Shown piece after piece: positions 1 through 29,601 of a stretch of DNA of 29,601 nt. How positions within the stretch are numbered: the first letter of the stretch is position 1; every line of letters starts with the position of its first letter. The notes under the pieces were generated by a model. The model was not told where the DNA came from. It worked only from the letters and a program-made list of their open reading frames with translations, and made no database searches. Source of the DNA: a virus. Both the position numbers and the translations under genes were made by a program. Location: positions 1 to 29,601 of the IMG/VR virus record IMGVR_UViG_3300020213_000091. One strand, 5' to 3'.

Positions 1-105
1 GCTCGGGCCACCCCTTGGGCTAAGCTCGCGCCCGTTGTCGCTGAATTGCAATCATCAGCGGTCGCGCTTGTCGAGCGCATGATTGATGCGGAGGCGCAGT
101 CATGA
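1..105 (+). CDS. C-terminal end of an unidentified phage protein (partial)
   Basis: An open frame runs in from the left edge and stops at TGA 103-105, leaving 34 residues that end in AEAQS. The tail is helical in character (VVAELQSSAVALVERMIDAE). The stop overlaps an ATG at 102 in an ATGA arrangement, the same spacing used by the following small genes, so it is probably the upstream member of that operon. Too little is present to assign a family. Confidence 0.55.
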   Translation, partial: ARATPWAKLAPVVAELQSSAVALVERMIDAEAQS

Positions 106-132
106 ACTCCCTGCCCTCAATCGCCGCTTTGG

Positions 133-354
133 ATGCCGCCATCGTCGCTGGCGGTATCGCAGCGCTGTCTCGACGACGCCGTCGCATGTCAACGCCACCT
201 GACCGACGCCCGGCTGTGGGGTCGGTTCACCTCACGAAGCGATCTCACCAAAATCATGCGCGCGAGACGATGGCAGGCCAGCGTTTATGCAGCCGTCGAT
301 GCAATGCTCACGGAACGGGGCGAAAAGAAACACATCAAAGAGGAACAATCATGA
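133..354 (+). CDS. Small phage protein of unknown function, 5' end uncertain
   Basis: The frame ending at TGA 352-354 reads like real protein from about position 160, with the stretch RLWGRFTSRSDLTKIMRAR followed by RWQASVYAAVDAMLTERGEK. The ATG at 133 has no Shine-Dalgarno sequence. The ATG at 102, which overlaps the previous stop as ATGA, lies in a different frame whose first 20 or so codons (MNSLPSIAALDAAIVAGGIA) also look coding. A one-base shift between about 133 and 170 would join the two, so the gene may be frameshifted or may carry a sequence error. The stop overlaps the next start as ATGA. No family is recognised; the basic, helix-rich C-terminal part could bind nucleic acid, but that is a guess. 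Confidence 0.5.
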   Translation: MPPSSLAVSQRCLDDAVACQRHLTDARLWGRFTSRSDLTKIMRARRWQASVYAAVDAMLTERGEKKHIKEEQS

Positions 355-470
355 ATAATCTTTTGGGCTTCCTTGACCGCCGCCCGGCGCTTTATGTTCT
401 GGCGATGAACGCCGCAATGTCGATTTGCGTTGGCGCTTTTGGCGCTTGGCTTTTGATGAAAGTATTTTGA
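351..470 (+). CDS. 39-residue single-pass membrane protein
   Basis: The ATG at 351 follows a good Shine-Dalgarno (AGAGGA, about 6 bases upstream) and overlaps the previous stop as ATGA. The product starts MNNLLGFLDRRPALYVLAMN. A short polar N-terminus with two arginines is followed by one hydrophobic helix (residues about 14-36, with VGAFGAWLLM) and a KVF end, which predicts an inner-membrane peptide. It sits in a chain of tiny + strand genes. Small early phage membrane proteins often affect superinfection or host physiology, but no family is recognised and the role is unknown. Confidence 0.55.
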   Translation: MNNLLGFLDRRPALYVLAMNAAMSICVGAFGAWLLMKVF

Positions 471-565
471 TGGTGGAAAGCCCTGCCATAGTTGAAATAA
501 TTCTCGCAATCAGTGTGATGATTTACGGCATTACATTCATCATGGCATATAAAGGTGTCAAATGA
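470..565 (+). CDS. 31-residue membrane micropeptide
   Basis: The ATG at 470 shares a base with the TGA of the preceding gene (TGATG) and the ORF ends at TGA 563-565, which in turn overlaps the next ATG. The product is MVESPAIVEIIL followed by AISVMIYGITFIMAYKGVK. It is one hydrophobic segment flanked by an acidic N-terminus and a basic C-terminus, typical of a single-span peptide. Overlaps on both sides support translation by coupling. Function unknown. Confidence 0.45.
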   Translation: MVESPAIVEIILAISVMIYGITFIMAYKGVK

Positions 566-828
566 ATATCTCTCAATTCATGGCCTATCACACAGACAGG
601 AGCGAGCGCCTACGCATTCTGAAAACAAACAGACTTGAATTGTCAGAGTTCATTATTCGGGCGCAGTTGGAATATGAAACGATTGTTCGCGAGATTGAAA
701 TGCTTGAAAGCCATACAAGCATTGATGCAGCATCAGGAACCATCGTTATTCCTATTCCGGAAAATGCAGACAAGGATAATCAAATCGATGACGGGATCGA
801 TGCTGCACTGGGAGGAAGGTCGCTATGA
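562..828 (+). CDS. Small helical protein of unknown function
   Basis: This 88-residue product begins at an ATG overlapping the previous stop as ATGA. Residues about 10-55 are charged and heptad-like (RSERLRILKTNRLELSEFI, then YETIVREIEMLES), suggesting a coiled coil. The C-terminal third is acidic and probably flexible (NADKDNQIDDGID). The gene is clearly AT-richer than the genes around 1000-1440, so neighbouring parts of this operon may have different origins. Its stop overlaps the next start and the interval carries the strong GGAGGAAGG ribosome-binding site of the next gene. No family recognised. Confidence 0.6.
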   Translation: MNISQFMAYHTDRSERLRILKTNRLELSEFIIRAQLEYETIVREIEMLESHTSIDAASGTIVIPIPENADKDNQIDDGIDAALGGRSL

Positions 829-995
829 AGGTCGTTTTTGAGGTGACGCCGGATATGATCCGGGCGGGTCTGCACCACCTGTCACAGTATCATCGCGAAT
901 GGGGCGAGGATGCAGAAGAAACGGTGGAGGCTATTTTTCGCGCGATGGTTGCGGCCTCAGAGCGCGTTCTTGGTGATGGGCGGCAAGCGGGATGA
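825..995 (+). CDS. 56-residue hypothetical protein
   Basis: The ATG at 825 overlaps the preceding TGA as ATGA and lies about 6 bases after GGAGGAAGG, the best Shine-Dalgarno in this stretch. The product begins MKVVFEVTPDMIRAGLHHLS and contains an acidic helix with EDAEETVEAIFRAMVAAS. It resembles the compact one-helix-hairpin proteins common in alphaproteobacterial phage early regions, but no named domain is recognised. A further ATG at 992 overlaps its stop. Confidence 0.6.
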   Translation: MKVVFEVTPDMIRAGLHHLSQYHREWGEDAEETVEAIFRAMVAASERVLGDGRQAG

Positions 996-1056
996 CGTTA
1001 TGGCTTGGCACGCGGCGCAAATGTACCGCGGGCCGCAAGCTAGGGTGATCAGTGTC

Positions 1057-1446
1057 ATGGCAGAGACGGACGCCACTGACGCGCCCGGCATCCGGCCGCT
1101 CCCGAACGGGATTGCGCCCGCGGCGCAACCTGCGCCGGCCGTAGGTGTGTTTAAACCGATGGGCTGCGGCGCCATGACCGGCGAGCCGGTCCTATGCTGG
1201 AACGCGCGCCTAGTGGGTTTGCCGCCGGTTGTGGTGCGCTTTGTGGCGGCCTGGGCGGGCGACCCGGCGTATTGGACGGATGCGGCCACCGCCTACGGCG
1301 GAGCCCTGTACTTTAACCTTGGCTACTTCACGCATTACGCGCGCATCACCGCGCCTGCGAACGCCGCGGCAACGGATTCTGCAAACCGCTTACAAACCGG
1401 TACGGCCGAGTCGCCAAAAGCGTCGCAGGAAAATGAAAATGGTTAG
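1057..1446 (+). CDS. Hypothetical protein, last gene before the attachment-site copy
   Basis: The frame is open from 910, but the ATG at 1057 has the best ribosome-binding site (AGGG about 9-12 bases upstream); an ATG at 1000 is the alternative. The start at 1057 gives 129 residues. The N-terminal half is rich in proline and alanine (PNGIAPAAQPAPAVGVFKP). The central part is hydrophobic and aromatic (VVVRFVAAWAGDPAYWTDA, then YGGALYFNLGYFTHYARI), and the tail is polar. It is far GC-richer than the small genes upstream. No family is recognised. It ends 19 bases before the tRNA-like sequence, so it is either the last phage gene before attP or, if the window is an integrated prophage, possibly host sequence. 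Confidence 0.45.
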   Translation: MAETDATDAPGIRPLPNGIAPAAQPAPAVGVFKPMGCGAMTGEPVLCWNARLVGLPPVVVRFVAAWAGDPAYWTDAATAYGGALYFNLGYFTHYARITAPANAAATDSANRLQTGTAESPKASQENENG

Positions 1447-1464
1447 CGCGATCAATCGTTTAGA

Positions 1465-1515
1465 TGGTGGGCGCACCAGGGCTCGAACCTGGGACCCGCT
1501 GATCACAAATCAGCG
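1465..1515 (-). other. tRNA 3'-half, probable phage attachment-site (att) copy
   Basis: On the minus strand this reads as the 3' two-thirds of a tRNA: anticodon stem GCTGA/TCAGC (1510-1514 and 1498-1502) with loop TTTGTGA (1503-1509), a five-base variable loop, T-stem CCAGG/CCTGG enclosing TTCGAGC, a seven-base acceptor strand TGCGCCC, discriminator A and encoded CCA. The loop position gives anticodon TGT (threonine-type), but the identity is uncertain because the D-arm and 5' acceptor strand are absent; the sequence at 1516-1576 is AT-rich and shows no tRNA 5' half. Tyrosine integrases commonly recombine at such 3' tRNA segments and leave one truncated copy. No integrase gene is in the window. 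Confidence 0.7.
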
Positions 1516-1576
1516 TAAGTCATTGATTTTACTATCATATTTTACAAACACTCTTAAAAAAGAAGGGAATAAATCA

Positions 1577-2041
1577 ATGGGTTGCAAAGAAACTGCCAAC
1601 CGGGCCGCCGCAGCGGAAAAACGAGTCGCGGACGGGCTGCCATACCTAATATGGAAGCTCGGGAATCCAATGCGGGTCCGCGGCGCTTGGGGCCGCGCAA
1701 GGCTGGACGAAGAAGGCACACAAAATGACATGCGCGAAGCGGCCGCCGCGTTATCCGCCACGCTTGCGCGCATTGACGCGCTGGAGGCAGCGCTGGCCGG
1801 CCGCGTCATCGCCGCGCCGACCTATTTTCCGATGCACGGCGGGGTTGGCCTGATGGGCGAGCGCGGCGCCGAAGCCGTGATGCCGCTGGCGCGCGGCCCG
1901 GACGGGCGCCTCGGTGTGCGCGCGGGCAGTGGCGCGGCGCCACTGGCGATCACGGTGAATATCGCCACGCCCGACGCCGACAGCTTTCGCCGCCCGGCGG
2001 CGCGGATCACCGGCGCGGACGTCCGCACGCGCCGCAGTTAG
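1577..2041 (+). CDS. Orphan GTA-type tape-measure C-terminus fused to an unknown N-terminus
   Basis: This 154-residue protein starts at an ATG about 8 bases after GAAGGG, next to an AT-rich intergenic stretch. Residues about 1-75 are unrecognised and end in a helical segment (EAAAALSATLARIDALEAAL). From about residue 79 the protein has the signature end of GTA/alphaproteobacterial tape-measure proteins: APTYFPMHGG, GLMGERGAEAVMPLARGPDG, RLGVRAG, then VNIATPDADSFRR. Family knowledge: this segment normally closes a longer tail protein encoded beside other tail genes. Here it lies alone on the opposite strand from the late operon, between the att copy and the late terminator, while the phage has its own unrelated tape measure. 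It is probably a captured or decayed fragment rather than a working tail component. Confidence 0.6.
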   Translation: MGCKETANRAAAAEKRVADGLPYLIWKLGNPMRVRGAWGRARLDEEGTQNDMREAAAALSATLARIDALEAALAGRVIAAPTYFPMHGGVGLMGERGAEAVMPLARGPDGRLGVRAGSGAAPLAITVNIATPDADSFRRPAARITGADVRTRRS

Positions 2042-2045
2042 ACGC

Positions 2046-2077
2046 AAAAAAAAAACCCGCACGCTTTCGCATGCGGG
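2046..2077 (-). terminator. Strong intrinsic terminator at the end of the late operon
   Basis: On the minus strand an 8-bp stem (CCCGCATG/CGTGCGGG with one G-T pair, six-base loop) is followed directly by ten T residues. It lies downstream of the last leftward micro-gene and 5 bases beyond the stop of the convergent + strand gene. On the + strand the hairpin lacks a T-tract, so it should mainly act on leftward transcripts. Confidence 0.85.
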
Positions 2078-2106
2078 CTAAGGTGGCAGCGCGTTGCCGC
2101 GCGCCG

Positions 2107-2166
2107 CTACGTGGATTCCAACCAGCAATAAACCAAAAACCAGACAACAACGGCACCCAGGATCAT
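2107..2166 (-). CDS. 19-residue membrane micropeptide, last gene of the late operon
   Basis: The ATG at 2166 overlaps the TGA of the upstream gene as ATGA, and the ORF stops at TAG 2107-2109. The product, MILGAVVVWFLVYCWLEST, is a single hydrophobic helix with an acidic end. The overlap and its place just before the operon terminator favour real translation by coupling. At this length the evidence is only arrangement and composition, and no function can be assigned. Confidence 0.4.
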   Translation of the reverse strand: MILGAVVVWFLVYCWLEST

Positions 2167-2366
2167 GCGGGCCGCCTTAGCTGTACGACGCTGCCGCCGT
2201 CAACCGGCGCCGGCCGCCTAGGCTCAAACGTCGCAAGCAGCGCCTCAACGGCGCGCCGAACATAGATCACGCGCTCCTTGGCCGGCAGCCGATCCGCAAG
2301 ATCCGCAACCAGCGCGGCCCGCTGGGCATAGGAATCCGGCAGGCCGTCGTCAATGTATTCGTCCAT
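2163..2366 (-). CDS. Small hypothetical phage protein
   Basis: The ATG at 2366 overlaps the stop of the diphosphohydrolase-like gene as ATGA; a GTG one codon upstream is the alternative. The 67-residue product is acidic at the N-terminus (MDEYIDDGLPDSYAQRAALV), helical in the centre (DRLPAKERVIYVRRAVEALL) and basic, proline-rich at the end. Its place directly after a nucleotide-metabolism gene suggests a shared transcript but not a shared pathway. No family recognised. Confidence 0.6.
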   Translation of the reverse strand: MDEYIDDGLPDSYAQRAALVADLADRLPAKERVIYVRRAVEALLATFEPRRPAPVDGGSVVQLRRPA

Positions 2367-2926
2367 CACGCGGCCTCCTGCGTAAACGCGGCGATGGCCC
2401 CGGCCGCGGATGCGGCGCGCCGCGGCCGGTTATCAATCAGCGTTCCCCCGCGGCGTGCGTCGATCAAAATCGCACAGCACGCACGAACATGTGCCAGCGG
2501 CGACGCACCGGATTCAGCGTCAACATCCTCGCCGGTGAACCACGCCATCAAATGCCGCATCGCCGCGTCATAGTATGCGCCTGCGTCGATCGCCTTGCCC
2601 GGCTCTTGCCAATTATACGGCCCGTATTTTTCCGCCCCCAACGCCATAACCACAGACTCTTCGATAATGGCCGCGGGCGGTATATATTGCGGTGAAGGCT
2701 TCCGCTTACCAAACTCTCGCTTTGGGTTGGAGGACACGGGCAGCCCTAACGCGGCCCGCCTGTCATCCGCCGGCATCTTGCCAGCCATCACATCGTGTTC
2801 AACCGCATCCCGCGCAGGCCAAAATATCGGCTTAGGCCGCATCCACGGCGCCGCCGTTGTGGGCGACGATCTACTAATCTCCGCAGCCAGGGCGCGGTCT
2901 TTCTTCATAATACCGTCATCAATCAT
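2366..2926 (-). CDS. dATP/dGTP diphosphohydrolase-like N-terminal domain protein
   Basis: This is a 186-residue protein. Residues about 87-168 carry the pattern of phage dATP/dGTP diphosphohydrolase N-terminal domains: GAEKYGPYNW (97-106), a helix with RHLMAWFTGEDVDAESG (124-140), LAHVRACCAILID (144-156), then GTLIDNRP (161-168). The acidic and histidine residues in the paired helices fit an all-alpha, metal-dependent nucleotide hydrolase. Residues 1-85 are basic and low in recognisable structure. The ATG at 2926 is preceded by GGGAGA at good spacing. Family knowledge suggests action on purine deoxynucleotides during phage infection; that this copy is active is inference. It sits downstream of the lysis genes rather than with replication genes, which is unusual. 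Confidence 0.7.
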   Translation of the reverse strand: MIDDGIMKKDRALAAEISRSSPTTAAPWMRPKPIFWPARDAVEHDVMAGKMPADDRRAALGLPVSSNPKREFGKRKPSPQYIPPAAIIEESVVMALGAEKYGPYNWQEPGKAIDAGAYYDAAMRHLMAWFTGEDVDAESGASPLAHVRACCAILIDARRGGTLIDNRPRRAASAAGAIAAFTQEAA

Positions 2927-2941
2927 TGCAATTCTCCCGAA

Positions 2942-3034
2942 TTAAAATTCCCAACGCAGTCGGGCCGCGCCCAGCCAAACCATGACGCCGTGCACCACAC
3001 CCACCGGTTCGAGATAGTAATCATCAATGCGCAT
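2942..3034 (-). CDS. 30-residue ORF between phosphoesterase and diphosphohydrolase genes
   Basis: The ATG at 3034 lies downstream of purine-rich GAGGAAGAATTGGAAG and the ORF ends at TAA 2942-2944. The product starts MRIDDYYLEPVGVVHGVMVW and ends LGAARLRWEF. It fills the gap between two genes exactly, and the 3' end leaves just enough room for the ribosome-binding site of the next gene. No hit is recognised by eye; it is supported by position and composition only. Confidence 0.4.
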   Translation of the reverse strand: MRIDDYYLEPVGVVHGVMVWLGAARLRWEF

Positions 3035-3049
3035 CTTCCAATTCTTCCT

Positions 3050-4303
3050 CTAGGAAACGTCCCTCTTAAAATACGGAACGTTATCGTTCGCGGCGTCCAT
3101 GATCGCCACGCGCACGCGCGACACCTCGCCAAAATCGCGATGGTAAGTGATCGTCTGCATCGACCGGCCGGACAGGAAGCCGGCGCCGTAATGCCACGCA
3201 TCTTGTGGGATCGGCGCCTGGTGTGTTTCCGTGATTACGCCGTTGCCTTCCGTGGCGTATTTAGATGCGTGGTGAATGTGAAACGAGTGGATGTAGCGAT
3301 GCTGCGTCGCGCCCCAATCTTCCGCGCGCCGGTGGGCCATGATGGCTGCCATGTCCTTGGCCTTCACAGTGTGGCCGTGCGTCGCGCCCAGCATCACCCT
3401 GCCAAAACGGTGCCAAAAGAAGAGCGATGCGTCGACGTCAACCGTTACGCGCGGCTCGTTGCGGTACCAGGCCATCAGGAAGTAAGCGACCGCAACTGCG
3501 GTCTGTTCGTCATGATTGCCCTTAAGAATACGAACAATCACGCGCCGGTTATTGCGCAGCGCTGCATCAATGGCGCGAACCTTAAGCCGGCACGCAACCT
3601 CTAAGCCTTTTTGATGCCGGCCATCCGTGTCCAGCACGTTACCGGATCGCGCCGTGCGGTTTTCGTTATTGTCGCTGTGCTGCAAGTCGCCGCCGCCCAG
3701 GACGATCATCGCGCCGCTTGGCGGGGATCGCATAATGGCGTCTTCAATGCCGCGGCCAATCACGCGCTCCGCGATGTTCAAATCCCAATTTTCGCTGGAC
3801 TCCCGCTTCCATACCAGGAGGTTCACATGCCAGTCATTGCAAGGCGCCAGCGTCAGCAATTCATCAGACGCGGCCGGCTCCGGGACCGGCGACGCACATG
3901 GCGCATAATCCGCAAACGCGATCTTAAGCGTTTCCGCAATGTCGACCGCGCTTGGCTCCTCCCGCGTCTTGATCCACTTGTTGATGACACGGCCTTCCGC
4001 ATCGACCAGCGCGGATTCGCCTTTTACGACATGCCCGGTCGGTACGTCATATTCCCGGCCGGGCTCCTTGGTTTGCTTCACCCAGGAGCCGTCCGCCGCC
4101 TTGCTGGCGATGGACTTGATCGCGTAGCCCGGCAGTACCGGCGCCGTGCCCAGCATGCCGCGTTCGGCAGCGCGCTTAAGACGGCTGTTTAGCGTTGAGC
4201 GCGGGATGCCAAGCGCGTCAGCGGCGGATTGCGCGGATTCATGCTGCGCGCGCGCAGCAACGGCTTCCGCGATCTGTTCGTCAGTAAGCGAGGCGACTCC
4301 CAT
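3050..4303 (-). CDS. Metallophosphoesterase with N-terminal helix-turn-helix
   Basis: The start chosen is the ATG at 4303, which overlaps the stop of the previous gene as TAATG, giving 417 residues. Residues 6-50 form a helix-turn-helix (LTDEQIAEAVAAR, then AADALGIPRSTLNSRLKRA). From about residue 150 calcineurin-like phosphoesterase motifs follow in order: DWHV (157-160), GGGDLQHSDN (203-212), GNHDE (262-266), HGH (309-311), and HIHH (342-345). These supply the metal ligands of a two-metal phosphodiesterase. Proteins with this two-part layout occur in phages, probably as DNA-targeted nucleases or phosphodiesterases. The substrate is unknown, and the DNA-binding role is inferred from the N-terminal motif. 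Confidence 0.8.
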   Translation of the reverse strand: MGVASLTDEQIAEAVAARAQHESAQSAADALGIPRSTLNSRLKRAAERGMLGTAPVLPGYAIKSIASKAADGSWVKQTKEPGREYDVPTGHVVKGESALVDAEGRVINKWIKTREEPSAVDIAETLKIAFADYAPCASPVPEPAASDELLTLAPCNDWHVNLLVWKRESSENWDLNIAERVIGRGIEDAIMRSPPSGAMIVLGGGDLQHSDNNENRTARSGNVLDTDGRHQKGLEVACRLKVRAIDAALRNNRRVIVRILKGNHDEQTAVAVAYFLMAWYRNEPRVTVDVDASLFFWHRFGRVMLGATHGHTVKAKDMAAIMAHRRAEDWGATQHRYIHSFHIHHASKYATEGNGVITETHQAPIPQDAWHYGAGFLSGRSMQTITYHRDFGEVSRVRVAIMDAANDNVPYFKRDVS

Positions 4304-4443
4304 TAGGCGCGCACCCATGCGACGATAACGCCGCCCCACAGCGCCGCCATGAGAACGTCTAACCAGTGTGGAAAAACAGACGACGGAATAAATGCTGTCG
4401 CAGCAATGCCAATTGCGCACGAACCAAGAATAAAACACCGCAT
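4303..4443 (-). CDS. Small two-helix membrane protein
   Basis: The ATG at 4443 lies about 8 bases downstream of GGGAGG, the strongest ribosome-binding site here. It is preferred over the ATG at 4530, whose extra 29 residues are basic and unlike a membrane N-terminus. The 46-residue product has two hydrophobic segments (about 4-22, with ILGSCAIGIAATAFI, and 29-44, with VLMAALWGGVIVAWV) joined by SSVFPHWLD. The stop overlaps the phosphoesterase start as TAATG. It lies close to the lysis genes, so an auxiliary holin or antiholin role is possible, but the sequence does not show it. Confidence 0.55.
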   Translation of the reverse strand: MRCFILGSCAIGIAATAFIPSSVFPHWLDVLMAALWGGVIVAWVRA

Positions 4444-4540
4444 CAAAATACCTCCCACAATCAAAAGACGTAACCGTTTAGCAGCGCGCGATTCCGCGGA
4501 TCGCCATGCGGCCAAATAACTGCACAGCATAGGCTACGCT

Positions 4541-5182
4541 CTACGTTCTTTTGCCCATCAGCATGCAGATCGCACTCGACGGCACCGCGTAATTGATGCC
4601 AACCGCCGTCGCGCCACCAAAACCAATCGGCATCATCTGCATCGCAGTCGCGATCCCGATCACTTTGTCAAGCGAATCCAACAGCGGCCCGCCGCTCGAA
4701 CCAGGCGCAATCGGCGCCGTGATTGGATACACGCTGGTAAACGAATGCGTCTTGCTTGGCAGGCCGGCAATGCGGCCGTGCGTTACAATGAAATTCAATG
4801 ACAGCGGGTTGCCATACACGCGCACGTCTTCGCCGCGCATCGCAACCCGGCAACTCAATTCGGACTTCGCGACACCGTCCTTCTTCTCAAGCCGCAGCAG
4901 CGCGACGTCATATTCTTTGTTGGCCCAAAGCACAGCGACCTTGCGAATCTCGTCGCTGTCCAGCTTGATGCTCACGGCCTTTTCGCCGTCGACTACATGC
5001 GCGGCCGTAAGGATATAGCCATCGCCAATATGCACGCCGGATCCGTGGCCGCGATCCAGCACAATGCGCACGACGGACGAAGCGGGCGATGACTTCTCAA
5101 AAGCCGCGGTCATCATGGGAGTAAGCACAACGCTCCCGGCGGCCGCGACTAACATCGCGGCCAGAAGAAATTTCCTGTTCAT
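4541..5182 (-). CDS. Secreted or membrane-anchored trypsin-like serine protease
   Basis: The ATG at 5182 follows AGGGGA and gives 213 residues with an N-terminal signal or anchor sequence (MNRKFLLAAMLVAAAGSVVL). The chymotrypsin/DegP-type catalytic triad is complete: His62 in LTAAHVV, Asp92 in YDVALLRL, and Ser163 in PGSSGGPLLD. GHGSGVHIGDGYILTAAHVV is the standard beta-strand lead-in to the His. There is no PDZ domain, so it is a bare protease domain about half the length of DegP. It should act in the periplasm. It lies between the lysis genes and the small membrane protein. Its substrate is unknown; candidates are envelope or lysis proteins, or competing phage or toxin proteins. Confidence 0.85.
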   Translation of the reverse strand: MNRKFLLAAMLVAAAGSVVLTPMMTAAFEKSSPASSVVRIVLDRGHGSGVHIGDGYILTAAHVVDGEKAVSIKLDSDEIRKVAVLWANKEYDVALLRLEKKDGVAKSELSCRVAMRGEDVRVYGNPLSLNFIVTHGRIAGLPSKTHSFTSVYPITAPIAPGSSGGPLLDSLDKVIGIATAMQMMPIGFGGATAVGINYAVPSSAICMLMGKRT

Positions 5183-5192
5183 GGCAATTCCC

Positions 5193-5513
5193 CTACCCAT
5201 TTCTCTGGCTACGGCCAGCGCCAAGCGCGGAGTCCAATCGATCGCCGAGGCGATTGATGGCGTCAATCAATCGGGTTTCCAGCGCGCTCAAAACGTCGCG
5301 CGACACATATTCCCGCGCGACATACTCCTTGTGGGAAGCCAGGTCGCGCTCCAGTTGATGTATCCTGATGTCGGCGGCGAGCGCGGAAATGTTCGCGTTA
5401 CTCGCCGTCGATTCGGCTTTATTAAGCCTGTCGGAAACCTTAAACAAAGCGCCCGCAAAAGTCAAGAGAAAACCGACAAGGGCAGCCAACGCGCCCCACT
5501 CTACAACGCCCAT
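5193..5513 (-). CDS. Membrane-anchored coiled-coil protein, possible inner-membrane spanin
   Basis: This 106-residue protein has an N-terminal membrane segment (GALAALVGFLLTFAGALF, about residues 7-24). A long charged coiled coil follows (SDRLNKAEST, then ADIRIHQLERDLASHKEYV and LETRLIDAINRLGDRL). It starts at ATG 5513, immediately after the TAA of the holin gene. One N-terminal span plus a periplasmic coiled coil, directly after holin and endolysin, is the pattern of Rz-like i-spanins. No lipobox-bearing o-spanin partner is visible nearby, so the spanin assignment is an inference from layout and position. Confidence 0.6.
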   Translation of the reverse strand: MGVVEWGALAALVGFLLTFAGALFKVSDRLNKAESTASNANISALAADIRIHQLERDLASHKEYVAREYVSRDVLSALETRLIDAINRLGDRLDSALGAGRSQRNG

Positions 5514-6071
5514 TTACTTCTTCCGCCCGATGACGCCGGCAATCTCCTTGGCGGTGTGGCCGCCATGAAACACAGCCATCCAAACCCAGGTCACAGTAAC
5601 CCACGCCGTCACAATATCCCCGGCCGGCATTAGCGTTTTCACGCCCGCATTGCCGCCAAAAAGCACTGCGGCCAGAATCACGGCCCAGCCGCCCCACACA
5701 ACAGCCTGGATGGCCGTGCGGATAACATGCCATCCGGTAAAGCCGCTGGCGATTTCGGCCTCCTGCGCCGCGGTAACCCGCCGCGCCTCTTCAGTCCAAA
5801 TCGCCATCAACTCTGGCGCCGCCCGTTCGGCCGGCGCCAGTTTCGCCGCAGCCGCCGCAAGATCCCGGTCAAGCTCCGCCGCAACCGCATCCGGCATAGC
5901 CGGCACGCCCAGGGCCTCACCAACGGCCTCCAGCGCCCTACCGGCCAGCGCGCCGCCGGCCTTGCCTAGCGGCCCAGGCAGCGCCACCTCAATGCCCGTG
6001 CGGATTAGCCCGCCCAGCACCGGAGCGCCGGCAGCAACAAGCTGTCCGGCGATCTTTTCGAAAATGTTCAT
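5514..6071 (-). CDS. Holin, GTA three-transmembrane type
   Basis: This 185-residue protein has an alanine/glycine-rich N-terminus (LVAAGAPVLGGLIRTGIE). A charged helical middle follows (AIWTEEARRVTAAQEAE), then hydrophobic C-terminal helices (IRTAIQAVVWGGWAVILAAV and IVTAWVTVTWVWMAVFHG) and a KEIAGVIGRKK tail. This matches the GTA-type 3TM holin family found in alphaproteobacterial phages and gene transfer agents. Its ATG overlaps the endolysin stop as ATGA, so the lysis pair is translationally coupled. It should form membrane lesions that release the muramidase to the cell wall at the end of infection. Confidence 0.8.
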   Translation of the reverse strand: MNIFEKIAGQLVAAGAPVLGGLIRTGIEVALPGPLGKAGGALAGRALEAVGEALGVPAMPDAVAAELDRDLAAAAAKLAPAERAAPELMAIWTEEARRVTAAQEAEIASGFTGWHVIRTAIQAVVWGGWAVILAAVLFGGNAGVKTLMPAGDIVTAWVTVTWVWMAVFHGGHTAKEIAGVIGRKK

Positions 6072-6790
6072 TGTGCGTCCTTAAAAAGCGCAGCCCAAAA
6101 CCGCTGCCAAAAACCAGGCTTGGCGGCGGGCGGCGAAATGGTGTTGGCCGGCGCCTTAACTGGCGGCTGGTCGGGCTGCATCGTATCCTGCCACGGCGTA
6201 TCCCGGATATTGCGCCACTTGTCGTAAGCCACCGCTAGCCGGCCGTGGTAGTTGTGCTTCGCATACTGCGCGCCGTTGTAGCCGCGCGCGAAACCGGCCC
6301 AATTGTGCGCGCGGATTTCGTCATCGAGGCGGTTCGACTTGATGAAGCGGATCATCGCCTCAATGTGATTGTCCTCGTCGAGCGTGAAGTCGCGCACCAT
6401 GTCCTGAACTGTGTCATAGCCAGCGTCGACGTGATTCTCGCCGAGAATTTGCCCGAGGCCCCACGACGTCGCCTTGAGTGCGACCGTTTCATTGATGGCC
6501 ATGGCCGCGACGATGCGCGGATAGCTGTCGGCCGGGTAAGGTTTCTCGCCCCAGCCGCGATAGGCAAGGCCCGCAGCTACCAGCGCCGCGCGCGTCGCGC
6601 CGCTGGAGCAGCGATAGGCGACATGCGGTTCATACAGCGCCTTCGGCCTGCCCTTGGAATCAAAACCGCCGCCAGCCGATTCCACGTCGATGACGGCGTG
6701 GATCTCGTCCTCGCCACAGCCGATCAGCGCTGCGACGCGAGGCAAATCAATATCTTCAATACGCTTTGCTGGACCGCGAAATTCGATCAT
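6068..6790 (-). CDS. Endolysin, N-acetylmuramidase family
   Basis: The start at ATG 6790 gives 240 residues and overlaps an upstream open frame as TAATG. Residues about 15-190 match the phage N-acetylmuramidase family: IDVESAGGGFDSKGRPKALY (34-53), where Glu37 is the likely catalytic acid, then EPHVAYR (54-60), SWGLGQILGENH, and an AWFxRGYNG-like region seen as GFARGYNGAQYAKHNYH. The C-terminal 45 residues are proline-rich and end in an amphipathic segment with tryptophans. There is no signal peptide, so release depends on the adjacent holin. It cleaves peptidoglycan glycan strands. Confidence 0.88.
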   Translation of the reverse strand: MIEFRGPAKRIEDIDLPRVAALIGCGEDEIHAVIDVESAGGGFDSKGRPKALYEPHVAYRCSSGATRAALVAAGLAYRGWGEKPYPADSYPRIVAAMAINETVALKATSWGLGQILGENHVDAGYDTVQDMVRDFTLDEDNHIEAMIRFIKSNRLDDEIRAHNWAGFARGYNGAQYAKHNYHGRLAVAYDKWRNIRDTPWQDTMQPDQPPVKAPANTISPPAAKPGFWQRFWAALFKDAQ

Positions 6791-6936
6791 TAGAAAATCC
6801 CATATGAAAGGCCCCGCAGCCAGTGGGCGGCAAAACGGAATACTCGGCCGGTCAGGCAAGGGCGGCGGCGACGGCTAGACCCGATTGCGAAAATAATCGC
6901 GAACAGAAAGCCGTCGCCGAAAGCGTCCGCCTCAAT
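6790..6936 (-). CDS. Putative 48-codon ORF lacking a canonical start codon
   Basis: In the same frame as the fibre gene and immediately after its stop, an open frame runs from an ATT at 6936 to a TAA that overlaps the endolysin ATG as TAATG. The translation contains a hydrophobic segment (DGFLFAIIFAIG) followed by SSRRRRPCLTGRVFRFAAHW. No ATG, GTG or TTG exists in this frame; the candidates are ATT (6936) or internal CTG or ATT codons. The precise TAATG junction and membrane-helix-plus-basic-cluster composition suggest a real small membrane protein in the lysis cassette, but initiation is unexplained. It may be a decayed gene or untranslated. Confidence 0.3.
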   Translation of the reverse strand: MEADAFGDGFLFAIIFAIGSSRRRRPCLTGRVFRFAAHWLRGLSYGIF

Positions 6937-6939
6937 GGA

Positions 6940-8715
6940 TTACCAAGTCGCGATTGCGGTGCGCTTCCATGCGTTCGTCGCGACGCAGACATAAATATAG
7001 CTGCTATCCCAGCCGATTTCCCCGGTCGTTCCCGTCGCGCCGGCAGAGGCTGGGGTTTTTGTCGCCAGATAGGGCGTTTCAGCAAGCAACAAATGTCCAG
7101 TGGGATCGATTCGCGCGCTTTCAGTATGACTTTGCCCTGATGCGTTTGCGTTAGTCAACCGCGCGAACACGACAGAGCCGAGAAGATCGTTGAAAATCAG
7201 CGTTCCGAGTTTCCCGCGTGTCCGGAACGTATCGCCCGAAGCCTCAGCCTCGGCGCACATCGCCAGAAACGGGAATCCGCTCGCAAAGGTTGCGCCAATA
7301 TTACTGCCATAGCCCGCGGGATCAGGATGTCCAAATTCCAAACTATTGCTGACACCTCGCACGCTGAGGCTGGAAGAAGATTGCGTTGCGACAGAAGAGG
7401 CGCCTGCCTGAACCTGATTCGCATTGTGAAGAACGCCGCGAGCGCCAAAGAATGAATAGTTCAGCGTTGTTCCGCCAAATGCATCGGCGAATACCGCATG
7501 GTTATTTGCCACAACCCCGATGTATGAGGATGCAACGGCCTGAACCGCATAAGCATCCGTGATCGTCGCGCCAGCGGAGTCACTATAGACAACACCTCGC
7601 ACGCCAACGGCATTCGTGATGACGGCTGTGGCGGGCGTGCCTGATGCCTGAAAACCGCACGACCCATGAACGCCAATCTGCTGGGCCAGCGTGCCAGCGT
7701 GTGAGTATCCAGGCAAATTAACAGAGACCGACCAACCAATGACGCCGGTCCGCTCGCCGCTATCGGTAACACCCAGTGGAATGTTATTATATGCGTTCGC
7801 GAATGATCCGGCCCAGCTTCGATTCAGGCTGGTCGATACGATACTATTATAGACCTCGCTGAGTATGCTATCGTTATTCTGGTACGGTAACGCCGTTGTT
7901 CCCGTCCAGTAAGATGTACTTCTAATTCCCGCAGTAACCAGATTAACATTGTTGACGTGAAATAGCGCTTCCGGATTGAAAGGGGCGGTTCCGCTTGTAA
8001 TGGCCGTGCGGGCGGCATTCGTGCGAACCTCAAACGATCCCGTCAGAATTTTGTTGTTCGTGCTCGACGAATTTTCCGCAGCAATAGCAGCGGCTTCCGC
8101 CCGGTCGGCCGCGTCCTCTGCTGCTGCGACAATAGCGGCGCTTGCCTGATCATTCAGCAACCGGAAAGTTGTTCCGATGCGAACGCCGAATACCTGAACG
8201 CCACTGACCAATCCAGCTACAGCAACGTTACTGCCGCCTGCGGTTTTGATCGTGAGCGCTGCTTGTCCATTAAATGCGACGGTGACGGGCGAGGCTGTAT
8301 TTGCCTCAAATACTGAGAACGCGACAAAGACGCCATCGGAAACGGGAAATGAAGAGGTTGCGATAATTGCATTCGCGGTTCCAGCGCCAGAATCGGTAGC
8401 GCGAATGCAATTATATGGGAGGTCTGCAAGGCGTGCCCATGATCCTAATCCGACGCCTCCAGATTTTTGATAGATGCCATTGTAGGCAATTGTTGCGTCA
8501 GTAATAACCCACGCCATCGTGCTATCGCCATGCCCAATATCGGCATACAAATCCGCGCGATTTAGATAAACAAGACCGCCGTTGGCGAGGAAGGAATTTA
8601 CGGCGGCTTCAATCGGCAACAAGGCTTCGCGGATTTCCTTTTTTATAGGCTTGTGCGGCCCGTCCCCCGGCACGCCATCGTTAAGGTAATCTCGGAATGC
8701 GGTAGCGACGGTCAT
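6940..8715 (-). CDS. Tail fibre or tail spike protein
   Basis: This 591-residue protein is encoded at the end of the tail module. The N-terminal about 215 residues include ALLPIEAAVNSFLANGGLVY, an attachment-type region, and an alanine-rich helix (AAAEDAADRAEAAAIAAE). The long middle is rich in serine, threonine, glycine and asparagine, with beta-fibre-like composition. The end (GATGTTGEIGWDSSYIYVCV) is a common C-terminal module of phage fibres. It probably mediates host-surface recognition. The middle should be the most variable part between relatives. No enzymatic domain is seen. Confidence 0.75.
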   Translation of the reverse strand: MTVATAFRDYLNDGVPGDGPHKPIKKEIREALLPIEAAVNSFLANGGLVYLNRADLYADIGHGDSTMAWVITDATIAYNGIYQKSGGVGLGSWARLADLPYNCIRATDSGAGTANAIIATSSFPVSDGVFVAFSVFEANTASPVTVAFNGQAALTIKTAGGSNVAVAGLVSGVQVFGVRIGTTFRLLNDQASAAIVAAAEDAADRAEAAAIAAENSSSTNNKILTGSFEVRTNAARTAITSGTAPFNPEALFHVNNVNLVTAGIRSTSYWTGTTALPYQNNDSILSEVYNSIVSTSLNRSWAGSFANAYNNIPLGVTDSGERTGVIGWSVSVNLPGYSHAGTLAQQIGVHGSCGFQASGTPATAVITNAVGVRGVVYSDSAGATITDAYAVQAVASSYIGVVANNHAVFADAFGGTTLNYSFFGARGVLHNANQVQAGASSVATQSSSSLSVRGVSNSLEFGHPDPAGYGSNIGATFASGFPFLAMCAEAEASGDTFRTRGKLGTLIFNDLLGSVVFARLTNANASGQSHTESARIDPTGHLLLAETPYLATKTPASAGATGTTGEIGWDSSYIYVCVATNAWKRTAIATW

Positions 8716-8765
8716 GGTTGGCCTTGTTTTCGGTTTGTAGATGCTAGCGAGAGGGGAGGCGCGCT

Positions 8766-9146
8766 CTAGGCGGCCTCGTATTCGCCGGTCATGATGACGT
8801 TTGAATTGGTGAGGATTACATACGTATTATTGTATGCGACTATGCCCATGTAACCCGTGTTGGCGGCGATAGAACCAAAGCACTGAACGCCTGTTACTGC
8901 GCGTTCAAAGCCATTGATTACAAACCGATGGTTGGCCGCTAAAAAAGGCACGGTGATATTAAGGACGATGGACCCGGTTCCGATATTCGTCAGCGTCACA
9001 TCGACAGTAACAAGGACAGTGTTTCCAGTTCTCTTATAGCGGCCGGTCGCTGTATAGGATGTCAACGCGCCTGAGCTTGCCGTGACCGTTGGCGTATAGG
9101 CGATCCATGCCCCGAGTCCTGTTTGTCCGTTGATATTGCTGGCCAT
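8766..9146 (-). CDS. Small beta-rich tail fibre accessory protein
   Basis: This 126-residue product is rich in threonine, valine and asparagine with alternating beta-strand patterns (GNTVLVTVDVTLTNIGTGSI, then YMGIVAYNNTYVILTNSNVI). It starts with MASNINGQTGLGAWIAYTP, the style of fibre-tip or collar modules. The ATG at 9146 overlaps the upstream stop as TGATG. It lies between a virion structural gene and the fibre gene, so a part in the distal tail or receptor-binding assembly is likely. There is no firm family match by eye. Confidence 0.6.
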   Translation of the reverse strand: MASNINGQTGLGAWIAYTPTVTASSGALTSYTATGRYKRTGNTVLVTVDVTLTNIGTGSIVLNITVPFLAANHRFVINGFERAVTGVQCFGSIAANTGYMGIVAYNNTYVILTNSNVIMTGEYEAA

Positions 9147-9913
9147 CAGTTTGAGTCCTTCGTGCTCAAGATGGAAACCTTTTGGCCGGCTGGCGTCGCA
9201 AAACCGTAAATCTGAGCGGTTGTCGTCAGTGTCAAAGACTGCCCCGGCTGGATGATCACGCCGCTCGTGCTGGAGACGGAAACAGACCCGATCCTTATGC
9301 CGACTGTATTTGCCGTATCAGCACAAATTGTAACATCGCGCCGCACCGTATCAGATGCGAGGATTGATGTTGCAGTGGCGGCGGTTAAGGTGACGTCAGT
9401 CGTGTCTTCAATCGTTGGCGATTTTGGCATGAAAACATGCAATCTGCCATTCGCATCAACCAGAAGAGGAACGTAATCGCCATTAGCGCCAGTCGCCGCT
9501 GCGGTATCGGAGCGCACGGCAAGCATCATCACACCTGTGTCGCCGCTAGCGTGAACAGCATCTTCGGCCTTGCCCAGTGATGTCGCCGTGACGCCGGGAA
9601 CAAGAGACGTAATGTCGACATCACCGATGTCGATTCCAGAATTGGCCGCAAGCTTTCCGATTGCCGCCGTGCCTGCTGGAAGCGCGTCAACCAATCCTAC
9701 CTTGACGCCGCCACCAGCCGTGAACGCCGCCGGCAGCAACGCAATGAGCGCGTCTTGCTTGCCGGAGGTGGCCGGATCGATCAACGATTCCGACGTGTTC
9801 ATCAACGCGTGAACGGCGATGTAGTCGTCGCTGCCTGATTTTTTTGCGAACACATAACTAAAAGTTGCATTCGCCGCGTCGCGCAAACCTTTCAGCGCTT
9901 GCGAAAGAGCCAT
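9146..9913 (-). CDS. Tail-associated virion structural protein
   Basis: This 255-residue protein has repeated motifs common in phage structural proteins: ALPAGTAAIGKLAANSGIDI, DVDITSLVPGV, then SGDTGVMMLAVRSDTAAA and YVPLLVDANGRLHV. The second half is beta-rich. The arrangement resembles proteins that sit at the tail tip or baseplate next to the fibre. The start is ATG 9913, 23 bases after the stop of the tail-tip gene, and its stop overlaps the next start (TGATG). The exact virion position is inferred from gene order. Confidence 0.6.
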   Translation of the reverse strand: MALSQALKGLRDAANATFSYVFAKKSGSDDYIAVHALMNTSESLIDPATSGKQDALIALLPAAFTAGGGVKVGLVDALPAGTAAIGKLAANSGIDIGDVDITSLVPGVTATSLGKAEDAVHASGDTGVMMLAVRSDTAAATGANGDYVPLLVDANGRLHVFMPKSPTIEDTTDVTLTAATATSILASDTVRRDVTICADTANTVGIRIGSVSVSSTSGVIIQPGQSLTLTTTAQIYGFATPAGQKVSILSTKDSN

Positions 9914-9935
9914 TCAAAATCCCCTTAGTGTACGA

Positions 9936-12218
9936 TTAGATAATTGAGCCTATGTATTGGCTGTTTTGTCGATGGACGAATTCCAGCGACGGTCCATCCC
10001 AGGTCGTCGCAATAACGCTCCGCGCTTCGGACCATGGACCCCCAGTTCCAAAGGTTCCAACAAATCTGACCTGCAATTCGTAAACTGTTCCGTCATTAGC
10101 GATGATGCCGGAGATAAATTCGGACTCTTCGGCGTCTACACGAAACATCTGATACGGTCCGTAGGCTCCGCCTGCGTAATTCCGGTATCGTATTTCCGGT
10201 ATTAGGCCGAGACGCTCGGGCAGTTCCCAAGTCAGATGAAGCTGACCGCCAGTTACTTCGTCAGCAACCTCAACGGGATCGATAAGGAGGGTCTCAATAA
10301 CGGGAGTTGGAAGAATCGAAGAGCTGGTCGTGTCCGGCGGAATAGGCGGTGGTGGCCCCTCTTCAGTTTCCCCGTCCCAATCCCAGTCGGATGCATTGAT
10401 CTGGACGACGCGAAGCGTTACGCCAACCGAATCGTTATTAAATTCAAAATCAAACTTTTCGACAATAAACTCGGCATCAATCAACAATGTCGTGTCGACT
10501 ACCCGGATAATTCGCTGCTGATAAGCGAGTAGCCCGCCCAGATTGCATTTGAGCGTTCCGCGAAGCGGTGAATTAATCCGACGACCGGCAATTTTCGCGA
10601 TGCGTTGCGCCTGCGAATGGCTGAATACCATCGGCAGGTCTAGCTGCTGGCTTATAAGGCCATCGGCCAGGATCGACGATTCGTCTCGCCACGGCGAGGC
10701 CTCTGTCTCTTGATAGTCGTGCGCCGGAGACAGAAAGATTGGCTTGATTTCGTTGACGAGCTCCGTAGCATCTTGGCCGTATTCCCAAGTCCGCCGAATG
10801 ATAATTTTATTATCTATTGTAACCACTGGCGTTTCGTATTTGCCGCCAACGATGCCAATTTTTCCGCTCGGCAGAAGCGACACTTCGCCATCGCATGTCG
10901 CAAGGATGCGTCGCAACGGCTCCTTTCGGGCCTCCGCCATCGACCAGCTACCGCTTATGCGATAACGACGCTCGACTCCGCCGCCATTCAGGCCGACGTA
11001 TTCATCGCAAAGATCGGCGAAGGCTGAAAACGATGCCATATCGGCATCAGTCTTAGAAAAGCCGTAGCCGTCCGAATAGGTAAGAAAATCAAGAGCCGCA
11101 ATGCCGCTGTTGTCGCTCCATTCCCATGTGCTGACGTCGTTGACGTCGTGATCGTATTCTCGCGGGTCAAACAGCTTTGATGCCCGGATAACCTGCCGGT
11201 AGCTCGGAAGGCCGTTTGGATATGTTTCGGCCGTATATTTGCCGGCATCATTGCATGTGATCAATGCAGTGGAAATCCCGTCTAGCGTATGGTCCTCTGT
11301 CCATGCGCTGGGGAACGCTGCGATAAGTTCGGCGTAAGCCGTCTCCGTGTTCAGGCCGCGACGTGTATTGATTTTGACGAACGCGCCGGGCGGGTTTTGC
11401 AGAACCGGGTAAGGATAGGTCGCGCTGACGGTGTTGATCGTTGAGCCCAGCCAATGCTCCAGCACGGAGTCGATTTCGCGTGCGCCGGTCATTATCAGGC
11501 GATAAAATGCCCCGTTTTTTGCCTCCCAAAAAGCCGCCGTTCCGGAAACCTTCACTACCCCGTAATGAATTATGCGCGGGCCTGTCGCCTGTCGAATGAC
11601 CTGCTGTTGTTGCGCAGCTTTTGGCGCCGATGGCTTCATAAGGGCCGCGATTGCGTATTGCGCTCCGATCGAGGCCGCCGTCAGCACAATTGTTCCGACA
11701 ATGGCGTTTACGGTAATTGAACCAACCACCGTCGTCAGGCCAATGGCGGCGTCGAACGCGAGAAAAGACAGGATCAGCGCACCGATCGATTCAGCCCCTA
11801 CACCACTGCGGGCTCGCACAGACCAGGCACGTCGGTGCGGCATAGGCGCGATGGTCAGACTGCGATTAGATTTAACTGCCCAAACCGCGTACCTGGAACC
11901 CGCTGTTCCGGGGTCAACACAAATACCGAATGCGAGCCGCCGGCCCGCCAGGACTATGCCGACATCGCCGGCGCGAGGCCTCCCCGTTTCGATAAGACCC
12001 ACATCTTCAGAAAGACGTTGGCCAAGCGCGACTATACCACCGGCGCGCCGCAATATGTCGCGCGATCCCGCGAAGTCGGAATACTGAAGCGCGAGGGCCG
12101 CGGCTGGATTGACACCGATATTGCACTCCACCCATCCCCTAGCAAACTGAGCGCAATCGGTCTCACCATATCGCCAGGGCTTTGGCGCAACCTCTCGGAG
12201 GTATGCGCTCAGATCCAT
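9936..12218 (-). CDS. Tail tip/host-specificity protein with fused DUF6950-like N-terminus
   Basis: This 760-residue protein has two parts. Residues 1-about 138 resemble DUF6950-type, NlpC/P60-like tail assembly proteins: PWRYGETDCAQFARGWVE with the expected Asp-Cys, then RPRAGDVGIVLAGRRLAFGI. From about residue 141 a lambda-J-like tail-hub protein begins with its usual hydrophobic N-terminal segment (IGALILSFLAFDAAIGLTTV, then AIVGTIVLTAASIGAQYAI). It continues with beta-rich hub domains, a proline hinge (EEGPPPPIPPDT) and a C-terminal fibronectin-like region. In many relatives these are two genes. The frame here is uninterrupted; a GTG at the junction could start the second part separately but has no ribosome-binding site. 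The gene starts 10 bases inside the preceding one. Confidence 0.75.
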   Translation of the reverse strand: MDLSAYLREVAPKPWRYGETDCAQFARGWVECNIGVNPAAALALQYSDFAGSRDILRRAGGIVALGQRLSEDVGLIETGRPRAGDVGIVLAGRRLAFGICVDPGTAGSRYAVWAVKSNRSLTIAPMPHRRAWSVRARSGVGAESIGALILSFLAFDAAIGLTTVVGSITVNAIVGTIVLTAASIGAQYAIAALMKPSAPKAAQQQQVIRQATGPRIIHYGVVKVSGTAAFWEAKNGAFYRLIMTGAREIDSVLEHWLGSTINTVSATYPYPVLQNPPGAFVKINTRRGLNTETAYAELIAAFPSAWTEDHTLDGISTALITCNDAGKYTAETYPNGLPSYRQVIRASKLFDPREYDHDVNDVSTWEWSDNSGIAALDFLTYSDGYGFSKTDADMASFSAFADLCDEYVGLNGGGVERRYRISGSWSMAEARKEPLRRILATCDGEVSLLPSGKIGIVGGKYETPVVTIDNKIIIRRTWEYGQDATELVNEIKPIFLSPAHDYQETEASPWRDESSILADGLISQQLDLPMVFSHSQAQRIAKIAGRRINSPLRGTLKCNLGGLLAYQQRIIRVVDTTLLIDAEFIVEKFDFEFNNDSVGVTLRVVQINASDWDWDGETEEGPPPPIPPDTTSSSILPTPVIETLLIDPVEVADEVTGGQLHLTWELPERLGLIPEIRYRNYAGGAYGPYQMFRVDAEESEFISGIIANDGTVYELQVRFVGTFGTGGPWSEARSVIATTWDGPSLEFVHRQNSQYIGSII

Positions 12219-12772
12219 TTCACGGTCTTCATAACCAGAGAATTGACGAAATCCAGTCCACCGTCGTTTGGATGGCGCGCGCGCTGATCGCGACTGGTAT
12301 AAAGCCCCGCCGGAGGTTTGCTGCGATTGGAGAACAGATTTTCACAGACAAGGGACACGGAGCGCGACGAGACATCCGCATCGGCCGTTAGCCGATCCAT
12401 GCGCCCGACCCACACCGCCGCCGGCAAATCGAGCGGCCGACGTGTGGCGTCGTCAAAAAACTGCAGATAGACCGTCGCCTGGCGACCGCGTATGGTTGCA
12501 GCACCCGCAACGGCCAGCGCATAAATCCGATCATCGATTCCTGAAAGCGTAAAGGTGACCGGCGTTGCAGCGTCGCCCATGGACGACGAGATCGCCGACA
12601 TGGCCACAAATTCTCCAAGGCCGTCCCACACCTCGTCGCCAAGCGTAATCGGCCCATGCCCCATCCACAATCGACGTTGGCCCTCCACGAAATCAAAGCG
12701 CCCCAAAACCGCAAGGCCGATCGTGTCGCCGCGCAGCGCCGCCTCGACCGTGTTCGAAAAATAAATTGGCAT
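12209..12772 (-). CDS. Minor (distal) tail protein
   Basis: This 187-residue protein starts at an ATG that overlaps the preceding stop as TAATG. It contains RLWMGHGPITLGDEVWDGLG, MSAISSSMGDAATPVTFTLS, VYLQFFDDATRRPLD and VWVGRMDRLTADAD. This pattern is typical of small tail proteins encoded between tape measure and tail tip in alphaproteobacterial siphophages, and it recalls baseplate hub-associated minor tail proteins. Its 3' end overlaps the tail-tip gene by 10 bases. The role in the distal tail complex is inferred from gene order. Confidence 0.65.
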   Translation of the reverse strand: MPIYFSNTVEAALRGDTIGLAVLGRFDFVEGQRRLWMGHGPITLGDEVWDGLGEFVAMSAISSSMGDAATPVTFTLSGIDDRIYALAVAGAATIRGRQATVYLQFFDDATRRPLDLPAAVWVGRMDRLTADADVSSRSVSLVCENLFSNRSKPPAGLYTSRDQRARHPNDGGLDFVNSLVMKTVKWI

Positions 12773-13476
12773 TAGACCTGATCGGGCAATTCAATGAGTT
12801 CGACTGTCGGGCGGACAAAGCGCGAAGAATCGCGATCAAATGCACCCTGATCGTCGGATACAAGTTTCATTATGATTGTCGGCTGGGTTGTTATTTCCAC
12901 TCCAGCGCTCACGTCGGAGCGCAAGGGCGGCTCAACTCCAACCGTCATCAACGGACCATCTGTATCGATGATCCGAGAAATGATATGCGCTCGACCGGAA
13001 ATTCCGAGCCAATCACCGTCAACCAAACCCGGAGAGTACCCGGAAAGATCGATCGATATTTCATCGTCAAAGGCAACGGCGGCGCTGTGAAGGTAAAATT
13101 CAGGAGTCGGCCAGGCGAAGCCGGCTCCGTCCGAAAACAAAGCGCCGTCAGAAAACGTGGTTCCTACAAACCCGGCCGGGGGCGCTGGTGTGCCAAGACG
13201 CTCGTAAAGTTCGTTCGGAAGGCAACACTCTGGCGCAACGCGCACAGCCCCAGAGCGTCCACGCATTCGAGCAAGGAAAGCACGGTCGCCCTTTGATTCC
13301 GCATAGGTCCGCGAAAGCCACGTCAGCGACGCCCGCCAGAGTGGAAATGGGCTAAAGACGATTTGCTCGCCCCCCGCCATGGACACTCCGCCGGTGATCG
13401 TTCGCGCGTCGGACCACCACCGCTGTGACACGCGCCGGTTAAATGCCGCCGGAGCGTCCAAAATCCTAAAGGCCAC
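12772..13476 (-). CDS. Distal tail protein-like minor tail protein
   Basis: The GTG start at 13476 follows AGGGGGA at normal spacing and gives 234 residues. Features include PFPLWRASLTWLSRTYAESK, GRSGAVRVAPECCLPNELYE, FAWPTPEFYLHSAAVAFDD and HIISRIIDTDGPLMTVGVEP. This is the layout of the protein that follows the tape measure in many siphophages: an N-terminal tail-tube-like docking region and a C-terminal sandwich. It probably connects the end of the tail tube to the tip complex. The assignment rests on position and general sequence pattern. Confidence 0.6.
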   Translation of the reverse strand: MAFRILDAPAAFNRRVSQRWWSDARTITGGVSMAGGEQIVFSPFPLWRASLTWLSRTYAESKGDRAFLARMRGRSGAVRVAPECCLPNELYERLGTPAPPAGFVGTTFSDGALFSDGAGFAWPTPEFYLHSAAVAFDDEISIDLSGYSPGLVDGDWLGISGRAHIISRIIDTDGPLMTVGVEPPLRSDVSAGVEITTQPTIIMKLVSDDQGAFDRDSSRFVRPTVELIELPDQV

Positions 13477-13497
13477 TGGAAATCCCCCTAACAGCCT

Positions 13498-16311
13498 TCA
13501 TCCGACCCGTCTTTCAAATTGCTTGCGGCGCTCGGCCTCGCCCGAAATAACCTGCCGCATGCCGGCACTCACGCCAGCCGCGACCATCTGACGGACTTCG
13601 GTGTTGCCAGTCGCGCCAACCACATTGATGTTAAACACCGGCGGGCGGTTGTCGTTCGCCGCTGCGGCCATGCGGCCACCGGCAGCGCCCGCCGGTGGCA
13701 CGCCCACAAAGCCGCCGTTGGCGTAGCCGCGCAGGCGATCCAGGTTGGCGACGCCAAGACGCGAAACAGTCGCTTTGTCCATCACGTACTCGCCGCGATG
13801 AACAATACCGGCCGGTGTATGTTTGCCGCCGGCGCCGGTGTAGCCGCCCGAATCGTACATCGGCATTCCGTAGGGCAACGCGGCGGCGGCGGTGGTGCCG
13901 CCAAGCCCCTTAAGGCCGCCGAACAGGGCGCCGATTAGACCTCCCGGCCCGCTGGTGCCGCTTGCTGTGCCAAAAAGCGCCGCTAGAGGACCCTGGCCCA
14001 GCAGCGCCGCCTGTAGGGCAGCGTCGGCCAGCCGCTTGGTCAGATTCATCAGCGCCTCGCCGGCGTTCTTGCCGCCCGAAACAATGTCGCTAAAGAACGA
14101 CGAAAGATTCTGCCCGATGAAGTTTTGAAGCTGGTAATACGCTTCCTGCGCTTTGCGGGCGTCATCAAGCGAAACCTTCGCCTTGGCGTAAGCCTCGGCT
14201 TCCCTTTGAATCGACGCCTCAAGGGCGGGCGTCATATCCACGCCGTCCTTTTTAGCCTTATTGCGAAGCTCCAGCGCGGCGCGTTCGGTTTCCGCCAGCA
14301 ACGGCGCTTTGCCTAAAAGCTCCTGCTCCTTGCGCAGCGCTTCCGTGCGCTGCTGAATATCAAGAATGTCCTTGGCGAACTTCTTGTCGGGCGTGTTTTT
14401 ACCACCGCCGCCTTTGCCGCCGCCGCCGCCGCCAGAATCTTCCGCCGCGATGATGCTTTTGGCGGCCGCCCCGGCCTCGGCCAGCGTCGTTCCGCCGCCG
14501 GCCGCTAGTTGCGCCTCGTAGATTTCCTTCGTCTTGTCGCGGATCTTCTTTTTGGTCTCGTCCATCTCCGCTTCGACAACTTGCCGCTGCAAGCGAAGAC
14601 GGGCGATAGCGGGATCGGAGTTGATCGTGTCGCCAGTGGGCTGAACACGCTGGACTCTGGACGCGAAGATGGCATCCTGATCGGCGCGACTTCGCGCTTG
14701 CTCGGTGTTGGCATCTGCAGTAGCGACTACGCCGGCAAGCGTGGCTCTGGCAGCGCCGGCCACGGAAATAATCGACCCAAGGTAACGCAGCGTTTTCGCG
14801 AACTGCTCAAACGCAGAACGGAAATTTGGATTCACGTTGCCGAGGCGATCTATCTCCGCAGCCGCTGCGATCGCCGCATCTTTATCGTCGGCAAGCGCTT
14901 TGTTGAGCAACTCGACAAGGCGCGCCTTTTCGGCCGCGCCAATATTGACGCCATTGTACGCCGCAATCGCATCGCGCGCCGCTGTAATTTCAAGCTTCGC
15001 GTTAGTGGCGGCGCGAGCAATGGCGTCTAAGTCCTCTTGCGCCGCCTTAACCGGTGCCTCAAACATCTTTTTGTTTGCCGCCTCAACAGCCGCGGCCGTC
15101 TCGCGCAGAGAAGGGTTAGCCTGATCTGCGGAGCTTTTGATTTGGTCAAGTGCCGTCGCGTATGCCTTTGCCGCAATGCTTCCTTCGTTCGATTTTGTCG
15201 CAAAATAAGCGACGGCACTCACCAAGCCGAAGATTATAGTGCCAGGAATTCCGCCAAGCAGCGCCAGCGCGCCGGCTAGCACCCGAGTAGCAACCGCAGC
15301 GATACCGAGTCCCGTTGCTGCGCCTCCAGCGGCTGCACCCATGGCCGCGACAGACGCCGCGCCAACGCCCGTTGCCGCCACTGCAGTGCCGATGGACATA
15401 ACCAGCGGCGTTAAGCCGGCCGCAATCAACCTGGACGCAATCACCGCGCCCAGCGCAAGCGCGCCGTTGGCAACTAAATTGAAATTGTTCGCGATGCCCT
15501 GCGTAACCGCGCCGATGACCTTGCCGGCCGCCGAAACTTGACCCGACTGGCCAACAAAACGGATGGCCGCAACCTCAAGCGCCTTAAAACTCTCCGCAAT
15601 TGTCGCCGTGGTGCCAGCAAACGCGCGCGCAATCTCCGGCGCCGCATTAATCAGCGCACCAAAGACGCGATCAGACGTCAGTTTGCCTTCAGCGCCCAAA
15701 TCCTTGAGAGCGCCAACCGCGACGCCAAATTCTTTGGCGATCGCGCGCGCGATGACGGGCGAATTCTCAAGCAACGATCGCAGTTCGTCGCCCTGCAGCC
15801 TGCCGGATCCAAGAGCCTGGCCAAGTTGGACCAGCGTCGACTCGGTTTCCGCCGCGGACGCGCCGGATAGCTTAAGCGCTTTGGCCACGGCTTCCGTGGC
15901 GACGCTAACCTCCCCCTGCGACCGACCCAGGTCTTTGCCCGTGCGGGTAAGGCGGGCATAAAGATCCGCCACGGAGGCAAAATCAGACCGTGTGCGCTGC
16001 GCAATGTCCGCGACGTCATTTATCGCGACGCCGGCAGCAGCGTCCCCTAGGCCGCCGGCCGACTTGATCTTGTTGACGGCTTGAGTGTATGTGTCAGCGT
16101 ATTGCTGTATCTGGCGCACCGAAAAGGCCGCCGCGATGCCCCCTGCAATGCCAGAGAACGAAGATAGAACGGACTTTTCCATGCCAGACGCCGACGTTTC
16201 GACGTCTTTCATGGCCTTGACGGCCACGCCCCGAGCCCGGTTGAGTTCGTTCTCGAACTTCTTTACATTGGCTTCTAACGAAACCTGCAAGCGTTCAAGG
16301 TCGGTGGGCAA
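13498..16311 (-). CDS. Tail tape-measure protein
   Basis: This 937-residue protein is the largest in the window and lies between the chaperone region and the distal tail genes, the expected place. The N-terminal about 220 residues match the tape-measure N-terminal domain (KSVLSSFSGIAGGIAAAFSV, then QIQQYADTYTQAVNKIKSAG and SDFASVADLYARLTRTGKDL). Hydrophobic, alanine-rich helices fill the centre (about 270-400). A glycine-rich linker (SGGGGGGKGGGGKN) and a coiled coil follow, then a C-terminal GGKHTPAGIVHRGEYVMDKA module. It starts at TTG 16311; no ATG is available nearby. The start codon shares its first base with the ATG of the divergent secreted protein gene. It sets tail length and is carried in the tail lumen. 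Confidence 0.9.
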   Translation of the reverse strand: MPTDLERLQVSLEANVKKFENELNRARGVAVKAMKDVETSASGMEKSVLSSFSGIAGGIAAAFSVRQIQQYADTYTQAVNKIKSAGGLGDAAAGVAINDVADIAQRTRSDFASVADLYARLTRTGKDLGRSQGEVSVATEAVAKALKLSGASAAETESTLVQLGQALGSGRLQGDELRSLLENSPVIARAIAKEFGVAVGALKDLGAEGKLTSDRVFGALINAAPEIARAFAGTTATIAESFKALEVAAIRFVGQSGQVSAAGKVIGAVTQGIANNFNLVANGALALGAVIASRLIAAGLTPLVMSIGTAVAATGVGAASVAAMGAAAGGAATGLGIAAVATRVLAGALALLGGIPGTIIFGLVSAVAYFATKSNEGSIAAKAYATALDQIKSSADQANPSLRETAAAVEAANKKMFEAPVKAAQEDLDAIARAATNAKLEITAARDAIAAYNGVNIGAAEKARLVELLNKALADDKDAAIAAAAEIDRLGNVNPNFRSAFEQFAKTLRYLGSIISVAGAARATLAGVVATADANTEQARSRADQDAIFASRVQRVQPTGDTINSDPAIARLRLQRQVVEAEMDETKKKIRDKTKEIYEAQLAAGGGTTLAEAGAAAKSIIAAEDSGGGGGGKGGGGKNTPDKKFAKDILDIQQRTEALRKEQELLGKAPLLAETERAALELRNKAKKDGVDMTPALEASIQREAEAYAKAKVSLDDARKAQEAYYQLQNFIGQNLSSFFSDIVSGGKNAGEALMNLTKRLADAALQAALLGQGPLAALFGTASGTSGPGGLIGALFGGLKGLGGTTAAAALPYGMPMYDSGGYTGAGGKHTPAGIVHRGEYVMDKATVSRLGVANLDRLRGYANGGFVGVPPAGAAGGRMAAAANDNRPPVFNINVVGATGNTEVRQMVAAGVSAGMRQVISGEAERRKQFERRVG
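16241..16269 (+). promoter_or_regulatory. Candidate promoter for the + strand secreted-protein gene
   Basis: TTGAGT (16241-16246) and TACATT (16264-16269) are separated by 17 bases, giving a moderate sigma-70-type match. Transcription would begin near 16276 and reach the ATG at 16311 after a short leader. The element lies inside the 5' end of the tape-measure gene on the opposite strand, so its sequence is also constrained by that protein. The prediction is by inspection only. Confidence 0.35.
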
Positions 16312-16961
16312 TGGCTAATCCAGTAAAATGGGTTTTGGCGGCCGCAATGGCCACGGCAATGAGCGCGCCGTTGGTGGCGCAAACCGATCTAGAGAAAATG
16401 CGCGCCACGCACTCTGCAGCGCTTAGAATTGCAGAACCACTAAGCTTAATGGCGCTTTGCGGCGATAAATATGTTCTTTCGCATCAGATTGGCCAGTCAC
16501 TTGAGCCTGGCGTCCTAGAAAGCGCGGCTACTGAGGGCGCTAAATTTGTAGTGGCTAAAATTCATCTGCAGGGCACGGCCGCGTGTATCCAGTTATTGGA
16601 AAGATACGGTCCAACCGGTAGCGTCATCGCGAACGCCGCAGTGCCGATCGAGCAGCACGAACACCGACTGGCCCTTTACAAACAGCACGCCATGCCTGTC
16701 CAAGGCACAGTTAGCAATAACGAGGGCCTAAAGCCGTGCTACGGCGACTTCACGCGCGATGATGCCATTTGGCTTGGCCGAATTTCGATTTCATCAACCA
16801 GTGTTAACTCCGGCGACGGCGGAACACTCAGAACGACACATGCAACGGTGCTGCGCGCGCCGCTCCACGAAGGTGAGCCAGTGGCGGTAACTTGTACTTC
16901 GCTGGTCCGCGACGGTGTAGCTCGTCGTGTTTCGTACAGCGCGCAGTTTCCGCCGCGCTAG
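16311..16961 (+). CDS. Secreted protein of unknown function, antisense cargo (moron) gene
   Basis: This 216-residue product begins with a classic signal peptide (MANPVKWVLAAAMATAMSAP, probable cleavage after PLVAQ). The mature part has four cysteines, in LMALCGDKY, GTAACIQLLE, GLKPCYGDF and VAVTCTSLV, enough for two disulfides, which fits a periplasmic location. It is the only sizeable + strand gene inside the leftward tail module and sits between the gene at 17044-17313 and the tape measure, so the late transcript crosses it in antisense. Phage genes with this layout are often expressed from the prophage and change the host envelope or exclude other phages. That role is inference; no family is recognised. 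Its ATG shares base 16311 with the tape-measure TTG. Confidence 0.75.
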   Translation: MANPVKWVLAAAMATAMSAPLVAQTDLEKMRATHSAALRIAEPLSLMALCGDKYVLSHQIGQSLEPGVLESAATEGAKFVVAKIHLQGTAACIQLLERYGPTGSVIANAAVPIEQHEHRLALYKQHAMPVQGTVSNNEGLKPCYGDFTRDDAIWLGRISISSTSVNSGDGGTLRTTHATVLRAPLHEGEPVAVTCTSLVRDGVARRVSYSAQFPPR

Positions 16962-17043
16962 GCAATTCAATAGCTGTCTCCCTGCTGGGGATTGACAGGT
17001 GTCTCCGCATCCGGAAGTATCAACCTCTAGGATGCCGACCAAC

Positions 17044-17313
17044 CTAGACCAACTCATTGTTGCGTTCGGCAAAAATGTTACCGGGCGCATCCGTAATATA
17101 TGAACGCTTTATGCGCCGGCTTATAACGCCGTCAACCGAAACATCCACTTCCTCAAGCTCGTTGTGAATTGTCCACTGTAGATAGTCGCGTGCGTAAGCA
17201 TAATCTTGGGCGGCCGCTGCGGAAAAGAACTTAAGCGCGATTCCAAAGAGACCGTCTTGTTTATCAACGGCGCGCGGCTGGTTGCGCTCATTCTTCTCGG
17301 TCAATTCATTCAT
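17044..17313 (-). CDS. Small hypothetical protein between tail chaperone and tape measure
   Basis: The ATG at 17313 lies 2 bases after the stop of the frameshifted chaperone frame. A start at 17337 would overlap that frame and is less likely. The 89-residue product has a charged N-terminus (MNELTEKNERNQPRAVDKQD), a helical segment (IALKFFSAAAAQDYAYARDY) and a polar, probably beta-rich end (VDVSVDGVISRRIKRSYITD). Its place suggests a tail assembly or regulatory function, but no family is recognised. Downstream lies about 730 bases of antisense sequence before the tape-measure start. Confidence 0.6.
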   Translation of the reverse strand: MNELTEKNERNQPRAVDKQDGLFGIALKFFSAAAAQDYAYARDYLQWTIHNELEEVDVSVDGVISRRIKRSYITDAPGNIFAERNNELV

Positions 17314-17315
17314 CC

Positions 17316-17893
17316 TCACACTGCCACCACAGACCACGCAGCGTCTTCTTCGGCCTGCGACATGCCATCCTTATCGTCTGGCACATGTGCGGCAATCCAG
17401 CCGTCAACCGCGGCCATCAACTGCCACAAACTCGCACGCCGATATTCGCTTATCTGGATTCCGCAGGCGCAGGCGGCTCCATAGAAGGCGCCGAAGGAGA
17501 AGCGGCCGTCTGGTAAGACATGGCTTCCGTCGAGTCCCCCGGCGCGTCGCTTTTTCCCACTTCATCTTCCTGGGAACCAGCCAGCGCGGCTGCCATAATG
17601 ACCTGCGCCAGCGATGCATTGCGTAGCCAATCCGGTCGCGCGTCAACATAGCGCTCGACCAGCTTAAGGGCATCAAGCGGCTTGGCGCCGCCGCCAATTA
17701 AACCAATGCGGATCGTCTCACGGACTTCCGCAACGCGCCATTCGCTAGACATAAGTCGTTGCAGGACAGTGTACGGGCCAACGCCCGTCTTTTCCTGCAA
17801 CTCCTCCAGTTCGCCCAGGCCGGCGACGCGGAAGCGATGCCTCCCGTCGCCAAAGTCCAGCGTTATCGCGCCGTCGCGGTTGTCGGTCAGCAT
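17316..17893 (-). CDS. Frameshifted tail assembly chaperone fusion (G-T type)
   Basis: A second frame opens where a -1 slip on G GGA AAA (17558-17552) would place the ribosome, and it runs to TGA 17316-17318. It is continuously open from the slip site. Its downstream part reads as protein: GIQISEYRRASLWQLMAAVD, GWIAAHVPDDKDGMSQAEED, AAW. That WxxMAAVxGW plus MSxAEEDxxW pattern is typical of the extension that follows tail assembly chaperones in alphaproteobacterial phages. The fusion would have 114 residues of the shorter chaperone plus 78, a total of 192. No independent ATG with a ribosome-binding site is seen ahead of the extension. In lambda the equivalent gpG/gpGT ratio is critical for tail assembly. 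Confidence 0.65.
17450..17893 (-). CDS. Tail assembly chaperone, GTA-gp10-type family
   Basis: The ATG at 17893 lies one base after the stop of the tail-tube gene. The 147-residue product contains RDGAITLDFGDGRHRFRVAG, LGELEELQEKTGVGPYTVLQ, REGL-like RETIRIGLIGGGA, then KPLDALKLVERYVDARPDW, all characteristic of the GTA-family tail assembly chaperone (Phage_TAC_11 type). The final about 35 residues are low-complexity (ASPSAPSMEPPAPAESR), as expected for sequence read past a frameshift site. It should coat the tape measure during tail assembly and is absent from the mature tail. A longer open frame upstream to 18373 is out of frame with the tail-tube gene and is not used. Confidence 0.8.
   Translation of the reverse strand: MLTDNRDGAITLDFGDGRHRFRVAGLGELEELQEKTGVGPYTVLQRLMSSEWRVAEVRETIRIGLIGGGAKPLDALKLVERYVDARPDWLRNASLAQVIMAAALAGSQEDEVGKSDAPGDSTEAMSYQTAASPSAPSMEPPAPAESR
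17552..17558 (-). promoter_or_regulatory. Slippery heptamer for programmed -1 frameshift
   Basis: On the minus strand the zero-frame codons are GTG GGA AAA AGC, so the heptamer is G GGA AAA, a perfect X XXY YYZ site and a one-base variant of lambda's G GGA AAG. Slipping by -1 leads into the 78-codon extension ending at 17316. Confidence 0.7.
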
Positions 17894-17894
17894 A

Positions 17895-18335
17895 TTAGCT
17901 GGCCGTCCAGGCCACCGCGCCATCCGACTGCAGGCTGACCTGCAGCGTCGCGCGCTCGCCCTTGGTGGCGCCGATCTCAAGCGACTCCATCTGAAACGCA
18001 CCGGCCCAATAGCCGGTAATGACGCCATTACGCCAAAGCTCGGCGCGGCAGTTTTTACTAACCTTGCTCGCGAAATAGGCGATCCATGTGGCGATGCTGT
18101 CCACGGCCAAAACACCCTGGCCGGAAATCGAAACGGAAGTCGAAACGACGTCGCGCTCCGTGTAGGCCGCGGCGTCTTCATCCGCGCAATCCGGCGAATT
18201 GGTTTCGCCAAGTTCGTTGTTGAAGGAAATCGAGCGTTCGGTGAATCCGCACGGCGCAGCGAATACTTCCGGCGTGGCGCCATCACCAAGCAGAATGCGA
18301 ACACCACTAAAGCGATAGGAAAGGGCAGTTGCCAT
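17895..18335 (-). CDS. Major tail tube protein
   Basis: This 146-residue protein contains VRILLGDGATPEVFAAPCGF, SISFNNELGETNSPDCADED, VSISGQGVLAVDSIATWIAY and VITGYWAGAFQMESLEIGAT. These are typical of the phage tail tube (TP901-1/GTA-type) family of around 135-150 residues. It polymerises into the tail tube around the tape measure. Its gene lies between the tail completion protein and the chaperone, as in other siphophages. Two bases before the chaperone ATG it stops with TAA. It should be one of the most abundant products of the operon. Confidence 0.85.
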   Translation of the reverse strand: MATALSYRFSGVRILLGDGATPEVFAAPCGFTERSISFNNELGETNSPDCADEDAAAYTERDVVSTSVSISGQGVLAVDSIATWIAYFASKVSKNCRAELWRNGVITGYWAGAFQMESLEIGATKGERATLQVSLQSDGAVAWTAS

Positions 18336-18409
18336 CTAAAATCTTTGTCCTCAAAATAAGAAAGCCCGCGCAATGCCGGCCGGTTGCTGTTAGCCCGCGG
18401 CGCGAGCGG

Positions 18410-18808
18410 CTATTCGGCGTCAACTAACGCCTTGAAATTCACAACGGCGCGGCGCGTTAGGCCGTCCGGCTCAACAAAATACAGCGTGGAACGATATTCT
18501 GGCGTCACCGTGCAGAAGCCGGCAATCACCAAATCGACATTGTGCAGTGCGGCCTTCACTTGCGCGGCCAAAGTCGCCGCCTCCACTCGCCCGGGTATTG
18601 CCGAGAGCGAATAACACTGCACGTCAAAAAATATCTCATCCAGCGTGAGGCAATCGGTGTCGACCTGGATTTCCTGCCAGCCGGTTAGGGCAATATATGG
18701 AAACACGACGTCCGGCGGAACATTGTCGTACACGCGCGAGCCCGCGTCTGTCGCGCCCCCTTGTAAGGCGGCAATAATAACGCGCTGCAATTCAAGCGAT
18801 GCGTTCAT
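18410..18808 (-). CDS. Tail completion/terminator protein, DUF3168 family
   Basis: This 132-residue protein has the DUF3168 pattern: an N-terminal helix (ELQRVIIAALQGGA), RVYDNVPPDVVFPYIALTGW, a central strand pair (FFDVQCYSLSAIPGRVEAAT), LAAQVKAALHN, then STLYFVEPDGLTRRAVVNFK. It starts at an ATG overlapping the stop of the gp10-like gene (TAATG). Members cap the head-proximal end of the tail and join it to the head. The 74 bases between it and the tail-tube gene contain GC-rich repeats but no clear terminator. Confidence 0.85.
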   Translation of the reverse strand: MNASLELQRVIIAALQGGATDAGSRVYDNVPPDVVFPYIALTGWQEIQVDTDCLTLDEIFFDVQCYSLSAIPGRVEAATLAAQVKAALHNVDLVIAGFCTVTPEYRSTLYFVEPDGLTRRAVVNFKALVDAE

Positions 18809-19305
18809 TACTGGCCACCCGCCGCCACTGCTTGCGCCGCCTTGCGCGTAGCGCGACTAATACGCGCCTTCACACTGCGGCGATTCGCCCGGTAAACCGG
18901 ATAAAAGAATGGATGCGGCGCTGCGCCGGGATGATGGACAACGGTGCCAAAGATTCCATTCTTGCCCATCGGCTTGTCGCTCGTAATCGTATGCGCCGAA
19001 GTGCCGAACTCAACCAGGTGTGCATATCGGGTGCCGCTGTTGCCCGCTGAAATCGTGACGGTCAGATCAGGATCGCCAGCGCCTTCGGATACCTTAAGCG
19101 ACGCGTGCTTTGGCCCGCCCATGCCGCCCCATGTTTGCACGATGCTATCGCGCAACTTGCCGCTCTTAACCGGCGCGGCCCGCTTTTGCGCTTCCGTGAT
19201 TTGATCCGCGCCTTCCGCAAGCGCCTGCTTGATTGCCGATCGCACCGCGCTCGGCAACTTCGCCATCTTGCGCAGCAAGGCATCGCGACCCGTGATTTTC
19301 GCCAT
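18808..19305 (-). CDS. HK97 gp10-like head-tail joining protein
   Basis: The ATG at 19305 overlaps the stop of the head-closure gene (TAATG) and gives 165 residues; the nine codons upstream are basic and unlikely to be used. The protein shows the HK97 gp10-family pattern: a helical start (DALLRKMAKLPSAVRSAIKQ), ALAEGADQITEAQKRAAPVK, SGKLRDSI, then RYAHLVEFGTSAHTI and GAAPHPFFYPVYRANRRSVK. It helps complete the neck between head and tail. Confidence 0.88.
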   Translation of the reverse strand: MAKITGRDALLRKMAKLPSAVRSAIKQALAEGADQITEAQKRAAPVKSGKLRDSIVQTWGGMGGPKHASLKVSEGAGDPDLTVTISAGNSGTRYAHLVEFGTSAHTITSDKPMGKNGIFGTVVHHPGAAPHPFFYPVYRANRRSVKARISRATRKAAQAVAAGGQ

Positions 19306-19658
19306 TAGGTCGCAACCCCGCCGCCGTCGCATAAAATCTCAAGATACTTGCGCTTCTGATCCGCGTTAATCAGGCTGCGGATGTTGTATAGCGCGCCTGT
19401 GCGCAAGTCGCGCGCGCGCCAATCCGGCGCAATCATCGCGGCAACGGCGTGCTGCCGAATCGTGATTACAAAAGGCTGCACGCCCGCAAGGCGGCCAGCC
19501 TGAATGTTCTCGCCGCCGATAACCGGCCGCACATTGGCGGCCGCGCGGAATCGCTCCGCCCAGTCGCCCTTTGTGTTGCCGTAGCCGTCGTCTGTTTCGG
19601 GGCGCTCTTCAAACGCGAGGCGTTCGCGTAGAGCACCCGCCCCGCGTGAAGCAACCAT
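19305..19658 (-). CDS. Head closure protein (head-tail adaptor)
   Basis: This 117-residue protein has the SPP1 gp16-like head-tail adaptor pattern: ALRERLAFEERPETDDGYGN, GDWAERFRAAANVRPVIGGE, then VITIRQHAVAAMIAPDWRAR and YNIRSLINADQKRKYLEILC. It starts two bases after the previous stop, and its own stop overlaps the gp10-like start. It closes the portal vertex after DNA packaging and provides the tail docking surface. Length and neighbours match the family. Confidence 0.88.
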   Translation of the reverse strand: MVASRGAGALRERLAFEERPETDDGYGNTKGDWAERFRAAANVRPVIGGENIQAGRLAGVQPFVITIRQHAVAAMIAPDWRARDLRTGALYNIRSLINADQKRKYLEILCDGGGVAT

Positions 19659-19660
19659 AA

Positions 19661-20161
19661 TTACGCGCTGGTCCCGATAATCACCAGGTTATAAATCACC
19701 GACGTACCTGAACTGGAATTCGCAATCTTGAGAATGTCCGCGGTCGTCGCCGTAACGGTCCAGCCACTAACGGGCGCCGAAACAAGCATCGAACCGCCGG
19801 GCGGAATGGACGTGGTGCCGTCCGTGCTCCACGGACCAACAAAGTCCGCCGAAGACGCAGCGCCAACCACAACGTTGTTGGTGTTGGCGCTGGATGCCTT
19901 GATCCAGATCGCCTTGACCTTGACGAATGTAATGGTGACGCCAAACGCGTCGGTCAAAATGCCGGCAAGGTCCAGGTCTTCCGATGTGGACGCGGTAAGC
20001 GTGCGCTGGTCGGAAAACATTCGGTCAACCTGATTGGTGCCAGTGCCATTGGCAAGCGCAAGGCTCACCGGCACATTGACAGCCGCACTGCCGGACGCCA
20101 AATCGGTCGGGCCGGTCTGGCTGGCGCTAATGCCAGAAAAAATAGTCGCTTGAAGGCCCAT
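19661..20161 (-). CDS. Phage structural protein (decoration-like)
   Basis: This 166-residue, beta-rich protein is low in charged residues. It contains SGISASQTGPTDLASGSAAV, EDLDLAGILTDAFGVTITFV, KVKAIWIKASSANTNNVVVG and FVGPWSTDGTTSIPPGGSML. The pattern recurs in unnamed structural proteins of alphaproteobacterial siphophages, encoded beside neck genes. Its ATG abuts the stop of the previous gene. A role as capsid decoration or neck protein is inferred from composition and location. Confidence 0.6.
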   Translation of the reverse strand: MGLQATIFSGISASQTGPTDLASGSAAVNVPVSLALANGTGTNQVDRMFSDQRTLTASTSEDLDLAGILTDAFGVTITFVKVKAIWIKASSANTNNVVVGAASSADFVGPWSTDGTTSIPPGGSMLVSAPVSGWTVTATTADILKIANSSSGTSVIYNLVIIGTSA

Positions 20162-20368
20162 TTATGACCGCTCCTTAGTTGGAAAACTGTTTCGATGAAA
20201 ATGATTACGTGGAAAAATATCGCTTGGCTCAAGCACAGCTTTGCCAGCGTCGATGGCCGCCCGCGCGCACGGCGTTGTCACCAGCGCACGCGGGCCAGCC
20301 TTATACAAAATAACCAGGTTGCCCCTGGGCCGGAATTCAAAGTCGGCCGTAAAGACAACCCGGGGCAA
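20162..20368 (-). CDS. Small conserved-looking phage protein
   Basis: This 68-residue product starts at TTG 20368, directly after the TAA of the preceding gene. It opens MPRVVFTADFEFRPRGNLVI, then LYKAGPRALVTTPCARAAID and AGKAVLE. The first 48 residues have the look of the short beta-strand, alpha-helix proteins found next to decoration genes in related phages; the tail is polar and basic. Its ATG-free start depends on coupling to the upstream gene. No function is known. Confidence 0.6.
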   Translation of the reverse strand: MPRVVFTADFEFRPRGNLVILYKAGPRALVTTPCARAAIDAGKAVLEPSDIFPRNHFHRNSFPTKERS

Positions 20369-20821
20369 TTAGGTGCCGATCGCGATCCAGTTGACCAACT
20401 TCGTAAAAGTGGTCGCCGGAATAACGTCGGTGTCGCCGGCCGCAGTTGCCTTCCAGGTCTTGATAAAAACGGATCCTGCAACAGGCGCGGCAACCTGGTC
20501 GCCAATCGAGGCGGTTACAGTCTGACAGCCGGCAACTGGGTCAGAGTCCAGCGAAGCAACGATCGCAACAACTGTTGCAAGGCCCGTAACAACGGTGTCG
20601 TCTGCGTCCAGCGTGGTATGCTGGCCACGGGCAATCTTATAGGCGGCCGCGACGCCACCAACGGGCGCAGCAACGGCGGCCGCAAGCACGGCAGTCTTGT
20701 CCGTGCCAGCAATTTTTAAGGCGCCGCCGGACTCAACGTCCACAACGCCGCCAGAAGCGACCGCTAATTTATCGCCGCTGTTCGTGCGATAAATCTTGGA
20801 CGCGTGAGTAGCATCAGCCAT
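20369..20821 (-). CDS. Capsid decoration or head fibre-like protein
   Basis: This 150-residue protein is alanine-, valine-, threonine- and glycine-rich. The N-terminal motif (KIYRTNSGDKLAVASGGVVD, then VESGGALKIAG) is common in phage head fibre or decoration proteins and suggests a short beta-helix. The second part (GQHTTLDADDTVVTGLATVV, then IKTWKATAAGDTDVIPATTF) resembles a beta-sandwich. It lies just downstream of a strong hairpin with a pyrimidine tract, so its level may be set by partial termination. Confidence 0.6.
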   Translation of the reverse strand: MADATHASKIYRTNSGDKLAVASGGVVDVESGGALKIAGTDKTAVLAAAVAAPVGGVAAAYKIARGQHTTLDADDTVVTGLATVVAIVASLDSDPVAGCQTVTASIGDQVAAPVAGSVFIKTWKATAAGDTDVIPATTFTKLVNWIAIGT

Positions 20822-20841
20822 TCAAATGATCTCGTGATTGG

Positions 20842-20880
20842 AAAAAAGGAAAGGAAAGGAGCGGCCAGGCGGCCGCTCCT
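20842..20880 (-). terminator. Intrinsic terminator or attenuator inside the head operon
   Basis: On the minus strand a perfect 10-bp stem AGGAGCGGCC/GGCCGCTCCT with a four-base loop (20857-20880) is followed by a pyrimidine tract ending in six T residues (20856-20842, with interspersed C). It lies between two structural genes in the leftward operon, so full termination there would cut off all tail genes. Partial termination or antitermination read-through is more likely. Confidence 0.7.
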
Positions 20881-20886
20881 AATCGC

Positions 20887-21321
20887 TTACTGCGAAGGGT
20901 TGGCGGTCGGCGCCGTCGACGGATTGCCAAGCACCCAAACACCGGCCAGGAAGATGTTGCCCGCGCCATTGTTGGCCGGCGTGACGGTCACGCGCACATA
21001 ACGCTTGAGGCCCTTGTATCCGATCTTGCGGCATTCAACGTCGTCCGCGAACGTAAAGCTCGCAAGCGCCTCCGTGCCGATCAGATAGTCGTCGGCAACT
21101 GCGGCGTAATCGGACAGCGCGGAATTGTCGCCGTCTTCAACCAGCGTGGTAAACGTCGCGTCCGCATCCGTGTTCGTGCCGGTGATCAGCACAAATTCGC
21201 AAGAGTTGTAATTCGCGGTGTCAACGATCGAGGAAACGATCGCGGTATTATCCGTGCGCGCCGCAATGGGCGCAATGCCCGGCACAAAATGCAGGTCGTT
21301 ATGAATCTCTCTATTCGGCAT
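20887..21321 (-). CDS. Phage structural protein (head decoration candidate)
   Basis: This 144-residue protein has a pattern seen in small structural proteins next to head-tail connectors: DLHFVPGIAPIAARTDNTAI, VDTANYNSCEFVLITGTNTD, DADATFTTLVEDGDNSALSD, then GYKGLKRYVRVTVTPANNGA. It is mainly beta. The start at ATG 21321 follows GGAAG at good spacing. It is flanked by hairpins on both sides: two upstream (21340-21412) and a terminator-like one downstream. That isolates it as a separately tunable unit, as expected for a protein needed in many copies. The decoration role is inferred. Confidence 0.6.
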   Translation of the reverse strand: MPNREIHNDLHFVPGIAPIAARTDNTAIVSSIVDTANYNSCEFVLITGTNTDADATFTTLVEDGDNSALSDYAAVADDYLIGTEALASFTFADDVECRKIGYKGLKRYVRVTVTPANNGAGNIFLAGVWVLGNPSTAPTANPSQ

Positions 21322-21339
21322 AATTTACTTCCAGAAAAT

Positions 21340-21354
21340 GCCCGCAACGCGGGC
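21340..21354 (-). terminator. Hairpin before a structural gene, terminator-like
   Basis: On the minus strand GCCCGC-GTT-GCGGGC forms a tight 6-bp stem followed by ATTTTC. The T-tract is short, so termination would be weak. It lies 19 bases upstream of the next start codon, so it could also mark an RNA processing or stability site. Confidence 0.45.
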
Positions 21355-21366
21355 TAGGTTAGGAGC

Positions 21367-21412
21367 CTCGCGGCCCGGTGATACGGCGGACGGAACTGCC
21401 CGGCGCCGCGAG
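21367..21412 (-). other. Long-stem hairpin in the leader of a structural gene
   Basis: CTCGCGG (21367-21373) pairs perfectly with CCGCGAG (21406-21412), and CCGG pairs occur inside. With the adjacent 21340-21354 hairpin it fills almost the whole 96-base gap between the connector gene and the next structural gene. There is no T-tract on either strand, so it is not a terminator by itself. It may protect the 5' end of a processed message. Confidence 0.45.
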
Positions 21413-21417
21413 AAAAC

Positions 21418-21993
21418 TTACGCCACACGCCCAACGCGGTAGCTCTCCAAAATTCGCGCGGCGCCCATCGGCAATTCCGCCATCGTCATGTCCGCCGTAA
21501 CAGCCTCCCGATTTTCGTAAAGATGCCCAACAATCAAAAGCATCGCGTGCTTCAAACTTGCGGGCACGGTCGCGTATCCGGCGACAAACGTCACCTTCAC
21601 AGCGCCCGGCTCATGCGTCACAGCAGGCCAGGCCGCATTGCGCGCCGGCCAAACCCTAACCGGCGACTGATCAAAATCAACGCGCCAGGTAGCAACCGTA
21701 GCTGCAGCGCCGGCATCGTCCGTGTAGCCAATGCTCGAAATGGCCGTAACTGGACCAAGCGGCAGCACGATTTCGCAAGGAAAGTAACCCAGCGAAAGCC
21801 GCCAGGTCTGCGGCCGCACACAAATGCCGATGCCGTAAGGACCGTCGACCGTCGCGGCCGCAACCGCAATCAACGAATCCAAATATGTGTCGTCGTCTTC
21901 GTGGTCAATGCGCAGATGCGTCTTGGATTCCGCACGCGTAATGGCGAAATCCGCCGGCGCCGTAACCAACTTTAAGCGCGTCCAGTCGGTCAT
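21418..21993 (-). CDS. Head-tail connector protein (gp6-like)
   Basis: This 191-residue protein has the phage gp6-like connector pattern. It opens with ITRAESKTHLRIDHEDDDTY, then LDSLIAVAAATVDGPYGIGI and TWRLSLGYFPCEIVLPLGPV, then AISSIGYTDDAGA. It ends with the typical helix pair (LKHAMLLIVGHLYENREAVT) and MGAARILESYRVGRV. It adds to the portal ring on the outside of the head. Its ATG overlaps the stop of the 73-residue gene as ATGA. Confidence 0.88.
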   Translation of the reverse strand: MTDWTRLKLVTAPADFAITRAESKTHLRIDHEDDDTYLDSLIAVAAATVDGPYGIGICVRPQTWRLSLGYFPCEIVLPLGPVTAISSIGYTDDAGAAATVATWRVDFDQSPVRVWPARNAAWPAVTHEPGAVKVTFVAGYATVPASLKHAMLLIVGHLYENREAVTADMTMAELPMGAARILESYRVGRVA

Positions 21994-22211
21994 CGCTTCC
22001 CGCCCCTACGCTCACGCGCGGGCGCCTGAACGGCCCGCTCCACGTCTGGCTCAGATGGCGCGTGCGGCGCGGGCGGCATAACCGCAACCTCGTCGCACAA
22101 CGCTTCCCAGCCGCCGCCAACCAAGGCCGCAAAGCCATCGCTGGATACAATGTCTCCAACGGCAAAGGAAACCCTGCCGTTAGAGACACCCTGGTTGACG
22201 CGCACTTTCAT
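21990..22211 (-). CDS. Small protein between capsid and connector genes
   Basis: This 73-residue product starts MKVRVNQGVSNGRVSFAVGD, then IVSSDGFAALVGGGWEALCD, and ends in a proline- and arginine-rich tail (QAPARERRGGKR). It starts 8 bases after the capsid stop and overlaps the connector start as ATGA. Short proteins with a KVRV-start, KGD/VGD-turn layout often follow major capsid genes in alphaproteobacterial phages. No function is established. A head accessory role is inferred. Confidence 0.6.
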   Translation of the reverse strand: MKVRVNQGVSNGRVSFAVGDIVSSDGFAALVGGGWEALCDEVAVMPPAPHAPSEPDVERAVQAPARERRGGKR

Positions 22212-22218
22212 TTTACGC

Positions 22219-23466
22219 TTAGTGAGTCAGTGCCTTGACCGCGCCGACGTCCATCAGATCGCCGTCCATGCGGGTAAACCCGATGAAACCAACCTGGCCA
22301 TAGTCAGCGTAACGCTCAATCAACCGCTTGATGGCGAATTCCTTCACCATGCGCACGACATACCGATTGAAGGCGCCGAACACGACCGACCGGTTGCCTG
22401 TGCCAATGTCGGCAACGGCCTGGTTGATCGAGTAGCTGTAATTCAGGATGGTCGAAGGCTGGCCGGCCTTGACGTCCGCCGGCTGCCACATATAGCGCCC
22501 TTCGCCGTCCTTAAGCTTGCGCAGCGCTTTGAGCGTCGTGTCGTTGAACATAAACCGCACGCTCGGATCCGAACGATACGCAGGGTCAACCGAATGCTCA
22601 AGGTTAATGAGGTCGTCAAACACGATCGCAGAAGCCGCGGCCGCCGTAGCGCCCGCACCCGCCGCGGTAACAATACCGCGTGGCTTATTGGCGCCGTCGC
22701 CGGTCGTCATGTGCGTGTTGCCAATGCGGGCAATGCGCTCCGCCATCGCATCGCGCAACAGCGACTCAACGTCCATAACCGCATCCTGCAGCAACTCGTC
22801 GGAAACGAGGTTGACGCCAGACGTGTACTTGTACGCATCAAGCGACTTGGTGCCGAACGTGACTTCGGCCAGCGTAACCTGCTGGTTTTCAGCAATGAGC
22901 GCGCCAACATTCCCTGTGTCATCCATGGACGGCCAGGTGACGGGCGAGCCAGTCGACGTGTTGAACATCCGGACAATACCGCCGTCAAGCATCGGCCCCC
23001 AAACCTTCATCGACTTGATGAGTTCGGCTTGGAACGTGGCCGGCGCAAGATAACCGCCCAGCGTATTGGTGCTAACGCTCTGCGCACGGGTTTCAGTCGC
23101 CTGCAAAATGGCGCGCTGCTCGCGGCTCATATCCGCAACACCGCCGCGGACGTAGAGATCAAACGCTTCAGCATAACGCTGCTCGTCGGTGCGCTCGTCC
23201 TTGGCGCCCGGCTTAACCTTGCGGTCTTCGCCAACCGGCCGGCGGTCGTCGCGCGCTTCCTCAAGCGCCGCTTCGCGGTCAACGATCGCCTGCAGCTTGC
23301 CAATGCGCTCTTCATACTTGTCAAAGTCCGCCATCGCACGATTGTGCTCGGCATTTAGCTCCGCAACGCGGGCTTCCGCCGTGTCGTCCTTGATCTCGTC
23401 AAGCTTGGCGCGGGCCGCGCCAACAGCTTCCTGCTGCTTAACGCGAAGTTCAAGAATCTTATCCAA
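22219..23466 (-). CDS. Major capsid protein, HK97 family
   Basis: This is a 415-residue product. Residues 1-about 105 form the charged coiled-coil delta (scaffolding) region (ELRVKQQEAVGAARAKLDEI, then VAELNAEHNRAMADFDKYEE). The HK97-fold shell domain follows, with TNTLGGYLAPATFQAELIKS, STGSPVTWPSMDDTGNVGAL, VSDELLQDAVMDVESLLRDA, then HMTTGDGANKPRGIV and FGAFNRYVVRMVKEFAIKRL. The adjacent protease should remove the delta region near residues 115-135. The start codon is TTG (23466) with GAGG upstream; no in-frame ATG is available. It is the main shell protein. Confidence 0.93.
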   Translation of the reverse strand: MDKILELRVKQQEAVGAARAKLDEIKDDTAEARVAELNAEHNRAMADFDKYEERIGKLQAIVDREAALEEARDDRRPVGEDRKVKPGAKDERTDEQRYAEAFDLYVRGGVADMSREQRAILQATETRAQSVSTNTLGGYLAPATFQAELIKSMKVWGPMLDGGIVRMFNTSTGSPVTWPSMDDTGNVGALIAENQQVTLAEVTFGTKSLDAYKYTSGVNLVSDELLQDAVMDVESLLRDAMAERIARIGNTHMTTGDGANKPRGIVTAAGAGATAAAASAIVFDDLINLEHSVDPAYRSDPSVRFMFNDTTLKALRKLKDGEGRYMWQPADVKAGQPSTILNYSYSINQAVADIGTGNRSVVFGAFNRYVVRMVKEFAIKRLIERYADYGQVGFIGFTRMDGDLMDVGAVKALTH

Positions 23467-23530
23467 AATAGTGCCTCAAAAAATGATGCCGCCACAACGG
23501 CAGCGATTGACTCGGTATAGGCGACGCCAA

Positions 23531-24133
23531 TTACCGAATGTTGCGGACCTTCAAATCAAGGCCCATTGATAGGCGCGCCCGTAAGGCCGCCCGACTTACC
23601 GGCGTCGCCGGATTCTGTTTTTCCGCTTCCGCACGCGCCGCATCAAGCGAACGCATGCCGATCTCGGTCTCTCCATACGCTGGCCACGCCACAGCAGAGA
23701 TCTCGTGCAATTCGACTTCTTTAATCGTGCGTACCGGCGGCTCGGCGGTCTCGTCCCATTCCTGCCGCGTAACAAGAAACCCAAAACTCATGCCGCTAAT
23801 GTCGCCGCGCTCAACCAGCGTCCACAAATCGCGGCCGTCGCTCGTGTCCGGCATGTCAATTTCGACGGCCAGGCCTTTGGCGTCTTCGGCCAAGCGCAGC
23901 GTGCCGCTCTTCGTTCGGCCAATCACGCGCCCAGAATCATGGTTCACCAGCGCGCGCACATCGCCACCAAGCGACTTCGTAAACGCGCCCGGCTCAATGC
24001 GCTCCATCCAGTAACCGCCAATATCCGCCTCGACGTTGAAAACCGCGGCGTAGCCGACAAGCGTCTTCTTGTCGTCCTTCGCGCGCGCCTCAACGCCATG
24101 CATCGCAGTGCGGCGTTCCAAATCTTTATGCAA
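23531..24133 (-). CDS. Prohead maturation protease, HK97 (S78) family
   Basis: This 200-residue protein has the family motifs: GYAAVFNVEADIGGYWMERI and EPGAFTKSLGG, then the catalytic His65 in ALVNHDSGRVIGRT, Ser116 in ISGMSFGFLVTRQEWDE, and the C-terminal ELHEISAVAWPAYGETEI. It starts at TTG 24133 with AGGAAA about 8-10 bases upstream; an ATG ten codons in is the alternative. It cleaves the capsid delta region and itself inside the prohead. Its gene lies immediately before the capsid gene, as expected. Confidence 0.92.
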   Translation of the reverse strand: MHKDLERRTAMHGVEARAKDDKKTLVGYAAVFNVEADIGGYWMERIEPGAFTKSLGGDVRALVNHDSGRVIGRTKSGTLRLAEDAKGLAVEIDMPDTSDGRDLWTLVERGDISGMSFGFLVTRQEWDETAEPPVRTIKEVELHEISAVAWPAYGETEIGMRSLDAARAEAEKQNPATPVSRAALRARLSMGLDLKVRNIR

Positions 24134-24172
24134 TGTTGCTTTTCCTACAGTAGTTGACGTCGCGTTAGCCTA

Positions 24173-24505
24173 TTACGCAGCCACAACCGCGGTCTGCCGC
24201 AGGATCGTTGTGTTGCCTGAGATCGTCGGGACGTAAGGGACGAGCGTCACGGCAAGGCCGGTTGCTGCGGCCATCTTGGTCATGACGGGGTCGACGCCGT
24301 ACATTCGTACGGGCGGGGTGGCCGCTGCTATGACAGGCTTGGCATCCGGCGGCGAGGTGCCGGCGAAAGAATGCCATTCAGCGATAAACGCGGCAACGCG
24401 AGTAAGTTCGCGCCGTCGTTCGTCCAGCTTTTGCTGGAGTGAGTTGATTTCGGCGGCCAATACATCCTGGCGGGCTTGAGCGTTGTTCAAAGCGTCGTCA
24501 GCCAT
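24173..24505 (-). CDS. Small coiled-coil protein upstream of the prohead protease
   Basis: The ATG at 24505 is 8 bases after GGGGGA and gives 110 residues; the open frame extends to 24571 but the extra sequence lies in a hairpin. The N-terminal half is a coiled coil (ALNNAQARQDVLAAEINSLQ, then QKLDERRRELTRVAAFIAEW). The C-terminal half is hydrophobic and threonine/proline-rich (AAATGLAVTLVPYVPTISGN). This resembles small scaffold- or chaperone-like proteins near capsid genes, but no family is recognised. Its ribosome-binding site can pair with an upstream strand (24513-24560), so translation may be regulated. Confidence 0.6.
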   Translation of the reverse strand: MADDALNNAQARQDVLAAEINSLQQKLDERRRELTRVAAFIAEWHSFAGTSPPDAKPVIAAATPPVRMYGVDPVMTKMAAATGLAVTLVPYVPTISGNTTILRQTAVVAA

Positions 24506-24512
24506 ACCGATG

Positions 24513-24560
24513 TTCCCCCGATGGTCCACAAACCATAACAGAAACGAATCTGTGGGGGAA
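24513..24560 (-). promoter_or_regulatory. Hairpin sequestering the ribosome-binding site of the 24173-24505 gene
   Basis: On the minus strand the TTCCCCC of 24554-24560 can pair with GGGGGAA of 24513-24519, the Shine-Dalgarno of the 110-residue gene. An adjoining CCACA/TGTGG pairing (24551-24555 with 24526-24530) gives an alternative register. Both close over a 20-base loop, so initiation could be masked unless the stem is opened. Confidence 0.5.
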
Positions 24561-24561
24561 G

Positions 24562-24604
24562 ATACATTCACGCCGCGAATCCGTCTTGCGGCGGATGAGT
24601 GTAT
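24562..24604. other. Hairpin overlapping the -35 side of the + strand promoter
   Basis: CGCCGC (24571-24576) pairs with GCGGCG (24588-24593) around an 11-base loop, and ATACA (24562-24566) pairs with TGTAT (24600-24604). The inverted repeat overlaps the -35 region of the candidate promoter at 24604-24612, so it could be an operator in DNA form or a stem in minus-strand RNA. Confidence 0.4.
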
Positions 24605-24612
24605 GGCATAAT
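24586..24612 (+). promoter_or_regulatory. Candidate + strand promoter with extended -10
   Basis: CATAAT (24607-24612) matches TATAAT at five of six bases and is preceded by TG one base away (24604-24605), an extended -10. TTGCGG (24586-24591) is a weak -35 at 15-base spacing. Transcription would begin near 24619, just before the run of hairpins and the 33-codon ORF. Judged by inspection. Confidence 0.45.
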
Positions 24613-24618
24613 GCGTTA

Positions 24619-24815
24619 ATCGTCGTCCTGGTCGAGTTCGACCCGGCGAGGCTCTTGGCGGAGCCAGACCGGGTCGAGTTCAGGTGTCAGAAACCGGCAT
24701 GATCAGGGCACACCGGACTGACAGGAACCGTGGTTTGGGCCACCAGAGTTCCGGTGGTCTTTATACCCATTCCCGCTCATCGACGCAAGCCGTGCTCATT
24801 TTAAGGAGCACGAAA
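24619..24815 (+). ncRNA. Candidate structured leader or regulatory RNA with serial hairpins
   Basis: In 197 bases there are four main hairpins. H1: GACCCGG (24640-24646) with CCGGGTC (24669-24675), inner GGCTC/GAGCC. H2: TGTCAG/CTGACA (24685-24690, 24718-24723), inner CCGG/CCGG. H3: CCACC/GGTGG (24740-24744, 24753-24757), extended by G-T pairs that work only in + strand RNA and followed by TCTTTAT. H4: CGTGCTC/GAGCACG (24791-24797, 24806-24812), covering half of the AAGGAG ribosome-binding site. Two alternatives are mutually exclusive with these: GGTCG-AGTT-CGACC (24630-24643) against H1, and GGAAC/GTTCC plus GTGG/CCAC (24724-24752) against H3. No coding frame explains the sequence. A match to a known RNA family is not recognised. 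Confidence 0.5.
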
Positions 24816-24917
24816 ATGACGTTGAGCAGCAAAATACGCCATTGGGTTCAGGCTTACGTTCGGGTCCGCTTTGGCAAACTCGAGCACGTTTGCGGTCACT
24901 GGCGCAGCTGCGGCTAA
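24816..24917 (+). CDS. 33-residue basic protein on the antisense strand of the head operon
   Basis: The ATG at 24816 follows AAGGAG by 7 bases, an excellent ribosome-binding site, and the ORF ends at TAA 24915-24917, overlapping tail-to-tail with the stop of the opposing gene. The product, MTLSSKIRHWVQAYVRVRFG then KLEHVCGHWRSCG, is basic and aromatic with two cysteines and two histidines near the end. The YVRxRFGKLExV stretch recalls short motifs in small phage proteins, but no named family is claimed. It is the only ORF served by the structured leader upstream, so it may be a leader peptide or a small regulator. Confidence 0.5.
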   Translation: MTLSSKIRHWVQAYVRVRFGKLEHVCGHWRSCG

Positions 24918-25108
24918 GGCCGTTTTGACGTTTGACGCTTAGGGCGTTCTGGCCGTCGAGGAGGATCATTCCCCGGCGGCCGCTTTGTTTTCGCCCGAAC
25001 GATACTAGCCTCAATCTCTTCGGGCTTCGTTGTGACAAAACGACTCAGGGCCTCCCCGAAGTCCATTTCGAGCCGCAGCGGCGGCTCCAGCTTGCGCGGG
25101 CCTGTCAT
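24914..25108 (-). CDS. Small basic phage protein
   Basis: This 64-residue product has an N-terminal motif, MTGPRKLEPPLRLEMDFGEA then LSRFVTTKPEEIEASI, followed by a lysine-, arginine- and proline-rich tail (KTKRPPGNDPPRRPERPKRQ). Short proteins with a PLRLxMDFxEALxRF-type core and basic tail are seen in many alphaproteobacterial phages and plasmids. The function is not established. The ATG overlaps the stop of the 25-residue gene as ATGA. The basic tail suggests nucleic-acid contact. Confidence 0.65.
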   Translation of the reverse strand: MTGPRKLEPPLRLEMDFGEALSRFVTTKPEEIEASIVRAKTKRPPGNDPPRRPERPKRQTSKRP

Positions 25109-25182
25109 GCGATCAGCGCCTTATACGTCAGCCGGCCTTCAACACAGGCGAAGAGGTCATTCATACGCGGCGTCGTCTTCAT
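25105..25182 (-). CDS. 25-residue micro-gene with ATGA overlaps at both ends
   Basis: The ATG at 25182 overlaps the stop of the upstream structural gene as ATGA, and its TGA (25105-25107) overlaps the next ATG the same way. The product is MKTTPRMNDLFACVEGRLTY followed by KALIA. Exact fitting between two genes with coupling signals on both sides makes translation likely despite the length. The sequence is compact and soluble-looking, with no family recognised. Confidence 0.5.
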   Translation of the reverse strand: MKTTPRMNDLFACVEGRLTYKALIA

Positions 25183-25469
25183 GTCGCGCCGGTAACCGCA
25201 TGGGTCGCGACCGTTAGCGTACCGGTAAGCGAAGTCGCCGCAGCCTGGATGGACGCGCTGATCTGCTTCCAAATCGAAATCCCAGAAACCGACGTCGTAT
25301 CCGTCGCCGTGTTCTTGGCATCCGTCTTGACGCCCAGCGCCAAATTGGCCGCTGCGTCATTGACCGCAAGTCCGTTTGCGCCAACGGCCGCCTTCTCCGT
25401 GCCGTCAAGCGTGCCGCTCATCAGTTTGACGAACTGAACCTTGACGGTTCCAAGCGTGCCGTCGACCAC
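25179..25469 (-). CDS. Virion structural protein whose normal start codon appears lost
   Basis: The annotated GTG start gives 96 residues: VDGTLGTVKVQFVKLMSGTL, then DGTEKAAVGANGLAVNDAAA and SGISIWKQISASIQAAATSL. This is a phage structural pattern. Twenty in-frame codons upstream of the GTG also read like the family N-terminus (SADNVVVSAGTGTTVAADE). They reach an AAG codon at 25529-25527, 6 bases after AAAGG, exactly where an ATG would be expected. A single T-to-A change in the start codon would explain this. Translation may start at the internal GTG or at a non-canonical codon, or the gene may be impaired. Its stop overlaps the 25-residue gene. Confidence 0.6.
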   Translation of the reverse strand: MVDGTLGTVKVQFVKLMSGTLDGTEKAAVGANGLAVNDAAANLALGVKTDAKNTATDTTSVSGISIWKQISASIQAAATSLTGTLTVATHAVTGAT

Positions 25470-25527
25470 CTCATCAGCCGCGACGGTCGTTCCCGTCCCG
25501 GCTGAAACTACTACGTTGTCAGCCGAC

Positions 25528-25644
25528 TTAAGAAGCCTTTGTCAAAATAAGAAGCAATCCAATGGGCTCACCGGCCGTACTAGCAGCAGCAGCCGCTGCC
25601 CGCCGGCACCGGCCAACCCCAATCAAAAGTCCAACGAAAGCCAT
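25528..25644 (-). CDS. 38-residue hydrophobic micro-gene
   Basis: The ATG at 25644 directly follows the TAA of the spike-base-like gene (no gap), and the ORF ends at TAA 25528-25530. The product, MAFVGLLIGVGRCRRAAAAA then ASTAGEPIGLLLILTKAS, has two short hydrophobic stretches separated by a basic and alanine-rich centre. Similar tiny ORFs with an LLLILTKAS-type end appear between decoration genes in related phages as far as I can judge from pattern alone. Function unknown. Confidence 0.45.
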   Translation of the reverse strand: MAFVGLLIGVGRCRRAAAAAASTAGEPIGLLLILTKAS

Positions 25645-25908
25645 TTAATAAAACCCGCGAATGCCAGTGGCAGTCGTGCTAGTGGAATTCACGCGCTGTA
25701 CACGCCATGGCCGCCGCTCGCCGGCGCCTACAGGCTCGACCGTGGTCGTCCCATCGGCCCAAAGCACCGAAACGTTGCCTGCGCCTGCAACGTAAATCTC
25801 GCGCGTAACTTGCGACAAAAGAGTCACGTCATGCGGCGTAATCGCGCCTAACGCGCCGATCAGCGGAGACGTAAGCCCCGCGCTATGATTTCCAAAAACA
25901 TCAGCCAA
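25645..25908 (-). CDS. Spike-base-like decoration protein
   Basis: This 87-residue protein has the pattern of the GTA spike-base (RCAP_rcc01079-type) domain: GLTSPLIGALGAITPHDVTL, then VTREIYVAGAGNVSVLWADG and WRVQRVNSTSTTATGIRGFY. It starts at TTG 25908 with AGGGA about 7 bases upstream, 12 bases after the portal stop. In GTAs the related domain anchors capsid spikes; in phages similar short proteins are usually uncharacterised. Position after the portal fits a head surface or vertex protein. This is inference from pattern similarity. Confidence 0.65.
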   Translation of the reverse strand: MADVFGNHSAGLTSPLIGALGAITPHDVTLLSQVTREIYVAGAGNVSVLWADGTTTVEPVGAGERRPWRVQRVNSTSTTATGIRGFY

Positions 25909-25920
25909 AACAAATTCCCT

Positions 25921-27201
25921 TTATTCAGTAGCTGCTGGCGCGCCATACGCGTCGGCCGACTTTGCCTTCGAAATCTCTTTCCACGCTCCAAGCGGCACAG
26001 TGGCTCCCTGAATATGCAGCAGCTTCGCATCACCGCCTTGCGACGGCCAATTCTCGGACTCGCGCGCCTCATCCGGCGTGACTAGGGCGTTCTGGATGCC
26101 CAGCGCCCAACCCTTCATGCGGGTTTCAAAATCGCCTCGTAGCAACGCGTCCTGATTAAACTCAACAAACTTGGTTCGATTGCGCGCCGGGAATAACTTT
26201 AGATTAAGCTCCTGCTCAATCGCCTCAAGCCACGGCGTCAAGCAATGCTTCGAAAACGCCAAGTCCTGTTGCAGCCCGTTCGAAAACGTCGCCTTCGTCA
26301 AATCACCAAGAAACACCGGCGGCAAACTATAAGCGCGCGCGATCTCTTCAATCTGAAAGCGACGCGCCCCCTCCATCTGCGATTTGTTTGGCTCAATGCC
26401 AATCGACTTCAATACGTGCCCTGACGGCACGATAAGCACGTTACGGCGCTCGTCATTGGCGTCTCGCACCGCCTTCGTGACGTCTGCGGCCGCCCTCGAT
26501 GCCGCTCCAGGCGACGGCATAGGTCCATGTAACGCAAGCGGAGGCACGCCACCATTGTCAAAGAACTTAGTCGCATAACGCTCAAGCGCCAGCGCGAGTC
26601 CAATGCAACCCTTTAGCTTCTCAATCGGGCTAACATGCGATACGCCATCGCTGGCCAGCATGAACGGCACGTCAATAATTTCGCTCGCCGCATAAACAAT
26701 CTCGCGACCGCCCTCGCGATAGCGATACTGTTTCCTGCCGCTTACGCGCTCGATCGTCGTGTTATCAATATCCAGCGGCCAAAGGTTCATAACCCGGCCG
26801 GCCTTGTTCTTCTCAATAAACGTTATGCCGCGGCCGCGCGTCAGCACGGCGACCATCATATACTTACGCCACGCCGCGGACGTCCACTCTGCGTTCGGCG
26901 CATCATGCAGAATCGAATAAAGCGGATCCTTGTCCGCCGTAACCCGCCCTTCGGCGCCGCGTGTAAACACCTGCAGCGGTAGCGTCGCAACCGTGCTGGA
27001 CAAAAAATTCACCGCGCACCAAACCGCCGGCACGCTCAACGCATTCTCGTAAGTTACGGTAACGCCGGCAACGCCATGCCATTCGCCAAGCAGAGATCGC
27101 CAGGCAGCAACATCGGACAGCGGCGTCTGCGGATTCTCCAGCGACGAACGCACTTCCGCAACTTGCCGTGCGGCCTCCCGCGTCGTCGTCAATCCAAACA
27201 T
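25921..27201 (-). CDS. Portal protein, HK97 family
   Basis: This 426-residue protein shows the family sequence throughout: ENALSVPAVWCAVNFLSSTV, ATLPLQVFTRG, MMVAVLTRGRGITFIEKNKA, GRVMNLWPLDIDNTTIERVS, then YATKFFDNGGVPPLALHGPM, IVPSGHVLKSIGIEPNKSQM, ARRFQIEEIARAYSLPPVFL and QDLAFSKHCLTPWLEAIEQE. The dodecameric portal sits at one head vertex, feeds DNA from the terminase and carries the neck. It lies between terminase and the head accessory genes. The C-terminus ends in a short alanine-rich tail. Confidence 0.93.
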   Translation of the reverse strand: MFGLTTTREAARQVAEVRSSLENPQTPLSDVAAWRSLLGEWHGVAGVTVTYENALSVPAVWCAVNFLSSTVATLPLQVFTRGAEGRVTADKDPLYSILHDAPNAEWTSAAWRKYMMVAVLTRGRGITFIEKNKAGRVMNLWPLDIDNTTIERVSGRKQYRYREGGREIVYAASEIIDVPFMLASDGVSHVSPIEKLKGCIGLALALERYATKFFDNGGVPPLALHGPMPSPGAASRAAADVTKAVRDANDERRNVLIVPSGHVLKSIGIEPNKSQMEGARRFQIEEIARAYSLPPVFLGDLTKATFSNGLQQDLAFSKHCLTPWLEAIEQELNLKLFPARNRTKFVEFNQDALLRGDFETRMKGWALGIQNALVTPDEARESENWPSQGGDAKLLHIQGATVPLGAWKEISKAKSADAYGAPAATE

Positions 27202-27307
27202 TATGCCGTTGCTATCCTATATGGTTGGAAAAGGGCGACGGACCCGGGAATGCCTCCCATTAGTTTAAGGCCGTGCGCTGCTGGCCTCCGTCATAATCGC
27301 CGCCGGC

Positions 27308-29239
27308 TTAACCGGTCGCAATCATAAAGTCAGGGTCTTCCCACGGCGACACAACCGGCCGCACCACAATAATTCCATCCATCGCCGCGCCCACCGCCAT
27401 CGCCAAAGCAACAGCCGGGTCAATGCGCACCGTGGACTTCTTTTTCGAAAACCACTGATTACCCGTCAGCGGATCGGTCTCGATCACAACACCCATAAGC
27501 GCCGTCAAAACAACCGGCGACAATCGAATCCGAATCCGCTCCTCAAGAATAAGCGTTTCCAAATCCGCAATAGAACCGGGCATCCACAATCCAAGCGGCG
27601 CCGAATCACCGGCGGCCTTCGCCGCCTCAACCTTCTCATCCTGCGGCTTCGCCCGGCGCTTGCCGCCCTGCGGGTGCGCTACGGTCGGAATCTCAACGCC
27701 ATATTCATCCAGCGCTTCCGCAAACTTCGCCCAGGCGTAAACGTCATACGCCAGCACGCCAATACCATGCTCGCTCTGTAGCGTCGCAAACAGCGCCGCA
27801 ACATGGTCGTAGCGGATATGGCTGCCATCAACCGCGCGCAAATAGCCCTGGTCATGCCACAGCCGATACGGAACATGATCGGCCTTGCCGCGCTCGTCCA
27901 TCGTATCGCGCGGCGTCCAAGCCTCCACCCACGCATCAAACGTAGGCAGATCAGCCTCTTTGCCGTCCGCCCGCAGCACATTCTTAAAACCCGTCTGCAC
28001 AACAAACGCAGCCGCGGTTAAATCCTTCGTGCCAGATAGATCCAGCCCGGCCGCAGTAATCGGCTGGCCCGCGTGCTCGATGTACGGATCAAACTCCGCC
28101 ATCACTTTATCAAGCAGCGGCCGTGGAATCCAAGCCTCATCGGACTCAGTCCACACGCAAAAATGCAACCGCAAAATACCGTTGCGCTTGCTGGGAATAT
28201 CCTTCGCCTGCGCGACTACGCCCTCAAGATATTCATACTTGAGAATCACGCCAAGCAGCGGATTCGCCTTAACCCAACACGTCGGATCCGTTAGCGGATC
28301 GTCGTCCCTGTCTAGCGCGCACACATACGAAAATGCGTCGTCGCTGCCATCCCAGGTCTCGCCCACATAAGTAAAATCATCGTCCGGCGTCTGCGTGCCT
28401 GCGGCCACCTTGACCGCGTGCTGATGTTCCGCCCAGCATATCGAATTCCTGTCGCTACCGCTGTTCGTAATCAGCAGCAGCAGCGGCTGGCGCCGAAACT
28501 TAAAGCCGCGCTCCAGCATCTCAATAACGTCGCCGTTCGGATGCTCGTGCAATTCATCGCACAACGCAATATAGGGCCGCGGCCCGCTGCTCGCACCCTC
28601 CCGCGATATTGGCCTAAAAAACGAACCGGTCTTTAGATCGGCAAGATTCCAAACCGGGTTGCCGCCGCTCTTCGTAATGCGCTTCTTAAGCGCCGGGCTC
28701 TGGTCTACCATCGCGACCGCGTCGCGAAACAACACCGTCGCCTGGGCCTTGTCTCTGCCCGCCGCGTAAACCTCGGCGCGATCCTCGCCGTCAGCCATCA
28801 TGCCCAACAAGCCAACGCCGGCGGCTAACGGACTCTTCCCGTTTCCTTTTCCCTGCTCTACATAAGCGCGTCTAAAGCGCCGGACCCAGCGGCCATCATC
28901 CTGCTGGCGCTGCCAGCCAAATACGGATCCTATCTGAAACGCCTGCGACGGCGCCAACTTAAACGGTCGGCCTTCAAACTGGCCGCCATTCAACTTCAAC
29001 ACGTCTTCAAAAAATCCAATCGCCCGCAACGCGGCCGTCAGATTAAAACGCAGCCCGCGCTTGCTGCCTTCCGCGCGGTCCTGCTTGTGGCGCCGGCAGG
29101 CGTTGCGAACATGCGGGCCAGCAATAACACGACCGGCCAGGACGTCCTCGGCATACTCATCAACCGGGCCGGTAGGACACGGCGGGTCTATTGCGTCGCT
29201 ATTTGAAATAATCTTCCGCGGGATCGATTTGCTCGCCAT
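27308..29239 (-). CDS. Terminase large subunit
   Basis: The ATG at 29239 is preferred, giving 643 residues; the frame is open to 29266 but the extra nine codons have no ribosome-binding site. The ATPase domain has Walker A-like GKGNGKSP (130-137), Walker B IALCDELHEH (224-233, with Asp228 and Glu229) and the coupling motif LLLITNSGS (253-261). The nuclease domain starts at TAAGLDLSGTKDLTAAAFV (Asp400). The C-terminal acidic ligands are expected near DPAVALAMAVGAAMDG. It cuts and pumps DNA into the prohead. The gene overlaps the small subunit by 41 bases. Confidence 0.93.
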   Translation of the reverse strand: MASKSIPRKIISNSDAIDPPCPTGPVDEYAEDVLAGRVIAGPHVRNACRRHKQDRAEGSKRGLRFNLTAALRAIGFFEDVLKLNGGQFEGRPFKLAPSQAFQIGSVFGWQRQQDDGRWVRRFRRAYVEQGKGNGKSPLAAGVGLLGMMADGEDRAEVYAAGRDKAQATVLFRDAVAMVDQSPALKKRITKSGGNPVWNLADLKTGSFFRPISREGASSGPRPYIALCDELHEHPNGDVIEMLERGFKFRRQPLLLLITNSGSDRNSICWAEHQHAVKVAAGTQTPDDDFTYVGETWDGSDDAFSYVCALDRDDDPLTDPTCWVKANPLLGVILKYEYLEGVVAQAKDIPSKRNGILRLHFCVWTESDEAWIPRPLLDKVMAEFDPYIEHAGQPITAAGLDLSGTKDLTAAAFVVQTGFKNVLRADGKEADLPTFDAWVEAWTPRDTMDERGKADHVPYRLWHDQGYLRAVDGSHIRYDHVAALFATLQSEHGIGVLAYDVYAWAKFAEALDEYGVEIPTVAHPQGGKRRAKPQDEKVEAAKAAGDSAPLGLWMPGSIADLETLILEERIRIRLSPVVLTALMGVVIETDPLTGNQWFSKKKSTVRIDPAVALAMAVGAAMDGIIVVRPVVSPWEDPDFMIATG

Positions 29240-29582
29240 CGTTGGTCCGTCCCGCCTTCGAAGCATCGGCCGGCGTGGCGCCCATTTGGCCGTATGCCAT
29301 TCTTAGGAGATTAAGACTTTGCACGCCGCATTCGTCGCCCGCCATCATGCGGCCGCGTATGCTCGCGGCGATCGCCAGGAAGCCGCGGTGCGGCCTGGTC
29401 AGCCAAGGCACCTCGTCAACGATCTCGCGCCAGGCAGCTTGCGCCATTACGTTCAGCCATAGCGGCGGATCGCCCACCGGCCCGCCGGGCAACGGCTCAT
29501 TGCGGGCCTTGAATTTTTCCTTGCGGGCGATGTCCTGGCCGGTGGCCTTTGCTTTTGCCTTCGGCGTCCTGGGCCGGGCCAT
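29199..29582 (-). CDS. Terminase small subunit, P27-like
   Basis: This 127-residue protein has a basic N-terminus (MARPRTPKAKAKATGQDIAR), then KARNEPLPGGPVGDPPLWLN and MAQAAWREIVDEVPWLTRPH, helices typical of P27-family small terminases, and ends with acidic residues (DPAEDYFK). It binds phage DNA and loads the large subunit. It is the first gene of the leftward late operon in the window; the 19 bases to the window edge hold only a weak ribosome-binding site, so the late promoter must lie further right. Confidence 0.85.
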   Translation of the reverse strand: MARPRTPKAKAKATGQDIARKEKFKARNEPLPGGPVGDPPLWLNVMAQAAWREIVDEVPWLTRPHRGFLAIAASIRGRMMAGDECGVQSLNLLRMAYGQMGATPADASKAGRTNDGEQIDPAEDYFK

Positions 29583-29601
29583 TTTTATCTCAACTTTTCA
29601 A

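Follow-up and report, generated by a model that had tools for sequence, protein, structure and literature searches.

ptaRNA1 (RF01811) is an antisense RNA that belongs to a putative type I toxin-antitoxin system. In the type I system SymE/SymR, a cis antisense RNA acts on the 5' UTR of the message for the toxin SymE, which is no membrane peptide, and in the AapA1 mRNA long-distance 5'-3' pairing is combined with sequestration of the Shine-Dalgarno (SD) sequence (PMC8167048). Compatibility among plasmid copy-control RNAs is set by bases of the top loop and the interior loop (PMC10724649), and UUGGCG is the motif named in the title of the study of ColIb-P9 Inc RNA binding by Asano, Niimi and Yokoyama (1998; PMC10724649). 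The toxin SocB acts on the bacterial sliding clamp, for which the binding motif is QL(S/D)LF (PMC9690074), and RipA likewise acts on the clamp (PMC12795458).

The window (the whole 29.6-kb stretch of viral DNA that was analysed) carries a leftward head operon consisting of terminase, portal, protease (Peptidase_S78), and capsid genes. A first-pass annotation had placed a + strand unit opposite this operon, with a promoter, a structured leader, a half-masked SD, and a small ORF, and all of these elements were present (Table 1). Judging from the sequence, this is probably an antisense-controlled microprotein unit in mobile DNA that works like a type I toxin-antitoxin module. The unit described by the first-pass annotation is real; its strand logic was misread there, and the attenuator reading is probably wrong.

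Table 1. Features of the microprotein unit and of the insert in which it lies (positions in the window).
Feature	Position	Strand	Basis or remark
Insert between portal and protease, ~1.8 kb	24134-25920		Contains the microprotein unit and small head-strand ORFs
Extended -10 TGGCATAAT, proposed mRNA promoter	24604-24612	+	Sequence; PWM 7.1; start near 24619
Recognition hairpin P0, GACCCGG...GGCTC-TTGGCG-GAGCC...CCGGGTC	24640-24675		Loop UUGGCG in mRNA, CGCCAA in antisense
Middle hairpin TGTCAG...CTGACA	24685-24723		Fold -12.9 kcal/mol
Hairpin called a terminator in the first-pass annotation	24740-24757		-6.9 kcal/mol on +
SD-masking hairpin CGTGCTC-ATTTTAAG-GAGCACG	24791-24812	+	-10.5 kcal/mol; half of AAGGAG inside
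Shine-Dalgarno AAGGAG	24803-24808	+	Sequence
33-residue microprotein MTLSSKIRHWVQAYVRVRFGKLEHVCGHWRSCG	24816-24917	+	PHROG_21154 family; predicted four-strand beta meander
Weak site resembling an intrinsic terminator, CGGCTAAGGCCG-TTTT	24911-24926	+	-5.1 kcal/mol; overlaps ORF stop codon
Antisense promoter TTGCGT-17-TATAAA	-35 24788-24783, -10 24765-24760	-	Score 7.4; expected start near 24753
Predicted antisense RNA, ~115 nt to end of P0	24638-24753	-	Fold z -6.0; strongly covarying orthologous RNAs

Portal and protease genes lie side by side, with no insert, in five related phages, and in L002 the two ORFs share a 4-nt overlap. The closest phages retain the head operon and lack the entire 1.8-kb insert. 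The best reading of the window unit is that of a moron-like accessory insert between portal and protease. A DNA similarity search with the window unit against phage records returned no match, and a tRNA/tmRNA search of the window found none. On the - strand, the insert also holds ORFs at 25645-25908, 25179-25469, and 24173-24505, which have no clear family match.

The 33-codon ORF reported by the first-pass annotation proved to be a real gene. It matched the PHROG_21154 profile (HMM, E=1.1e-7), as did 42/42 aligned family members, and third codon positions held 55-95% of the changes in the family alignment, depending on identity class, indicating that the family ORF is translated and is a genuine gene. 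The PHROG_21154 entry gives no function and no RNA component, and Pfam, NCBIfam, and PADLOC contained no family for the microprotein. Two scans of viral sequences yielded 53 and 57 family loci (overlapping sets), and bacterial genomes yielded at least 70, nearly all of them proteobacterial; further members were found on plasmids, in phages Oslo and phi-8, and in the Stx2 prophage Sp5. When genomes were sampled from the taxonomic family to which one betaproteobacterial member belongs, 6/201 carried the gene, as did 18/199 genomes from a Pseudomonas genus group, and one DNA variant was carried by 232/5426 complete E. coli genomes. The proteins are 28-55 aa long and share the consensus V.V.AY.R.RFGRxE.VC.HWRS.PgQLxLF, in which the stretch V.V.AY.R.RFGR.E.VC.HWRS is basic and polar, not a small hydrophobic membrane peptide of the sort found in most type I toxins. 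AlphaFold2 predicted a four-strand beta meander with a mean pLDDT of 84.7 (near 95 for residues 11-30), and fold searches returned nothing informative except the homologue H0092 of phage VT2-Sa. In the open-access papers that the search covered, there was no description of the microprotein family or of RNAs around ECs1182-1184, and the antisense/microprotein unit appears to lack any earlier description as a system. One viral contig, L036, carries two different members with different leaders (1794-1904 and 3983-4096). Another member, in the low-GC phage contig L038 (3992-4090), has a strong AGGAGGTGATGG ribosome site and is perhaps from outside the Proteobacteria.

On the + strand of the window, the extended -10 element proposed for the mRNA was found as described, with a weak -35. 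The back-to-back hairpins reported upstream of the ORF were likewise present over 24625-24812 and were more stable than dinucleotide shuffles (z -3.5, 0/200), and on the - strand the excess in stability was larger still (z -6.0, 0/200). The earlier argument that G-T pairs favour a + transcript does not hold: structure on the - strand is no weaker, so G-U pairs cannot settle the strand. The alternative pairings suggested earlier are allowed by the repeat CCTGGTCGAGTTC/CCGGGTCGAGTTC at 24627 and 24669, and the final hairpin does cover half of AAGGAG. The middle hairpin is probably the counterpart of the TGACAG/CTGTCA domain in the relatives L101 and L068. Most loci have a stronger terminator at the ORF end than the window, which contains no strong terminator to stop convergent transcription toward the head genes. 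Regulated translation of the ORF is likely the point of the + strand unit.

For 75 non-redundant members, the upstream 300 nt were scanned for sigma70-type promoters, with expectations taken from dinucleotide shuffles. The best-conserved signal of the leaders was a promoter that opposes the ORF: - strand hits were concentrated 51-70 nt upstream of the ATG (22 and 8 members in two bins versus 1.4 expected in each), so that 30/75 leaders carried it versus ~3 expected. No + strand bin was comparably prominent in the same scan of 75 leaders. The consensus of 44 non-redundant - strand elements was TTG[CA][CA]N-17/18-TANAAT with a median -10 position of -57.5; because these elements were selected by score, the consensus partly mirrors the scan, whereas the position does not. 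Terminators on the - strand (dG <= -15 kcal/mol followed by T's) were detected in 20/44 cases, compared with 1/44 on the + strand and 1.6 in shuffles, and A-runs on the + strand peaked at -160 to -180. The predicted antisense RNA, which runs away from the ORF, had a median length of ~96 nt to the T-run. The spacing between this promoter and the ORF was fixed over alpha-, beta-, and gammaproteobacterial members whose sequences differ greatly, and several alphaproteobacterial members lacked the promoter. Leaders without a co-directional upstream gene were enriched for + promoters of their own in the -260 bin (8 versus 1.5), with a weaker excess in the -140 bin (5 versus 2.0); units behind a co-directional gene are probably transcribed by readthrough from that gene.

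The antisense promoter of the window was the second-best - strand hit by score and unremarkable when taken alone; we accepted it because its position equals that of the conserved - strand promoter of the relatives. This promoter changes the meaning of the hairpin that the first-pass annotation had read as a terminator followed by TCTTTAT. The hairpin was missed by the terminator scan, and the TATAAA -10 is the reverse complement of its tail region. Given where it lies relative to the - strand promoter, it likely forms the 5' hairpin of the predicted antisense transcript (- strand sequence CCACCGGAACTCTGGTGG). A T-run after P0 is absent from the window copy and from L215, so the antisense RNA may end elsewhere or continue into the head gene at 24173-24505. 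R1, the covariance model of the family RNA, is tuned to the beta/gamma group and gave no hit in the window. Given the weak promoter score, the missing T-run, and the absence of an R1 hit, the window case is based on homology and position. In L215 (MSAKACHWVGAYTRFRFGREEHVCGHWRCCW), the nearest relative of the window copy, TTGCGA occupies the matching -35 place, the -10 (TAACTC) is poor, and an SD hairpin of its own is present; P0 differs between the two copies by a single compensatory pair.

Compensatory changes, which the first-pass annotation had proposed to look for in homologous regions, were abundant in the relatives. An alignment of 21 antisense RNAs contained 13 pairs, 12 of which had double-sided changes; the alignment had been made without regard to the structure, but the structure itself was derived from it. 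Double-sided pair changes numbered 62 versus 20.6 after shuffling (0/500), and 89.7% of the paired positions could pair, versus 33-43% when the partners were slid. In P0, compared among five loci (window, L215, L101, L068, and L156), 10/10 compared pairs were kept and 9/10 had changed on both sides; because the pieces were picked by eye, this comparison is a pairing check and not a blind test. A covariance model built from the RNA alone, without the protein, produced four strong hits in genomes (67-86 bits), all with the ORF beside them and one in a new genome; in the held-out loci L009, L087, L237, L251, and L238, its scores at the expected site were 59-68 bits. We inspected 26 weaker genome hits (about 23-30 bits) as possible family members; none had the ORF beside it, and they were treated as chance terminators. 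The suggested search for a known structured-RNA family gave no Rfam match in the leader, either at gathering score or at E<=5.

The apical loop of P0 in the window message is UUGGCG. A U-turn (YUNR) in the antisense or the message loop was found in 22/60 members versus 11.2 for shuffled loops, the 60 including near-identical members. Lambdoid leaders that are otherwise near-identical carry the hairpin CAACTCCCCAGTCC in 20 loci and AGACTGGGGAGTTG in 10 (redundant loci), and these two variants are one base short of being exact reverse complements. The inverted-hairpin sets comprise L007, L011, and L164-L166 on one side and L008, L042, L163, and L168-L172 on the other, with loop GGGG versus CCCC. 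Such an inversion is expected if loop identity sets antisense specificity, and it is possibly a natural specificity switch; the variants could also have arisen by inversion at an inverted repeat without selection.

SD-upstream pairing probability averaged 0.67 in 76 members and 0.45 in 142 control genes (p=4e-8). Pairing of the leader with sequence just past the stop codon was found in some alphaproteobacterial-type members (L019, L083, L106, L102, and L081), most of which lack the antisense promoter. A long closing stem around the ORF, formed by the leader and post-stop sequence, was observed in L019, L071, L081, L083, L102, L106, and L110. General 5'-3' long-distance pairing was rejected as a family feature, as only a subset had it (6/83 below z -2.5) and the window gave z +1.1.

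The cI-N interval, which holds rex in lambda, contains the microprotein gene in Oslo, in phi-8, and in Sp5 of E. coli O157. The unit occurs in its relatives in immunity regions, on plasmids, and on chromosomes without head genes. PHROG neighbours include repressors, metallo-proteases, and integrases, and HigBA genes are neighbours in some contexts. The largest cluster of upstream genes (14/53) encodes ImmA-like HExxH proteases or HigA-type regulators, with domains partly read by eye. This ImmA-like HExxH metallopeptidase/HigA-type cluster (L009, L013, L043, L079, L080, L084, L085, L087, L088, L096, L099, L121, L140, and L175) ends about 160-200 nt before the unit. A radC RNA motif (RF01754; L091, 5290-5427, - strand) is located near a Pseudomonas member, L085 lies near an SRP RNA gene, and L069, L101, L121, and L180 lie near tRNA genes; these sites are likely integration sites. 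In L284 (E. coli O157 Sakai Sp5), the microprotein ORF lies downstream of ECs_1184 (2015-2536) and has no RefSeq CDS. The adjoining Sp5 gene ECs1184 was not deletable in a published screen (PMC5155283), a result that is suggestive only and has other explanations too.

The C-terminus may hint at a target. The tail Q[LM]x[LF] was present in 31/69 non-redundant members versus 0.28 in shuffled tails, an excess that shared ancestry also explains, with variants including QLSLF, QLNLF, QLTLPF, and QLAFDF. The microprotein may inhibit replication through this clamp-like tail; since the window copy ends in RSCG and lacks the tail, we regard replication inhibition as a lead and not as a finding.

In the mechanism that we propose, the microprotein gene would be read rightward with a long structured leader, in which a hairpin masks the SD. 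A short antisense RNA that overlaps the leader would be transcribed leftward, starting at a promoter that lies ~50 nt before the start codon. In lysogens, this RNA would bind the nascent leader, with the UUGGCG/CGCCAA loop pair as the first contact, and the microprotein would be kept untranslated by duplex formation, by RNase III cleavage, or by a block of the leader fold needed for translation. Upon loss of the antisense RNA, through loss or induction of the element or takeover by another phage, the protein would be made. The sequences themselves show the conserved family, the conserved opposing promoter, the covarying antisense RNA, the terminator bias, and the SD masking; transcription, antisense repression, and growth inhibition by the protein are steps that we infer. 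We do not claim membership in the type I toxin-antitoxin class, of which the antisense layout is supported by sequence. A more far-reaching version, in which the loci form an undescribed broad family of type I toxin-antitoxin modules of proteobacterial prophages, plasmids, and chromosomes, with a beta-meander toxin that docks on the clamp in many members and a specificity switched by hairpin flip, seems doubtful to us.

Antisense control could also govern a microprotein that is not a toxin but a dose-sensitive regulator or an exclusion factor, e.g., a replisome modifier or a phage exclusion protein. All the architectural evidence fits such a protein equally well, and the rex-like cI-N interval, the adjoining immunity proteases, and the small polar beta fold agree with it; we nevertheless consider it unlikely, because, in mobile elements, it is toxins that most typically have both a masked SD and an antisense RNA, and the failed deletion of ECs1184 in Sp5 points, if other explanations are set aside, in the same direction. 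It is still less probable that the - strand RNA acts in trans, as a divergent sRNA that is unrelated to expression of the ORF and only travels with it. Although no + promoter is common to all members and an RNA with its own terminator is a standard sRNA layout, the distance to the ORF is fixed across alpha-, beta-, and gammaproteobacterial members, strong hits of the RNA model always adjoin the ORF, and promoters for the message are enriched upstream of the leader where there is no co-directional gene.

The two functions considered in the first-pass annotation fared worse. A ligand- or protein-sensing attenuator or riboswitch before the small ORF would account for the strong + strand structure, the alternative pairings, and the half-masked SD, but it has become very improbable: no Rfam family matched, hairpin pairing was conserved while the sequences were not, there was no sequence-conserved aptamer core, and the weak terminator-like site coincides with the opposing -10 and is better taken as part of that promoter. 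The riboswitch was dropped as a candidate since only pairing was conserved and the strongest conserved signal was the opposing promoter. A + transcript acting as an antisense RNA on the head operon is scarcely credible; the unit does lie opposite head genes, with no strong terminator in the window, but relatives keep it at places without head genes, and the closest phages keep the operon without the 1.8-kb insert. As the unit persists without head genes, its conserved partner is its own message and the conserved regulatory RNA lies on the - strand.

Under the preferred reading of an antisense-controlled microprotein unit, a widespread, often unannotated family of no known function gains a proposed antisense partner and a control circuit that can be tested, and so becomes directly amenable to study. 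If the microprotein is a toxin, it would depart from the membrane-peptide pattern of type I toxins and might have DNA replication as its target, all within well-studied lambdoid prophages. The inverted-hairpin variants would be a natural case of antisense specificity changed by inversion.

Among known systems, ptaRNA1 resembles the present RNA in being an antisense RNA of beta/gammaproteobacterial mobile DNA, and RF01811 had no match in nine loci searched at E<=5, nor in the window and 20 loci searched at gathering score. The QL(S/D)LF-like tail of 31/69 non-redundant members recalls SocB and RipA, which belong to protein-protein toxin-antitoxin systems, whereas clamp binding is here a mere possibility raised by the tail, which the window copy lacks. 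AapA1/IsoA1 and Hok/Sok share SD sequestration with the unit, and long-distance pairing with its alphaproteobacterial-type subset; their toxins are hydrophobic, and long-distance pairing is not general here. The U-turn recognition hairpin and the UUGGCG loop are reminiscent of Inc RNA/RepZ (ColIb-P9) and CopA/CopT, which control replication initiators, whereas here a microprotein follows and there is no Rep gene. SymE/SymR differs in that no sequence relation was seen and the putative toxin here is a predicted beta meander of 28-55 aa, but it resembles the unit in having a small gene, a cis antisense RNA that pairs with the 5' UTR, and controlled translation.
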